The notes under the pieces: generated by a model
Told to the model about the DNA's origin: nothing
The model's database searches: none
What the model saw: the letters and a program-made list of their open reading frames with translations, nothing else
Source of the DNA: Candidatus Nitrosocosmicus franklandus
Lineage (GTDB): Archaea > Thermoproteota > Nitrososphaeria > Nitrososphaerales > Nitrososphaeraceae
Reading direction: 5' to 3'
Length of the DNA stretch: 64,000 nucleotides
Assembly (NCBI RefSeq): GCF_900696045.1
Contig: NZ_LR216287.1
Span: forward strand, 186,001 to 250,000
In this document: piece after piece, positions 1-64,000 of the stretch
Numbering within the stretch: position 1 is the stretch's first letter
Layout of the letters: every line of letters begins with the position of its first letter
Translations under genes and position numbers: made by a program

Positions 1-329
1 TCTGATTCATTTAAGGCAATACCTCCTTTCATTCCATCCAAGTGACGCAATTCAGTGACCATTTGAAAAAGTTCTTTACAGTCTTCAATATTATCAGCTG
101 TAATTTCAGTAATACACCTAATCGTACCTCCCCTATTGAGGATGTCAGAGTAACCATGACGGTATTCCGGAATTTTTACCACGATAGAGGGAGCGTTGCT
201 GTCGAACGTAATATCCATTCTTGACTTTGTATTACGCATAAATTCAACACCTTTTTCTACGGCGTTTTTTGAGCCGTATATGATTTCTGATTTTTTTGCA
301 GTATTTTGTTGGCTATCGCTTAATTTTAT
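1..329 (-). CDS. Sensor histidine kinase-like protein, N-terminal sensory part (cut by window edge)
   Basis: The minus-strand frame reads from a TGA at 330-332 to the left edge without a stop. It contains EIIYGSKNAVEKG, then PSIVVKIPEYR, RCITEITADN and ELRHLDGMKGG, which I recognise as the N-terminal sensory region common to many Nitrososphaerales sensor kinases; the kinase core would lie outside the window. No ATG, GTG or TTG occurs between the TGA and an ATG at 237-239, yet the recognisable EIIYG segment lies upstream of that ATG. Either translation starts inside the conserved region at 239 or the 5' end has been lost to a mutation. Family assignment is from memory of the motif pattern. Confidence 0.6.
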   Translation of the reverse strand, partial: MKLSDSQQNTAKKSEIIYGSKNAVEKGVEFMRNTKSRMDITFDSNAPSIVVKIPEYRHGYSDILNRGGTIRCITEITADNIEDCKELFQMVTELRHLDGMKGGIALNES

Positions 330-1054
330 TCAAAAGATAGATACAAACTCATAGATAAGAAGTTTGTCATCCGTATGCAAGTTATTACAATAATCCTTTT
401 AACCTTCTGACAATCAATACGGTTAATTTTAACTCGTTACTACCGATTTTAGTATCATAATTTTTTATGAAATTTAACAGTAGTTTCTTAGTTGTATTAG
501 AGGCTAAAGTCAAATTTAAATAACGTGATGAACTGCGCATACGCATGTTATAGATTTTGATGATTAATTGTTGTCTATAAACAGTCAAATCAACCTACTA
601 ACGAAAACCAAACGAGGGTTTATGCAATAAGAGGACCGTATTCGGATTCTTAGTCGTTGTGTGACTTTTTTTATCAATCTTTAGTAGAGGATTTAAATGG
701 ATTCAAATATCATAATTTATGATGGTTACAACTTTGAATCTTTCTAAATAATATTGAATATTAGAACTTGTTTTAAATTTATTATATTGGATTATCTGAT
801 ACCATGTTGTTTGTTCAATTTTGGCCTAAAGAATCTGTTACCACATGTATTGAGAGGAAATACAATAATAAAACAAAAAAAAATGACTCTGGAAATATTC
901 CACCACTACTGCTACTTCAGTTGATATTGCCACTTCCCTTCTAAAATATTGAAGGCTAAAGTGGATGCTTTCTCTCATACAGATTGTTGTTGGGTTATCT
1001 TAGAAGGCAATTAGGAAACTATAGAATATCTAATACTTTGATCATTATGCATAT
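330..1054. other. Intergenic, mostly empty; possible gene remnant at about 896-1035 (+)
   Basis: No intact gene seen. A 67-codon minus frame at 385-588 has no recognisable features and was not accepted. On the plus strand, two adjoining frames shifted against each other read TTTATSVDIATSLLKY (ending at a TGA at 950-952) and then LKAKVDAFSHTDCCWVILEG, followed by an in-frame TAG and ETIEYL. This composition looks like a decayed coding sequence, but no family is recognised. Confidence 0.35.
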
Positions 1055-2767
1055 TCAATAATTTTTTACATATAAAAGAGGCTCTTTAAATTGATCTTTA
1101 TCTCCACCAAAGTATCCAAACCCATTCCCGTCACAATCTGTACCGACCTTTGAAGCATTATTGAGAAGCGCGCTCTTTACAACTGAAGGCGACGCATCGG
1201 GATTGGTGGCAAGATATAGTGCAGCAGCTCCTGTTACATGAGGAGATGCCATACTTGTACCACTCATCGTTGCATAAGCACTATCCTTGAAAGTTGAAAA
1301 TATTTTTGTTCCAGGGGCTGCAATATCTATAACTGAACCATAATTGCTAAAAGTTGCTAACGAATCATCTCCACCATATCCTGTGTTTGGGCCCTGTGCG
1401 CCACACTTTCCATCACTATCTGCTATTGCTGAAACGGAAATGACATTAGGGTTATTGGATGGAGAGGTGTTTATCGCGTCCTTTCCAGCATTACCGGCAG
1501 CAACCACAAATACAATTCCTGCTTTTACAGCCTTGTTAATTGCAGTATCAAACGCAGTGGATTTGCATTCACATCCAAGACTCAAATTTGCTACTTCAAT
1601 CTGACTAGCATGACTGGTAACATAGTCAATGCCTTTTATGACCGTTGATAAAGGACCGGTTCCCTTGCTGTCTAGTACTTTGATAGCCCACAATTTGGCA
1701 CCCGGGGCGACTCCAACTGAACCAATGGCGTTGTCTTTGGCAGCAGCAATTCCAGCTACATGTGTTCCGTGACCATGATCATCATTGGCGGTGGTGATAG
1801 TAGTAGTATCCCCTCCAAATAATCCTGGAAGACCAGTATTGGTATTAACAAAGGATTTTTGATGATACACATTGAGGTCAGGGTGCTTTAGATCAATTCC
1901 AGAGTCTATGATTGCAATATCTACGTCCACATTTTCGTTTCCGTTACCTGATTTCGTTGAGCTCAAATCAGCATCAATTCTGTTTATACCTGTAGGTGTA
2001 GTTTGTGCAAATGCTTCGGTTAGTACATCGCTTTCTACATAATCTACCATTGGAAAGTTTTTGATAGCTTCTATCATCTGACTGTTAGGAACTTTTATTG
2101 CAATGCCGTTTAGTGCCTGTTCATATACCTGTAACAATTCTATTCCTTGAAATTCTACTTTTTCAGAAATAGTCGAAAAGAAGTCTGCTAAACTTGAATC
2201 ATCATCTTTGAAAACTACGATGTACTGATTGGGTATTTCGTTACCTACTTCCATGCCAGAGTCCAAGATAATAGTAGAAGGAAAGTCAGAATAATCAGAA
2301 ATCAAGGGTAATGCATGAGTAGTAAAGGATGAAATTTGATTAAAGTCAAGGTCAGATTGTGGTGATCCTACATTTCCTTCCTTTTTTTCTTCAATATTAT
2401 CGTAAATTGCACTGTTTAATGTATTTAGCGGAAAAGGAAGCAAGTTTGAGGAATTAATTTCTTTTTCTTTTTTAACTGCGAGAACAGAATTATCTGTGTC
2501 AGCATATTGAGCTACGCCCGTCTGTCCATTTTCGTTAGCTTCAACGGAAATTAAATTTGAATTTGCATTCTCCTTATTATCTGATGAGAAAGTATCTTCA
2601 TCACTCGAGCTGCCTCCAATATTAAAATTAAAATTTAGAAAAGGTATTTCAGGAATCACAAAATCAAAAGCATAAGAGTTTCTTACGACGCCTATATTCT
2701 GCAAACTAAAGACAATCAATAAGAATAGCATGCAAATTATGGCATGCCGTCTGATCTTGCTATTCAC
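1055..2767 (-). CDS. Secreted subtilisin-like serine protease (S8 family) with I9-type propeptide
   Basis: Predicted exported endopeptidase of 570 residues. A signal peptide or N-terminal anchor covers about residues 8-34 (hydrophobic stretch MLFLLIVFSL). A low-complexity acidic/Asn-rich linker follows to about 175, then an inhibitor I9-like propeptide at about 180-252 (starting QYIVVFKDDD). The catalytic domain spans about 258-570, with the Asp motif DIAIIDSGID (Asp288), the His motif HGHGTHVAG (His333), the oxyanion Asn in AAGN (Asn426) and the Ser motif GTSMASPH (Ser505). All triad residues are present, so it should be active after propeptide removal. Four Cys in the catalytic domain (399, 401, 455, 545) could form disulfides outside the cell. 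It stands alone, with no obvious operon partner. Likely a role in nutrient scavenging or surface protein processing, by inference. Confidence 0.92.
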   Translation of the reverse strand: MNSKIRRHAIICMLFLLIVFSLQNIGVVRNSYAFDFVIPEIPFLNFNFNIGGSSSDEDTFSSDNKENANSNLISVEANENGQTGVAQYADTDNSVLAVKKEKEINSSNLLPFPLNTLNSAIYDNIEEKKEGNVGSPQSDLDFNQISSFTTHALPLISDYSDFPSTIILDSGMEVGNEIPNQYIVVFKDDDSSLADFFSTISEKVEFQGIELLQVYEQALNGIAIKVPNSQMIEAIKNFPMVDYVESDVLTEAFAQTTPTGINRIDADLSSTKSGNGNENVDVDIAIIDSGIDLKHPDLNVYHQKSFVNTNTGLPGLFGGDTTTITTANDDHGHGTHVAGIAAAKDNAIGSVGVAPGAKLWAIKVLDSKGTGPLSTVIKGIDYVTSHASQIEVANLSLGCECKSTAFDTAINKAVKAGIVFVVAAGNAGKDAINTSPSNNPNVISVSAIADSDGKCGAQGPNTGYGGDDSLATFSNYGSVIDIAAPGTKIFSTFKDSAYATMSGTSMASPHVTGAAALYLATNPDASPSVVKSALLNNASKVGTDCDGNGFGYFGGDKDQFKEPLLYVKNY

Positions 2768-3075
2768 ACAATACTAATGCATGTTATTAATTTATGAACT
2801 TTTGAAGACTTTAGTGTTCTATAATTTTAGTTCTAGATTATGTTCGACTCGACGAATATCAAATTCTAAAAGATTTTTCTAATAAATAACAACATTATTA
2901 GACGATACTCACACAAGGTTCATTCTCATAACTCGGATAAAGATTATGTATATACTATAGGAATAATCAGATCTATGCCTACAAATACAGTATAAAGATA
3001 AGGAAACGTTAAGAATCGATTGAATCAAAATTCAATAATATATTTATCTGTAAAGAATCAAAAAACAAAAAAAAT
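2768..3075. other. Intergenic, nothing recognised
   Basis: AT-rich stretch between two minus-strand genes. It must hold the protease promoter and the 3' end of the small peptide gene. No open frame of convincing composition on either strand. Confidence 0.5.
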
Positions 3076-3366
3076 TTATTGTTGGCCTAATGCGTTGTTA
3101 CCGTCATTTAGGTTAATTGAGAATGCCAAGTTGTTGCATGAAGCAATTGTATCGTTACCAGAACCACATTCAGATAATTGTAGTGTTTCTGTATCTTGTG
3201 CTAATCCTTGAGCTGCTTCATTTGATTTTTTCTTTTTCTTTTTGTCATGGTCGTCGCCACCAGCAAATGCTTTGTTATCGATGGTGCTGCTTATTGCAAC
3301 AACAGAACCTACTAAGACTGCTGCTACAAAGATTGACATGATTGATAAACTAATTTTTTTATCCAT
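3076..3366 (-). CDS. Small exported Lys-rich protein, copy 1
   Basis: A 96-residue protein with an N-terminal hydrophobic segment (about 7-26) and a likely cleavage after AFA at about residue 35, giving a mature chain of about 60 residues. The mature part opens with GGDDHDKKKKKK, followed by a variable core and a conserved tail with two cysteines (SECGSGNDTIASCNN) and FSINLNDGNNALGQQ. A paralogue lies at 12159-12449: the first 54 residues and the last 22 are identical, while about 20 residues in the middle differ. The upstream 81 bp is also shared, with a TATA box 19-26 bp before the ATG, so the transcript should be leaderless. Function unknown; the two Cys could form a small loop. I cannot tell whether it is released or held at the membrane. 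Confidence 0.8.
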   Translation of the reverse strand: MDKKISLSIMSIFVAAVLVGSVVAISSTIDNKAFAGGDDHDKKKKKKSNEAAQGLAQDTETLQLSECGSGNDTIASCNNLAFSINLNDGNNALGQQ

Positions 3367-3447
3367 GTCAAAGTTTTCATTTTATTATATAATTGGATTG
3401 TTTAATTCGATTCTGAAATAATCTTACTAAACTAGATTCTTAAATAA
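3367..3447 (-). promoter_or_regulatory. Promoter of small exported protein copy 1, duplicated
   Basis: These 81 bp are identical by eye to 12450-12530 upstream of the paralogue. On the minus strand the box TTATATAA (3385-3392) sits 19-26 bp before the ATG, the expected archaeal TATA position for a leaderless mRNA. Identity stops abruptly at 3447/3448. Confidence 0.75.
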
Positions 3448-3509
3448 TATATTGCTAAAAGATTATTTTAGAGATTTTTCTAGAAACTTTTCGTTACAAA
3501 AGAAAAGAT

Positions 3510-3710
3510 CTAATTTGCTTCAACATCCCTCATATTTTCATCACCTGTTTTACCCAACATTTCCTTCAATTTTGCATTTTCTTGTTTCAAGTTAGATATT
3601 TCTCTTTGCATTCTCACATTTTCCTGATCTAATTCAATGACTTCACCGTGAACGGGTTTGAGGTGGATAATCGGACAAGCTCCTCGTGAGTCGTCCCATA
3701 CAATCTGATT
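3510..3710 (-). other. Out-of-frame C-terminal coiled-coil segment of the upstream HTH protein
   Basis: A minus-strand frame, offset by one base back (or two forward) from the 184-codon gene, is open from just after a TGA at 3711-3713 to a TAG at 3510-3512. It encodes NQIVWDDSRGACPIIHLKP, then a heptad-like coiled coil (ELDQENVRMQREISNLKQ, ENAKLKEMLG) and ends MRDVEAN. The composition is clearly protein-like and completes the coiled coil expected after the truncated gene, so I read it as the original C terminus separated by a frameshift between about 3690 and 3713. Confidence 0.65.
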
Positions 3711-4183
3711 TCAGTGTCTCTAAGCATCTTGGCCTCTCTAGCCTGTTCTTCATAAAGGTTTTTCTTTGCTAAAAGACCCATATAAATACGCTCGAACTGG
3801 TCTAACGATATCCCATGTTGCTCTGTCAGTGTAATATGATCAATCAACAAGTTTGCGAAATCTGGAACGCTTTTTTGTTTTTTGAAGCAATGTTCGTGGA
3901 TCTTATGTATTAATGCCTCAGTTGTCTCGATAGAGATGCCAAGTTCCAGCGAAATATTGTAAAGTCTAACGGCCCATGAAAATGTTCTGACTTGTGTTTC
4001 TTCATTCATTAAATAGACGGCTAGCGTTCTAGTATAGTCGATTTCCAGGTCAACATCTCTTTCATCATCGACAATGTTTGATATTGTTCCAGTACTAATT
4101 TCATTCATACGTGCTATTTTATCACGCGGAATGCCTTGCAACCACTGCAAGATTACGTTTCTTTTGATACTTACTGGTATCAT
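3629..4183 (-). CDS. HTH/coiled-coil protein, probably frameshifted near its 3' end
   Basis: 184 residues as read. The N terminus (about 5-38, KRNVILQWLQGIPRDKIA then NEISTGTISNIV) resembles the helix-turn-helix of transposase-like or resolvase-like DNA-binding proteins, and the rest is largely helical. It matches my recollection of a large Nitrososphaerales family of HTH plus coiled-coil proteins of unknown function. The last residues (STSNPFTVKSLN) are low-quality sequence, whereas a second frame continues the protein for 66 codons to 3510. The gene is therefore probably interrupted, or is expressed through frameshifting. No operon partners. Confidence 0.6.
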   Translation of the reverse strand: MIPVSIKRNVILQWLQGIPRDKIARMNEISTGTISNIVDDERDVDLEIDYTRTLAVYLMNEETQVRTFSWAVRLYNISLELGISIETTEALIHKIHEHCFKKQKSVPDFANLLIDHITLTEQHGISLDQFERIYMGLLAKKNLYEEQAREAKMLRDTEIRLYGTTHEELVRLSTSNPFTVKSLN

Positions 4184-4521
4184 TATTATTTATGCAATTT
4201 TATTTATAAAAAACTAGCACCAAAGTTACATTATAGCATATACACTAAACTGACACGTAAATGACCAAGATTTTTTTTAGAAATGACACGGATTTGACTA
4301 AGGAATTTCTAATTGCATAGTCAAAAAGTTGAAACAAGAATCAATAGTATCTCCTATGAATCATTGTGTTATTTTGCCTGTAAACTGATATAGTTTCATT
4401 AATTATAGGAGATTATTTTGAAAATAAATAAAATGTTGATAAGATTTTTAATATTTGTTCAATTTCAATATATTATATACAATTTTCATAAATTCTTACC
4501 TATATTGTTGAATTAATTACC
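4184..4521. other. Divergent intergenic region, nothing specific recognised
   Basis: AT-rich spacer between the minus-strand HTH gene and the plus-strand surface protein. A TATA-like string (TATTATATAC, about 4470-4480) lies about 45 bp before the TTG start at 4522 and may drive the surface protein. Confidence 0.45.
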
Positions 4522-7506
<2,985 letters not shown>

Positions 7507-7580
7507 ACTCTAACTTCTTTTGACAGGAAAGCAATAGTACGACTAACTTCAAAAAATCTCATTTTTTTGAGTTGAGATAA

Positions 7581-7607
7581 GATGGATTTTTCCCCATCTG
7601 TTTTTTT
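7581..7607 (+). terminator. Hairpin plus T-run after the surface protein gene
   Basis: The stem GATGG/CCATC encloses an 8-base loop and is followed by a run of seven T (7601-7607). It lies about 75 bp past the stop at 7506 and overlaps the 3' end of the convergent small gene. Confidence 0.55.
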
Positions 7608-7785
7608 ACTGGTTTGTTGAAATTGCATTATTTTCTATATCGACGGGTTTATCGTCGCTACCCTGCCAGTAGACAAATTCTGCAGGTATAACTAATTCTT
7701 CATAGATCGTAAGAGCTAATGTGTCTTTTTGTTGAAAAGATCCACGGTATAGAGTCTTATTGTATCTTGTTCTTATGAATCCCAT
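7606..7785 (-). CDS. Small conserved-looking protein, 59 residues
   Basis: The ATG at 7783-7785 opens a 59-codon frame ending at TAA 7606-7608. The protein starts MGFIRTRYNKTLYRG and continues with ALTIYEELVIPAEFVYWQG, then an acidic tail. It is soluble, without Cys or membrane segments. Natural composition and the lack of any other gene in this gap support it. It lies 103 bp downstream of the PIG-L deacetylase on the same strand, so it might be co-transcribed. Family not recognised. Confidence 0.65.
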   Translation of the reverse strand: MGFIRTRYNKTLYRGSFQQKDTLALTIYEELVIPAEFVYWQGSDDKPVDIENNAISTNQ

Positions 7786-7888
7786 TATTTGGTAATGCTA
7801 AAAATTCCTCTTCCTGAATATCAAATCCAAAATAATATATCATAAAGGAATGTAAAATAGAAATTCAAATCAATGTTAATAAATGTGA

Positions 7889-8596
7889 TTATTGGTGTTT
7901 TTCAGTTGAGATATCATACTCTATAATTCTTCTCGAAGGTCTCGAATTTTCTTTGTTAATTCTAGTCTTTAGAAATGTGAAATCGTTGTTGATTGTCATT
8001 TTCATTACCTCAAAAGCTTCAGTGCAAATAATTTTCGGGTCCAGCCTCGTTTGAAAGGCTCTGTACTCTGCCAAACCTCTCACTGAATTAGAACTGAGGA
8101 ATAATTTTGATTTCTGTGAACCATATAGTTCAATTACCTTTATTTTTTCATCTACCACATTCGAAATATCATTAAAAAGCACAGGTAAAAAATTTCTCGT
8201 AGACGGGTTTTCATATGCAATGATGGTAGGAGTAAACCTACCTGCCTCCATGGTCGCTTGAGCAACCGCACGATGGTCATGGTGATTATCCTTAAGTGGA
8301 TGAGTAAAAACCACATCGGCCTGTGTCTTTCGGATAAAAAACTCAATGGAATTTATCAACTCTTTGGTTAAGTAAACGGCTGAATCCTCGTAGTCATCGA
8401 TCCATAATTTTTTTGCCCCTATATACTTTGCAGAATTAATTATTTCATTTGAACGCTTTACTACTGATCCGGCACTTGAACCTCGCGTAACGACATACAT
8501 ATAGACGTTAACCCCACTTCTTGATGCATTGAGAAGTGTTCCGCCGCATCCAAGTTCAATGTCGTCAGGATGTGCACCTATAGCCAAAATATTCAT
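7889..8596 (-). CDS. PIG-L/LmbE family deacetylase
   Basis: 235-residue predicted zinc-dependent N-deacetylase acting on N-acetyl sugars or glycolipid/thiol precursors. The N terminus MNILAIGAHPDDIELGCGG holds the family metal-binding/catalytic AHPDD motif (His9, Asp11, Asp12), and HHDHRAVAQA at about 105-115 supplies the further metal His. Length is normal for the family. The substrate cannot be told from sequence. It could take part in surface glycan or small-thiol synthesis; no sugar-related partner lies next to it. Confidence 0.88.
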   Translation of the reverse strand: MNILAIGAHPDDIELGCGGTLLNASRSGVNVYMYVVTRGSSAGSVVKRSNEIINSAKYIGAKKLWIDDYEDSAVYLTKELINSIEFFIRKTQADVVFTHPLKDNHHDHRAVAQATMEAGRFTPTIIAYENPSTRNFLPVLFNDISNVVDEKIKVIELYGSQKSKLFLSSNSVRGLAEYRAFQTRLDPKIICTEAFEVMKMTINNDFTFLKTRINKENSRPSRRIIEYDISTEKHQ

Positions 8597-8895
8597 ATTG
8601 TTTCTATTTTACCTATCACCCTAACATGAATTTAATTCTGTTCCTTGTCTTTCCTTAATCGCCTATTAAAACCAGGTAAAAAACAATAATATTAATAATC
8701 GTAGGGTTACTAATCCTACAAATATTAATTCAACCATCGATGAATGCTGTATTGAAACAAAGATCGTCATCTTGTCTAATTTAGAAAGTCAGTGTCAGTT
8801 AGTTTGACAAAGTATCTTGATGCTGTCAATATGATTGCCATCAATACAAAATTAAATAAGCTTTTAAAGACGGCCTCTTATAATATTCAAAATCA

Positions 8896-10611
8896 ATGCA
8901 ATATTCTGATGACTATGTAAAATTTATTACAAAATCTCTTAACAAGTGTTCTACCATACTAGAAAATCCATCGGTTGAAGGTTATAAGAAGCTAAACCAG
9001 GAACTCGATCAGATAATTTCTTATTCCAAATTAGAAGATCACTCTAATATTCAAATAATAACAGAAAAAGTCAAATACATAGTTGACTCGTTGGTAACTG
9101 GACACAAACTTACAAACCAGATTTTAGATCTACTTAACAAATGTTTGAGAAAAATAAAGGAAGATATAACTATTCAAAATCATATTCTCGATCTAAATTT
9201 TGTTGAAGAGATAAAAACCATTTATGATACCATTAAGAAAAATGAAAAAGATTTTATTTATTCCAAGAATCTTAAAGTCCTACTCATTACAAATGACCAA
9301 TTTCTTTCAAACCTGATTTTGAATAGTGTGGATTCTTCTATAGAAATTCAAACAATTGAAAATTATAGTAAAGCATTTGATCTAGTCAAAAACAACGGGT
9401 TTGACATAATAATATGTGATGTAACAGAGGACAATTTTATCACTGAAGATTTTATTTTAACATATTCAAAGACAATACCTATAGCAATATTTTATAGGTC
9501 AAGGGATTTGCAACTAGTTTTAAAGACTGCAAAACTGGGTGTTAGAAATGTCATTTCTTCTGATGAAATGGCCATTAAATATCTAGTGAAAACTTTGCAT
9601 ACGATATATGCAGAATGGGAAAAACAAAAGAAAAAGATCATGCTAAAACCGTTGTTAGAAGATCCAAATACAAAGATACTAGTCCGCGACATGTTATTAA
9701 CCGAGTTACCAATAGTTCAAAAGGTAAGAAGTCATCTTACTAACGAGATAAATGTAAATTCAGCTATAAGAGATTCATACGACCTGAAGGTTAATGATTT
9801 GATCGTTTCGAATTCAAGTCTCATCGATTCACTAGTCAAGGAAAATTTTTTGATTAAAGAAAAAGTGAAGAATGCCCTGACGTGTCCAAATTGTCATGCT
9901 GTTGATTTGGATATTAATTACCAATGTATTTCATGTCACGATGAACTATTCACTAAATATGATGAAGTTATGGTACACCAAACGTGTGGATTTACTGGTC
10001 TAAGACAAGATTTTATAATTGGAAACAATTCTTACTGCCCCAAATGCAATAAGAAAATATCCAATTCAAACGAAATAATAAAAAAAGCCTCTTACCGATG
10101 CCAAAAATGCTTAAAATTCTTCGAAGAACCGTATATTTTCTATAGTTGCAACTTTTGTAACTATGGCCCTTTTGTTCACATAAATGGAAGAACACAACCT
10201 ATTTACAAATACAACATAAATCCAAAGTTTGAAAGAGAATTCAAAAAGAATTTCTTTATCTTGCAAAAATTAAGTGATTATCTTATCAAACTTGACTATA
10301 AATTATCGTTTAACGAGAAAGCAGATACAAATATTGCTACCGAGACATTCTTTGATTTGGTAGCAAGAAAAGAAGAACAAACAATTATTTTTGTAATTTT
10401 TACATCAAACTTGGAATATAATATTGAACTGTTATATAATATTGAAACATTCCGGGGTCACTCCACAAAGGTCAATCCAATAGTAATCTCACTTAATGAG
10501 CCTGATCAATTATTGGTTAATATTCTGCTCAAGTTTAACATTTTCTTAATAGTTTCAGATAATGATGGTGAAATCCTTTCCAAAACTAAAGAATATTTAA
10601 GCCGCGTCTAA
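8896..10611 (+). CDS. TackOD1-type metal-binding signalling protein with receiver-like domain
   Basis: 571 residues. The first 115 or so are helical and may be an Hpt-like or coiled-coil input region. Residues about 125-240 look like a degenerate response-regulator fold (LKVLLITNDQFLSNLI, DIIICDVTEDNF, then a TLHTIYAEWEKQ helix). A Cys-rich module follows at about 330-425 with CPNC, CISC, CPKC, CQKC and CNFC pairs. This order matches the thaumarchaeal output domain TackOD1, a zinc-ribbon-like output module of archaeal two-component systems (family knowledge). The C-terminal about 110 residues form another alpha/beta domain. A perfect hairpin lies 67 bp downstream. It probably relays a signal, perhaps with the CheY-like protein at 11190. 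Confidence 0.75.
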   Translation: MQYSDDYVKFITKSLNKCSTILENPSVEGYKKLNQELDQIISYSKLEDHSNIQIITEKVKYIVDSLVTGHKLTNQILDLLNKCLRKIKEDITIQNHILDLNFVEEIKTIYDTIKKNEKDFIYSKNLKVLLITNDQFLSNLILNSVDSSIEIQTIENYSKAFDLVKNNGFDIIICDVTEDNFITEDFILTYSKTIPIAIFYRSRDLQLVLKTAKLGVRNVISSDEMAIKYLVKTLHTIYAEWEKQKKKIMLKPLLEDPNTKILVRDMLLTELPIVQKVRSHLTNEINVNSAIRDSYDLKVNDLIVSNSSLIDSLVKENFLIKEKVKNALTCPNCHAVDLDINYQCISCHDELFTKYDEVMVHQTCGFTGLRQDFIIGNNSYCPKCNKKISNSNEIIKKASYRCQKCLKFFEEPYIFYSCNFCNYGPFVHINGRTQPIYKYNINPKFEREFKKNFFILQKLSDYLIKLDYKLSFNEKADTNIATETFFDLVARKEEQTIIFVIFTSNLEYNIELLYNIETFRGHSTKVNPIVISLNEPDQLLVNILLKFNIFLIVSDNDGEILSKTKEYLSRV

Positions 10612-10677
10612 AATCATATTTATTAGTCTCAGACAAGGACAATCATTTATTTAAAACAACCAACCTAATTTTGAGGC

Positions 10678-10707
10678 TAAAATGAAAAAAAAGCATTTTT
10701 CATTTTA
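10678..10707 (+). terminator. Perfect 12-bp inverted repeat, candidate terminator or regulatory hairpin
   Basis: TAAAATGAAAAA (10678-10689) pairs with TTTTTCATTTTA (10696-10707) around a 6-base loop. It lies 67 bp after the TackOD1 stop. The 3' arm is T-rich, as in archaeal terminators. Confidence 0.5.
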
Positions 10708-11161
10708 TCACACTCCTTCCTCTAACCTTATTATGCATCTAACTCTATTCCAGGAAATTACAACAAAACAGCAATGTTATTGAAATGGAAATCTTATTCA
10801 ATTTAGGGTCCTATTTGTAACAAGGAATTGCTAGTTAGACTAAATGGGTGATGACTCTAAACAGAAGATTATTTTTATTCAAAGGTCTGTCGTCAAAATA
10901 AGACCGTCTGAGATTTGCCTGCATGTAAGATATACAGGTAAATAATAGGTCTTTAGGTTGCAAGGGCCAAATTGATCGGTCTATTTGAACAAGGATTTGG
11001 AAAGAAAAGACTTCAATAAGAAAGACCGACCCTATTACTACCCACACTCCTCTGCTGTTAAATGTTAATTTTGAATCTGTAGACCTTATTATCGAATTCA
11101 ATATTTACAACTGGTCTAACAGAGGTTAGAGTATTAGTTAAATTAAATAACTATTGGCACG

Positions 11162-11170
11162 TATATAATA
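11162..11170 (+). promoter_or_regulatory. TATA box of the CheY-like gene
   Basis: TATATAATA lies 20-28 bp before the ATG at 11190, which fits leaderless transcription starting at or next to the start codon. Confidence 0.6.
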
Positions 11171-11189
11171 AAAGAGACGAATAACTTCA

Positions 11190-11558
11190 ATGAAAGTATT
11201 GATAGTAGACGATAATGAGAACATTACCGAGGTGGTTAAAGATTTTTTTGAGTTAGGTAATATAGAGTGTAAAACAATTAATAATGGAGTTGAAGGGCTG
11301 GCCGAAATTCAAAATAGCAATTATGATTTGATATTGCTTGATATAGCAATCCCAGATTATTCTGGTCTTGACATTCTTGATGAGCTGAAAAATAAATCAA
11401 TCAAGAGTAAGAACATAGTTTTATTCACTGCTTCACTTTTCAACCCTGAGGATATAGAAAAATACTCTTCTATTGGTGTAAAGGAAATTTGCGAAAAACC
11501 AGTATCTCTTGAAAAACTAGAAAATATAAAACAAAAATATTTGTTTGCCCAAAACTAG
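11190..11558 (+). CDS. CheY-like single-domain response regulator
   Basis: 122 residues, one receiver domain and no output domain. The acidic pair Asp7-Asp8 (VLIVDDNE), phosphoacceptor Asp51 (LILLDIAIP), switch Thr80 (VLFTAS) and Lys103 (CEKPVS) are all in place, so it should accept phosphate from a histidine kinase. A partner kinase is not adjacent; the partial sensor-kinase-like gene at the left edge belongs to the usual partner class. It could signal to proteins such as the TackOD1 protein upstream; that link is an inference. Confidence 0.92.
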   Translation: MKVLIVDDNENITEVVKDFFELGNIECKTINNGVEGLAEIQNSNYDLILLDIAIPDYSGLDILDELKNKSIKSKNIVLFTASLFNPEDIEKYSSIGVKEICEKPVSLEKLENIKQKYLFAQN

Positions 11559-12158
11559 ATTCTCAGCTAATCTTAATAAATGATGTTTATAGATTAAATT
11601 TCATTTAAGAAGGATCATTATTTTTGCCTGTCTTCATTTTTGTAAATTTTTTTTTAAAATTACTATGCTTATATAATTTGTCTAAATTGTAAATTCAGCC
11701 CAATTGAATTCGTAATTCTGTTGGAGTATCATCTTAAATCAACATTATCTATCTTTGTAGTTTACATTAAAAGAGTAAATACGGTTTGGTTAAAATTCTC
11801 CTCAATACAAGAGAAAAAAGGCAAGAGACGAATATCGGAGGATCAAATCAAAGGGTTGAAAATAGCCTTATAATGTAGTCAAATGGAATTCGTAATCAAT
11901 CAGATGGATCTATAATCTATGCAAGCACCTTTTTCAATGTTACTAATTCTATTATTAATTGATTTTTGGATGATAATCCAAACCTTTAACCAATACTAAT
12001 TTGGATATCAAAATTAGACACTTTAATCCGAGAACAAATAAGTTTGACTTGAAAATAGATATATTGGTGTTGCTTATTATACAGGATTCTTGTAATTAAT
12101 CCTTGAAATAGAACTAAAGAAATTCTATTTTAAAAAATGGAAAGAGAAAAAAGTATTT
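11559..12158. other. Intergenic, nothing recognised
   Basis: 600 bp of AT-rich sequence between convergent genes (CheY-like on +, small exported peptide on -). No credible open frame or repeat seen on either strand. Confidence 0.5.
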
Positions 12159-12449
12159 TTATTGTTGGCCTAATGCGTTGTTACCGTCGTTTAAGTTGAT
12201 TGAGAATGCCAAGTTGTTGCATGAAGCAATTGTATCATCATTAGAACCACATGCTGAATCTTGACCAGTTAATGTTGATTGTGCGATTCCTTGAGCTGCT
12301 TCATTTGATTTTTTCTTTTTCTTTTTGTCATGGTCGTCGCCACCAGCAAATGCTTTGTTATCGATAGTGCTGCTTATTGCAACAACAGAACCTACTAAGA
12401 CTGCTGCTACAAAGATTGACATGATTGATAAACTAATTTTTTTATCCAT
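12159..12449 (-). CDS. Small exported Lys-rich protein, copy 2
   Basis: 96 residues, paralogue of the protein at 3076-3366. The signal region, AFA cleavage site, GGDDHDKKKKKK opening and tail (DTIASCNN, FSINLNDGNNALGQQ) are identical. The centre differs: AQSTLTGQDSACGSND here against AQDTETLQLSECGSGN there. In DNA the signal region differs at only one or two bases and the upstream 81 bp is unchanged, so the duplication is recent or the ends are being homogenised. The clustering of changes in the core is unexpected for neutral drift. Function unknown. Confidence 0.8.
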   Translation of the reverse strand: MDKKISLSIMSIFVAAVLVGSVVAISSTIDNKAFAGGDDHDKKKKKKSNEAAQGIAQSTLTGQDSACGSNDDTIASCNNLAFSINLNDGNNALGQQ

Positions 12450-12530
12450 GTCAAAGTTTTCATTTTATTATATAATTGGATTGTTTAATTCGATTCTGAA
12501 ATAATCTTACTAAACTAGATTCTTAAATAA
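12450..12530 (-). promoter_or_regulatory. Promoter of small exported protein copy 2, duplicated
   Basis: Identical by eye to 3367-3447. The TATA box TTATATAA lies at 12468-12475 on the minus strand, 19-26 bp before the ATG. Confidence 0.75.
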
Positions 12531-12666
12531 AACATTATAATAATATTTTATCACTAAAATTTTAGTATAAATAGTATACCAAAAAAAAGAGGAGATAAAT
12601 TAAAAAGGAATTTCCAAATAAATCAGAATACTTACTTGCGCCTTTATGCCTGCTAACTAACATTCA

Positions 12667-12733
12667 AAAGAAGAAGAAGAAGAAGAAGAAGAAAAGGAGG
12701 GCGTTGGGGGGATGGGGATGGTGGATGGGAGAG
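12667..12733. repeat. Low-complexity purine tract (GAA repeat then G-rich)
   Basis: Repeated GAA triplets pass into a G-rich run with GGGGGGATGGGGATGG. On the minus strand this is a C/T tract just past the stop of the gene at 12745-13617. Similar pyrimidine-rich tracts recur elsewhere in the window. Confidence 0.8.
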
Positions 12734-12744
12734 CATGGTTAATG

Positions 12745-13617
12745 CTAAAATACATTTGTAGCATTTAGTGTACCGGTCCCATTAGGATAAACCGTTGCTG
12801 CAGTTTTTACTTCTGAAAAAATAACGCCTCCTATCTCTATATTTTCAAGAGTAGTTGGATCATTGACAAACGTTCTAGATCCATCGGCATTTTCAGTCAC
12901 ATTCGTAGGATTGGTAAAAACCCTTAGTTGTACAGGAAGGGCATTGGTCGAATTATCTAACTTTATACTTGCGCGCATAGATATGAGTATATCACTAATA
13001 GTAATCTCATCAGCTGGGTCATACAAGTATTCATAGTTTAATGGAATATCGTTAATTGTGATAAAGGGTTTTCCACTAATAGCATAATCAGTCTCAAGAC
13101 CAAGGGGTTTAGATGTAAAATTAGTAAAGACAGTAACATTTTCGTTTCCGGCCAATTGCGTCTCATTTGTTGTCAAGATCGCGGTATCATTTGTATTTGT
13201 CAGATTTTCAGTGATATTCATCTGATCAGCGAGTGGCGGAGTTGAACCCAGTAGTTCCACTATCGACGGAGGAAGTTCGAGATTTACATTGCTACCACCA
13301 GGAGTTAGTGATATAGTGGCATTTCCAGTGGAATTAGACATTATATCCAAATTTATGACGCTAGAATTAGAATTATTGGCAGTTGTAGTATTAGCTAGCC
13401 CATCGCTATTACTATTATTACTGTTATTTGCACCAGCACCGGTTGTCATATTGTCCAAGTCAATGGAATTTTGAAGTGAAAGTGCATCAAGGCCCGTAGA
13501 ATTGGTTGAAGAAAATGAATAATTCGGAGATGGAAATGACAAAAACAGTAGCAATACAACAGGGAAACAGAATATCAAAAACCTATGAAAGTTATATTGG
13601 ATATTTGGAACCTTCAT
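12745..13617 (-). CDS. Exported Asn/Ser/Thr-rich protein of unknown function
   Basis: 290 residues. A hydrophobic N-terminal segment (about 12-32, FLIFCFPVVLLLFLSF) is a signal peptide or anchor. Residues about 35-165 are rich in Asn, Thr and Ser with many N-x-S/T sequons (such as NNSNNSN, NSTGNATISL), suggesting heavy glycosylation or a disordered stalk. The C-terminal about 120 residues look folded (FITINDIPLNYEYLYDP, ITISDILISMRASIKL) and end GTGTLNATNVF. No catalytic motif is visible. Family not recognised; a surface location is inferred. Confidence 0.75.
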   Translation of the reverse strand: MKVPNIQYNFHRFLIFCFPVVLLLFLSFPSPNYSFSSTNSTGLDALSLQNSIDLDNMTTGAGANNSNNSNSDGLANTTTANNSNSSVINLDIMSNSTGNATISLTPGGSNVNLELPPSIVELLGSTPPLADQMNITENLTNTNDTAILTTNETQLAGNENVTVFTNFTSKPLGLETDYAISGKPFITINDIPLNYEYLYDPADEITISDILISMRASIKLDNSTNALPVQLRVFTNPTNVTENADGSRTFVNDPTTLENIEIGGVIFSEVKTAATVYPNGTGTLNATNVF

Positions 13618-14537
13618 ATAACAGAAGGCACCAAGTGGTTATAAAAAAGTTTTTGAATTTTACTTTACTTAACCTTTGATAGCCAAATTTGATCAACAGA
13701 AATATTCAAAAGATTAAAGAAAATCACGCTTGATGCATTTAATATTACGTGTGAAAAAATTCATTAAATTTAAAATGTAGGTAGGCACGCACAGGTAGAT
13801 AGGATAAGTGGAGACCTCTTTCTTTTGAAATCCCTATTGATAATGCTTAATTTCAAAACTAGTTTAGAAAATATAATCTTGGAAAAATAGAGATATTTCA
13901 TTTATGACAAGACAATAACCAACAAAGACAATCAACTTGTTTGTCGCTACAAAGAAATTCGATTAGTTTATCCATTAATCATATTATTAAAGGATTGAAA
14001 TTTCCCTTTTGGACTTCACATAATCATAATAGAGTAATGATGTTGCGGTACTCAAATTGCACAAGTAAGTTTGCAAGGTTTGTACAAACAATGGAGTTAT
14101 ATTGTTCAACTTTGGATCAAGGTGAAAGCACAAATGCCCCACTCCCCCTCCCATATTTAATGAAAAATATAAAGTAACAGTTTGATTAATACTTGGATCA
14201 AATTCGTTGATACGAATTTACTCTGGCTTAATAAGCTTCAGGTAAAAGTCGTTTATGCAGTATTTGCAGACCGGATGCAAACTCAACAAAAAATCTACTC
14301 ATCGGTAACAACTTTACGGATTCAATAATTTCGAAATGTCATTATGGTGTCTTTTATGGTCGTAGAATTCACTGGTTATCAGAGAGGAGATATTGGAAAA
14401 GATTTTACGGATTATTTCATTCAATAATACAAGATAGTAGGAATTCCTAAATAACAGGGTCTCTCACCTGTCGCCCATTTAGCCCAGTATTTTGGAAATA
14501 TAATTTTTATTATGGGACATTTTCTAGTCTATCATCA
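13618..14537. other. Long intergenic region, no credible gene; promoter of the next gene at its end
   Basis: A 78-codon plus frame at 13941-14177 has no recognisable composition and was rejected. The C-rich string CCCCACTCCCCCTCCCAT occurs near 14138. A TATA-like string (AATTTTTATTA, about 14502-14512) lies about 26-36 bp before the ATG at 14538 and supports that start. Confidence 0.45.
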
Positions 14538-15287
14538 ATGCGGGAATTACACTATGGAAGAAACGTCATCAATATGGCGCTGATAATAATTGATATGCAA
14601 AATGGGTTTGTCAGCAAGGGTGGGTCTTATGATAAGCTGGGAATGAATATCGAAAATTATCAACAAATCATACCCAATATAAAAAAACTAATTAATTTTT
14701 GTAGAGAAGAAAAAATTCCAATTTTTTACACAGAGGCTATTAGAGAGCCCAGTGGCATAGATCTCTTACTTAACATTCATAATATTCTTCCAAGGGCCCG
14801 TGAAGAGAGATTGCAGAACAAAAAAATTCCAATTTGCATGAGAGGCACCTGGGATGCCGATATCATTGATGAAATAAAACCCGCCGAGGAAGACCATATT
14901 ATCCTCAAGCGGCGTGACTCTGCTTTCCAAGATACAGAACTCAGAGTATGGCTTCAGAGCTTGAATGTAAACACTCTGATATTCTGCGGTATAGACACTT
15001 CAATCTGTGTAGAGACATCATTACGTGATGCGTTTAACCTAGGTTATGATGTGATACTTGTATCTGATGCAACGGCTTCTGGAAATAAGAAGCATTATGA
15101 AACTACCATCGAAAGAGTGAGGGATTATTACGGAGTTGTCATAAGCATAGATGATTTAAGAAAGATGGTACGAACGCTAGAGGACCTGGGTGAAGACGAA
15201 CTTCAGTCTACAGATGAAGAAAATGAAAGGATTAGTCAATTTCTAGAAAAACACAACCTGATAAACGTTCGAAGAGAAAAAAAGTAA
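14538..15287 (+). CDS. Cysteine hydrolase, isochorismatase/nicotinamidase family
   Basis: 249 residues. The family triad is visible: Asp19 (IIIDMQNGF), Lys124 (IILKRRDSAF) and Cys157 (CGIDTSICVE), with the usual cis-peptide region just before the Cys. These enzymes hydrolyse amides or vinyl ethers such as nicotinamide or N-carbamoyl compounds; the substrate here cannot be fixed. Residues about 205-249 form an acidic/helical tail absent from minimal members. Met13 would also make a normal start, but the TATA element favours 14538. The gene stands alone. Confidence 0.85.
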   Translation: MRELHYGRNVINMALIIIDMQNGFVSKGGSYDKLGMNIENYQQIIPNIKKLINFCREEKIPIFYTEAIREPSGIDLLLNIHNILPRAREERLQNKKIPICMRGTWDADIIDEIKPAEEDHIILKRRDSAFQDTELRVWLQSLNVNTLIFCGIDTSICVETSLRDAFNLGYDVILVSDATASGNKKHYETTIERVRDYYGVVISIDDLRKMVRTLEDLGEDELQSTDEENERISQFLEKHNLINVRREKK

Positions 15288-15635
15288 TAAAGAACTTTTT
15301 TGTGATCCGAATTCCCATCGACGGTTTATTAACTTCTCAAAGATTGTTCTAATCAAAACGAGGCAAGAATCCGAGAAAACAATTTCGAAATCTTTTTAGC
15401 AAATTTTGTCATTTTACATTCATTGAAGAATAGCAATAACTTGACAATGATTAGAATTGCTTTACAAAAATAGTAATTATCAGCCATCTTCTTTATCATT
15501 CGTCTTGTTACCATTAACTTGCTCTTGTAAGCCGTTATGGTACTCAAAAGAGTAATTTATCTTATAGTATTTCAGTATTATTTTATAGCATTATCTTTAA
15601 CAAAATTTAATAAATAATTTTCCTTTATTATATAA
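15288..15635. other. Intergenic, nothing convincing
   Basis: A T-run just after the hydrolase stop (about 15296-15302) may terminate it. A 64-codon minus frame (15353-15547) is Lys-rich and hydrophobic but without recognisable features. TAATAAATA near 15609-15617 is a plausible TATA box for the gene at 15636. Confidence 0.45.
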
Positions 15636-16106
15636 ATGAAACTTAATTTTAGTGGCATTAACTTTATTAAACAAGAATCACCTCATCGGGTCATAAATAC
15701 AAAAAAGACAGGTAGCAAAAGGGCTGCATCGATTTTTACTATGACTTTGCTTATTTTAATGGGATCTGTTGCTGTATTTTGGGGTTTAAAAGATGTAAAT
15801 GCTCAAGTAACCCAAAGTGAATCAACATTTAGGGTTATCGTCGAAGTAGTTAACAATGGCAATTTAGATGAACATGGAACTATTCATGTTTCGATGGATG
15901 GTTCTCGTAATCCTCAAGTATTAAACAATCAACTCTTTCCAGCCTTCCAAACTAGCACTTTTACATTCACCTTTAGCTCAAGCGAAGCTCCTGTAGGCAA
16001 AGGATTTGTCGCAGAAGTGATCTATGGAGATGACGAATTCAAGAGGGCCTATGGTACAAATACACCTGCAAAAACTCCTGAGGTTGTAACAATAACCATC
16101 CCTTAA
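15636..16106 (+). CDS. Membrane-anchored or exported protein of unknown function
   Basis: 156 residues. A basic N terminus is followed by one hydrophobic segment (about 33-52, IFTMTLLILMGSVAVFWGL) and a possible cleavage after VNAQ. The outer part (about 58-156) looks like a small beta-sandwich (RVIVEVVNNGNL, GTIHVSMDGS, TFTFTFSSSEAPVG) and ends VVTITIP. No Cys or catalytic motif. The long N-terminal cytoplasmic tail (about 32 residues) argues for a membrane anchor rather than a cleaved signal. Followed by a T9 run. Family not recognised. Confidence 0.7.
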   Translation: MKLNFSGINFIKQESPHRVINTKKTGSKRAASIFTMTLLILMGSVAVFWGLKDVNAQVTQSESTFRVIVEVVNNGNLDEHGTIHVSMDGSRNPQVLNNQLFPAFQTSTFTFTFSSSEAPVGKGFVAEVIYGDDEFKRAYGTNTPAKTPEVVTITIP

Positions 16107-16115
16107 TTTTTTTTT
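16107..16115 (+). terminator. T9 run immediately after the stop codon
   Basis: Nine consecutive T follow the TAA at 16104-16106. Archaeal transcription commonly ends at such oligo-T tracts without a hairpin. Confidence 0.55.
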
Positions 16116-16391
16116 GTAGTTTGCATCCAGTTTTTGATTTCGTCTCCTAATACTTCCTGGTCGATTCATTCCTATTTCGACCAAGACCATTATTGATATG
16201 ATTATTGTAACCTAAAATTCCCTTTGTTTATATTTTTTACAATATCGAATTTGACTTGCTTTTTGCTTTGAATATCAGTACTTTTATCTCTACTATTATC
16301 TTCTTTAGGTTAAAAAAGTAAAAATATCAAGAATTTATTAGCAAAGTTTAATATCATTTGTCTTTACACATATCTGAATTCTGATTAAATT

Positions 16392-18332
16392 ATGGTAACA
16401 GACCCTCTGAAACGCCCGGTGCTGTCATATGCTCATCATCAATTTATCATTTTGGATGAAGATGTTGATGCGGCAACTGCAGTTAAATTGATGCATGGGA
16501 GGAAAGCAGACACCATTATAGTAAAAAACAAGACGGGTGAATTTGTAGGGATTATAACAGACAGCGATATTTTAGACAAAATCGTCATGAAAGGGGAGGA
16601 CTCTGACCAGGTTCCAATAAAGGCAATAATGACCTCTCCAGTGATCACTATATCTGCAAAGTCTAACGTTAGGATGGCTTTGGACCTTATGCGATTAAAT
16701 TTAATCAAACGTATTCCAGTTACAGACAATGTCCATATTCTGGGAATAGTAACCCAACAAGGTCTAGCAAACGCCATTAGAACGTCAGTCTTAGAAAGGC
16801 AATTTAGAAGTTATCGAGTGGTAATCAGGGAGAGATACAAACCAATTTGGGGTAACCTTGGATTCATTTTACAATTTGCAGGTCTTTTATTTATTGCTCC
16901 TGCTCTTATGGCTACCTATGAAGGTGAAGTCCGTACTGCAACGGGTATCTTTCTTGGAATAACTTCAATGTCTGTTACTGGCTTTGTGTTAAACGCATAC
17001 GGAGAAAAGACTCCCATGAATTTAAGGCAAGCTTCGATCCTGATGGTTTCAAGCTTTGTACTATTGAGTTTGTTTGGAAGCATTCCCTTTATCTATGTCA
17101 ACCCGTTTGGAGATGATCTCGATTCGTATACCCTGCTTGTAAATAGTTTTTTTGAGAGTGCTTCAGGCTTTACGACTACAGGTCTTTCCATGCTAGAATA
17201 TCCTGAAGATTTACCAAAGAGTTTTGATTTTTACCGTTCTTTTACACAATGGATCGGAGGATTAAGTTTCGTTTATTTGGTTATCACTTTCTTTTATCCT
17301 GAGCGAAAACTAGCCCATATGAAAGGTATGATGGGAGGCGGTAGTTTAAAATTAAGAGAACTCATACTCACCATAGCAGTTATTTTCAGTATTTACACCA
17401 TAATTCTTTCTGCGCTATTATACGTTTCAGGAAATTATGACATTATATACAACATCTCATTGATATTTAGTTCGGTAACAGGTGGTGGATTTGTTCCCGC
17501 TTCCACAATCTTGTCGTCTGGAAACTACTTAGAATTAACGGTCCTGATGGCAGGAATGGTTATCTCTGCACTACCATTTGCATTCCATTATGCCTTGTTT
17601 AGTAAAGAAATGCATACTACTAAAATGCGGCCAGAAATAGCATTGTACTTTGGCATATTTGCAGTATCATGTATAGCATTCACGTACTTTTTACTATCTA
17701 CCTATGCTAATTCTGATATCATGACTGGGATCTTCCATACCCTCAGCGCCGCTACAACAACCGGTTTTCAGTTTATTGATGTAACAATACTTTCTGATCA
17801 AGGTAAGATAGTGTTGATAGTAATAATGTTAATAGGAGGAACAGCCTTTTCTACAGCTGGAGGAATCAAGGTAGGAAGAATTTTGCTTATCTTGCAAAAA
17901 CTCACAAACAAGAAATTTTCTGCAGACATTACTACAAGATCCATTTCATCTGCGTCCTCAAGATATGATAGTACTTACCATATATGGGAACATAAAGCCG
18001 ACCAACATAAAGAAGAAAAAACATTTAACGAAGCAATATTAGTCATCATATTGTTTATCTCAACTTCTCTTATTACCGGAGTACTTCTCTCTGTAATAAC
18101 ACAAAAGGACTTTTTGGACTCGTTATTTGAATCAGTATCAGCATTAACTACAACCGGCTTGACTGCAGGGATAACAGAACTTGATATGGAAAATGGCGCG
18201 AAAATTTTGCTCGTTATAAATATGATAATTGGCAGGTTTGAAATAATCGCCTTGATTTATCTATTCTTAGAAATATCAAAGCTCAGAAAAATTGGAACCA
18301 TAGGACATAAAACAAAGCCCCATAACACCTGA
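16392..18332 (+). CDS. CBS-domain TrkH-type potassium uptake protein
   Basis: 646 residues. The N-terminal about 135 residues are a pair of CBS domains (TIIVKNKTGEFVGIITDSDI; MTSPVITISAK to IPVTDNVHILGIVTQQGL). A TrkH/KtrB membrane unit follows from about 150 with four pore repeats: SASGFTTTGLS (256-266), SSVTGGGFVPAS, LSAATTTGFQF and SALTTTGLTAGI, plus QWIGGLSF after the first. The channel subunit of Trk normally depends on separate TrkA/KtrA RCK proteins; none lies next to this gene. Here the CBS pair, which in other proteins binds adenine nucleotides, is fused directly and may gate K+ uptake by energy status (inference). Confidence 0.92.
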   Translation: MVTDPLKRPVLSYAHHQFIILDEDVDAATAVKLMHGRKADTIIVKNKTGEFVGIITDSDILDKIVMKGEDSDQVPIKAIMTSPVITISAKSNVRMALDLMRLNLIKRIPVTDNVHILGIVTQQGLANAIRTSVLERQFRSYRVVIRERYKPIWGNLGFILQFAGLLFIAPALMATYEGEVRTATGIFLGITSMSVTGFVLNAYGEKTPMNLRQASILMVSSFVLLSLFGSIPFIYVNPFGDDLDSYTLLVNSFFESASGFTTTGLSMLEYPEDLPKSFDFYRSFTQWIGGLSFVYLVITFFYPERKLAHMKGMMGGGSLKLRELILTIAVIFSIYTIILSALLYVSGNYDIIYNISLIFSSVTGGGFVPASTILSSGNYLELTVLMAGMVISALPFAFHYALFSKEMHTTKMRPEIALYFGIFAVSCIAFTYFLLSTYANSDIMTGIFHTLSAATTTGFQFIDVTILSDQGKIVLIVIMLIGGTAFSTAGGIKVGRILLILQKLTNKKFSADITTRSISSASSRYDSTYHIWEHKADQHKEEKTFNEAILVIILFISTSLITGVLLSVITQKDFLDSLFESVSALTTTGLTAGITELDMENGAKILLVINMIIGRFEIIALIYLFLEISKLRKIGTIGHKTKPHNT

Positions 18333-18648
18333 TAGGGTTTTTAAATTAAATCCTCGAAAACCAACACGCAGTTTAAGGTTCTTTTTGAGCTCAAACCGAG
18401 TTTATTATGTATTTTTGCCTGTTTTCTAGCCGCACAAATTTACTATACCATGCGCTGCTGCTAGTTAAATTGATGAAAAGATATTTTTATTAAAATAATA
18501 ATTTGTTTGCGTCCTCATTATCTCTCTCTACCTCTACTTCTATTACTGCTACTATTACTATTACCAATCGATAACTAATATAATAGATATATTCTCTAGA
18601 ATTATAAAATAGAATATATTTTTATATTTTGCAGATCTATAAAAATCG
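18333..18648. other. Intergenic with pyrimidine-rich stretch and TATA box
   Basis: A C/T-rich stretch (about 18510-18565) precedes a TATA region (TTTTTATATTTT, about 18619-18630) 19-30 bp before the ATG at 18649, consistent with a leaderless transcript of the PepSY gene. Nothing else seen. Confidence 0.5.
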
Positions 18649-19308
18649 ATGAATACCGGAACTCTATTTGGTTTTGTTATTTTAACAGGCTTGTTAACAG
18701 CAGCAATGGGACTAGCACCACTGACAAGCTCCAGCAACGTATTTGCCCAAACTAATTCCACATCAAATCAAACAGCAACGAACACAACAATGGGACAAAC
18801 AGGAGGAGATCACATGATGATGATGCGAGATAATTATGACGGTAAGAAAATGATGGGAATGGACATGGAACATAAAAAGTATGAAAAAATTAATGGTACA
18901 TTAAATGTGATGGAAACAATGTATCAGGCAATTGCAGCAAAGTTTAATGTTACATTAGCTGATGCTATTGCTACAGCAGAGCAGGCTGTTGGAAATGGAT
19001 CATATGCAATGTCAGCCAACGGTGAAGAAAAGGATGGATTCTTGGTATATTCTATAATATTAGGCTCTCCTGATATGAAATTTACAAAGGTATTGGTTGA
19101 CCCGGGCAACGGTGAAGTATTACAGACTAAAGAAATTTCAATGATGGAATGGATGATGATGATGCATTCACAAGGAGGTCATGATATGGGCATGAAAGGA
19201 ATGCATGGTGGCAGTAGTAGTGGAGGCTATGATAAAGGTTATGGCGGAAAAGGATATGGCAGTAGCGGTCATGGCGGCTGGGAGATGAATCCAGGATCTG
19301 GATGGTAA
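18649..19308 (+). CDS. Exported PepSY-like protein with Met/His-rich segments
   Basis: 219 residues. The signal peptide covers about 1-34 (ending SNVFAQ). A Met-rich segment follows (GGDHMMMMRDN, KKMMGMDMEHKK), then a PepSY-like domain at about 80-165 (FNVTLADAIATAEQAVG; VYSIILGSPDMKFTKVLVD; VDPGNGEVLQTKE), then MMEWMMMMHSQGGHDMGMKGMHGG and a Gly/Ser/Tyr-rich tail. Met and His clusters outside the cell commonly bind Cu(I)/Cu(II). Copper is central to ammonia oxidation in these archaea, so a copper-binding role is a reasonable inference, but unproven. PepSY domains otherwise often inhibit or assist extracellular enzymes. Confidence 0.8.
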   Translation: MNTGTLFGFVILTGLLTAAMGLAPLTSSSNVFAQTNSTSNQTATNTTMGQTGGDHMMMMRDNYDGKKMMGMDMEHKKYEKINGTLNVMETMYQAIAAKFNVTLADAIATAEQAVGNGSYAMSANGEEKDGFLVYSIILGSPDMKFTKVLVDPGNGEVLQTKEISMMEWMMMMHSQGGHDMGMKGMHGGSSSGGYDKGYGGKGYGSSGHGGWEMNPGSGW

Positions 19309-19438
19309 AGGAACTAGTTAAGGTAAATAAATTAAAAATAAACCTTTAATCAAAAAAATAATTTTTATTTATTGTTTATTGCATACTTTTTGTTCAAAAT
19401 ATACATAGAATTAAAAGATTCACCGCACCTCTATAAAC

Positions 19439-19804
19439 ATGACAAATAACAACGCTGAAGAGACAAGGCAAGAAAGAAGCAGGAGAATAATTTTGACAGA
19501 AAAAGAAGTTTCAGAGATTTCTAAATTGTATGAAATTGCTATCAACCTCTCAGAGAAAAGATCTTCATCGCTATCTCTTTCAAACAACAATTTTCAACGT
19601 CAAGATGATGACTCATTTAAGACAAGACCAACTTTTGATCAGGATGATAATTTTCTAAAGACGACGTCTTTAGAAAAAAGAAAGAAGGCCTGGCATGATG
19701 TCCAAGAATACCTGGAGAGATTAGGAAGAAAATATAATTACGATCCCGAAAAGTTTGTAATAAACAAGATTACTAGAGAATTAGAACCATACTCACCCAA
19801 ATGA
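19439..19804 (+). CDS. Small soluble protein of unknown function
   Basis: 121 residues, hydrophilic. It has a helical N-terminal part (RRIILTEKEVSEISKLYEIA), a low-complexity Ser/Asn/Asp-rich middle (about 40-75) and a helical C-terminal part (RKKAWHDVQEYLERLGRK). No Cys, signal or membrane segment. It lies 130 bp after the PepSY gene on the same strand. Family not recognised; real composition supports coding. Confidence 0.65.
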   Translation: MTNNNAEETRQERSRRIILTEKEVSEISKLYEIAINLSEKRSSSLSLSNNNFQRQDDDSFKTRPTFDQDDNFLKTTSLEKRKKAWHDVQEYLERLGRKYNYDPEKFVINKITRELEPYSPK

Positions 19805-19975
19805 GAAATATGTTCAATACTCTACTCATTTAGTTTTAGACCATTGTCTATAGGTTCAGATTTTAAATTGGACGAGGAACTTTATTTTTAAGGTATTTTG
19901 GAAAAGTAAAAGATAAAAATTAAAGATCAAGGAACTAGATAGTAGCTATAATACTAGTCAATAATTTCTTGTTCT

Positions 19976-20485
19976 TTATTTGCTTGAAAAAATCTTGTAA
20001 ATATGTTGTCCACTCTGACAATCGTCATCTGGATCATCTAATGTTACCTGAATAGTATATACCTTTGAAACATTTTCAATAACCAAATCCTCCGGCATAT
20101 ATTCGGCAGTGTTGCCGGTAAATCGGGGTTCACCTGATGCCGTTCGATCCTCTAAACATGCTCCTACCTCAAATGTATCGACTTCAAACCCATCAACAGA
20201 GTAATATGGTGAATTTTCGTCCTCACCCAAAGCCACACTTGCTGCAAATATTCCTTTGTCTGTTACAAATGTGTAGGAATAAAAGGACTCATCGCCCATG
20301 TCAACAGAAAATGATCTACCTGCCTCTCCTTGTACCGTCATAAACGGATTTCCATTTTTTAGTCCCATATCAGTTATTATAAAATCCTCCCTGTGGAAGA
20401 CACCGTATGCTTGTTGTGGAAGAAAATAAAATACTAAAGCTATCGACAGAGAAAACGCTATTGCAATAGCAACACTATACTGCAT
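19976..20485 (-). CDS. Exported protein of unknown function
   Basis: 169 residues with a signal peptide of about 27 (AIAIAFSLSIALVFYF, cut near QQAYG). The mature part looks like a beta-rich domain (FIITDMGLKNGNPFMTVQG, SFYSYTFVTDKGIFAASVAL) with two Cys (GACLEDRT and DDDCQSGQ) that may form a disulfide. No catalytic motif recognised. It is transcribed alone between two convergent or divergent neighbours. Confidence 0.7.
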   Translation of the reverse strand: MQYSVAIAIAFSLSIALVFYFLPQQAYGVFHREDFIITDMGLKNGNPFMTVQGEAGRSFSVDMGDESFYSYTFVTDKGIFAASVALGEDENSPYYSVDGFEVDTFEVGACLEDRTASGEPRFTGNTAEYMPEDLVIENVSKVYTIQVTLDDPDDDCQSGQHIYKIFSSK

Positions 20486-20681
20486 TTATCTGTTTTATTG
20501 TAATTGTATTTATCCTTTCTTGCATTTTTTAATTTTACATAACTTGAATAAACGCCGCGACCAAATACATATTCCGATCAATGAATTGCCGCCGTTTTAT
20601 GATTTCTCTAGCCTTAATTTCCTTTTCATTTGATGGCTCAGCAGAAAAAATGAATATACATGTTTGTATGGATTCTTTTTA

Positions 20682-22163
20682 TCACAAGTTATAGTAACGA
20701 CTTTGTCCAGTGTTTCGAGTTGTAATATTTGCAAAATTCTTGATAATTTCTATAAAGCAATTGGTTCCCTTGTGTAGCAGGTCAAGATTAGTGTACTCGT
20801 TGGGTGAGTGCATTTTGTTTGGTAATGTTGTACTTCCAATACATATTGAATCGACATTCAGTATTTCTTTAAACGCATACATTGGCCCTGTTCCAGCAGA
20901 AGATAAATTCAAAACGACGCCATTAAATATCTTTGAAGCAGAGTCGACAACTAGTTTCACATACTGATTGTCAATCGGCGTGCGGTATGCTGGCTCCCCG
21001 CTTAGATACTTTACGGATACCTCATTTTCTGAAAAGCACCTAGTAGTCCTCAAATATTTTAACAGCCTTTCAAATTGAATTCTTGGATCCATATTTGGAA
21101 CGAGGCGAAAATCTAGCTTTGCAGTAGCAGATGAGGGTAAAATTGTTTTTACGCCCTTTCTTGTATAACCCGAAGTTAATCCAGAGATATTACAAGAGGG
21201 TTCGATTGCTAACGCCTTTTTAATTTCATATGCATTCTGATTGTTTATAAAATTGGTAACTCCGTATTCCTTTTTAAATGCCTCTTCATTGAAGGGTTCG
21301 TCTGCCAGCAATTGTAATTCTTTATCACTGAGGGGTTTCACTTCATCGTACCAGCCGTCTACTAAGATTTTACCTCCTACAGGATCATAAAGATAAGATA
21401 ATAGATTAACGAGTTTCCAAGCAGGATTTTCTATGGCAACAGCCAAACTCGAATGCGTATCCCTTGAGGGCCCATATACAGTGATTTCAGTATTTAGAAT
21501 GCCTTTCTGACCCAGAGATATTATCGCTCTTTCGTCTTTGTCTACGTATCCACTCTCCCAAATTACCAGGTCCGAATTTAACCTATGTTTATATTTTTTT
21601 AGATACCTTGAAAGATTAGGACTTCCAATCTCCTCTTCTCCTTCGATTAAGAATTTTATATTGCAAGGAACGTCTCCTGTATTTTTGAGAAAAAACTCTA
21701 CCGCCTTTAACCTTGTTATCAGTTCACCTTTATCGTCAGCTGAACCGCGTCCGTAAATCAGGTTTCCCTCAACTTTACCGCTAAAAGGGTCTTCATTCCA
21801 CTTTTCAATTGGATCAACTGGCTGCACATCATAATGGTTGTAAAACAAGAGGGTTTCTGAATGTGGATTTATCTTGGATTTAACTTCTCCAAAAACTATT
21901 GGCGGGATTTTATTGTGCGAGTTTACATTCTCAAGTTGGTCCACGGCATCCAAATAAAGTAGCTCAGAATGGATCCCGGCGTTTTTCATCAGATTGGCAA
22001 GCAAGATAGCACATTGTTCCAAGCCCTCACTTGTTGCCGAGATGCTAGGCTGCCTAATAAGAATTTGAAGATCAGAAACCAAACTATCCATCTGATCATC
22101 GTTAAATGAAGTAGACATGAACAGTTTATCCAATAATTTCATGTACCTCCCAATACGTATCAA
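20682..22163 (-). CDS. M20 family metallopeptidase (dipeptidase-like)
   Basis: 493 residues. Di-zinc peptidase motifs: YNHYDVQPVDP (metal His110, catalytic Asp112), YGRGSADDKGE (bridging Asp143) and EGEEEIGSPNL (general base Glu at about 176-177); a dimerisation domain lies at about 220-370 and a late metal His in MHSPNE. It belongs to the ArgE/DapE/carnosinase/CPG2 group, and the length and HYDVQ motif suggest a dipeptidase-like enzyme. Met8 and Met16 are alternative starts. It lies 165 bp downstream of the GCS2-type ligase on the same strand, so the pair may make and cleave related gamma-glutamyl or other dipeptides (inference). Confidence 0.88.
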   Translation of the reverse strand: MIRIGRYMKLLDKLFMSTSFNDDQMDSLVSDLQILIRQPSISATSEGLEQCAILLANLMKNAGIHSELLYLDAVDQLENVNSHNKIPPIVFGEVKSKINPHSETLLFYNHYDVQPVDPIEKWNEDPFSGKVEGNLIYGRGSADDKGELITRLKAVEFFLKNTGDVPCNIKFLIEGEEEIGSPNLSRYLKKYKHRLNSDLVIWESGYVDKDERAIISLGQKGILNTEITVYGPSRDTHSSLAVAIENPAWKLVNLLSYLYDPVGGKILVDGWYDEVKPLSDKELQLLADEPFNEEAFKKEYGVTNFINNQNAYEIKKALAIEPSCNISGLTSGYTRKGVKTILPSSATAKLDFRLVPNMDPRIQFERLLKYLRTTRCFSENEVSVKYLSGEPAYRTPIDNQYVKLVVDSASKIFNGVVLNLSSAGTGPMYAFKEILNVDSICIGSTTLPNKMHSPNEYTNLDLLHKGTNCFIEIIKNFANITTRNTGQSRYYNL

Positions 22164-22328
22164 TAACTAAAAAACACTTGTTAATATTCATTATTAGGTG
22201 ATCAACTCAAATACCACACAATATTATCTATTAAAATTTTGTTAAATGCATTATATGACTTTATATCTAAAAAAAAGTCTATAATATTTGAATATAACAT
22301 TCGTTCATCTTTAGAACGAATTTGATGG

Positions 22329-23645
22329 TCAAAGCAATGGCGTGTTAGTCTTTGTCTTATCCCATACATGCTGGATAATTTCAGAGACTGTTTGATAAAC
22401 ATTGCCGTTGTAGCTTGCTTCCCATCTTTTAGCAACATATTGACTTGGAGAGGTTCTTTCTTCTAACCTTCTTTCTAAAATTCTAATGTACTCGTGACCA
22501 AGGTCCAGGTCCTTCAAACCTTGTTTTGCGACGTGAAGTTGAGTCTTTACTGTTTCAGAGACATTAAAATGTGTTTTAGCATCGTACCCTGACCTAACTA
22601 TGGCAGCACGCTCTTCTCTTATCGACGAAAGGGGTCTAAGTGGCTTGCCTTCCAAAATAGCACGATACAAGTATCCGATAAAAAATTCTATCATTGCAAC
22701 CAATTCTTTTGGTGTAGGCTGCACTGACATGATTCTGGTCTCTACCCTGTAGTTGGGAGAATTCAAACGTATCCTAATATCATCATGTCTATCTTTTTCT
22801 AATCCAAAGTAGTCACGCGAGTCGTCCATTCCGGGTCGTGAGGCGATGTAATCTATGTATTCTTCAATCCTATCAAGGTATTTTGGAATAGCCGGAAACC
22901 CAGAATTTTGTTGTTCAGAGTGATCATAAAGATAAACTCGTGGTTCATAAAAAGAGAATAATTTGCCAGCAAACAACCGACTGTTTGAGCCAAGTAGAAT
23001 TGCTGATGGCAAAAGACCAAGAATGTAATTGAACATATGAGTTGTATAAATAGGGTTTAACCCCTGCAGATGCAGATGAAATCCTTGGATAGCAGTAGCA
23101 ATCTTGTTGGGTTTGAATACTTGACCTTCAATCTCGATATCGGGGAACTTTTTTTGCCATTCATAAAAATTCAGGTATCTTTCCTTTCTTGTAATAAATT
23201 TCCTCTTAAAAATATCTGGCGAGGGATTTCCCCCCATAAAAACTGGTATAACCTTCCTATTCTTGTATACCTTATCCACAGATAACTCTAAAAATTCAAT
23301 GAACTCTACAAAAAAACTATTAACACTAGACAGATCGTGCATTGAAATTGGCTCAGTTTTGACCTCAAACTGACATTTCCCATATTCAGAGTCCATGTCA
23401 AACTTTTTGCTCAATTCCTTTATCAATGGATGAGCATTCACAGGCCGCGCCCTGTCGTCAAGTAAGCAGATCTCAATTTCTACCCCTACACGATAGAGTT
23501 CATCCCACCGATGAAGGTCGTCTTGAATCCTTTTCTTTAATCCAATTGTTTGATCTGCCAGTGGATTATTCAAACTAAGTAAATCAATAGGGCGGATATT
23601 AGTATAAATTCCTTTATATGATATTTCGAGTTCGTTCATCGCCAA
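22329..23645 (-). CDS. Glutamate-cysteine ligase family (GCS2-type) protein
   Basis: 438 residues. Features of carboxylate-amine ligases related to glutamine synthetase: VGVEIEICLLDDRARPVNAH near the N terminus, CQFEVKTEPISMHDL, GFHLHLQGLNP, RLFAGKLFSFYEPR and NYRVETRIMSVQPTPKE. The GVEIE and Glu/His motifs fit the GCS2/YbdK-type fold that joins glutamate to an amine with ATP. The real substrate is uncertain: it might make gamma-glutamylcysteine or another gamma-glutamyl compound. The M20 peptidase follows 165 bp downstream on the same strand. Confidence 0.7.
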   Translation of the reverse strand: MAMNELEISYKGIYTNIRPIDLLSLNNPLADQTIGLKKRIQDDLHRWDELYRVGVEIEICLLDDRARPVNAHPLIKELSKKFDMDSEYGKCQFEVKTEPISMHDLSSVNSFFVEFIEFLELSVDKVYKNRKVIPVFMGGNPSPDIFKRKFITRKERYLNFYEWQKKFPDIEIEGQVFKPNKIATAIQGFHLHLQGLNPIYTTHMFNYILGLLPSAILLGSNSRLFAGKLFSFYEPRVYLYDHSEQQNSGFPAIPKYLDRIEEYIDYIASRPGMDDSRDYFGLEKDRHDDIRIRLNSPNYRVETRIMSVQPTPKELVAMIEFFIGYLYRAILEGKPLRPLSSIREERAAIVRSGYDAKTHFNVSETVKTQLHVAKQGLKDLDLGHEYIRILERRLEERTSPSQYVAKRWEASYNGNVYQTVSEIIQHVWDKTKTNTPLL

Positions 23646-23821
23646 AGTATTCTCATAATAATATCGAAAAGAACGAATTTCGTAAGCAGAAATATATTAG
23701 AAATCTATACAAAACAACGGAATGTAACTAAGCATATAAATGTTTATACGTTACCTTGGGAATGTTCTTTTGATAATATTTAAAAAGCTGTAATATAGTA
23801 ACAGCATGTTTTACTTTACTT

Positions 23822-24520
23822 CTAAATGATTTCTTTATTAAGATCAATTAGTTTTGTCCTAGTACTAACCACAGTTACGCTTTGTTTCTTATGACATTTA
23901 TAACATAGCGTTCTTAAATTGTTTCCGTTGTGAATAAATTCAAGGATTGTCCTTACTTTATTGTCTAGAGTGTCAAACTGATATCCAAGATGATAATAAT
24001 AAGACTTTGGTATGATATGGTCGCATTCAAGCCAATTTTTCTGCGACTTGTTCTTTTTTTTCCTCCTATCAAGCTGGATGCCACAGATCTGGCAAGTAAA
24101 ATTATCTCGCCTTAAAACTCTATTTCTAACATTTCTCCAATAAAAATTAGAATTATACCATCGTGTAAATTCTTTGCTACATTTTCTTGAGCAATATTTC
24201 TTAAATGGCTTGCAAACAGGTTCCATGCATTTGAGGTTTCTGCATCTTTGTATACCTTGTTCATCAATTTTATCAAATTCACGAATGTAGACTATAAAGT
24301 TATTTGGGATTTTGTAAGTTTTACTATTTTGAATAACTGTTGTAGAGGACGAATTATCCTGAAGACTAGCAATATCCGTCGTAGTATTGGAAACATTGAG
24401 CCTCATTGATTTAGTATCTATTATGGTCGATACAGTAGTAACTGTCGGTGTACTCTGATCATTTTTCCTTTTTCTTTCTTTTCTCTTTCTGCTGCCTGCC
24501 ATTTTACTATCCCAAGTCAA
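23822..24520 (-). CDS. HNH endonuclease-domain protein with an extra Cys cluster
   Basis: 232 residues. A Lys/Arg-rich N terminus (KRKERKRKNDQ) and a Ser/Thr-rich linker precede a Cys cluster (CRNLKCMEPVC ... YCSRKCSKEF, about 93-120) that may bind zinc. The HNH domain follows at about 140-222: VLRRDNFTCQICG, WLECDHIIPKS (the DH of HNH), then HNGNNLRTLCYKCHKKQS. All metal-binding and catalytic positions are present. It is probably a DNA nuclease, either of a mobile or defence type or a housekeeping one. No methylase, integrase or other defence gene is adjacent. Met7 (24502) is an alternative start. Confidence 0.85.
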   Translation of the reverse strand: MTWDSKMAGSRKRKERKRKNDQSTPTVTTVSTIIDTKSMRLNVSNTTTDIASLQDNSSSTTVIQNSKTYKIPNNFIVYIREFDKIDEQGIQRCRNLKCMEPVCKPFKKYCSRKCSKEFTRWYNSNFYWRNVRNRVLRRDNFTCQICGIQLDRRKKKNKSQKNWLECDHIIPKSYYYHLGYQFDTLDNKVRTILEFIHNGNNLRTLCYKCHKKQSVTVVSTRTKLIDLNKEII

Positions 24521-24596
24521 ACAAGATAATCATACTAATCTGTGACAATGGTGTTTGAGAAAAAAGAGTAAGTAGGTTAAAGGTATCTGACAATAA

Positions 24597-25574
24597 TTAG
24601 GGATTGGTTTGATTATTATTATTAATTGAGTTTGATGTATCGGGTGTCGCCATTGTTGTTGTTGTTGTTATTGTTGGCCATAACCATAGGTTCCTAATTG
24701 CAGATCCATTCGGATACAAGTCATACTCATAGATACCTACTTTATTACTTAGCTGAGAGAATTTACCCCCAGGTAATTCATTTGTTGAATAATAGATAAT
24801 ACCTAAATAGTTAGTAACGTTATCTGATTGATTATATACTTGATCGTATGCGTTCCAACCTATTATATCTGCATCAGTTGTTGCGACATAAAACCCAGTC
24901 CCTTTGGCAATCTTTAAATCGTCATTTACTAAGGACTCTGTAATTTGACTGTCGATTAGGGATTGATTCAAAGTTGCCCTAGACTTTGATTCTTCAACAT
25001 AGTAGCCTATATTGTAGACGAGATCTGAATCATCAATTAGCCCCAGTTCATAAAAAATTTGAAGCTCCTTTGTTTTTGTTGTTGGTGGATCTGACATCGA
25101 AGTCAAGTTGAATTTGTTTAAAACTATGCTATGATTAGAAGTGTAAAACGGATCGGAAAGTTTCAAGTCTCCAGATTCTTTGTGATAAGAGCCGCTACTT
25201 TCTTTTGTGTTAGGTACAAGTTGCATAGATGGTGCATCTGTTCCATTGGTGGTCGTCGTTGTCGACGAGTATAACTGAGATCCATTCAAGGCTTTTTCTG
25301 ATCCTTGAATAGTGGTAACCAATGAGGTTGAGGAGACATTGTTAATATTAGTCTGATTTAGGTCAGAAATAGTAGAATTGGCAGGATCAGCACCAGATTC
25401 AGCAGAAGTAGAAGTAGAAGCAGGTTCACTGCTATTTACTGTAGTAGATGTAGCAAATGAATATTTTAGATTAAAAGAGCTCTCTTCAAAGCCAAAACTA
25501 TATGTTAATAACCCAATAATACCAATTATAGCAAAATAACAGGTAATTTTTCTTGATATCGCGCAAATCAACAT
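24597..25574 (-). CDS. Exported Ser/Thr/Asn-rich protein of unknown function
   Basis: 325 residues. A hydrophobic N-terminal segment (about 8-27, ITCYFAIIGIIGLLTYSF) is followed by a Ser/Thr-rich region with many sequons (about 38-140) and a more structured part (about 150-305; LQIFYELGLIDDSDLVYNIG, GTGFYVATTDADIIGWNAYD, VGIYEYDLYPNG), ending in a Thr/Asn-rich tail. No enzyme motif. Probably a glycosylated surface protein. It lies divergent to the CtaA-like gene with 103 bp between them. Confidence 0.72.
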   Translation of the reverse strand: MLICAISRKITCYFAIIGIIGLLTYSFGFEESSFNLKYSFATSTTVNSSEPASTSTSAESGADPANSTISDLNQTNINNVSSTSLVTTIQGSEKALNGSQLYSSTTTTTNGTDAPSMQLVPNTKESSGSYHKESGDLKLSDPFYTSNHSIVLNKFNLTSMSDPPTTKTKELQIFYELGLIDDSDLVYNIGYYVEESKSRATLNQSLIDSQITESLVNDDLKIAKGTGFYVATTDADIIGWNAYDQVYNQSDNVTNYLGIIYYSTNELPGGKFSQLSNKVGIYEYDLYPNGSAIRNLWLWPTITTTTTMATPDTSNSINNNNQTNP

Positions 25575-25677
25575 AGATAATATCTTAAGAATCAGGATTT
25601 CAATTCTTACTATTAAATATTGTCAAAGCAATAAAAAACATTTAAAGCACCTATTTAAGATCACTCACTTATTTCAC

Positions 25678-26217
25678 TTGAAGAGTACGCGGATTGGTCA
25701 GACTCGCTTTCCAGCTAAAAAACTGTTTGTTGTTACTCTAATTGTAATGGGTATAACATATTCTGTGATGATGTTAGGTGTATATCTATCCTCGATTCAT
25801 CAAGGTCTATCATGTCTAACTTGGCCACTGTGTCCTAACGGGTTTGATTTTCCCCCACCTGATTATTTTTATGAACACATTCATAGGACATTAGTTTTTG
25901 TCTTGATGATTGCCCTGTTTTCCTTCACTGCATATTCATTTATAAAATTGAGTAGCAGAAGCCTGAGGATAAAATTAGCCTTGGCCTCTGGATTGCTAAT
26001 AGGTCAAGTCATATTGGGATGGGTCATGATTGTAACGAAATTGCATCCTGTCATTGTTGCAACCCATCTTGCAACAGGTATTGCTTTTTTTGGTATTTTA
26101 GTTGTTACCCTGATATCATTGCATCATGTAATGAAAGAAGGAAACGGCAACAATAGGGTTAGTAGTAGTACTCGCAGCAGCAAAAGTAGTAGTGGCAAAA
26201 GCGGTAGTAGTAAATGA
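25678..26217 (+). CDS. ctaA: CtaA/Cox15-like protein (short archaeal heme A synthase type)
   Basis: 179 residues from a TTG start, with four predicted membrane helices. The motif GLSCLTWPLCPNG matches the loop conserved in heme A synthases, EHIHRTLVF carries a heme-ligand-type His, and HPVIVATHLATGIAFFG a second. Length is about half that of bacterial CtaA, as in other archaeal single-bundle versions, which probably dimerise. Heme A would serve the terminal heme-copper oxidase. The C terminus is a Ser/Arg/Gly-rich tail. The gene symbol rests on motif recall only. Confidence 0.75.
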   Translation: MKSTRIGQTRFPAKKLFVVTLIVMGITYSVMMLGVYLSSIHQGLSCLTWPLCPNGFDFPPPDYFYEHIHRTLVFVLMIALFSFTAYSFIKLSSRSLRIKLALASGLLIGQVILGWVMIVTKLHPVIVATHLATGIAFFGILVVTLISLHHVMKEGNGNNRVSSSTRSSKSSSGKSGSSK

Positions 26218-26244
26218 TATAAGGAATAGAAAAAAGTCTAGAAC

Positions 26245-27276
26245 CTAGATTTTTGTTAGTTTTAACATGTTTAGCATATTTACTTCCATCCCAAACCGAT
26301 CCTCGCTACTTTTCATGTATTTATAGATTTTTAATACTTCCAGGAAATCTTTTAGAATATTGAATTTCCTGTTAATGCTTTTTCTAATAAAATTGTAAAC
26401 ATTTGTATATATCTTAAAGGTCGACAAAACGTCGGCTACATACTTTTCTTTGTCATGTAGATTATCTATAAACAATTGTGCGCATATTGTTGACGGGATT
26501 ATCCCTTCACCTAGTAATGCATACACAGTTCCTATAGATTCCCCCACACCAATTGTTTTTCTACCATCGGTAAATGGAAGGCAGTGAGAAGGAGGAGTTA
26601 TTCGGACAGGTCTGCCTACTTTTTTTATAACTTGACATGGATATTTTCTCATAAAATAGTCCAAAAAGACATGAGTTTGTTTACGCTTAAAGTCACCCGA
26701 CCCGATATGGGCATACCCATTTCCTAGTGGAAAATACCAAAAGTACCCAGAAAGTGAAGGAAAAGCCTTTAGATAAAAGTCGTCAAATGGAACTTTATCA
26801 TACTTTACCTTATACTGTATACAGGGAATCCATAGTTCGTTTTTTAGCTTGGGTAAATAGTGACGATGAAATCCAGTAGAATCAACAATAAGATCGTATT
26901 CACTTTCTAAGTCGGTTTTATTGGGTACTTTATTAAAGCAAATATCAGTACCTTTAATCATATCTTGAATTAGTTTTAGCTTGTCGTAACTAACCATTCC
27001 CTTTAAATTAATGTCGATGTTTTTTCCAGAGTCACTACCATCTCCAACATCGACCCGCATTTTTTTTCCTTCATGAAGGATATAATCGTCCATGTTTAAT
27101 CCACACTGTTTGGCATAATCCTTCATAACATTATCGCATGTTGCCCATGCGCAGACTGCGTCATGTTCCTTTTCGGGCATCCTTTCAAAACCTCTGACAG
27201 TTACATCATGGATATCACTTAGCTGGTTCATCAAATACGCACCCGCTACCCCGATCCCTACGACAGCAATCTTCAT
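26245..27276 (-). CDS. FAD-dependent oxidoreductase, geranylgeranyl reductase-like
   Basis: 343 residues. An N-terminal dinucleotide-binding motif (IAVVGIGVAGAYLMNQL, about 3-19) and a second flavin region (DGRKTIGVGESIGTVYALLGEGI) match the geranylgeranyl reductase family. A WYFPLGNGYAHIGSGDFK segment precedes it. In archaea, members saturate the isoprenoid chains of membrane lipids or quinones. The substrate is not certain. The end (about 300-343) is helical and basic, as expected for membrane association. Convergent to the CtaA-like gene with only 27 bp between. Confidence 0.78.
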   Translation of the reverse strand: MKIAVVGIGVAGAYLMNQLSDIHDVTVRGFERMPEKEHDAVCAWATCDNVMKDYAKQCGLNMDDYILHEGKKMRVDVGDGSDSGKNIDINLKGMVSYDKLKLIQDMIKGTDICFNKVPNKTDLESEYDLIVDSTGFHRHYLPKLKNELWIPCIQYKVKYDKVPFDDFYLKAFPSLSGYFWYFPLGNGYAHIGSGDFKRKQTHVFLDYFMRKYPCQVIKKVGRPVRITPPSHCLPFTDGRKTIGVGESIGTVYALLGEGIIPSTICAQLFIDNLHDKEKYVADVLSTFKIYTNVYNFIRKSINRKFNILKDFLEVLKIYKYMKSSEDRFGMEVNMLNMLKLTKI

Positions 27277-27373
27277 TATATCGTACCATGATACTTATGG
27301 CAAATAAAATGATTTCATTTGCATCTAGAGATATAAATAAGAAGTAGAGTCCCAACATATTCATTAGATTTAA

Positions 27374-27637
27374 ATGGTAGATTCAAAAAGGAGGCCTTCA
27401 TCGTCATCATCTTCATCATCTCCTAGTAAGAGAAAGAAAAAGAAAATGGCAGGACCACTTAGGGCAGGGATTGCGTTGATTATTTTGGGTGCCTTCATTG
27501 TAGGATTAGGTACTTTGTTTAACAGAGAATCCATGTCTATTTATGGCTTTGTCGTTGTAGCTGGTGGATTCTTTTTGTACTTTGTATCATATTACTATCT
27601 AGAAAGAATTCAAAAAAACAAGAGCAAAAATCAATAA
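27374..27637 (+). CDS. Small membrane protein, two helices
   Basis: 87 residues. A Ser/Lys/Arg-rich cytoplasmic N terminus (RRPSSSSSSSSPSKRKKKK) precedes two membrane helices (about 32-49 and 55-72) and a short basic tail. A poly-Ser/Lys region followed by a hairpin of helices suggests a small inner-face membrane protein. Divergent from the flavoprotein gene with 97 bp between. Function unknown. Confidence 0.65.
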   Translation: MVDSKRRPSSSSSSSSPSKRKKKKMAGPLRAGIALIILGAFIVGLGTLFNRESMSIYGFVVVAGGFFLYFVSYYYLERIQKNKSKNQ

Positions 27638-27831
27638 ATTATTCAACAAAGCTAATAGAATCCTACTACTACTACCAGTTATATCCATTTTTATTCTACT
27701 ACTGGCTTTATTCATTCCCCACCCCCATCCCCTTCCCCTTCTTTTTGATCTGTTTGGTCTGCTATCTATTTTGAAAAAGATAACATATTTTAAAAATGAT
27801 GATGTCTACCTAATTGTAAACTCGAATTAGT

Positions 27832-28332
27832 ATGGAGGAAGATTTGTTCAAGAGGTTTTGCAACCAGAGATTAGGAGTTTCATTCTTTTATCATTCGAAA
27901 TTAACTTCAGACAACAATGACAATAATCAATTGATCTTAGACAACGAGAATAGTCTCCTTCTGAAGTATGAAGATTTAAAATTTAAAATAATTAAACTTT
28001 CTTCAGAAGCTAACATAGGTTTACAACTGTTTGGTTTAGAAAATGGGTTACGATCTTCGTTAAATGAAAATGAAAGGTTAATAACTGAAGAAACGAAAAA
28101 GAGGCAGAAAAAAAATAAAAAATCGTCAGTAGCAGTGGGAGGAAATGAAACAGCTTGCACTACGACCGTCTATCCAACTCAGGACGGAAATGTCAAGATT
28201 AAACGATATCTGGTATCGCATGATGGTCAAGGATATCTACTTGCCTTTCAGGACAGGGTTGAAAATTTTGAATCAGAACAAAGTCAGAATATAATTCAAA
28301 CAATCCTTGATACTTTTAAATTTATAGACTAA
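27832..28332 (+). CDS. Soluble protein of unknown function
   Basis: 166 residues, no signal or membrane segment. The N terminus has YEDLKFKIIKLSSEANIGLQ, the middle is a Lys/Asn-rich linker (KKRQKKNKKSS, about 88-98) and the C terminus (about 113-166) looks folded (GNVKIKRYLVSHDGQGYLLA, QNIIQTILDTFKFI). The pattern resembles small secreted-type lipoprotein domains (PsbP/LPXTG-like) but is not recognised. The preceding 195 bp hold a C/T-rich tract (about 27712-27745). Confidence 0.6.
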   Translation: MEEDLFKRFCNQRLGVSFFYHSKLTSDNNDNNQLILDNENSLLLKYEDLKFKIIKLSSEANIGLQLFGLENGLRSSLNENERLITEETKKRQKKNKKSSVAVGGNETACTTTVYPTQDGNVKIKRYLVSHDGQGYLLAFQDRVENFESEQSQNIIQTILDTFKFID

Positions 28333-28472
28333 TTAATAGCAGAAGGAAACAACTAGACTAAAACTTGCCAAAAAAAAGTCGGTATTTTTTTTATCACATT
28401 GACTACCATACAGAAAAAAAATTGACTGCCTGATAAATGGCAGAATTTTGATGTCAGCTTTAAAAAACATAG

Positions 28473-31400
28473 TTATTCCACATAAATCGCAGGCTTGTAA
28501 GGCCTTGCGAATTTTGATTTATTCTTAGGATCAGTAATTTGCGTTTCTGTTTCGTTAAAGAAGTAAATATTGTCCGGTTGTATTTTCAATTCAAAAGCAA
28601 TAAGTGACTTGGCATCCTCTAGCGGGATTTTTTCATCAAACTCGTTCTTTATCAGTCCTCTTCTGTCCAATTCTGTAGGAGATAAGGACAAAATGTCCTC
28701 ATTGATTTTTTTGACAAGGTCGGAGTTACTTTTTATAAACTTTTTTTGTTCTTCTGAAATTGATGCATCTGCCAAAAGCGATTTCATTATTACACCAAAA
28801 TTTTTGGTCTTTGTTATAAGAACAATATCAATTATTTTGTTATATAGATCTCTCTTTTTATTAGACGCCAAATAAATGTAGACTTTGTTTATATTTGTAT
28901 TTTTGGTAACCTTTATAATCTTGTTGAGGTCCTCTAGCAAATTTGAGATTAAAAGTTCATTTTCTTCAGTAACAACATTAGCAAACCTTTTGTCAAACTC
29001 TGGCCAACCGCTATTGAATATTGATTGCATATTGCTTTGATTGTTAAATACCTTATTCCATACCTCTTCGCCAAGAAACGGAGTAATTGGCGAAATCATT
29101 TTTATTCTAGCCTTTAGAAACATGTATACTACGTATGCGTAATTTTCTTCGCTAGTCTGCTGTTTGCTCTTTGCTGATCTTCTTTTGAGATACCATTCAA
29201 AGTCCTTATCCATCAGATACAATACTGTGTTGAGCACATCCCTAATCCTCAGTTCGTCAAAATACTTGGAAACTTCAAGGATCGTTTCATTTAGCTTATG
29301 AAGTAGCCACTTGTCTTCCAAGTTTAATCCGTTTATAGCGATAGATGTAGCAGGGAATTGATCTGGTTCTTCTTTTTTGTTGGCTGACGTTGAAGTGGCA
29401 GGCACTGCCTCTGGCGATGCTGGTTGAGAGGTACTAGTTGTGGTTGTATCTATAGTTGTACCGGGTGTAATGGTTTCTTGAGTTGTTATAGTAGTAGTAG
29501 TGTTAGTAACCGCAGCTTTATCATCAAAAGAAGTACCAAAATTAGAAGTTAATTCATCTCCGAATTTTGATTTTATCAGATTACCATAGCTACTTTGAAA
29601 ATTAACAGCAAATTCGTAAATGTCGTTTAACCTGCCATATATCCCCTTTAGAGTAGTGAATGAAAAGTCGACGTCCTGTAACAATTCTCCCAAAACCAAC
29701 ATAGCAACCCTAATAGAATCAGCATTAAACTTTTTTATGGTACTTCTCAAAGGGATTATGTTTCCCATCGATTTTGACATTTTCTTTCCATCCATTAACA
29801 CTGACCCATTTACCGCAATCTGTCTTGGCCACTTGCTTTTAGGAAATATTATTGAGTGATTAAAGATAAAAAATGACAAGTGATTTGGTACCAAATCCCG
29901 TCCCGAATGTCTTGAATCTAATGGATAATAATATTCAAATTCATCCTTGATCGCTTTAGCCATCTCTAAAAATCCTTTATAAGAAGTTTCATTCAATCCT
30001 TCACCATTCTTTCTTAATTGTTCACCTGTTTTGCTTTCATTTTCATTTCCCTTACCATTTGAGGTAACTTTATTTGTACTGTCATGTTCCTCGTAGTCTT
30101 TAAATGAAGGTGGTTTCTTATCTAACAAAACATAATCGAAGAATGAATCGTCAATTAACTTGATATATTTTTTTTCCAAATCATACAAGTTAACGTATTT
30201 TGCTATGATATAATATACCATATAGATCACAGAGTCTGACAAGCTTTCAATTAACCAGTCTTTGTCCCACGGCAAAGCGGTTCCCAATCCGGATTTTCTC
30301 GCACATGCTCTAACTTTGAGCCAATCAAAGACGTTTTTGAATTCCTTCAAAATTTCCGGAGGAATTATTTCCATAGAATTTAAACAATTAAACGCGAGCG
30401 ATTTCCATTTTGGATTACCATAGTCCAAAAACCACTGGTTATCCAACAATTTCACATAGCATTTTGTCCCGCACCTGCAGTAAACTGGCTTATTGGTCAA
30501 TTCATAAAATATAACTGCAGTACCATCTGTCAATAAATCATTTTTGATCTTTTCTTTGGCAATTGAGACTGTCATGTCAGCGTATGATTGAGCACCATGA
30601 TTCATCTTTCCAGAATAATATTCCAATGAATAAAGTTCGGATGTCGCTTTTTCAAGGTTAGGATCACTTTGGTCAGAAATCGAGTACTTTTCCAAAAAAA
30701 TCATCGCTGGGACCTTTTTTTCTTCTTCTTTACTTTTTGTCCTTACATCGTTTGTTGACTGTTCATTAACTGGGGTAATATCTTTGGCTTCTGTATTCAA
30801 ATTACGATTTGGTGACAGTAGTGGTGGTGGTGGTGGTGGTGGTGGTGGTGGTGGTGGTGGAAGAGTGAGGGAATCAGATTTGCCATTCTTACCCGTGTTT
30901 ACAGCAGAAGCCTTACCACCATTCTCCAAAGAATTTTCATTATCAGAATGAATTTTAGAATCTATTATCGATATTGGAATAATATCTTTAAATCTGGATT
31001 TAGTAATGCTTTCAATTGATACTGTCCTTTTCAGATCTAGTAGGGCCTGCATATCATATGGTGCATGCGCAGGCACCGACATTACTACTCCGCTTCCTTC
31101 ATCTAACATAACAAACTTTGCGGGTAGTATTGGGATTGATTTTTTGGTCAACGGAGCTATAACCGACATGCCCACATAGTCGGCGCCTTTCACCTCTCTA
31201 ATTATTTTGACATCATAGTTAAGATATCCGAGCTTTTCAGAGGCGTCTTTACTTATTATCCAATTTTCTTTACCATTTACCTCTACAAGCAAATAATTTT
31301 CTTCTGGATTAATCCATATATTAGTAACTCCAAATATTGTCTCGGGTCTCAACGTTGCTACAGGTAAGAAAACATTTTCTTGTTCTTCTAACTGAAATTT

Positions 31401-32030
31401 AACAAACACGTACTCAGTAAATGCAGGTTCGACGTCTCCTAATGTATCATGCTGACTAACTGGGTTACCATCTTTTGGACACCAACCTACAGGGTGCGAG
31501 CCCTGTTCAATCACACCAAGTTTTTTTAAAGTATTGAATTGCCAGGAAACAAATTTCTTGTAAACCGGGTCAATCGTAGTAAATTCACGTCTCCAGTCAA
31601 TAGCATAGCCCATTTCCTTCATTCCCGACTTGATTTCACTATGAAAATATCTAGCTATTTGAAGTGGATCGACAAAAGTGGAAATATCCTTATCATCTAT
31701 TTTATAAATTGTCTTAAAATTCTCAATTATTTCTTTATCTCCCGATTGTACCCTTTTTGACATCCCTAAGATAGGAGTACCAGTATAATGAAATCCCATT
31801 GGAAAAAGAACATTATAGCCTCTCAATTTCTTGTATCTTGCGTGTACATCTGCAATTGTATACGTTCTACCATGTCCTATATGTTGAGGAGAATTTGGAT
31901 ACGGATAGGCTACAGTAATAAAGAATTTTGGTTTGTTTGTTTTTGGATCAGATATATTAGCATGATTCTTGTCCCAAAAATCCAGCCATTTGTTTTCTAT
32001 CGAATTCCATATGTTATGCTCGCTTGACAT
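28473..32030 (-). CDS. leuS: Leucyl-tRNA synthetase, archaeal type, with low-complexity insertions
   Basis: 1185 residues; charges tRNA-Leu. Class I signatures: HIGH at 50-53 (SPQHIGHGRTY) and KMSKS at about 748 (DGKKMSKSMGN). The order of catalytic core, editing domain (about 200-480; LRPETIFGVTN, GSGVVMSVPAHAPYD), Cys-rich CRCGTKC, anticodon-binding part and archaeal C-terminal domain is normal. Archaeal LeuRS is usually near 950 residues. The excess is explained by a Pro-rich insertion with 13 prolines in a row at about 390-403 within a linker of about 90 residues, an Asn/Glu/Lys-rich insert at about 645-680 and a Thr/Ser/Ala/Pro-rich insert at about 833-890. These should be surface loops. 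Transcribed alone. Confidence 0.95.
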   Translation of the reverse strand: MSSEHNIWNSIENKWLDFWDKNHANISDPKTNKPKFFITVAYPYPNSPQHIGHGRTYTIADVHARYKKLRGYNVLFPMGFHYTGTPILGMSKRVQSGDKEIIENFKTIYKIDDKDISTFVDPLQIARYFHSEIKSGMKEMGYAIDWRREFTTIDPVYKKFVSWQFNTLKKLGVIEQGSHPVGWCPKDGNPVSQHDTLGDVEPAFTEYVFVKFQLEEQENVFLPVATLRPETIFGVTNIWINPEENYLLVEVNGKENWIISKDASEKLGYLNYDVKIIREVKGADYVGMSVIAPLTKKSIPILPAKFVMLDEGSGVVMSVPAHAPYDMQALLDLKRTVSIESITKSRFKDIIPISIIDSKIHSDNENSLENGGKASAVNTGKNGKSDSLTLPPPPPPPPPPPPPLLSPNRNLNTEAKDITPVNEQSTNDVRTKSKEEEKKVPAMIFLEKYSISDQSDPNLEKATSELYSLEYYSGKMNHGAQSYADMTVSIAKEKIKNDLLTDGTAVIFYELTNKPVYCRCGTKCYVKLLDNQWFLDYGNPKWKSLAFNCLNSMEIIPPEILKEFKNVFDWLKVRACARKSGLGTALPWDKDWLIESLSDSVIYMVYYIIAKYVNLYDLEKKYIKLIDDSFFDYVLLDKKPPSFKDYEEHDSTNKVTSNGKGNENESKTGEQLRKNGEGLNETSYKGFLEMAKAIKDEFEYYYPLDSRHSGRDLVPNHLSFFIFNHSIIFPKSKWPRQIAVNGSVLMDGKKMSKSMGNIIPLRSTIKKFNADSIRVAMLVLGELLQDVDFSFTTLKGIYGRLNDIYEFAVNFQSSYGNLIKSKFGDELTSNFGTSFDDKAAVTNTTTTITTQETITPGTTIDTTTTSTSQPASPEAVPATSTSANKKEEPDQFPATSIAINGLNLEDKWLLHKLNETILEVSKYFDELRIRDVLNTVLYLMDKDFEWYLKRRSAKSKQQTSEENYAYVVYMFLKARIKMISPITPFLGEEVWNKVFNNQSNMQSIFNSGWPEFDKRFANVVTEENELLISNLLEDLNKIIKVTKNTNINKVYIYLASNKKRDLYNKIIDIVLITKTKNFGVIMKSLLADASISEEQKKFIKSNSDLVKKINEDILSLSPTELDRRGLIKNEFDEKIPLEDAKSLIAFELKIQPDNIYFFNETETQITDPKNKSKFARPYKPAIYVE

Positions 32031-32400
32031 TTTATTCTCCCTATTGGAAGTATTTCTATCCTGTATTTGAAAATTCGGAATTGCTTTGGAATTGCGTCAT
32101 CACTCATTCATCCGTACAGCTACACAGCCACACAGCCACACACCTGCCTACTTATCTGACTACCTGACTACCTGACTACCCAATCACAGCTTTACCACCC
32201 TCTCAACACTCTCTCTTGCCCTCATTTTAGCTCTAGAAAAAGGAAAGAAATGAAAGATTCTTGCAAAATTAAGATTTGTCACCTACCTTTGCGTAATAAT
32301 GGCAAATTGTACTAAAATATTTAATAATCAATTCAATTTATTATAAATTTCTAATTTGATGAAAGGCTTAAGTTAACCTGAAAAGGAAGTACTATCAAGA
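32031..32400. other. Divergent intergenic region with short tandem repeats
   Basis: Contains the tandem units CACAGCCA (about 32112-32140) and CTGACTAC (about 32155-32180), then a C/T-rich stretch to about 32230. It lies between leuS (-) and the membrane protein gene (+), so it holds both promoters. No gene seen. Confidence 0.6.
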
Positions 32401-33483
32401 TTGGAAAAGTCATTGGACTATTCTAAGTATCGCAATGGATTTTTTGTGCCGCTTATTATAGGCCTTGTTATGTTTTTTGTTTTGTATTCTTATTCTCGTC
32501 TAACAACTCCAGGTCAAGAGATTTTCCTTTCATCATCCTTATATCAACTTGCTCAAATAGTCATGGCTTCATTTCTAATCACACTTGCGATGATTTACTT
32601 TAGCATACACAGATTCTTCTTCTCAAAATCCCGTTTAGAAAAAGATCCGAAAGCGCTATTGTATCACTTGCAACACCCATTACAGACTAGACGGTACAAG
32701 CTGATCTTTATCGGTGCCACATTAGCTTACTTTGTCTTCTTTGGATTTCTTTCGAATATTTTCATATACTTTACGGATGCTGGCACAATTTTCTCTCTAG
32801 TTCCCTTACCTTCTTCAAACCACAGCTTGACAGAAGAAGGATCTCGTATGGAACACTCCTCAATCCCTCACCTTCAAGATACAAATAACAACATTCAATC
32901 AAACAATAATGAAATTTCTTCTGTTGTTCATCAGAACTTGCTGCATGATAATAGTAGCAACTTTGAAATAAATAGCGGGAGTATCAATAATACCTTAGAT
33001 AGATCCATTCCACAGAATCAAGATCCACCAATAACAACTTTTCAGGGAGAATATCCCAGTTCACAACTCATTATTTGTTGCAATACAATAGGATATGTTC
33101 CAATGTTAATACTCAAATTGACGGATCAATTTTCAATTTTGATTATCCCTCTCAACTTGCTAATTGCAACAACTCTTTCTACTTTGGTGGGGCTGAATAC
33201 CAGTTTAAACATATACTTGCTTTCAAAGAGAAAATCTGTCACACTATCAAAAAAGAACTTTCTTGGGGTATTGGGGATATCTACGGGTCTATTTGTAGGT
33301 TGTCCCACATGCACAGGTAGTCTATTTTATTCTCTAGTAGGATTCAGTTCTTTAATTCTTTTCTCATCTCTTAACTTTTATCAAATAATCTTTGTTGCAA
33401 TTAGCATTCCTATGCTCTTTATATCTTTGATAATAATGATGCGGGTTCTTCAGAAATCATTTTTGAACACATGTAAATTGTAA
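32401..33483 (+). CDS. Polytopic membrane protein with a CPTC motif, unknown function
   Basis: 360 residues from a TTG start. Membrane helices at about 14-32, 43-65 and 98-122, then a long Asn/Ser/Gln-rich loop (about 135-215) presumed external, then helices at about 240-265 and three more near the C terminus. A CPTC motif (FVGCPTCTGSLFYSLVGFS) lies within or next to the sixth helix, together with a single CC pair (LIICCNTIG). A CxxC at a membrane suggests thiol-disulfide exchange or metal binding. Family not named with certainty. Confidence 0.75.
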   Translation: MEKSLDYSKYRNGFFVPLIIGLVMFFVLYSYSRLTTPGQEIFLSSSLYQLAQIVMASFLITLAMIYFSIHRFFFSKSRLEKDPKALLYHLQHPLQTRRYKLIFIGATLAYFVFFGFLSNIFIYFTDAGTIFSLVPLPSSNHSLTEEGSRMEHSSIPHLQDTNNNIQSNNNEISSVVHQNLLHDNSSNFEINSGSINNTLDRSIPQNQDPPITTFQGEYPSSQLIICCNTIGYVPMLILKLTDQFSILIIPLNLLIATTLSTLVGLNTSLNIYLLSKRKSVTLSKKNFLGVLGISTGLFVGCPTCTGSLFYSLVGFSSLILFSSLNFYQIIFVAISIPMLFISLIIMMRVLQKSFLNTCKL

Positions 33484-33581
33484 CTAACACAAGGAAAGAG
33501 AAAAAAGAAATAAATTAATAAAAAATTAGTTGTCGACCGTCCATCTAACCTAACCGACTAAAAGATTTATTGATAAGATTA

Positions 33582-35786
33582 TTATTCCTTGTCAATAAAT
33601 TCGTCTGGAGATGGTGGTTCGGGTGCAATGCCTTTTCTCTTTCGTATATCAGTTACTAGATTCCTGAATACTGACTGAGGTACTGCTTGCCAAGTTTTAA
33701 AGTAAGTACTCCACATGGCTTTTCCTGCAGTACCACCTCTCATGGTTTCAGACAGATCGAAGGTTTCAGATGCAGGTACCTCGCCTAAAATTATGGCTAT
33801 TACACCTTTTTGGTCAACGTTTAAGAGTTTCCCACGCTTACCTGACAGGATTCCAGCCACAGTTCCAATCTGCTCTTGAGGACATTTTACTTCAATTCCT
33901 AGAATCGGCTCCAAAAGCACTGGATCCGCAAGCAACATCGCTCCAAGCATAGCCCTTCTAGAAGCAGGCATTAATTGGGCAAGTCCCCTGTGGGCAGGAT
34001 CCTCGTGGGGAACAAAGTGGTGTAATACAAACTTTAGACCCCTGACTTGTTCCTGTGCAATAGGACCGGAATGAATTACGTCATCAAAACCTGATTTAAT
34101 GGAATCCATTGATTCTTGAATAAACTGCACACCTTTTGTCTCATCTGCAAGCATGTTACCAGTCGGATCTACTGTAACTACACTTCTGGCCTCATCAGAA
34201 CTCCATCCTTTTTCCCTTAATAGTCGAGCCATTTCCTTCTTATCCATGTCTTCTCGTAATTGTCCTGTTCGGATCATCTCTATGATCTCTTCGCTAAGGG
34301 GTTCTACCCGCAAAAAGATCTTGTTATGCTTATTTGGAGATTTGCTCATTATTGGTCCAGCTCTACCCTTTATGGTTTCACGGTAGTTGATCAACGGTTG
34401 AGTGGTCTTGATGTCTAATCCGGCCTCTTGTAGCAAAGATGTAGCAATTTCTAGGTGCAATACACCCATTCCAGCCATCAGCGTCTCTCCAGTCTCCTCA
34501 TTTATCTTTACGATCAGGTTTGGATCTTCGACTGTGATTCTTCGCAGGCCTTCAACCAACTTGGGTAAATCTTTTGGATGTTTTGGTTCCACTGCGATCG
34601 TTACTACGGGCTCTGAGACATACTTTATTGATTCAAATGCATCTACACTTTTTACGGATGAAATAGTTTCACCTGCAACAGCATAATCTAAACCTAATAG
34701 TGCAGGTATGTTCCCACAAGGGAGAACGCTAACAACCTCCCTCGTATTACCCATATATATGTTTACAGATTGGACCTTACCAGTCCTCTTTGCATCAATT
34801 AAATACACTTCATCTCCATCCTTTATGGTCCCTGAAAATAGGCGTCCCGTTGCAACTCTACCTGCCTGGGGGTCGACATTAATCGTTGTAACCATCATTA
34901 ATGCAGGGCCTTTTTCATCGCAATTCACCAGAGCTTTTCCAATGTCTGAATCCAGATTGCCAGGCCAAATTTTAGGGATTCTATATTTCTGAGCCACGTG
35001 AGGAGGTGGATGATGCTGAACCACCATTCCTAATACAGCATCGTGCAGCGGTGCCCGCTCGGCCAATTTCTTGATGGCATCAGGGTCAGTCGATGTGTAT
35101 GCGTCATAAACATCCTTAAAACTAATACCTTTTTTCTGCGCTACTTTAAAGTTGAACCCCCAACGATCCTTAGCTGAACCAAAAGCCACTGTGTTTCCCT
35201 GGATGCTTACCTTCCACTTATCTTTCAATTCGGGTTCAGCGTAAAGATCAACGAGTCTATTAAATTCAGCAATAATATTAGACAGCCATTTTTGCATGGC
35301 AGCAGGATCCAACCTTAGTTCTTTGACAAGCCTATCGATCTTATTGATATATAGAACGGGTCTTACTCGTTCTTCTAAAGCTTGACGAGTAACAGTTTCA
35401 GTCTGAGTCATAATCCCTTCAACAGAATCAGAAACTACTACTACCCCGTCTATTGCTCTTAACGCTCGTGTAACTCTACCAGTAAAGTCTATGTGCCCAG
35501 GTGTATCTATCATATTGATGACGTATTCTTTGCCATCGTCATTTTCATAAAATAAGGTGACATTGGCTCCTCGGATAGTCATTTGTCTATTTTGTTCTAA
35601 TTTCATAGAGTCTAAAGCCAAAGCCTGACCTGCTACACTCGGAGAAATGATTCCCGAAGCAGCCAAAAGACTATCACTCATGGTTGTTTTACCATGATCT
35701 ACATGAGCGATAACACCAAAATTTCTGATTTGATCTTTATTTCCAATAATCCTAAGAATATCTTGCGTTGATTTAAACTTGGGCAT
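33582..35786 (-). CDS. fusA: Translation elongation factor aEF-2
   Basis: 734 residues from the Met that gives MPKFKSTQDIL; an in-frame Met four codons earlier (35798) is less likely. GTPase that drives ribosomal translocation. G1 is AHVDHGKTT, G3 DTPGH, G4 NKID. The archaeal/eukaryal diphthamide loop is DPAHRGLAQLMPAS, whose His is the expected modification and ADP-ribosylation site. Domains II-V follow in normal order and length. It lies alone between two intergenic regions. Confidence 0.96.
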   Translation of the reverse strand: MPKFKSTQDILRIIGNKDQIRNFGVIAHVDHGKTTMSDSLLAASGIISPSVAGQALALDSMKLEQNRQMTIRGANVTLFYENDDGKEYVINMIDTPGHIDFTGRVTRALRAIDGVVVVSDSVEGIMTQTETVTRQALEERVRPVLYINKIDRLVKELRLDPAAMQKWLSNIIAEFNRLVDLYAEPELKDKWKVSIQGNTVAFGSAKDRWGFNFKVAQKKGISFKDVYDAYTSTDPDAIKKLAERAPLHDAVLGMVVQHHPPPHVAQKYRIPKIWPGNLDSDIGKALVNCDEKGPALMMVTTINVDPQAGRVATGRLFSGTIKDGDEVYLIDAKRTGKVQSVNIYMGNTREVVSVLPCGNIPALLGLDYAVAGETISSVKSVDAFESIKYVSEPVVTIAVEPKHPKDLPKLVEGLRRITVEDPNLIVKINEETGETLMAGMGVLHLEIATSLLQEAGLDIKTTQPLINYRETIKGRAGPIMSKSPNKHNKIFLRVEPLSEEIIEMIRTGQLREDMDKKEMARLLREKGWSSDEARSVVTVDPTGNMLADETKGVQFIQESMDSIKSGFDDVIHSGPIAQEQVRGLKFVLHHFVPHEDPAHRGLAQLMPASRRAMLGAMLLADPVLLEPILGIEVKCPQEQIGTVAGILSGKRGKLLNVDQKGVIAIILGEVPASETFDLSETMRGGTAGKAMWSTYFKTWQAVPQSVFRNLVTDIRKRKGIAPEPPSPDEFIDKE

Positions 35787-36244
35787 CTTATATTTCAAAA
35801 AAGTTTTTCTAGGGTTATTAAACCTTCCTTGTTGACTTTAACTTCAAAACTGATTTCTGATAATATTAATTCAGAATAATTTCAGAGGAGGGATTGGTAA
35901 ATTTTTGCAGTTTGTTGCATATCTAACAGTATTTAAGAAAAGAATAGATCTGTCATTCTACCTCAGAGACATATGTAAGAATGGCAGATAATATCTGATG
36001 ATACAATATAATCCATTTATACAAGAATCTGACTATCTACAAGCAGCAGAGCAGCTACAATTACTGCCTGCTCTCTAATGCCCTTTCCCCATCCACTACT
36101 TCCTCCCTTCCTCATTCTCCTCCTTTTCTCTCACCTAATTCATCCACTCCCTATTCATTTCCTCTCCCCTCCTACCTTCCCTTCCCTAACGTTTTACCCT
36201 TCAACTTATATGGCAACCATATTATTTTATGAACTAGTTACATC
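35787..36244. other. Divergent intergenic region with a long C/T-rich tract
   Basis: Between fusA (-) and the mqnD-like gene (+). About 36066-36198 is strongly pyrimidine-biased (runs such as CCCTTTCCCCATCC and CTTCCTCCCTTCC), with hardly any G. It holds the promoters of both genes. No open frame seen. Confidence 0.6.
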
Positions 36245-37081
36245 ATGACTGATGAAATAAGGGTGGGCCACACGCCGGATGCAGATGACGCCTTTATGTT
36301 TTATGCAATAGAAAATGAGCTAGTACCAATGAACGGTTTTAAAATTGTTCATCATGTAGAAGATATCGAAAAATTAAACAAAAGAGCCATGAACCACGAA
36401 TTAGAAATTACTGCTATTTCTGCGCATGCACTAGCATACCTAGATAATTATACTATTTTGACCAGCGGTGGAAGTTTTGGGATTAACTATGGACCTATAA
36501 TAATTTCAAAAGAAGGGAAATCTATCAGTGAACTATCAAACGGGGTAGTTGCCATTCCCGGATTTTTAACTTCTGCATATTTACTAATGACGATATCCTT
36601 TGGAGTACAAAAGTGTAGAGAGTTCCTTTTTAGTGACATACCTCAAGCTGTCATTAACAATTTAGTGGACTATGGACTAGTAATACATGAATCTCAGGTT
36701 ACGTTCGAGTCGCAAGAACTAGTCAAATTGTTTGATTTGGGGGAGTGGTGGCACAAGATAACAGGCGGCTTGCCTGTTCCTCTTGGCATTAACGTTGGAA
36801 GTAACAATTTGATGAGCATTTCACGGATAAGGGATTTTGATAACTTACTAAAGAATTCCATACAATACAGTATTGACCACGTTGATGAAGCTATCGAATT
36901 CGCTTCAAAATATGGACGAGGAACAGATAAATCAATTCTAACGAAATTTGTCAAGATGTATGTTAATGATTATACCTTAGATATGAAAGAACAAGGAAAG
37001 AATGCAATTTCTAAATTATTCGATTTGGCACTTGAAAAGGGCATAATCAAAAGAGAGGTACCCCTCGTATTTTCAAAATAA
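36245..37081 (+). CDS. mqnD: Menaquinone biosynthesis MqnA/MqnD family protein, MqnD-like
   Basis: 278 residues, periplasmic-binding-protein fold without a signal peptide. The opening HTPDADDAFMFYAIENEL matches the MqnA/MqnD superfamily; MqnD converts cyclic dehypoxanthine futalosine to 1,4-dihydroxy-6-naphthoate. ITAISAHALAYL and SGGSFGINYGPIIIS follow in the family order. MqnE- and MqnC-like radical SAM genes lie directly downstream, so a role in the futalosine route is well supported. MqnA (chorismate dehydratase) is the alternative assignment. Confidence 0.75.
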   Translation: MTDEIRVGHTPDADDAFMFYAIENELVPMNGFKIVHHVEDIEKLNKRAMNHELEITAISAHALAYLDNYTILTSGGSFGINYGPIIISKEGKSISELSNGVVAIPGFLTSAYLLMTISFGVQKCREFLFSDIPQAVINNLVDYGLVIHESQVTFESQELVKLFDLGEWWHKITGGLPVPLGINVGSNNLMSISRIRDFDNLLKNSIQYSIDHVDEAIEFASKYGRGTDKSILTKFVKMYVNDYTLDMKEQGKNAISKLFDLALEKGIIKREVPLVFSK

Positions 37082-37227
37082 ACTGTAGCAAAATGATCAA
37101 TGTTATTGCATGTTTGTTTTTTTATTTTGATGGATTATTTGCAACCTATACCAATTGACCGACCTTTACCATAATTTATGTGCGGGCGTGTAAGTTAGAG
37201 TCATCAAGTAGCCGAGTCTATTTTTAT

Positions 37228-38331
37228 TTAGAAAGACTGAATAGTATTAAAGAATGTATCTCTTTGAACAGGATGACGCCCAATCTCTTTGACCAAGAAT
37301 TTCAATTCCCCCGTTGTAGTTTGATTAGGCTTTCCGGCTGCCTTGAAAATTTCCTCTGAAAATGCAGTTCCTACCAAATCGTTACCGCCATAACATAAAG
37401 CCACCTGGGCGAGTTTTTTCCCCAATGCTATCCAATAGACAGATACATTAGGCAAGACGTTTCCAAGTAGCAGGCGAGCCAATGCAATTACTCTTAAATC
37501 ATATGTTGATGGACTTTCAGACAAAATAGTATGCTCTTTTTCCAATTGTGTATTTTCTAGGCTAAATTTTAACGGTATGAACGTAGTAAAACCGCCAGTC
37601 TTTTTATTTAATTCGCGAAGTCTAATTATGTGGTCAACAATATCTTCTGGAGTCTCAATATGACCAAAGAGCATGGTACAATTTCCCCTAAGTCCAATTT
37701 TGTGGGCCTCGAAAGCTGTGTTTAACCATTCTTCTCCAGAGCATTTTCCAAGGACAATTTTATCACGAGTACTTTTGTTAAAAATTTCCGCTCCGCCGCC
37801 AGGTAAAGCATCTAATCCTGATTCTTTAAGTCTGGTCAAGACTTCCTTTATTGAGTTTTTTGTTACCCTAGAAATAAAAAAGATTTCAGCCGGCGTCAAT
37901 GCCTTGATAATGACCTTTGGAAATCTTTTCTTTATTGACTTGAACATTCCTTCATAATATTCCAAGTCTAGCTTTGGATGGAAGCCGCCTACAATATGAA
38001 GTTCAGTTGCTTTTAATTGATTAATGGCCACTTCAGCCCTTTTTACTATCATTTCGTTTGATAGTGTATATGCATCATCATCCTTTTCCTTCCGATAAAA
38101 TGCACATAATTGACAACTTGCAGCGCAAATATTGGTATAGTTCAAATAATAAGAAGAAACAAAAGTAACATTATCCCCACGGATTTGTTTTCTAAGTTGA
38201 TCGGCGGCCTGACCTAACAAAAATAGGTTTTCATTTTTCATAAGATCCACGCCATCGTGAAAGGTTAGTTCTTCACCATTCATTGCTTTTTCCAACGCAG
38301 ACGTTGGTCTGGCCAACAAAATATTGGACAA
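37228..38331 (-). CDS. mqnE: Radical SAM aminofutalosine synthase, MqnE-like
   Basis: 367 residues. The 4Fe-4S motif CxxxCxxC is Cys69, Cys73 and Cys76 (NICAASCQLCAFYR). Then VGGFHPKLDLEYYE, ALTPAEIFFISR, LDALPGGGAEIF, GLRGNCTMLFGHIETPED and GFTTFIPLKF follow, as in the MqnE/MqnC/CofH group. MqnE joins 3-[(1-carboxyvinyl)oxy]benzoate and SAM to give aminofutalosine. GGFHP and the second GNCTMLFGH pattern favour MqnE over MqnC, which is encoded divergently next door with 102 bp between the starts. Confidence 0.85.
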   Translation of the reverse strand: MSNILLARPTSALEKAMNGEELTFHDGVDLMKNENLFLLGQAADQLRKQIRGDNVTFVSSYYLNYTNICAASCQLCAFYRKEKDDDAYTLSNEMIVKRAEVAINQLKATELHIVGGFHPKLDLEYYEGMFKSIKKRFPKVIIKALTPAEIFFISRVTKNSIKEVLTRLKESGLDALPGGGAEIFNKSTRDKIVLGKCSGEEWLNTAFEAHKIGLRGNCTMLFGHIETPEDIVDHIIRLRELNKKTGGFTTFIPLKFSLENTQLEKEHTILSESPSTYDLRVIALARLLLGNVLPNVSVYWIALGKKLAQVALCYGGNDLVGTAFSEEIFKAAGKPNQTTTGELKFLVKEIGRHPVQRDTFFNTIQSF

Positions 38332-38433
38332 TATCTTTGATTATATATTTAAAAATATAAGTGCTTTCGGGTAACCAAAATCTGACAACAAAATCAAAGA
38401 ATAAATTAACCAAAGAAGAAGGTAATCTGATCA

Positions 38434-39561
38434 TTGCAAAATAGCCAGATTAGTCATGATATATTCAAGCGTTCTGAACTAGAAGATACGATTGATAAAA
38501 TCTTAAAAACAGGAGATCTTGAGATCAATGATCTTGTTTACTTGCTTAAATCGACTGAGATTCAAAGACTAGGATTTGTAGGTAATGACATTAGAGAAAA
38601 ATTATTTGGCAAGCAAGTTTCATTTATCAACAACATTATACTAAATTATACAAATGTTTGTATAACATATTGTAAATTTTGTGCTTTTTATAGACCTCCT
38701 GGACATGCCGAATCATATACCGTGTCAAAGGAAGAAATTCTTCAACGAATAATTTTTGCAAAGACAAACTATGATATTAAACAGGTACTCTTTCAAGGAG
38801 GACACAATCCAAAGTTAAATACAGAATACTTTGAGGATATTTTTAGTACTATACGTTCCAAATGTCCCGATATCGCTATACATGGTTTATCTGCGTCTGA
38901 AATAGATATGATCGCAAAGGTAGACAGGAGTTCGTATCGCGAAGTATTAGATAGGCTTCATAAGGCTGGATTAGATTCTTTACCTGGCGCGGGTGCAGAA
39001 ATCTTAGTCGACGAAGTAAAAGAGATAATTAGTCCACTTAAAATTTCAAGCCAGACCTGGCTTGAAATTATGGAAACTGCACACAGATTAGGTATAAAGT
39101 CCTCGGCCACTATGATGTACGGAACTGTAGAAACTATTGAACAGCGTGCACGTCATATCCTAAAGATTGCGGATTTGCAAAGAAAAACCAGTGGATTTAT
39201 GGCATTTATCCCATGGAGTTTTGAACCAAATAAAACAGAGATTCAAGAGAATGGGACAGTCCAATTTGCCATGGGAGGATTTGAACTATTAAAGATGATA
39301 TCTGTATCAAGGATCGCATTTAATGGGCTGATTGATCATTTACAATCTTCATGGTTAACCAATGGAATTGGTATGGCACAGCTTGCTATTTTCCATGGAT
39401 CTGATGACTTTGGAGGGACACTAATAGGAGAAGAAGTCGTGAGCGCTACTGGCGCTAGGTCTACTGAACTTTTGGAGAGCAATATTGTAAATGCGATAAA
39501 GTCTATGGGATTTATTCCAGTAGAGAGGAACAATAACTACGATTTGATAAGGAAATATTAA
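38434..39561 (+). CDS. mqnC: Radical SAM cyclic dehypoxanthine futalosine synthase, MqnC-like
   Basis: 375 residues from a TTG start. Cluster cysteines are Cys76, Cys80 and Cys83 (NVCITYCKFCAFYRPPG). VLFQGGHNPKL, HGLSASEIDMIA, GLDSLPGAGAEIL, SSATMMYGTVET and FMAFIPWSFEPN are characteristic of MqnC, which cyclises dehypoxanthine futalosine. The AFYRPPGH and QGGHNP motifs differ from those in the divergent mqnE as expected. Product goes to MqnD, encoded 1.4 kb away on the same strand. Confidence 0.88.
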   Translation: MQNSQISHDIFKRSELEDTIDKILKTGDLEINDLVYLLKSTEIQRLGFVGNDIREKLFGKQVSFINNIILNYTNVCITYCKFCAFYRPPGHAESYTVSKEEILQRIIFAKTNYDIKQVLFQGGHNPKLNTEYFEDIFSTIRSKCPDIAIHGLSASEIDMIAKVDRSSYREVLDRLHKAGLDSLPGAGAEILVDEVKEIISPLKISSQTWLEIMETAHRLGIKSSATMMYGTVETIEQRARHILKIADLQRKTSGFMAFIPWSFEPNKTEIQENGTVQFAMGGFELLKMISVSRIAFNGLIDHLQSSWLTNGIGMAQLAIFHGSDDFGGTLIGEEVVSATGARSTELLESNIVNAIKSMGFIPVERNNNYDLIRKY

Positions 39562-39621
39562 TATATATTTTTGCTAAATTCTAAAGATTTCCTTCCCATA
39601 GAACATACTAATATAAATAGG

Positions 39622-39630
39622 TTTATAAAT
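39622..39630 (+). promoter_or_regulatory. TATA box of the HMG-CoA synthase gene
   Basis: TTTATAAAT lies 24-32 bp before the GTG at 39654, the right place for transcription starting at or near the start codon. Confidence 0.55.
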
Positions 39631-39653
39631 GATCTTCAACAAAAAATAGAATT

Positions 39654-41051
39654 GTGCCAGTTGGAATAGACGACATGGCTATCTATGTTCCTAAACTATA
39701 TATAGATTATAAAGACTTTGCTGAAGCTCGAGGAATCGACCCTCAAAAGCTCGAATATGGTATTGGGATAAAAAAGATGGCCTTGGCCGATGCAAATCAG
39801 GATCCAGCAAGCATGGCTGCAAATGCTTGTATGAGGTTGATGAAGAACAATGATCTTCACCCCCAGGATATCGGTAGAATTTATGTTGCAACAGAATCTG
39901 GGCTAGACGAGTCAAAGGCTATGAATTCTTTTGTTATAGGGATGTTAGAACAGGTTTATGGAGAAAGTACACTAGAACATGCAGGAGGTATTGAATGCAA
40001 ATTTGCTTGCGTTAGTGGATCTTATGCCTTGTACGATAATACAAATTGGATTAGGGCTGGAGAAAGTAATGACAAGGCAGCTATAGTAATAGTTAGCGAT
40101 ATAGCAAAATACGATCTTGGCTCAGCTGGAGAATATACCCAGGGAGCTGGAGCAGTAGCTTTGTTGATCAAAGAAAATCCGAGGTTGGTGGCATTTGATG
40201 AAAGAGTAACTTCAACCATAATTAAAAACGAATATGATTTTTATCGCCCATTTGGAAAAGAAACACCTTTAGTCAATGGATTATACTCTAATTTATTATA
40301 TCTTATACAGGTAAGAAAAGCACTTGAGACCTACAAGGAAAAAGCCCTTAAAGCAGGAATTATAGTGCTCAGAGATGATGAATCGGTTACAGATCATATC
40401 GATTATATAAGCGTGCATTTGCCCTACCGCCGCATGGGTGAAAAGGCTCTTGCATACCTATTACGACACGAATGGAGACATTTGCCTAGATGGAAGAAAA
40501 TAACGGAGGAAATAGGGATGGACGAACCGGTCCCAAAAGATCCGCGAGGTACAATTGAATCCATCTTGGCAGATGTAGAATTCATGAAAGCAGATGAAAA
40601 ATTCCGTAGAGCATTTATGATAACCAAATACTATCAAGATGTATTTGATAAAAAAATGGCTTCATCATTGCAAGCATCTGCAGTAATTGGTAATCTGTAT
40701 ACAGCTTCCATGTACATGGGATTGAGGAGTTTACTAGAATTCGAATATCTTAAGAACATTGATCTTTATGGTAAGCGTATTGGGTTCGGATCTTACGGTA
40801 GTGGTTGTAGTGCCATGGTATTTTCAGGAGTAATTCAAGAGAAATATAAAGAATTAGTATCCAGAATGAATCTAGATAGGGATATTGGACCTAGAACAAA
40901 AATATCTATTGAAGACTATGAAAAGTTGCATAAGAACACTCGAAAGTATAATGAGGCATTCTTGGATGCAGAAGATGAATTTATTTTAGTTAATATTGGA
41001 GGAAAAACTGCTGACAGAGCAGGATTCAGAGAATATTGTTATGCTGGCTAG
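39654..41051 (+). CDS. Hydroxymethylglutaryl-CoA synthase
   Basis: 465 residues, GTG start. Condenses acetyl-CoA with acetoacetyl-CoA in the mevalonate route to archaeal isoprenoid lipids and quinone side chains. The thiolase-like fold shows GIKKMALADANQDPASMA, general-acid Glu81 (ATESGLDES), nucleophile Cys119 (CKFACVSGSYAL) and the His segment HLPYRRMGEKAL, plus GSYGSGCSAMVFSG near the C terminus. Length is typical. It follows mqnC by 93 bp but has its own TATA box. Convergent to the threonine dehydratase gene with 37 bp between. Confidence 0.93.
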   Translation: MPVGIDDMAIYVPKLYIDYKDFAEARGIDPQKLEYGIGIKKMALADANQDPASMAANACMRLMKNNDLHPQDIGRIYVATESGLDESKAMNSFVIGMLEQVYGESTLEHAGGIECKFACVSGSYALYDNTNWIRAGESNDKAAIVIVSDIAKYDLGSAGEYTQGAGAVALLIKENPRLVAFDERVTSTIIKNEYDFYRPFGKETPLVNGLYSNLLYLIQVRKALETYKEKALKAGIIVLRDDESVTDHIDYISVHLPYRRMGEKALAYLLRHEWRHLPRWKKITEEIGMDEPVPKDPRGTIESILADVEFMKADEKFRRAFMITKYYQDVFDKKMASSLQASAVIGNLYTASMYMGLRSLLEFEYLKNIDLYGKRIGFGSYGSGCSAMVFSGVIQEKYKELVSRMNLDRDIGPRTKISIEDYEKLHKNTRKYNEAFLDAEDEFILVNIGGKTADRAGFREYCYAG

Positions 41052-41087
41052 CCAGCCTGCCAGTAACATAACTTTAATACTCCCTAG

Positions 41088-42320
41088 CTATTCAATCAAT
41101 TTATATTTTATTTTGTGTTTGTCAAAAAGCTTAATCAAAACATGCGATTGTTCTCTGTTTTCTAATTCAAGACTTAGATAGACTCCCGCTGTTCCAGCAG
41201 AAATATTTGAGCTCAATCTGTCATGAACGACCTCAACAATATTTACATTTGCTTTTGCTATTTCATCTACAATATTCTTGAGTTCACCAGGTCTATCTCT
41301 TAATTCGATAAAGAGTTTTATCATCCTTCCAGTTTGCATTAAACCTTTGGCCACTACTTGTCCAAGTAAATACATATCTACATTTCCCCCTGAAAGGATT
41401 GAAACTATATTTTTGTGCTTAGAAAGATGCTGCCTATTTGATATAATATATGCTAATGATGCTGCGCCTGCAGGTTCGGTAACTATTTTTGATCTTTCCA
41501 TAAGAAGGAACATGGTTTTTACTATCGAAAGATCATCAACAACCACAACATCATCTACATACTTCTTAATCAACTCAAATGTTAGTCTTCCAGGTGATTT
41601 AACGGATATTCCATCAGCTATGGTATAACCATTTTGAATGTTACATATTTTGCCCATTTTTATTGATTGCTTCATGGATGGATAGGCGACTGACTCGACT
41701 CCGATTACCTTAATCTTTGGATTCATGGACTTTACTGCAATTGCTGTTCCGGCTATCAATCCTCCACCTCCTATTGGAACATAAATTTCATCAATCTCCC
41801 TGAGATCCTCGAGGATTTCTAACCCCACAGTTCCCTGCCCTGCTATTATATCAGGATGATCAAAAGCTGGAATCAATGTTTTTCCCTCCAATCTCGCGAC
41901 CTTGTAAGCATAGTCAGAAGACTCATCATAATTATTCCCCTCTAAAATCACATTCGCTCCATAGGATTTGGTAGCAGCAATTTTCGCAGGTGATGCATTC
42001 TTCGGCATGACAATGGTGCATGCCATCTTATTCATAGAGGAGGCATAAGCCACACCTTGCGCATGATTACCAGCCGATGCAGCTACCACCCCATTTCTTT
42101 TTTCTTGGTCACTTAATCTTTCAATCATTGTTGCCGCTCCTCTGACTTTAAACGATCCTGTCTTTTGATAACACTCTAATTTTAGAAAAATGTTGTTGCA
42201 ACATATTTCCGAAAAGGTATTTGAACGTATCAGGTCAACTTTTCTTATCGATGACTTTGGCATTAACTTTTGAGCTTCCTTGATACTGTTCAGATCGATA
42301 TTGAAAATTTTTATTCTCAA
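41088..42320 (-). CDS. ilvA: Threonine ammonia-lyase with C-terminal ACT domain
   Basis: 410 residues. PLP enzyme that deaminates threonine to 2-oxobutanoate for isoleucine synthesis. The PLP lysine is Lys58 (YQKTGSFKVRGA). AASAGNHAQGVAYAS (phosphate-side motif), PIGGGGLIAGTAIA and ILSGGNVD follow. An ACT domain covers about 330-410 (FIELRDRPGELKNIVDEI), as in the regulated or YbdN/catabolic-length type. A catabolic role cannot be excluded. Confidence 0.92.
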   Translation of the reverse strand: MRIKIFNIDLNSIKEAQKLMPKSSIRKVDLIRSNTFSEICCNNIFLKLECYQKTGSFKVRGAATMIERLSDQEKRNGVVAASAGNHAQGVAYASSMNKMACTIVMPKNASPAKIAATKSYGANVILEGNNYDESSDYAYKVARLEGKTLIPAFDHPDIIAGQGTVGLEILEDLREIDEIYVPIGGGGLIAGTAIAVKSMNPKIKVIGVESVAYPSMKQSIKMGKICNIQNGYTIADGISVKSPGRLTFELIKKYVDDVVVVDDLSIVKTMFLLMERSKIVTEPAGAASLAYIISNRQHLSKHKNIVSILSGGNVDMYLLGQVVAKGLMQTGRMIKLFIELRDRPGELKNIVDEIAKANVNIVEVVHDRLSSNISAGTAGVYLSLELENREQSHVLIKLFDKHKIKYKLIE

Positions 42321-42700
42321 AAGATAAGTAAGTCAAGGTTAATTTATATTTAGTCTTAGAAGCTGATCTGCTTTTTTCCTCCTTGATCTTTACAAAAGAT
42401 GTCAAAAACAGATTGACGGTTAGACAAGAAAATTAAAAGATCTTCGATATGCTTAAAGATTATTAAAAAGCCAATATTTCACAGTAAAATGATTGATCAA
42501 CATGAGCTGAGAAAGACACTTGGATCTTCAAAGATCATACAGACCCCGTGTTGAAAGGCATAGAATGGTATCAAAACATATATGATAATATTTTTCGATG
42601 GTGCTAATGATAGCAAGCCATTTTATAAAATGGAATAGCGGTTTCGCAATAAAAAACCAAAACGCGATTCTGAAATCAAAAATATATCTCTAAAATTAAT
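42321..42700. other. Intergenic, possible short gene remnant at 42489-42607 (+)
   Basis: A frame beginning with ATG at 42489 reads MIDQHELRKTLGSSKIIQTP and stops; the frame one base over continues VLKGIEWYQNIYDNIFRW before TAA at 42605-42607. Together they look like a frameshifted short coding piece. The evidence is composition only; family not recognised. Nothing else seen. Confidence 0.35.
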
Positions 42701-43585
42701 TTAAAACTGCAATCTTGATAAAATTTGAGTAATTCCGGTAAACTCTTTTTTTATTTCATTTAAAATTTCATCGGATATTTTTTCAAAGTTTATTACGGAT
42801 GATTTTTCTTTGGTTTTTTTATTTTTGATGGTTTCAAAATCAATATAAATTACAATACCTTCTTCACCTTGTAACATCTTATTTTGATCAAGAGAAGCTG
42901 TGTTAATTTGGTATGCTTCAATTATGTATTTTTCTAACTTTTTCTTTAGATTGGCAAGGTGTATTTCGTTCTCTTTAATAGACGGATAATTTTGTTCAAC
43001 TTGATACGCTTTCTCTATGAGTTTTTCTGATAGCTGACTTTTTGTAAATAATTCTTCAAATAACTGAGCGTTGTCGATTTCTTTATATCCTAACTTTTCT
43101 AGTTCTTCTTTTAGGATTCTATCACCTTCTACGGTAATTTCGCTTTTAGTTTCATCAAATAATTTCTCAGCATTTCTAATTTGCTTAGTCATATTTATGA
43201 CCTCTTTATCAACTTGGTAATAAAGAAGTGAATGAAATTGAATTCCCAAATAAATGTAAATGTAATATTTTTCGATCTCTAAACTTAATTGCACATAGAT
43301 ACGTCTCAAATCGTCTGATTTGGTTGATTGCACAGGCACTGCTTTCCACCTCGGTAGATTAGTTTTTATCTCTTTTTCGAAATTTTCGAATAATTTAACT
43401 ATATAATTTGGATCAAAAGAAGTAATCTCGATAACAGAGAAATCGGCAAGCATTACTTTGGTATTAAAAGCCTTGATATTTCTCTTTACAGCATTTTCAA
43501 ATGCCTCTTGTAATTCACTATGGAATTTATTAATTATAACAATCTTATTACTAGATTTTTCTTTATCTTTTAGAGGCAGGCGCAT
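42701..43585 (-). CDS. Coiled-coil rich soluble protein of unknown function
   Basis: 294 residues, Lys/Glu rich, no signal. The first about 130 residues mix strands and helices (IVIINKFHSELQEAFENAV, VMLADFSVIEITSFDP). The centre (about 130-235) is mainly helical with coiled-coil character (KQIRNAEKLFDETKSE, LANLKKKLEKYIIEAY), and the end has IVIYIDFETIKNKKT and helices. No known domain recognised. It is monocistronic and divergent from the RAM-domain gene with 87 bp between. Confidence 0.65.
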   Translation of the reverse strand: MRLPLKDKEKSSNKIVIINKFHSELQEAFENAVKRNIKAFNTKVMLADFSVIEITSFDPNYIVKLFENFEKEIKTNLPRWKAVPVQSTKSDDLRRIYVQLSLEIEKYYIYIYLGIQFHSLLYYQVDKEVINMTKQIRNAEKLFDETKSEITVEGDRILKEELEKLGYKEIDNAQLFEELFTKSQLSEKLIEKAYQVEQNYPSIKENEIHLANLKKKLEKYIIEAYQINTASLDQNKMLQGEEGIVIYIDFETIKNKKTKEKSSVINFEKISDEILNEIKKEFTGITQILSRLQF

Positions 43586-43672
43586 TTATTTTTGTAATAA
43601 TTATACCCCTTTAGCTGGAATATAAGCATAGCCATCAATAGGTTAAAATACCATCCACTTGACAAGTAGTTT

Positions 43673-43921
43673 ATGCCCACTGCTTACATCTTGATAAATT
43701 GTATTTTAGGGAAGGAAGAAGAAATCATCAAACAGATATCTCAGATTCAACAGGTTAAAGAAGTTCGTGGCACATATGGTGTTCATGATATGTTTGTTAA
43801 AATTCAAACCGATACAGTTGATGAAATGAATAATACAATCACAAATAGTATAAGAAAGATAAACGGTATAACTTCTACTGTAACTTTGGTATCCATACCA
43901 GAACAGGGTGGGAGAGGTTAA
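43673..43921 (+). CDS. Stand-alone Lrp/AsnC ligand-binding (RAM) domain protein
   Basis: 82 residues, the ligand-binding half of Lrp/AsnC regulators without the HTH. Shows MPTAYILINCILGKEEEIIK, then VKEVRGTYGVHDMFVKI and TVTLVSIPE, the alpha-beta sandwich order of RAM domains. Such proteins assemble into rings and bind amino acids or other effectors, and may modulate full-length Lrp proteins. Effector unknown. Confidence 0.88.
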   Translation: MPTAYILINCILGKEEEIIKQISQIQQVKEVRGTYGVHDMFVKIQTDTVDEMNNTITNSIRKINGITSTVTLVSIPEQGGRG

Positions 43922-43928
43922 CCAGAAT

Positions 43929-44108
43929 TTATTTTTTGATATGTGAAAATATTAGGAACGTACTTAATCCCACAGTAATCCACCCCACTGAACCAACGAC
44001 AACAAAAATAAAGTAAATTGGAATTAACAATGCAATAGCAGATAATGCGGCACCAAAACACCACATGAAGAGTAATACTTGTATATCTATTTTGTTAAGT
44101 AATTTCAT
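43929..44108 (-). CDS. Small two-helix membrane protein, 59 residues
   Basis: ATG at 44106-44108, TAA at 43929-43931. It opens MKLLNKIDIQVLLFMWCFG and has two hydrophobic helices (about 10-29 and 32-53, IYFIFVVVGSVGWITVGL), ending FSHIKK. It starts directly after the stop of the zinc-ribbon gene (TAA then ATG, no gap), so translation is probably coupled. Its stop lies 8 bp from the convergent RAM-domain stop. Family not recognised. Confidence 0.7.
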   Translation of the reverse strand: MKLLNKIDIQVLLFMWCFGAALSAIALLIPIYFIFVVVGSVGWITVGLSTFLIFSHIKK

Positions 44109-44273
44109 TTACCCTCTTAAATCCTCGTCATATCCAGTAATAGTATTAAGAGTAGCACCACAAGAATTGCAAACTCGAAATTCTGTAAATTCAAAATCGT
44201 CGTATTTGCGATAGGAAAAGCATTTCTTGTGATTGCAGAATATTTTACTAATCTTCTTTTTGATTATTCGCAA
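44109..44273 (-). CDS. Small zinc-ribbon protein, 54 residues
   Basis: A TTG at 44271-44273 is the only in-frame start after a TGA. The protein begins LRIIKKKISKIFCNHKKC (TTG read as Met) and continues RVCNSCGATLNTITGYDEDL. FCNHKKC and VCNSCG supply the ligands of a zinc ribbon. The start lies 22 bp past the 3' end of the tRNA-Phe gene on the same strand, so the mRNA may come from the tRNA transcript. The stop abuts the ATG of the membrane-protein gene. Start codon assignment is moderate. Confidence 0.6.
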   Translation of the reverse strand: MRIIKKKISKIFCNHKKCFSYRKYDDFEFTEFRVCNSCGATLNTITGYDEDLRG

Positions 44274-44295
44274 GGCACCTCATATATTCATCGAA

Positions 44296-44391
44296 TGCCG
44301 CCGGTGAGATTTGAGCTCACGACAGCTCGGTCTTCAGCTTCACCCTGTCAGTTAAACAGTCGAGTGCTCTTCCAGGCTGAGCTACGACGGC
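44296..44391 (-). tRNA. tRNA-Phe (GAA) with a 22-nt intron
   Basis: The acceptor stem GCCGTCG pairs with CGGCGGC with discriminator A (44296). D arm GCTC/GAGC, TpsiC arm GTGAG-CTCAAAT-CTCAC and variable CTGTC are all present. Removing 22 nt leaves CTCGG-CTGAAGA-CCGAG, a perfect anticodon stem-loop with anticodon GAA, and a 74-nt mature tRNA. The 3' CCA is not encoded. The intron sits at position 30/31 on this reading, not at the canonical 37/38. The gene is followed at 22 bp by a zinc-ribbon gene on the same strand. Confidence 0.92.
44339..44360 (-). other. Non-canonical tRNA-Phe intron (30/31)
   Basis: Transcript-sense intron ACTGTTTAACTGACAGGGTG followed by AA, 22 nt. Placing it between nucleotides 30 and 31 restores a fully paired anticodon stem; because CTG is repeated at both borders, 31/32 to 34/35 would also leave a 7-base loop but with an A-C mismatch at 31/39. 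The intron can form CTGT/ACAG pairs. Confidence 0.75.
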
Positions 44392-44538
44392 ACATTCTTA
44401 GAACATTATTTTATAGTATATATATCATTGCTTTACTGGTTGGTAGAAAAAACTTATATCAGAAACATAGATTCAAATATTAAATAAGATTCAACCCCAA
44501 TCCTAATAAATAAATGAGTTTAATTAAAAGAATTAGCT

Positions 44539-44724
44539 ATGACAAATAATAATGACATAGACACCTCAGCTAATGAATCATCTTCGGTATTTGAAACCCC
44601 AGAAGAAAAGAAAAGAAGGTTTCTGATGGAGTTTGAAAATCCTTTCAAATGTGACAAATGTAGCGAAAGATTCAAAAAGAAAAAATATTTGAGAGAACAC
44701 AAGGCTGAAGTTCATGCATATTAG
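44539..44724 (+). CDS. Single C2H2 zinc-finger protein
   Basis: 61 residues. The C-terminal half is a classical C2H2 finger: FKCDKCSERFKKKKYLREH then KAEVH, giving C-x2-C-x12-H-x4-H. The N-terminal half is acidic and Ser/Asn-rich and probably disordered. Small archaeal C2H2 proteins of this kind are thought to bind nucleic acids; the target is unknown. It lies 63 bp before the cobalamin adenosyltransferase gene on the same strand. Confidence 0.82.
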   Translation: MTNNNDIDTSANESSSVFETPEEKKRRFLMEFENPFKCDKCSERFKKKKYLREHKAEVHAY

Positions 44725-44786
44725 CAGACCTAAGAAAATCATGCATCATTGGATCAGAATGGTGTCACAAAATTAATGGTAAATTT

Positions 44787-45338
44787 ATGAAAATATATAC
44801 AAAAACAGGGGATAAGGGTACTACTAGCCTAATTGATGGAAGTCGCGTTATCAAATCAAGCAAGAGAATACAGGCTTATGGTATCATAGACGAGGTCAAT
44901 AGTAATGTTGGACTACTAATCTCACTCCTATATGATATACCCGAACTAACAGACCTCAAAGATAGTCTCCTGAAACTACAAGAGCAATTATTTGTTCTTG
45001 GAAGCGATCTTGCAAATCCTTCTTCAGCAAATTCTAGATTCCCAAGAATTACAAATAATGATATATCTCGATTAGAAAACCAGATGGACGAAATGGAAGA
45101 ATCCTTAAGTCCGCTAAAGTCTTTCATATTACCAGGAGGTTCCGTCCAAGCATCCCAATGTCATGTAATTCGCACTATAATACGTAGAGCAGAGATTTCA
45201 ATGGTAGAGCTATATTTAAATAAAGAGATTAGTGAAAGCTCATACGTATATATCAATAGATTATCAGATTTTTTCTTTGTACTAGCTCGCACCATAAATA
45301 GTAAGCTCAAACAAGACGATATTGTCTGGAAGCCTTGA
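44787..45338 (+). CDS. PduO-type cob(I)alamin adenosyltransferase
   Basis: 183 residues. Transfers the 5'-deoxyadenosyl group of ATP to cob(I)alamin, giving adenosylcobalamin. The N-terminal TKTGDKGTTSLIDGSRV is the ATP-binding motif of the PduO/MMAB group. AYGIIDEVNSNVGL, FILPGGSVQASQCHVIRTI (with RRAE next) and YINRLSDFFFVLART follow in the family order. Thaumarchaea make cobamides, so use in ribonucleotide reductase or methylmalonyl-CoA mutase is plausible. No cobalamin gene is adjacent. Confidence 0.93.
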   Translation: MKIYTKTGDKGTTSLIDGSRVIKSSKRIQAYGIIDEVNSNVGLLISLLYDIPELTDLKDSLLKLQEQLFVLGSDLANPSSANSRFPRITNNDISRLENQMDEMEESLSPLKSFILPGGSVQASQCHVIRTIIRRAEISMVELYLNKEISESSYVYINRLSDFFFVLARTINSKLKQDDIVWKP

Positions 45339-45926
45339 AGGATTGTAAGAAATTCAAGAAATACTCTTTCTATTAGGAAGAACAATTGTATTTTGTAAAA
45401 CAAAAACCATCTAGAGTTCGGTTGAAGGTACTATTTTGGATTAGATATATGCAAACTACAAATCATGCTTAAGCCTTAATCCTTTAGACACCTAATCGAT
45501 TGAACGACAAATTAGTTAGTGTTTGATTATGGTAGGCAAATGTAAATAAATAGTTCGATTGAATCTCAAATTTGCTTAAAGTTTTAAAATATCCACACAT
45601 TGATATGAAAAAAAGAATGTTACTAATACTAGAAATTTATTTGTGTTTTAGATTCTTATTGGGTTCATGTACAAGAGAAAAACCCATCCAGCCTATCCAT
45701 TTGACTCGATGTTTTATTAAATAAAATTTCTCTCCCTAACATAATCTTTTTGTACTATGCATTATAGTTGAACCATTTGTTTCGAAAAATTCAGGAGCAA
45801 TTACATTAATTAACAGGACCAAAAAAATAGCAAAGCAATTTTATCATTTTTTATTTCAACAATTTCTGTAAATGAGCAAGTATTGTCATCCTGGGAGAAA
45901 TCGATATTAATATGGAATAATTCCGT
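45339..45926. other. Intergenic, nothing recognised
   Basis: 588 bp between convergent genes. AT-rich, without a credible open frame, hairpin or repeat on either strand. Confidence 0.5.
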
Positions 45927-46637
45927 TTATATAGATACTCGTAATCCAATCACAATCAACAGCATTATTGTTAAGCATATTGTGCCTATACTCAAAATCT
46001 TTAGCATAAATTCATATCTTGCAGTTTGTCTTGGCATTGAATTATTCCTCTTATTTATCTTATAGATCCTAGAAATTTTTATCTCCAAGTAACTAAGACC
46101 AAACGGTATTAACGACACTAATATTGCCAGGAAGTTGAGAGTATTACTTTGAATAATATATCCAGCGAAGAAAGGTAAAACACCCCATGAAATAGAAAAC
46201 CAAAAATCAGTATGGAATCTTCCGTTTAATAATTCAAAGTTATAAGCAAAAAGAAAAAAACCCTCTACTAGACCAATTATAATCAGATTTGGTGCATAAT
46301 TTATCGAATAATATAATCCTAATGTGTATGATATACCAAGTGTCAAAATAATGATTGTCCATGATTGCCTCTTTGTTAGGAATTTTCCCCAAGGTTTAAC
46401 AGGATTCGAACCTATGGAATCTACAACATGAGCAGCTACTCCCAGTGATAAAAAGTAAATAATAGTAATACTTAACACCCTCTCATAATCAATAGTAGGA
46501 GAAATCAGAGACCCCCATATTACAAATGATATGCACATACCAGTATACGGAAGAAACAACATTCCGCAAGCGATTCGGAATCTGAGGGGTCCGAATTTAG
46601 GTACAAACCACTCATTCATTCTATTGTCTGATGTCAT
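45927..46637 (-). CDS. UbiA-like polytopic membrane protein
   Basis: 236 residues, about seven predicted membrane helices. The segment LGVAAHVVDSIGSNPVKPWG occupies the place of the first Asp-rich motif of UbiA prenyltransferases, but the canonical NDxxDxxxD is not intact. LNGRFHTDFWFSISWGVLP and LIPFGLSYLEIKISRIYK follow. Its ATG overlaps the stop of the UbiE-like methyltransferase (ATGA, 46634-46637), so the two are translationally coupled. That coupling suggests quinone or polyprenyl lipid synthesis, perhaps as the membrane prenyltransferase of the menaquinone route; the missing motif keeps this tentative. Confidence 0.6.
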   Translation of the reverse strand: MTSDNRMNEWFVPKFGPLRFRIACGMLFLPYTGMCISFVIWGSLISPTIDYERVLSITIIYFLSLGVAAHVVDSIGSNPVKPWGKFLTKRQSWTIIILTLGISYTLGLYYSINYAPNLIIIGLVEGFFLFAYNFELLNGRFHTDFWFSISWGVLPFFAGYIIQSNTLNFLAILVSLIPFGLSYLEIKISRIYKINKRNNSMPRQTARYEFMLKILSIGTICLTIMLLIVIGLRVSI

Positions 46638-47308
46638 TTTTTTATGGCAGAAACGATCAAAGATGTTTGAAATGTTAGATATGCCAACTTTATTTCTGTA
46701 AATCCAAAATCAAGGAGGGTTTCTTTTATTTTAAGATCCCAATCATTTTGTTTAATCAAGGTATCAAGGTTGGCGAATACGTTTTTCCATTTCCTGTCCC
46801 TCCACCAAAGATATTTGATGAGTTTAAAGTACTTTGTCCATGCGAATTTGTATGCGGCATTTTTGGGCAGAGTAAAATCATGGAGTACAATGCAACCGCC
46901 AAATTTTAAGACCCTGAAACATTCGTTAATTAGTCTGTCCAATTTAGTATATTTGGGTAGATAAGAAGTGGTGATACAATCAAAAGTATCATCGGCGAAA
47001 GGCAATAGTTCTGCATCTGCATTTACAATACCCATTTCAAGGCCTTTCATCATCATGATTTCCAGATACGGTAAAGTCAAGTCGAGGCCCACAACTTTGT
47101 TCTGATTTTTAATTAGCAAGGATGAAAGAATTCCTGTCCCACACGCAAGATCCAATACAAAAGAATTTGAGGGAATGCTACTAACAATTTTTTTCTTCCA
47201 TACCGAGTCCTGTCCAAGAGTTGCCAAGAGAACCAGCTTGTCATAACTTTTCGAATTTTCTCTAACAAAAAATGTACGTGCATATTCAACTCCGGTTTTA
47301 GGATTCAC
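46634..47308 (-). CDS. Class I SAM-dependent methyltransferase, UbiE-like
   Basis: 224 residues. SAM-binding motif I is VLDLACGTGILSSLL (about 70-84), motif II region VVGLDLTLPYLE, then AELLPFADDTFDCITTSYLP and FRVLKFGGCIVLHDFTLP, the classic UbiE/MenG pattern. A YARTFF...YDKL N-terminal helix matches this group. Its coupling to a UbiA-like protein suggests quinone methylation, and the neighbourhood carries the futalosine genes 6-9 kb away. Other substrates remain possible. Confidence 0.8.
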   Translation of the reverse strand: MNPKTGVEYARTFFVRENSKSYDKLVLLATLGQDSVWKKKIVSSIPSNSFVLDLACGTGILSSLLIKNQNKVVGLDLTLPYLEIMMMKGLEMGIVNADAELLPFADDTFDCITTSYLPKYTKLDRLINECFRVLKFGGCIVLHDFTLPKNAAYKFAWTKYFKLIKYLWWRDRKWKNVFANLDTLIKQNDWDLKIKETLLDFGFTEIKLAYLTFQTSLIVSAIKK

Positions 47309-47370
47309 AGCTAATATGCGATTCGTCTGCTATTATCTTTGCTGGTTGAGGATAACAATTTATTTACAAA

Positions 47371-47380
47371 GATATAAATT
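47371..47380 (+). promoter_or_regulatory. TATA box of the 47402 operon
   Basis: GATATAAATT is 22-31 bp before the ATG at 47402; it supports the small gene as the first gene of the downstream operon. Confidence 0.55.
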
Positions 47381-47401
47381 AATCCTCTTGAACAACAAGG
47401 T

Positions 47402-47560
47402 ATGACCCAAATAAAGAATGTAATGTATATCGTATTAATTACTTTAACAATGTCCATTATAGCCACTGTCCTTACCTTTATGTTTGATAACTCATTTGAC
47501 GTTAAAAGCCTTGTTAAGAGTATCCCACATTTGATACTTAACAATTTTTCTCAAATTTAA
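47402..47560 (+). CDS. Small single-helix membrane peptide, 52 residues
   Basis: ATG at 47402, TAA at 47558-47560. Sequence opens MTQIKNVMYIVLITLTMSII with one hydrophobic helix (about 8-28), then a soluble tail (NSFDVKSLVKSIPHLIL). A TATA box sits at the leaderless distance and the next gene starts 17 bp later, so it probably leads a four-gene operon. The frame has natural composition; the antisense frame of 77 codons at 47311-47544 does not. Family not recognised. Confidence 0.68.
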   Translation: MTQIKNVMYIVLITLTMSIIATVLTFMFDNSFDVKSLVKSIPHLILNNFSQI

Positions 47561-47577
47561 GAGGTCTTTAAATAATT

Positions 47578-48216
47578 TTGTCTGAAAGTATCGAAAGCAA
47601 AATTAATGAACTAAAGAAATTCACGTTACCCTACTATAGACTAAAAGATCTTCCAAGGACAGGATGGTTGGAGAAACTCAAGATAAAAGAGTCTGAATCA
47701 GTGGCGTCTCATACATTGCTCATGATAGTTATTCTGTTGTTCTGGACCTCAAAATACCCTTTTTCGGATAACAGGAAATTGAGATTAATTAACATGATAC
47801 TAGTTCACGACTTGGCCGAATCAATTGTTGGGGATATTACTCCTGAAGCTATGAATGCAACTAAAAAAAGGAAAATAGAAGAAGAAGCGTTTAGTTTTAT
47901 CTTAAGCAAATTTCCCCAAAACAACTTAACTAAAGATTTTTTAAGCGTCTGGGAAGAATACAACAAGCATTCCTCAATTGACTCAAAGATAGTCCATTTG
48001 ATAGATAAGATAGAAATGCTTCTGCAAGCAGACTTTTACTTTGAAAGTAGAAAAAACATTCAAGTTTCCCAAATCTATCCATTTAAAGAGAGTGTATCTT
48101 CATTTATCAATAATAACAAAAATTACTTTGAGTCATATAACAAACCCAAACAGCAATCAACTGAATATGACGAATTGAGTGAAATTAAAGAAATATTAGC
48201 ATATTTATGCAAATAA
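47578..48216 (+). CDS. HD-domain phosphohydrolase, YfbR/HDDC2-like
   Basis: 212 residues, TTG start. Metal site: His45 (SVASHTLLM), His77-Asp78 (LVHDLAESIVGD) with Glu81 and Asp86, and an Asp in VHLIDKIEMLLQA. The LKDLPRTGWL and DLAESIVGDITP patterns are those of HD_3 5'-deoxynucleotidases that hydrolyse dNMPs (YfbR, HDDC2). Likely nucleotide salvage or pool control. It follows the small membrane peptide and precedes the 110-residue protein by 4 bp. Confidence 0.88.
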   Translation: MSESIESKINELKKFTLPYYRLKDLPRTGWLEKLKIKESESVASHTLLMIVILLFWTSKYPFSDNRKLRLINMILVHDLAESIVGDITPEAMNATKKRKIEEEAFSFILSKFPQNNLTKDFLSVWEEYNKHSSIDSKIVHLIDKIEMLLQADFYFESRKNIQVSQIYPFKESVSSFINNNKNYFESYNKPKQQSTEYDELSEIKEILAYLCK

Positions 48217-48220
48217 CAAT

Positions 48221-48553
48221 ATGCAATACTTTACTGCACTAAAGATTGGAGAGAAGCGGGTAAGGGATGCCCAAGAACTCTTGTCAAGTTTCATCTCGGA
48301 CAATACTCCCGCCCTACCGGCTTTGGCTTTGAAAGACAACAAAAGCAATAATTGGGAGCCGGTAGGAGAAGAAAATTATTTCGCAATTTTAAAGGAAGAT
48401 CAGGGCTATTTAATTGCCATATGTGATAAAAATGGGATTGCAAAATCAATTGCAAACTGGTTCTCCGAAGAAAAAAAGGAGGAGATACGAAGAAAGTTAA
48501 ATGAAAGAGGAGATATCTTTGAATATAATGGAAAAGTCTCTTTGCCAGTATAG
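48221..48553 (+). CDS. Small soluble protein of unknown function, PVGEE type
   Basis: 110 residues. Contains WEPVGEENYFAILKEDQGYL, then ICDKNGIAKSIANWF and a charged helical tail. The PVGEE plus D-x-x-G-x-A-K pattern also occurs in the protein at 61688-62008, so the two may be distant paralogues. It lies 4 bp after the HD phosphohydrolase and 49 bp before the LOR/SDH enzyme in the same operon. No known domain recognised. Confidence 0.68.
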   Translation: MQYFTALKIGEKRVRDAQELLSSFISDNTPALPALALKDNKSNNWEPVGEENYFAILKEDQGYLIAICDKNGIAKSIANWFSEEKKEEIRRKLNERGDIFEYNGKVSLPV

Positions 48554-48602
48554 CTTATTCTACCTTGTGAAAAAATTGGTTTTATGAGAGGATTTGAAAA
48601 TA

Positions 48603-49841
48603 ATGAATAAATACGAGAAGGAAATTGAGGTTAGAGGTCATCTGATAGACTCCTCTATTCTCACACGAATTTTTGATAAGGTGATGGATTTAAAAGGGGA
48701 TTTTACAGTAAAGCAGTTCATAATCGGGAAGAAAAAAGAAGATCACAGTTATGCTAGGTTACTTATAAGAGCGAATTCAGAATCCCATTTGTCCAGTATT
48801 TTAGAAAATTTATACCGCGAAGGAGCGACAAGTATCTCGACAGATTGTGTTACATGTGTTGAAGCACCCAAAGACATGGTTCTGCCTGACGATTTTTATA
48901 GCACAACCAACAATGCAACTCAAATTTACTTTGAAAATACCTGGATAAACGTCGAAAGGATGATGATGGACAAGTGTATTGTGCTTGATCCCGTTACTAA
49001 GACGGCAGTTTGTAAGACTAATCGAGAAGTGAAAAAAGGTGATTTAATTGTGACTGGAGAAAAAGGGATCAAAATTATTCCTCAGGAAAGACCAAGAGAA
49101 GGCGTTGATATTTTTCAATTCATGAGTAGCACTAGCTCTAGCGAGCGACCATCTCAACAAATAGCAAAAAAAGTTGCTTTAGACATTGTTAAGACGAAAC
49201 AAGGTTCTGGAAAGATAATCCTGGTTGCAGGACCAGTAGTAGTTCATTCTGGAGCAGCAGAGATTATAGCAAAAATGATTAGACTTGGACTTGTCGATGG
49301 AATATTGTCAGGTAATGCATTAGCTGTCCATGATATAGAAAATGCATTACTTGGTACATCTCTTGGGATGCATGTTAACGATGGCACACTCGCAATAAGA
49401 GGACATAGGAATCACATGGTAATTGTAAACGAGGTCTTTAAGTTTGGATCCATTAAGGCAATGGTGGAATCAGGTCGGCTGAAAAAAGGTATAATGTACG
49501 AATGTGTCAAAAGGAATGTTCCATTCGTCCTGTGTGGTTCTATACGCGATGACGGACCTATTCCAGATGTAATTACAGATGTAGTTGAGGCACAGATGAA
49601 GTACAAATCCTTACTGAAAGATGCAAGATTAGTAATCATGTTATCAACCATGTTGCATTCCATTGCTGTCGGAAATATGCTGCCTGCCTCAGTTAAGGTG
49701 ATTGCAGTAGATATAAATCAACCAGTCGTTACCAAACTACTTGATAGAGGAACAACCCAAGCAATTGGAGTAGTGACAGATATTGGTTCCTTCTTACCAA
49801 TCGTAATGAAGAATATAGAAAATCTTTTGTCCAAAGGTTAA
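48603..49841 (+). CDS. LOR/SDH-region protein, archaeal ornithine cyclodeaminase-like (TIGR00300 type)
   Basis: 412 residues from the ATG at 48603, preferred over a TTG at 48594 because a GAGAGG element lies about 11 bp upstream. The N-terminal about 120 residues (VRGHLIDSSILTRIFDKVM, ARLLIRANSESHLSSILENL) are the LOR/SDH ACT-like domain. A deoxyhypusine-synthase-like NAD domain follows (IILVAGPVVVHSGAAEIIA, DGILSGNALAVHDIENAL, GTSLGMHVNDG, GSIRDDGPIPDV). Related proteins convert ornithine to proline with NAD+, or deiminate arginine, and this supports the assignment; the exact activity is not certain. Confidence 0.8.
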   Translation: MNKYEKEIEVRGHLIDSSILTRIFDKVMDLKGDFTVKQFIIGKKKEDHSYARLLIRANSESHLSSILENLYREGATSISTDCVTCVEAPKDMVLPDDFYSTTNNATQIYFENTWINVERMMMDKCIVLDPVTKTAVCKTNREVKKGDLIVTGEKGIKIIPQERPREGVDIFQFMSSTSSSERPSQQIAKKVALDIVKTKQGSGKIILVAGPVVVHSGAAEIIAKMIRLGLVDGILSGNALAVHDIENALLGTSLGMHVNDGTLAIRGHRNHMVIVNEVFKFGSIKAMVESGRLKKGIMYECVKRNVPFVLCGSIRDDGPIPDVITDVVEAQMKYKSLLKDARLVIMLSTMLHSIAVGNMLPASVKVIAVDINQPVVTKLLDRGTTQAIGVVTDIGSFLPIVMKNIENLLSKG

Positions 49842-49943
49842 TAACTTTCTATTATGGCAATTTTTCTAGCTGTTCGTACTCTCATTTCAGGAGTAGGACT
49901 CCAGAACCCGTATGACCATTGCACCCAATGAATGTAAATAGAT

Positions 49944-50177
49944 TTAGTAATCCTCGCTTCGCATAACTTCAGAGTCAATAAATTTAATTAATTTTTTATC
50001 AGAGACTCTTGTCATTACATTACATTTCACACACCTAAAAAAAACTTGAGATTTCCTAATTCTTGGCTTCTTTTTAGACTCTAGATGCTTGACAATCCAA
50101 TCCTTTGGTGATCTTGTTTTACAATATGGACAAACAATACACGTTGATACTTCATCAATATCGTTTGAGATTGACAT
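49944..50177 (-). CDS. Small zinc-finger protein of unknown function
   Basis: 77 residues. CIVCPYCKTR near the N terminus and FFRCVKCNVMTR near the middle give four Cys of a split zinc ribbon, separated by a basic stretch (KHLESKKKPRIRKSQ). Probably binds RNA or DNA, or acts as a protein adaptor. It lies between convergent operons and has no clear partner. Confidence 0.72.
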   Translation of the reverse strand: MSISNDIDEVSTCIVCPYCKTRSPKDWIVKHLESKKKPRIRKSQVFFRCVKCNVMTRVSDKKLIKFIDSEVMRSEDY

Positions 50178-50420
50178 AATGGTGTCTTCTTAGTATTCTC
50201 CAACCTATTTATTTTAGATTCTCTTGAGGTATTGCCCGTTTCATCATACTTTGACATTTAACTTTAAACGGTATAAGAAATCATTAGTTGGGGTTTCCTT
50301 TTATTAAAGAAAGAGATAATTTTTAGATATAACGTAAATTTATCTACATCAAATCATGCAGGAAGAGAACTTTGTGAGGCTAAAGATCCTGCATATTATT
50401 TTATTCGTCTTTCTTATGCA

Positions 50421-51947
50421 TTAATCACCTTTACTGAGGATCTCTTTTATTAAGCTCATTGCAACCTGCGGATCAGCCTTGCCCTTAGTGTCTTTCATGA
50501 CTAAACCCAGTATAAAATTATTAACATTCGGATTGTTCTTATACTGCTTTACAAGATGAGGTTGTTTAGCAATTATTTTTTTTATCAAATCAGATATCTG
50601 ATCAGAATCCGAGATTTTTCCGATATCCATTTTCTCCACTAATTCAAGTGGATCTTCGCCAGTTCTCAGACTTGTATCAAAAACCTCTCTCGCCAATTTC
50701 CTATTAACATTTTTCTCATTGACTAATCTCGCCATTGTAGCAATCAATTGAGGTGATAAATGCAAGCTAGACAAATCAGTACTATGGCTTTTACTAATGT
50801 CTGATTTTTCCGACTCATTTAGCTTGGTCAACATTTCATTAACAATCCAATTAGATACCTCAACAGGAGAATCATAAAATTTTAAGGCTTCTTCAAAAAA
50901 ATCACTAATCTTTTTACTATTTATCAGTATCCGTGCTGTGTGGGGTGTGATTTTAAAAGCATTAATGTACCTATCCAGTCTTTCCCGTGGAAGCTCGTTC
51001 ATCTGTTCCCTTAATTTGGAAACAAATATTTTACCTCCAAGGTTGATCCTTGGAATATCAGGTTCAGGGAAATATTTGTAATCTTCTTCTTCTTCTTTTG
51101 ATCTCGCAGAAATTGTTATTTTTCTTTTTTCGTCCCAATGTCTGGTTTCTGCTTGGACCGTAATATCGTGCATAGCCATGGTCTTTTGCCTTGTTATTTC
51201 ATAGTAAATTGATTTTTCTACATCTTTAAATGAACTGATATTCTTGATCTCCACCTTTTTTCCTCCTCCTAATGATACATTTACATCACACCGAATTGCT
51301 CCTTCCAAATTTGGGTCGCATACATCCAGGTACTCAAAAATATTGATTATTTCATTTAGAAAAAGTCTGACATCAGAAGGTTCTGTGAAATCTGGTTCAG
51401 TGACGATTTCAACTAGTGCGACACCAGCTCTATTGTAATCTATCAAACTATAGGAATTATTCGAGGGTGTATCATCTTCATAAACTATCTTTCCGGGATC
51501 TTCTTCCAATTGAATTCTGGTAATTCTAATGGGTGGTTTACTCCCGCTATTAACATATGAAGTGTCTTTATCACCCCTCAAGCCAGTAGATAAATCATAT
51601 AATCCATTGACACCAATGCTGCTTATCTCGTAAGAATTGTATTGAGTGATTTGAAAATTTTTGGGCAAATCAGGATAAAAGTAATTCTTCCTATAGAAAG
51701 AAATCTTTTCAGGGATGTCACATCCAAATGCCAAACAAATCATTGAAGCAAATTCCACTGCCCTTCTGTTCAACAAGGGTAACGACCCTGGTAATCCAAG
51801 GCAAATTGGACAAGTATTTTCATTAGGTAATGAATTCCTATAATTACATAGACAATTACAAAATAGTTTTGTGTTAAGATTGGTAAGCTGACAATGAATT
51901 TCAAGCCCTATTTTCAATTGTTCAACGTTTGTTGTAGTCAATTTCAT
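50421..51947 (-). CDS. gatB: Asp/Glu-tRNA amidotransferase subunit B
   Basis: 508 residues from the ATG at 51945-51947, which overlaps the gatA stop (ATGA); an earlier in-frame ATG (51962) is inside gatA and less likely. GatB binds the tRNA and phosphorylates the Asp/Glu side chain before amide transfer. Motifs: GLEIHCQL, zinc cysteines (FCNCLCNYR, ENTCPICLGLPG), RAGVALVEIVTEPDF, ISARSKEEEEDYKYFPEPD and a C-terminal YqeY-like domain. It is last in the aspS-gatC-gatA-gatB operon. Confidence 0.96.
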   Translation of the reverse strand: MKLTTTNVEQLKIGLEIHCQLTNLNTKLFCNCLCNYRNSLPNENTCPICLGLPGSLPLLNRRAVEFASMICLAFGCDIPEKISFYRKNYFYPDLPKNFQITQYNSYEISSIGVNGLYDLSTGLRGDKDTSYVNSGSKPPIRITRIQLEEDPGKIVYEDDTPSNNSYSLIDYNRAGVALVEIVTEPDFTEPSDVRLFLNEIINIFEYLDVCDPNLEGAIRCDVNVSLGGGKKVEIKNISSFKDVEKSIYYEITRQKTMAMHDITVQAETRHWDEKRKITISARSKEEEEDYKYFPEPDIPRINLGGKIFVSKLREQMNELPRERLDRYINAFKITPHTARILINSKKISDFFEEALKFYDSPVEVSNWIVNEMLTKLNESEKSDISKSHSTDLSSLHLSPQLIATMARLVNEKNVNRKLAREVFDTSLRTGEDPLELVEKMDIGKISDSDQISDLIKKIIAKQPHLVKQYKNNPNVNNFILGLVMKDTKGKADPQVAMSLIKEILSKGD

Positions 51948-53407
51948 AAGCAGGGATAACACTCTCGATAATCAAAAGCCTTTTCAAACAAGCAGGCCAA
52001 ATCAATAAGTTTCTGTTCCTCGAAGGCATTTGCTATCAACTGGACGCCATATGGAAGACCCTCCTTAGAAAATCCAGCTGGAATTGAAATAGCAGGTAAT
52101 CCAGTAAGATTTGCAATGATTGTGAACAAGTCTAAATTGTATAGGTCTACAGGATTAGATAATTTTTCTCCTAATCGAAAAGGGAGAACTGGCATAGTTG
52201 GAAGTAAGATGATATCAAATTTTGTGAATAAATTAAGAAATTCTTGTCTAATCAATGAACGTACAAGTTGTGCTTTTTGATAATATTTACCGAAATATCC
52301 AGCAGATAAAACATAGGACCCTAGTAATATTCTTCGCTTAACTTCATCGCCAAACATCGATCTAGCTTTTGAGAAATAACTTTTCCATTCATATCCTTCA
52401 GGATTTGAATAATAACCATATCTTAAATTGTCAAATCTCGAAAGATTACTTGATGCCTCTGCAGTAGCAATTATGTAATATGCGGCTACCGCATAATCTA
52501 GTATTGATAATTTGACTTCCTCCAAATGGTAGTGATGTTTCTTAAGGAAATTAATTTTTTCTTGTATCCCACTTGCAATTTGGAAATCAGAACTATCTAT
52601 TAATTCCGAAAGTAATGCCACCTTGAGACTAATTTTCTGCAATTCTTGATCTGATTTAATCTTACAGGGATCATTTCGAGTATAAGTTGTATTATCTTTA
52701 GCATCCTCTCCGGATATTGTATTAAAGATAGGCACGATATCAAAAATTGTTCTTGTGATAGGTCCTATCTGTTCAAGTGAATTAGAATACGAGACCAGTC
52801 CGCTCCTACTCACACTCCCGTAGGTTGGTTTGAGTCCAACTACAGAACAAAAACTTGCAGGACATCTTATTGACCCGCCAGTATCAGAGCCTAGAGAGAT
52901 TGGGATTTGAAGAGATGATACAGATGCAGCGCTTCCTCCCGATGATCCACCTGCAACAAATTGAGTGTTCCATGGATTTCTTACCGGCCCATACGCCGAG
53001 AATTCAGAGGTACTCCCCATACCGAATTCATCCATATTTAATTTACCAATGATTATGCCATCCTGTTTCTCTATTTGTTCTATAACGGTGGCATTGTATG
53101 GAGAAATATATTCGCTAAGCATTTTAGACGCACATGTATTTTTCAACCCTTTTACACAAATATTGTCCTTTACTCCTATTGGCACCCCGGCCAATATTCC
53201 TGTTTTTTCACCTCCTCTGATCTTCTTGTCTATTTCCCTTGCCCTTTCAATGGCGTATTCAAAATTCTTTGTAATGAATGAATTAATATGTTTATCTACT
53301 TTATTTATCCTGTCGACAATTACAGACACGTACTCTTCCGCCGTGAATTCACCATTTCGAATTTTATCTGATACCACATTTGCAGATAATTTAAATAATT
53401 CCTTCAA
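51944..53407 (-). CDS. gatA: Asp/Glu-tRNA amidotransferase subunit A
   Basis: 487 residues. Amidase-signature glutaminase that supplies ammonia to GatB. Catalytic residues: Lys80 (GVPIGVKDN), cis-Ser155 (GGSSGGSAAS) and nucleophile Ser179 (GSDTGGSIRCPA). The start lies 3 bp after the gatC stop and the stop overlaps the gatB ATG, so the three genes are tightly coupled. Length is normal. Confidence 0.97.
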   Translation of the reverse strand: MKELFKLSANVVSDKIRNGEFTAEEYVSVIVDRINKVDKHINSFITKNFEYAIERAREIDKKIRGGEKTGILAGVPIGVKDNICVKGLKNTCASKMLSEYISPYNATVIEQIEKQDGIIIGKLNMDEFGMGSTSEFSAYGPVRNPWNTQFVAGGSSGGSAASVSSLQIPISLGSDTGGSIRCPASFCSVVGLKPTYGSVSRSGLVSYSNSLEQIGPITRTIFDIVPIFNTISGEDAKDNTTYTRNDPCKIKSDQELQKISLKVALLSELIDSSDFQIASGIQEKINFLKKHHYHLEEVKLSILDYAVAAYYIIATAEASSNLSRFDNLRYGYYSNPEGYEWKSYFSKARSMFGDEVKRRILLGSYVLSAGYFGKYYQKAQLVRSLIRQEFLNLFTKFDIILLPTMPVLPFRLGEKLSNPVDLYNLDLFTIIANLTGLPAISIPAGFSKEGLPYGVQLIANAFEEQKLIDLACLFEKAFDYRECYPCL

Positions 53408-53410
53408 TCC

Positions 53411-53713
53411 CTAAATCCTCGGGCCCAAAATGTATCCATTCTTTGTATTCAAGGGCTTGATTTTGATATTAACTGAACTCTCTGCAAGTTTTCCAGTTTG
53501 TGGTTCATCATCTCGAAGCGAATCGAAGGGCTTTTCAATTTTCATATCACCACCCATCTTCAATTTATTATCACCTGTTGTATCAAATTCGTCAAGTTTA
53601 TCAAATAATGTCAACACCTCGTGAATCTTTTTCGCAGTCTCGATTATCATTTCATTAGGTATTTCTAATTTAGAGAGTTCGCATAACTTTTTTATGTCAT
53701 CAACATTTGACAT
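53411..53713 (-). CDS. gatC: Asp/Glu-tRNA amidotransferase subunit C
   Basis: 100 residues. GatC is a small wrapper that stabilises the GatA-GatB interface. Shows IKKLCELSKLEIPNEMI at the N terminus, then FDKLDEFDT and a long acidic tail region with DSLRDDEPQ, as in GatC. It lies 37 bp after aspS and 3 bp before gatA. Confidence 0.92.
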   Translation of the reverse strand: MSNVDDIKKLCELSKLEIPNEMIIETAKKIHEVLTLFDKLDEFDTTGDNKLKMGGDMKIEKPFDSLRDDEPQTGKLAESSVNIKIKPLNTKNGYILGPRI

Positions 53714-53749
53714 GAACTAGGTGGGTTCGCACTCAAGCTTATATTTATC

Positions 53750-55111
53750 TTATGGAGTCAACCTATCTATATCTCGTGGGTAAAAAGTAGCATCCCGTAT
53801 GTTCTCTAACTTTAATAATGCCATAACTAACCTTTCTAATCCCAATCCAAATCCAGCATGTGGCGGCATCGCATAATCAAATACCCTGAGATGGTAGTCA
53901 AATGCTGTAGAATTGAGCCCTTTCTTTTTCATGTTTTCAATAAGTAAATCCTTATTGTTAATGCGAGTGCTCCCAGACGATAGTTCTAACCCACCGAACA
54001 TCAAATCAAACGACTCGCTTAGGAGATTCTTTTCATCGATTGCGGATTCTTTTTGAGCATTGCCTGGGGTTATGGATTTAACGTAAAAGGGTTTCATTGA
54101 CGCTGGCCAGTCTGTTATGAAAAAGAATTCGTCACTAAAAATATCTTTAAGAATTTTAGGTGAGATGTCATCACCCCATCTTATAAATTTATGATTTGCC
54201 TGAAGATTGTTTATTAATTCTGTATAAGTAATCCGAGGAAACGATCCACTTACATTTGGTAGCTTGATCCCTAGATTTTCAAGTTCATTCGCATTCTTGG
54301 AATTGATTCTATTGACAATATGACGTATCAATTTTTCCAGATGCTCCATCATATCACGATAATCTACATAGGCCTTCTCAGCATCAATTGAAATTGCTTC
54401 GGATAAATGTCTATTTGTTCTCGATGGCTCGGCTCTAAATATAGGAGCTATCTCAAATACACTTTCAAATGCCATTGTAAGTTGCTCCTTGTATAACTGA
54501 GGGCTTTGAGCGAGAAATGCCTCCCTATCATAATAAAATATCGGAAACAAAGCAGCCCCTCCTTCGGTAGCTGTAGCAATCATCTTTGGAGTATTCACTT
54601 CGATAAAGTAATTTTCGTTGAAATATTCGCGAATTGAATTTATTATCGTATTTCTAATCTTAAATACAAATTGCAGGTAATTTCGTCTCAGGTCTATTGC
54701 TCGTAAATCTAATCGTGTATCAATCCCTATCGAAGAAATAGCTTGAGTTAGAAAAGGAGGAGGTTTATTAGAAATGGAAAGAATCTTAATTTCCTTTGGC
54801 AATATTTCAATTTGACTAGAAGAATTTTTCTGTTCAACGACTACCCCCGTTATTGCCAATGATGAATGTTCTTTCAAATTCCTCAAGGTTTTAAATAATT
54901 GAAGTGATGTTTCCTTCTTCTTGACAACAATCTGTACTTCTCCAAACTGATCTCTAAGTTGAAGAAAAAGCACGTTACCATGATCACGCTTAGATGAAAT
55001 CCAACCTACTACCACAACCTCCTCGTTAACATTCTTACGAGATATTTCAAAGGAATAATGTGAACGTCTCAGATTTCCAAGGTCATCTTCAAGTACGATT
55101 TTGTCATCCAT
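53750..55111 (-). CDS. aspS: Aspartyl-tRNA synthetase (probably non-discriminating Asp/Asn type)
   Basis: 453 residues. OB-fold anticodon domain (VVVGWISSKRDHGNVL, about 33-48), motif 2 FRAEPSRTNRHLSEAIS and motif 3 GFGLGLERLVMA. This is the archaeal/eukaryal AspRS subtype. Its operon with gatCAB implies that it charges both tRNA-Asp and tRNA-Asn, with Asp-tRNA-Asn then amidated by GatCAB. Confirming this needs the absence of asnS in the rest of the genome. Confidence 0.94.
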   Translation of the reverse strand: MDDKIVLEDDLGNLRRSHYSFEISRKNVNEEVVVVGWISSKRDHGNVLFLQLRDQFGEVQIVVKKKETSLQLFKTLRNLKEHSSLAITGVVVEQKNSSSQIEILPKEIKILSISNKPPPFLTQAISSIGIDTRLDLRAIDLRRNYLQFVFKIRNTIINSIREYFNENYFIEVNTPKMIATATEGGAALFPIFYYDREAFLAQSPQLYKEQLTMAFESVFEIAPIFRAEPSRTNRHLSEAISIDAEKAYVDYRDMMEHLEKLIRHIVNRINSKNANELENLGIKLPNVSGSFPRITYTELINNLQANHKFIRWGDDISPKILKDIFSDEFFFITDWPASMKPFYVKSITPGNAQKESAIDEKNLLSESFDLMFGGLELSSGSTRINNKDLLIENMKKKGLNSTAFDYHLRVFDYAMPPHAGFGLGLERLVMALLKLENIRDATFYPRDIDRLTP

Positions 55112-55856
55112 TCTAATATACTAGTTTCAAATTTTTATTAGAATATATCTCTTGCGTGGCTAATCCAAGATAAAAAATTTTGGGCCGGATTTATCAAAAT
55201 CATTTATCAAATATAAAATTGGCTTTTAACTTGATTCTGTGTTATTAATCTTGTCTAAAATTTTCCAGGCATCTCTATACCTCGGTATAGACAGATTAGT
55301 TTCATTCTCAATCTTGAGAAGATGGTATATCCCAAATTATTGCAATCAACTTAGCTTTGTTTCTCCTTGATGCTAATTTGATCTTTGTCGAATGGATGGT
55401 AGTAATAAAAGATTTTTAGAAGGATTCATTCATACTATAAGACTATAACTCTTTGTAGTAACATATTAGAATTAAACAAGTTAACAGGTGAGTAGAATTA
55501 ATGAGATATCGGTAACAAATTGGTAACAAAAATGGATCACTTTGTAAAATTCATCTTTTGTTCCCGATCCACTATGTGTACTAATAACATCATGGGTCAG
55601 ATGGTTTTAGTAATGATATCGGTTTTGTAAAAGAACCTAATGACGAGTATAGATCCTAATATGGTTATATGAATGGCTTCTTATGATTATAGAAAAGTTC
55701 ATGATGTTGTTACTTTAAAATAAATCTTGTTGTTTGTTAATTTTTCTTCACATCCTGTCAAACAGTAAAATAAACATGTCATGATTTTATATAAAAACTT
55801 GGGTTTCAGGTGAAGAATAAAATTACATTTTAAACAAGAATTATTGTTTTACACCA
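55112..55856. other. Decayed intergenic region, possible remnant on the minus strand at 55226-55390
   Basis: Minus-strand frames in this stretch, each short and shifted relative to the next, read FDKDQISIKEKQS, KLIAIIWDIPSSQD and then GIYHLLKIENETNLSIP with YRDAWKILDKINNTESS before a TAA at 55226-55228. Together they resemble one degraded gene, family unknown. A TATA-like string (TTTTATATAAAA, about 55785-55796) precedes the pseudogene at 55857. Confidence 0.4.
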
Positions 55857-56236
55857 ATGAAGCCATTAATCATTTTTTCTTGTTGACGGTCTTAGTGAGT
55901 GTTACTACGACATTATTGAACAAGGCCTTTGCTCAGACATCTGTAAAGGAAATTGTGATTAGACCTGATTCCTTTAAGATACAGATAGTATCTACAATTG
56001 TATGAAAATTGCAATTACTGTAGGAACAAAGTGATTAGTGATTAGAGTGAACAAAGATTTTAGATCCACATTGTTACAGAGATTCAAGTGTTGTTTGGCT
56101 CAGAACACTTGCGTCGATGAATCATATATATATTTGAGAAGATTGGAACACTTGAATATCAATGCAACCGCAGCTTGAATTGGCAGGAAAGATAATTGTA
56201 AATGGTAATCTCTATGATACAGTTCTAGATTTCTAA
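55857..56236 (+). pseudogene. Frameshifted secreted-protein gene remnant
   Basis: Starts ATG at 55857 (MKPLIIFS), then needs a one-base shift in a T run near 55870-55880 to reach the signal peptide LLTVLVSVTTTLLNKAFAQ and the mature start TSVKEIVIRPDSFKIQIV; this frame ends at TGA 56003. Further shifted frames read VIRVNKDFRSTLLQRF and then QPQLELAGKIIVNGNLYDTV with LDF and TAA at 56234-56236. At least two shifts and stops interrupt it. A signal peptide with an AFAQ cleavage site is clear. The original gene was an exported protein; family not identified. Confidence 0.6.
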
Positions 56237-56717
56237 GGAAGACGAAACCAAAATAAAATATCTTGAATAAACTACTTGGTTCGTTGCATTCAATGTATAA
56301 GAAACGTGTGTTTCTTGACACCCATGATCAAGATATGATGGTTATCTTTTAAATAGCGAACAAAAATTTTGTATGTTTGTATAGAATCACATGCATTTCT
56401 TGTAATGTCTTTTTCAATAACATGTATGAGACGAATTTGGTCTTTCATCCCTCTATCTATTGTAACCATCTACTCGAGACCTAAAATCGACAGTAGTTGT
56501 TCTCCCAGAGGTAGGTAGCGTCAAATAGTGAATGTCATTCGTCCATGATCTGCTAGAGATTCCCACAACAAGAAAAAAAATCATCAATGGACTTATCGAG
56601 ACTTGCTCTTTACTCTAAAACGCAGAGAATTTGCCATAAAGTCTATGACAGGCAAATCAACCGTTAGATGGTTGAACACAACAAATATTCAAATACTGTC
56701 ATGGCGTTGTATTTATA
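56237..56717. other. Intergenic, nothing recognised
   Basis: Follows the pseudogene and runs to the thioredoxin gene. A 73-codon minus frame (56100-56321) overlaps the pseudogene and was not accepted. No repeat or terminator recognised. Confidence 0.45.
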
Positions 56718-57053
56718 ATGGGAAACGACAAAGTCACTCATGTAACGACAAGTAATTGGGAATCCGAAGTATTAAAATCGGAGAAGCCAGTGTTTGTAGA
56801 CTTTTGGGCGGAATGGTGTGGTCCATGCCGCATGGTTGGCCCAGTTGTCGAACAAATAGCCCAATCATATTCGGACAAAGTAAAGGTTGTAAAATTAAAT
56901 GTAGACGAAAATCAAGAAATTGCTATGAAATACGGCATTCAGTCGATTCCTTCGTTGCTAATTTTCAAAGGCGGAAAAGAGATAAGACGAACGATTGGTG
57001 CAGCACCCAAAGATACATATATCAAGTTCATTAACGAGGCAATCACGTCGTAG
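56718..57053 (+). CDS. Thioredoxin
   Basis: 111 residues. The redox-active motif [10 protein letters not shown] gives Cys34 and Cys37. The buried Asp (FVDFW) and cis-Pro ([15 protein letters not shown]) are normal. It reduces protein disulfides in the cytoplasm, together with a thioredoxin reductase not seen in this window. Followed 87 bp later by alaS. Confidence 0.96.
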
Positions 57054-57139
57054 TAGTAAATGACCTTATTTTTTTGCTAACTAACTATAACTAGTTTTAA
57101 AAGCATTAATATCCTCTTTTACTATAGCTAATTTCTGAT

Positions 57140-59938
57140 TTGAACAAGTCTGATCTGCTTTCCTTATTTTCTTCGGATTACAAGAAATATTATCACGTTT
57201 CACTATTTGATAGGCTAGGATTTGCAAGACAAAAATGCACACTTTGTGGAAGATGTTTTTGGTCTATATTGCATAAGGATATCTGCCCTGACCATGAAAA
57301 TTATAGTTTCATAGGAAACCCACCTACGACGAAAAGATTAAGCTATACGCAGACATGGAGTGAGATAAGCAAATACTTTCGGAAAAACGGACATCATATA
57401 GTAAGCAGATACCCAGTGGTATGCAGATGGAGAGAAGATTTATACTATACAATCGCTTCCATCGTAGATTTTCAAAGAATTGCAGAAAATCAAGTCATCT
57501 TTGAGATCCCAAAAAATCCATTGATAGTGCCACAAATGTGCCTAAGGTTCAACGATATCGAAAATGTAGGTAGTACTGGTAGGCATTATACATCATTTTG
57601 TATGATCGGTCAGACTTGCGATGCTGATTCACCAGGAGGGTATTGGAAGGACAGATGCATTGATTTGGATTTTGGTCTGTTAGTAGATGTCTTAGGAATT
57701 CCACCAACCGAAATTACATTCGTTGAAGACGTATGGATAGGTGCCGGGGCATTTGGTAGTTCTCTTGAATATTTTGTAAGAGGGTTAGAGTTAGGAAACG
57801 CAGTGTTTACGGAATTTGAAGGTACGGAAACAGACTACCGAGTGATGAAGAACAAGATTATCGATATGGGAGCTGGATTGGAGAGATTATCTTGGATAAC
57901 CAATGGTACAAGTACAAGTTATGATTGTACTTTTGATCATGTTTTAGGAAAGATCTTGGATCAAAATCAAGTCAATTTTTCGAACGCTCTTGGAAGTGAG
58001 AACAGGATTAATGATCTATTATCAGATTATTTTAGCAAAGTATCATCCAAATTGGAAGTTAATAATGACATATCCTTAACTAGAAAGCAAGTTGCTAAGG
58101 AAATGGGAATTGAAGTGAGCAAGCTGAATGAAATTGTGGTCCCATTTGAATCACTATATACAATTATAGATCATGTACGGACCTTGGTATTCGCAATAAG
58201 TGATGGTTCGTTACCATCGAATGTAGGTGGAGGGTATAATTTACGAGTTATATTGAGGAGAACTCTGTCTCTCCTAAAGCAGTTAAGGTTTGATTTAAAA
58301 ATTACAGATGTTGTGGACTTGCACATTGAACATTTGGCTTCGATATATCCTGAATTAAAGGATTTTCGGGATGATATTCACACAATCTTAAAAATCGAAT
58401 CCGAGAGGTTCTTAGAAACCCAAAATCGTATAACAAACATAACATCTAAGATCAAGAAACAAAAAAATAAACTGAACATAGATGATTTATTAAGACTTTA
58501 TGAGTCTGATGGTGTTACACCAGATTATTTGGTTGAAAATGGTTTGTTAGATGCGATACCCTCAAACTTCTACACAAGACTTGCAGAGATCCACTCTACA
58601 AATAAAGGACAGAAAGTCGAAAGTAACAAATTAAACTTTAAAGAAGATATAGATTTTACTAGTTTCGAGAAAACTAAACTAATCTATTATGAAAATCCAT
58701 TGCAATTTGTCTTTTCGGCAAAGGTTGTTAAAGTGTTTGATGGTAATTATGTGGTCCTAGATAGAACTAGTTTTTATCCAAGGGGTGGTGGACAAGAACC
58801 GGATCATGGATTTATAGGTTCCAATAGAGTTGACAATGTAATAAAATTAAGAGATATAGTAATTCATCATGTAGACGGAGAATGCAATGCGAAGGAAGGA
58901 GATATTTTAAGCTGTGTCGTTGATAGAGAACGAAGGTACGCTATAACGAGGAATCATACATCTACGCATATCGTGAACCATGCTTCTAAAAGTGTCTTGG
59001 GTTCCTGGGTATGGCAAAATTCGGCCTTTAAAGAGGAGAAATATGCCAGGTTGGATATAACACATCATTCTTCACTGTCAAGACAAGAGATGCAGGCCAT
59101 AGAAAAAAGAGCAAATGACATTGTGAGGCAAAACTTACCAGTCTCCATTGATTTTTACGAACGCGGAATAGCAGAACAAAATTATGGATTCACTATTTAT
59201 CAGGGAGGAGTAGTTCCATCCAACAATGTAAGAATTGTAAAGGTAGGAGCATTAGATATTGAAGCATGTGGAGGTACTCATGTTTTCTACACAGGTGAGA
59301 TTGGACTTATTAAAATATTAAAAACAGAAAGAATTCAAGATGGAGTAGTAAGAATAGAATTTGTGGCAGGAGCCAACGCCTTAGACCGTGTGCAGTCTCA
59401 AGATGATCAGGTTCATTCACTTGCAGCTAGACTTGGAACTAGTCGTGAAAAATTACTTGAAACCCTTTCTAAAACCCTCAGTGACCTAGATAAATCAAAA
59501 AAGAAATTAAAAAATCTGCTTCGAAGCACATCACCATTATTTATTGAGAAAGTTATTAAAGAGTCTAAGAGATTGGATTTACCTCACAATAATAACACTA
59601 AAACTTTAAGGTTTTATCTTAATAATGATGAAAATCATGATGAGGAATTCCATTTAGCTGCAGGAAAACTTTCAACTGAAAGGGATGATGACCTAGTATA
59701 TATAGGCATAATTTCGCAAGAAGCCAAAGCAATTAAAATAGTTGTGTTTTGCGGAAAGGTTGCGGCGAATGTTATAGGTGCAAATGCAATTGCAGGGGCC
59801 ATAGCAAAGAGTTTTGGCGGATCCGGGGGCGGGACCATACATTTTGGACAAGGTGGTGGAAATTTCTTGGAAAAAATTAACATTTTTGAGGGGAACTTGC
59901 CAGACCTTTTAAGAAATTTATTAGTTAGCAAGAGCTAA
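57140..59938 (+). CDS. alaS: Alanyl-tRNA synthetase
   Basis: 932 residues, TTG start. Archaeal-type N-terminal zinc/FW motif (CTLCGRCFWSIL). Core motifs FEIPKNPLIVPQMCLRFND and IDMGAGLERLSW. The editing domain has NHTSTHIVNHAS (about 605-615, the HxxxH metal site) and EACGGTHVF (about 710). The C-terminal domain carries GGSGGGTIHFGQGG. All catalytic parts are present and length is typical. Also proof-reads Ser and Gly mischarging. Confidence 0.96.
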   Translation: MNKSDLLSLFSSDYKKYYHVSLFDRLGFARQKCTLCGRCFWSILHKDICPDHENYSFIGNPPTTKRLSYTQTWSEISKYFRKNGHHIVSRYPVVCRWREDLYYTIASIVDFQRIAENQVIFEIPKNPLIVPQMCLRFNDIENVGSTGRHYTSFCMIGQTCDADSPGGYWKDRCIDLDFGLLVDVLGIPPTEITFVEDVWIGAGAFGSSLEYFVRGLELGNAVFTEFEGTETDYRVMKNKIIDMGAGLERLSWITNGTSTSYDCTFDHVLGKILDQNQVNFSNALGSENRINDLLSDYFSKVSSKLEVNNDISLTRKQVAKEMGIEVSKLNEIVVPFESLYTIIDHVRTLVFAISDGSLPSNVGGGYNLRVILRRTLSLLKQLRFDLKITDVVDLHIEHLASIYPELKDFRDDIHTILKIESERFLETQNRITNITSKIKKQKNKLNIDDLLRLYESDGVTPDYLVENGLLDAIPSNFYTRLAEIHSTNKGQKVESNKLNFKEDIDFTSFEKTKLIYYENPLQFVFSAKVVKVFDGNYVVLDRTSFYPRGGGQEPDHGFIGSNRVDNVIKLRDIVIHHVDGECNAKEGDILSCVVDRERRYAITRNHTSTHIVNHASKSVLGSWVWQNSAFKEEKYARLDITHHSSLSRQEMQAIEKRANDIVRQNLPVSIDFYERGIAEQNYGFTIYQGGVVPSNNVRIVKVGALDIEACGGTHVFYTGEIGLIKILKTERIQDGVVRIEFVAGANALDRVQSQDDQVHSLAARLGTSREKLLETLSKTLSDLDKSKKKLKNLLRSTSPLFIEKVIKESKRLDLPHNNNTKTLRFYLNNDENHDEEFHLAAGKLSTERDDDLVYIGIISQEAKAIKIVVFCGKVAANVIGANAIAGAIAKSFGGSGGGTIHFGQGGGNFLEKINIFEGNLPDLLRNLLVSKS

Positions 59939-60072
59939 ATTCACAAGTTCGTTAATCTGAAATTTTGTGATAATTTAGTTCAAAATCTGCAAATTTGACA
60001 GATACAAAGAAGTAGTTTTAGAGAAGAGGGAACTTCGAGTGGGTAGTATTATGTTATTATCAGAGTAAATTG

Positions 60073-61161
60073 TCAAGTTACTAATTTGGCCAAATTTGAT
60101 TGCTTCAACGATTTTTTTATTTCAATCGCAATCCTTCTCCCAACGCCGAAAGTTTCCCCGTATTTGTACCGAGTATACGGTGAGGTTGTTGCTAGTATAG
60201 GATTACCAGGAACTCTAAGAGATACATCGTAAACAATGATATCAAGATCAACCGTTACAACGCTTTGAAGAGAATATGGACCAATAATTCCAGGAGGATA
60301 CTCCTTTAAACAAGTCTTTGCAAATTTGTCGCCTACCTCGAAAACTTTTTCTAACAACGATTCTCTAATGCTAGCCGGGGTATGCCCAACTTCGATGTTC
60401 TGTAATTCAATCTCCATTTCAAGTTGATTCTTTGCTGGAATTGAAGTAGTGAAATCGTGTATATTACTCTGCAACCTCCTCTCAATTCCCAAAAACTCTA
60501 CCTCATTGTCTAAAGGAGAATAAAAATAATTAAAGTTAAAATAAGTTCCTATTAAATACTGCTCTATTATAGAGTTTTTAAGATCTGTCTCATTGATCAT
60601 CCCGGATTTAATTCGAATTTGGGATTTGGCCTTGTAATCATTGTACGAAGTTACAATGAAAAATGCTCGTTCCAGATTACGTTTTGCTTCTTGAATCTTT
60701 ACAATGGACGGGCCGTCTATTTCTGAAGGAGATTTATAAATTCGGGGCAAGGCAATATTTGATTCTCTCAACAAGTGATACTGGTTCTTGGGAAGCTGTC
60801 TATCTTCTGCTTTCAAGATATATCTATTACCAAAGACAGGTACCTTAAGTTTATTTTCAATATTATCTATTCCCAAATAAACAACAAACGACCTGTGTGG
60901 AACGATAACAGTACTCTGATCTCGCAACTTTTGTTGATTTTCGTTATTTAATAGATCTGAGAAACTATCAAGAATTAGTATATCATCTGATAGCCGTTTA
61001 AACTTTTGGTAAGGTAATTCTCGCCCTTTTTGACATATGCACAAAGTCCTGAAGCCCTCTTCCTTGGCTCCGTCCAAAATTTCTAATGCAGAGTGACTAC
61101 CTAATACGCCTATGGTAATATTCTTAAAATCATAATTATCAAGGATATTGTATATCGACAA
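60073..61161 (-). CDS. purP: FAICAR synthetase PurP (formate-dependent purine synthesis)
   Basis: 362 residues. ATP-grasp enzyme that formylates AICAR with formate and ATP, an archaeal replacement for PurH transformylase. Shows GVLGSHSALEILDGAKEEG and TLCICQKGRELPYQKFK at the N terminus, VIVPHRSFVVYLG, KVPVFGNRYILKAEDR, LPRIYKSPSEID and GPYSLQSVVTVDLDIIVYDV near the end. Normal length. It is divergent from nothing and lies 84 bp from tatA. Confidence 0.93.
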   Translation of the reverse strand: MSIYNILDNYDFKNITIGVLGSHSALEILDGAKEEGFRTLCICQKGRELPYQKFKRLSDDILILDSFSDLLNNENQQKLRDQSTVIVPHRSFVVYLGIDNIENKLKVPVFGNRYILKAEDRQLPKNQYHLLRESNIALPRIYKSPSEIDGPSIVKIQEAKRNLERAFFIVTSYNDYKAKSQIRIKSGMINETDLKNSIIEQYLIGTYFNFNYFYSPLDNEVEFLGIERRLQSNIHDFTTSIPAKNQLEMEIELQNIEVGHTPASIRESLLEKVFEVGDKFAKTCLKEYPPGIIGPYSLQSVVTVDLDIIVYDVSLRVPGNPILATTSPYTRYKYGETFGVGRRIAIEIKKSLKQSNLAKLVT

Positions 61162-61245
61162 GTCATATGAATTGTTATTTGTATTGTATTTGTACTATTC
61201 GGAATTGCCTCTTTTAGGTTTCAATCTATAAAATATTTTCTTTCC

Positions 61246-61557
61246 TTAAGAATCTTGTTTTTTTAGTTTTTCGTCAATTGCATTTTTAAGATCTTGATCA
61301 TTCTTGTTTGAATAATCGACACCTAAGGTTTCCGCAATTGATTCCAGTTTCTCTCTGTCTACGGAGTTCTGCTGTCCGATTTTCCCGTCAGCAGAGTCAT
61401 TTTCCAATGTTTTTTTGGCTTCGATCCTTGCCTTTTGAAATTCGCTCGTAGCTTTACCCATAGATCTAGCCAATTCTGGTATTTTTTTAGCACCAAAGAA
61501 AATCACAACAATAACTAATATTATGATAACCCATTCCAACCCATTGATAAATGCCAT
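61246..61557 (-). CDS. tatA: Twin-arginine translocase TatA/TatE-family subunit
   Basis: 103 residues. One N-terminal helix (LEWVIIILVIVVIFFGAKK, about 7-25) is followed by the FFGAKKIPELARSMGKA hinge and amphipathic helix and a charged tail. This is the pore subunit for export of folded proteins. TatC is not in the window. The second half (about 60-103) is Asp/Lys rich and probably disordered. Confidence 0.93.
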   Translation of the reverse strand: MAFINGLEWVIIILVIVVIFFGAKKIPELARSMGKATSEFQKARIEAKKTLENDSADGKIGQQNSVDREKLESIAETLGVDYSNKNDQDLKNAIDEKLKKQDS

Positions 61558-61652
61558 AAAAAAGTAATCGCAAGTCCGACTAATAAATACATATTAATTA
61601 ATATCGATTTCTTATTCCGAACTTCTCGGTATGCCTGTATATCTTTGGCAAA

Positions 61653-61661
61653 TTTAAATAT
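61653..61661 (+). promoter_or_regulatory. TATA box of the 61688 gene
   Basis: TTTAAATAT lies 27-35 bp before the ATG at 61688, compatible with a leaderless or nearly leaderless transcript. Confidence 0.5.
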
Positions 61662-61687
61662 ACATTATTGTTGGTTAAAACAGTGAG

Positions 61688-62008
61688 ATGAAGTACAACG
61701 AAGCTGTTTTCATAGGTCAACAGAGATCTAAGAAAGCCCAGCTGAAGCTGTTTGACTATACGGGCTTCGCCATGCTTACGTACACTGTCAAGAAAGGAGA
61801 GTCGGACAAAGGATTTTTGCCTGTGGGAGAAGAATTGCTTGTTACAAAACAAATACACGAAAACCAAATGATCATTTATTTGACGGATGAAGATGGTTTT
61901 GCCAAGGCACAATCCAAACCATTAACGATCGAAGAAGGGAATAAGAGGTATGCCAAAATTTTGGAAGATGGAATCAAAGAGTATTCTGGACAAGTCAAGA
62001 CGATATAG
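61688..62008 (+). CDS. Small soluble protein of unknown function, PVGEE type
   Basis: 106 residues. FLPVGEELLVTKQIHENQM and TDEDGFAKAQSKPL repeat the PVGEE and DxxGxAK pattern of the 48221-48553 protein, in the same spacing, although overall similarity is low. The last 14 bp overlap the 3' end of the convergent pyrH gene. TATA box upstream. No known domain recognised. Confidence 0.68.
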   Translation: MKYNEAVFIGQQRSKKAQLKLFDYTGFAMLTYTVKKGESDKGFLPVGEELLVTKQIHENQMIIYLTDEDGFAKAQSKPLTIEEGNKRYAKILEDGIKEYSGQVKTI

Positions 62009-62684
62009 TAATTTCTGTACCTAGACGGATTCCTCTTAAAACGATCTTTTCGATATTCTCTACACTAGATTTAAATACAACACATGGGAGTCTAGATCTC
62101 TGAATTACCTTTAAGCTAATAAGATCCATCAAATCATAAGTTCCAGCTATAGAGTTTTCCTTCCTTAGCATATCTATGCAATCGGTAACTTTGATTGAGT
62201 CAAATAATACAGCATTCTTGTTTGTTCTAGGATCAGAATCATATATCCCATCAACATCAGTAGCATTGAAAAATTTTATAGCGCCGGTCCTTTCAGCGAT
62301 TAATGCCGAGGTTGCATTTGTGCTTTGACCAGGATACAAACCCCCTGTAATTATAATTTTTTCTGAATTAACTGCTGTCGAGATTTCATCTAAATTTTTT
62401 GGTGTTGTAGGATGACAAAGATCACCCAATCCAGACATAAGCAGTTTTGCATTTAGGTGGGAGACCATTATCCCTGTGAGGTCAAGACCCGATTCATCTA
62501 AACCCATTTCTCTCGACAAATCAATGTAAAAACGTGCAATTCTTCCTCCCCCTGTAACTATTATAGGTTGATATTCGTTAGCTATTTTTTTTATCAGTTG
62601 AGTGTAGTCCCTGAGCGCTTTGACCTGAGTATCAAAACTAAACAAACTTCCACTTAATTTTATGACTATACGTTGCTTGGCCAA
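61995..62684 (-). CDS. pyrH: UMP kinase (archaeal type)
   Basis: 229 residues. Phosphorylates UMP to UDP in pyrimidine synthesis. Amino-acid-kinase fold: VIKLSGSLFS at the N terminus, VTGGGRIARFYIDL, GIMVSHLNAKLLM, ITGGLYPGQSTNATSAL and NATDVDGIYDSDPR. It is 42 bp downstream of the HD phosphohydrolase and likely in its operon. Confidence 0.93.
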   Translation of the reverse strand: MAKQRIVIKLSGSLFSFDTQVKALRDYTQLIKKIANEYQPIIVTGGGRIARFYIDLSREMGLDESGLDLTGIMVSHLNAKLLMSGLGDLCHPTTPKNLDEISTAVNSEKIIITGGLYPGQSTNATSALIAERTGAIKFFNATDVDGIYDSDPRTNKNAVLFDSIKVTDCIDMLRKENSIAGTYDLMDLISLKVIQRSRLPCVVFKSSVENIEKIVLRGIRLGTEITISS

Positions 62685-62726
62685 TACGTCATTCTAAAAG
62701 AAAACATTATAAAAATGGTTAGAAAA

Positions 62727-64000
62727 CTACTCTGAATCTTTGATTATTGTTTCATAAAATTTTCTATTTTCCTTATTTGTGTAAACTCGGATCATATCAA
62801 GGTAACCGCTAATGACGTAAATCAATGGAATCTGATCAAATGACTTTTCGTATTCATCTTTTTTGTCAACAACCATTATTGATGAAACCTCCTCCTTTTT
62901 TGGAGCTAGTGGAATCGACGGGGCACTGGAAATATCCAAGAATACTTGTTCCCCACTTGCTTGATATTTTCCTATTATGGATTTAAGTTTACTCACCTGA
63001 GCATCAAAGATTCTTTTCTTCTTATCGGACTTTAGGTGTTCTCCAGTATTTTTGATTGCCTCGTCTGGGCGCAGTTCCTGTCTTTGTCTGGATAATGAAA
63101 AATATTCATAAATACATTTGAGTAATTCTCTCTTCTTGTAGTCCTTTGCCAAGTTCACATAAGAAATTTCTTTAGGCCCCAGTGATGGATCTCTAACATC
63201 ACAGAGCATACCCAGAACCTTTTCATCATGTAACTCAAAAAAACTATCCAAGGATGACAAATCAGTCAAATTAAGCACAGAATTCAAACACTTCATAGCG
63301 TTTAACAACATTACTTCTCCCGACCTCACGGTCTTGTGAAAATAAACCGATTTAAACATCTGATATCTCGAGATCAACATGGATTCGTAGGAATACAATG
63401 CAGATCTACTAATTCCTAATTTCTTTGAATTAGTAACTTCTAATGAATTTATAATCCTATGATAATCAACCTTTCCATATTCTGTTCCCGAAAAGTAACT
63501 ATCTCTTGGTAGATAATCCATCAAATCCACAGATAGGCCGCCGGAGATAATTTCATTTAAAAACCTCGTTTTGTGTTTTCCAAAGCTTAAAGAGGAAATG
63601 GTTATTGGATTGTATCCATTACGCTGTAATATGTCAGTTATCAAGGTATCCAAGATGATTCTCTCCCCCAATTTTTCATGGGAATGCGTAGTACATTCTT
63701 TCAAAACTTCTTCAAAAAGATGTGAAAAAGGTCCGTGACCAATATCATGTAACAGTGCAGATATCCTCAAATTTTGTATCATATCATCACTGTCTAAATA
63801 TCCCTTTTCCAGTAAAGTTTGACCTGCCAATCCGGCGAGAAACATTGAACCAATCGAATGCTCAAATCTGGAGTGCAAGGCTCCTGGATAAACCAAATGA
63901 GCACCAGCCAATTGCCTTATTCGCCTCAATCTCTGGAAGATAAAAGTGTCTATTAATTCCCTTTCGACCAGAGTAAATTTTATGTTTTTGTGAATCGGAT
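62727..64000 (-). CDS. HD-domain phosphohydrolase, dGTPase-like/YwfO-like (5' end beyond the window)
   Basis: The open frame continues to the right edge: DPIHKNIKFTLVERELIDT precedes FQRLRRIRQLAGAHLVYPG, the usual start of this family, so the apparent TTG at about 63929 is not the start. Metal site: HSRFEHSIG and LLHDIGHGPFSHLFE, then SGGLSVDLMDYLPRDSYF. Members hydrolyse dNTPs or other nucleotides. A C-terminal region with DKKDEYEKSFDQIPLIYV follows. The pyrH gene lies 42 bp downstream on the same strand. Confidence 0.88.
   Translation of the reverse strand, partial: PIHKNIKFTLVERELIDTFIFQRLRRIRQLAGAHLVYPGALHSRFEHSIGSMFLAGLAGQTLLEKGYLDSDDMIQNLRISALLHDIGHGPFSHLFEEVLKECTTHSHEKLGERIILDTLITDILQRNGYNPITISSLSFGKHKTRFLNEIISGGLSVDLMDYLPRDSYFSGTEYGKVDYHRIINSLEVTNSKKLGISRSALYSYESMLISRYQMFKSVYFHKTVRSGEVMLLNAMKCLNSVLNLTDLSSLDSFFELHDEKVLGMLCDVRDPSLGPKEISYVNLAKDYKKRELLKCIYEYFSLSRQRQELRPDEAIKNTGEHLKSDKKKRIFDAQVSKLKSIIGKYQASGEQVFLDISSAPSIPLAPKKEEVSSIMVVDKKDEYEKSFDQIPLIYVISGYLDMIRVYTNKENRKFYETIIKDSE

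Follow-up and report, generated by a model that had tools for sequence, protein, structure and literature searches.

Two genes for short peptides, A and B, pose a puzzle: their ends and upstream regions are alike, and their centres are different. Both are found in the window, a stretch of 64,000 nucleotides from the genome of Candidatus Nitrosocosmicus franklandus, an ammonia-oxidising archaeon of soil. Is this the result of a recent duplication with rapid change in the core of the peptides? Or, are these old paralogues whose ends have been made alike by copying? Another question is what covers and glues the cells of Nitrosocosmicus, which, unlike other ammonia oxidisers, are S-layer-less, and which aggregate strongly. 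Nitrosocosmicus has no S-layer genes and is reported to be without slp1 (PMC6776761, PMC11559005). By cryo-tomography the cells are thick-walled and carry hair-like filaments of about 30 nm, tentatively read as glycocalyx (PMC11559005). N. franklandianus aggregates ahead of biofilm formation, and no adhesins are known (PMC12448741). Here we investigate A and B in the genome of the window (G000) and in compared genomes, which are given other G numbers.

Peptides A and B

The gene for peptide A is an open reading frame of 96 aa on the minus strand (3076..3366, ATG at 3366), with orthologues in six congeners. It is comprised of a signal (3262-3366), a charged, His/Asp/Lys-rich linker, GGDDHDKKKKKK (3226-3261), the type-A core of codons 55–71 (3154-3204), and a conserved tail (3079-3153), all on the same strand. 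Peptide B, also of 96 aa, is encoded on the minus strand at 12159..12449 (ATG at 12449) and has its type-B core at 12237-12287. The N-terminus of both, read directly from the sequences, is a hydrophobic stretch followed by AFA-GG or similar, from which we infer that A and B are secreted, with a signal ending AFA/GG.

The initial annotation had described an identical signal region, opening, tail, and 81-bp upstream region in the two copies. At the protein level this is so, and the upstream identity covers exactly 81 nt before each ATG (3367..3447 for A and 12450..12530 for B, both minus strand), with unrelated sequence farther out. Downstream, identity stops 1 nt past the stop codon. There are 24 differences over 372 nt, 20 of which are inside the 51 nt of codons 55–71; none of 20000 shuffles was as clustered. 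The signal and linker differ by one synonymous base change and the tail by three. Ten of codons 55–71 are changed, eight of them non-synonymously. The clustering that had been noticed is thus real, but the differing residues number eight rather than about 20, and they are not strictly before the CGS loop, since residues 70 and 71 are inside it, past the first Cys.

Seen in this genome alone, the pair looks as if a gene had recently been duplicated within the species and the core had then changed rapidly under positive selection, as in an arms race involving signals, toxins, or adhesins. The eight non-synonymous changes among ten changed codons are in keeping with this. Comparison with other species makes such a history barely credible, as set out below.

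A family of 47-residue units

A six-frame protein search of the genome returned 72 unit matches at E<=10, 45 of them at E<=0.001, which we grouped into about 30 genes. The suspicion that the genome carries more cores was therefore correct, and it includes a second set of six genes. Family members combine a hydrophobic N-terminus with one to about nine tandem copies of a Q/N-rich unit, usually with two cysteines, that is 47 residues long in 75 of the 80 units extracted. The unit consensus is NxAxQxIGQxQxSxQxSxCVSGxxTxxSCNNxxxQxQxNxGNNALAQ. A and B have one unit each, and the codons that differ between them mostly fall late in the first half of that unit.

Among 400 genomes of the class, the unit profile has matches in all 15 Nitrosocosmicus genomes and in one of the 385 others. 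Named relatives from the protein search are almost all Candidatus Nitrosocosmicus. The sole genome outside the genus (G327:C89, L156) has nine matches, belongs to the same taxonomic family, and has 4% contamination; either contamination or transfer may account for it. Pfam, NCBIfam, and PDB profile searches with the family found no relative, the weak archaellin and rodlin matches being below the cut-off. In our literature search the family was nowhere described, and the main texts held no expression data for its genes. AlphaFold2 models of A (18 aligned sequences, pLDDT 47) and of a two-unit relative (pLDDT 43) were uninformative.

Some members have features of their own. Three 149-aa two-unit copies at distant sites (L021-L023; G000:C1:1097849, 1117779, and 2469611) are 99.4–99.6% identical over about 530 nt, with identity ending near the gene. 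Another member (L009, G000:C1:1035530-1035961) has two stop codons and is apparently a pseudogene.

Core type is fixed to the locus

Both peptides, with the same two cores, are present in seven species. The A core contains QDTETLQ (QSTETAQ in G009) and the B core a QDS motif (TGQDS), with a final E except in the genome of the window. The two loci were told apart by their flanking genes, independently of the core sequence. Locus A is marked by a conserved exported subtilase (Peptidase_S8 with an I9 propeptide; 1055..2767, minus strand) and by a divergent neighbour, an exported 994-aa surface protein with Big_9/cadherin/HYR repeats (4522..7506, plus strand), both assigned by Pfam and synteny. 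Locus B is marked by a conserved exported 290-aa protein without a Pfam match (12745..13617, minus strand) and a conserved 249-aa gene (14538..15287, plus strand), which appears isochorismatase-like by our reading of its sequence. The subtilase and/or the 994-aa protein flank A, and the 290-aa and 249-aa genes flank B, in G000, G003, G006, G009, G011, and G013. In all six of these genomes with synteny the core type is fixed to the locus.

This bears on the idea of cassette switching, in which a core would pass from one locus to another, or from a silent copy into expressed ends, as happens in antigenic variation. Conserved ends around a differing centre, and many paralogues with different cores, are what such a system would look like. 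However, the locus-fixed cores give no sign of shuffling, A and B each have their own intact promoter, and no core-only copies were noticed among the matches in the genome. We consider cassette switching quite improbable.

Two repeats were seen beside these loci. The 994-aa protein contains five 279-bp repeats (window 5802-7217), the first four 100% identical and the fifth 92%, followed by a long PEPEPE stretch. An AAG triplet run (window 12670-12697) is intergenic beside locus B.

Old cores between homogenised ends

The fronts and the cores of A and B have different histories. In the tree of the fronts, A and B are intermixed and grouped by species, and the AU test rejects an A clade, with a very small p-value that is to be read as strong rejection only. 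In the tree of the cores, built on a short segment of 42 nt, A is parted from B with support of 96/96. The distances agree with the trees. For signal and linker, A and B differ within species by a mean of 0.058 nt/site, against about 0.25 between species; the NG86 dS of the same region is 0–0.25 between A and B in six of seven species (1.56 in G011, which is unhomogenised), and about 0.4 to saturation between species. The narrow core has the reverse pattern, 0.46 within species versus 0.23 (A-A) and 0.27 (B-B) between species. Since the same cores are at the same syntenic loci, and the core tree splits A from B before it splits the species, the A/B duplication, on these comparisons, predates the species examined.

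In nearly all species pairs, A-A as well as B-B, core dN is below dS, the latter being a rough estimate from 19 codons. Because of this the cores are, judged by these rates, under purifying and not diversifying selection between species. The initial annotation had proposed a diversifying core, and a comparison of dN/dS in core and ends as a check. Diversification was not borne out: the cores are the same in seven species, at fixed syntenic positions in six, and under purifying selection, while the ends have low dS within species (six of seven) and high dS between them. These are also the observations that count against recent duplication with positively selected change, given that in six species the A and B cores recur at matching syntenic loci, and in a seventh by sequence, and that they separated before the species did.

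Could the ends be alike through functional constraint, without any copying between paralogues? Across the family there is conservation of signal peptides and of the CNN...GNNA..Q tail, as constraint would predict. The coding fronts of A and B are more alike within species than those of orthologues in G000, G003, G006, G008, G009, and G013, but not in G011. Within G000, G008, and G013, synonymous sites and the promoter spacer (the latter in these three genomes only) likewise match fully or almost fully between A and B, and these differ between species. As silent and non-coding sites are alike within species too, constraint on the protein is insufficient, and we find this explanation very improbable. 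Copying between old paralogues, presumably by gene conversion, is the reading that we prefer.

In G000 the copying must, on this evidence, be recent, because A and B have identical silent sites and promoter spacer whilst the 249-aa neighbour of B, which serves as the baseline for species divergence, is saturated at synonymous sites between G000 and every congener tested. In the closely related trio of G009, G011, and G013, copying appears to have run in opposite directions in sister lineages, since G011 has two differing fronts, of which that of A groups with both G009 genes and that of B with both G013 genes. In G009 and G013 the bases flanking the core are identical or nearly so between A and B, yet 16 and 23 of 57 core sites, respectively, are different. 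This suggests that core conversion is selected against.

Promoter elements

Within the 81-bp upstream regions is a 21-bp element, TAGTAAGATTATTTCAGAATC, located at 3409-3429 before A and at 12492-12512 before B. A TATA-like stretch, TTATATAATA (3383-3392, minus strand), is only 17–26 nt upstream of the ATG of A, so that transcripts of A and B are likely to have a short leader or none. Allowing up to three mismatches, the 21-bp element is present in three places in the genome. Apart from those of A and B, the one further site precedes another single-unit gene, which lies at C1:180100, shortly beyond the window. Across the genus there are 24 matches in nine genomes, of which 23 are 42 nt (43 nt once) before a gene of the subfamily; for L117 the spacing was taken from the gene start in the protein-search result, since the automatic ATG search stopped early.

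A second subfamily, the MSNITK genes, has a different promoter sequence, positioned 21 nt from the ATG at all 30 loci inspected and present in 14 of 15 genomes. Each subfamily has a promoter sequence of its own, with a fixed spacing from the ATG of 42 or 21 nt.

The MSNITK genes

The genome of the window contains six single-unit MSNITK genes of about 267 nt each (G000:C1:936005, 1175868, 1176406, 862392, 856023, and 758877; loci L221-L225). Their fronts, including the first half of the unit, are nearly identical, and the second half differs. Recurring types of back can be recognised across nine species. The tree of the backs requires six type changes, the minimum, and 26 species changes, which is to say that there is no clustering by species; the tree of the fronts requires 15 type changes and 17 species changes. 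Because the types were named from the backs, the type count in the back tree is expected, and the informative part is that clustering by species is absent in the backs and present in the fronts. By these counts, homogenisation of the MSNITK fronts is only partial, in an anatomy similar to that of A and B with the other half of the unit variable.

Comparison with known systems

Partial concerted evolution of paralogues is already known, as in mtrA-1 and mtrA-2 of methanogens (PMC4632066) and in other long-lasting prokaryotic cases (PMC6053082). Like A and B, the mtrA genes are old paralogues of which one part is homogenised by gene conversion and another kept different. In contrast to mtrA, A and B are small exported peptides in which homogenisation has affected the signal, linker, and tail, and in part the promoter, a short distinct core being flanked by homogenised sequence on either side; the second subfamily is similar with the other half of the unit. 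This makes A and B a clear case of copying that homogenises the ends of paralogues with short cores held distinct across species, and such a pattern indicates that function is decided by the core.

Curli CsgA/CsgB (Curlin_rpt, PF07012) share with this family exported Q/N/G/S-rich repeats of fixed length, and by analogy subunit and cap would be fitting roles for paralogues with one unit and with several. The unit described here differs in its 47 residues, usually two cysteines, and motif spacing, and the Curlin_rpt profile has no match in the whole genome or in the units, although the E. coli control matches. The chaplins, which carry a cysteine pair, and the rodlins of Streptomyces are likewise families of small secreted surface proteins with short and long forms. 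The chaplin profile has no match, and the rodlin model matches only B, at 16.6 bits against a cut-off of 75. By profile the family belongs with neither curli nor chaplins nor rodlins, but it may work similarly. Slp1 of ammonia oxidisers is, like this family, a candidate protein part of an outer coat; no similarity between the two was found here.

Possible role at the cell surface

The explanation that we consider best, and on the whole probable, is the following. An old duplication within Nitrosocosmicus would have given A and B, each a secreted peptide with a charged linker and one 47-residue, Q/N-rich, two-cysteine unit. Gene conversion within each species would then overwrite the signal, linker, and tail, at times together with the promoter, making the ends alike, and selection would keep the two first-half-unit cores different. 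Presumably co-regulated, and with cores that are distinct yet conserved, A and B would most simply be two non-interchangeable subunits. These may assemble outside the cell with the multi-unit members, to form fibres or coat material on cells that have no S-layer.

We infer a coat or fibre role because Nitrosocosmicus has no S-layer genes and its surface hairs are unexplained; it also fits a family that is nearly genus-restricted, expanded, secreted, and Q/N-rich. With about 30 genes, some with dedicated promoters, this secreted repeat family is an obvious coat candidate. The glycocalyx reading of the hairs counts against it, since no protein fibre is then needed. That the fold is a beta-fibre is guessed from composition, the AlphaFold2 models being uninformative.

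The same history is compatible with diffusible secreted factors, such as metal-binding, signal, or inhibitory peptides, in place of structural subunits. Small size, the His/Asp/Lys-rich linker, two cysteines, a dedicated promoter, and the subtilase adjoining A in related genomes would all suit such factors. Against this, the unit is repeated up to about nine times in larger exported proteins, a better fit to structural material, and no genes for maturation, immunity, or export partners were seen beside A or B. We regard diffusible factors as rather unlikely, and structural subunits of a coat or fibre as the preferred reading. A more far-reaching version of the latter, possible but distinctly tentative, is that the unit family is the missing protein of the S-layer-less coat, with multi-unit fibres and single-unit, complementary and co-regulated subunits whose cores set the binding partners. 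If true, the genus would have a substitute for the S-layer that is specific to it, and into which a set of conserved specificities is built.

Between loci A and B the window also contains a PIG-L type de-N-acetylase (7889-8596), which is of interest given the amino-sugar coat that has been proposed.
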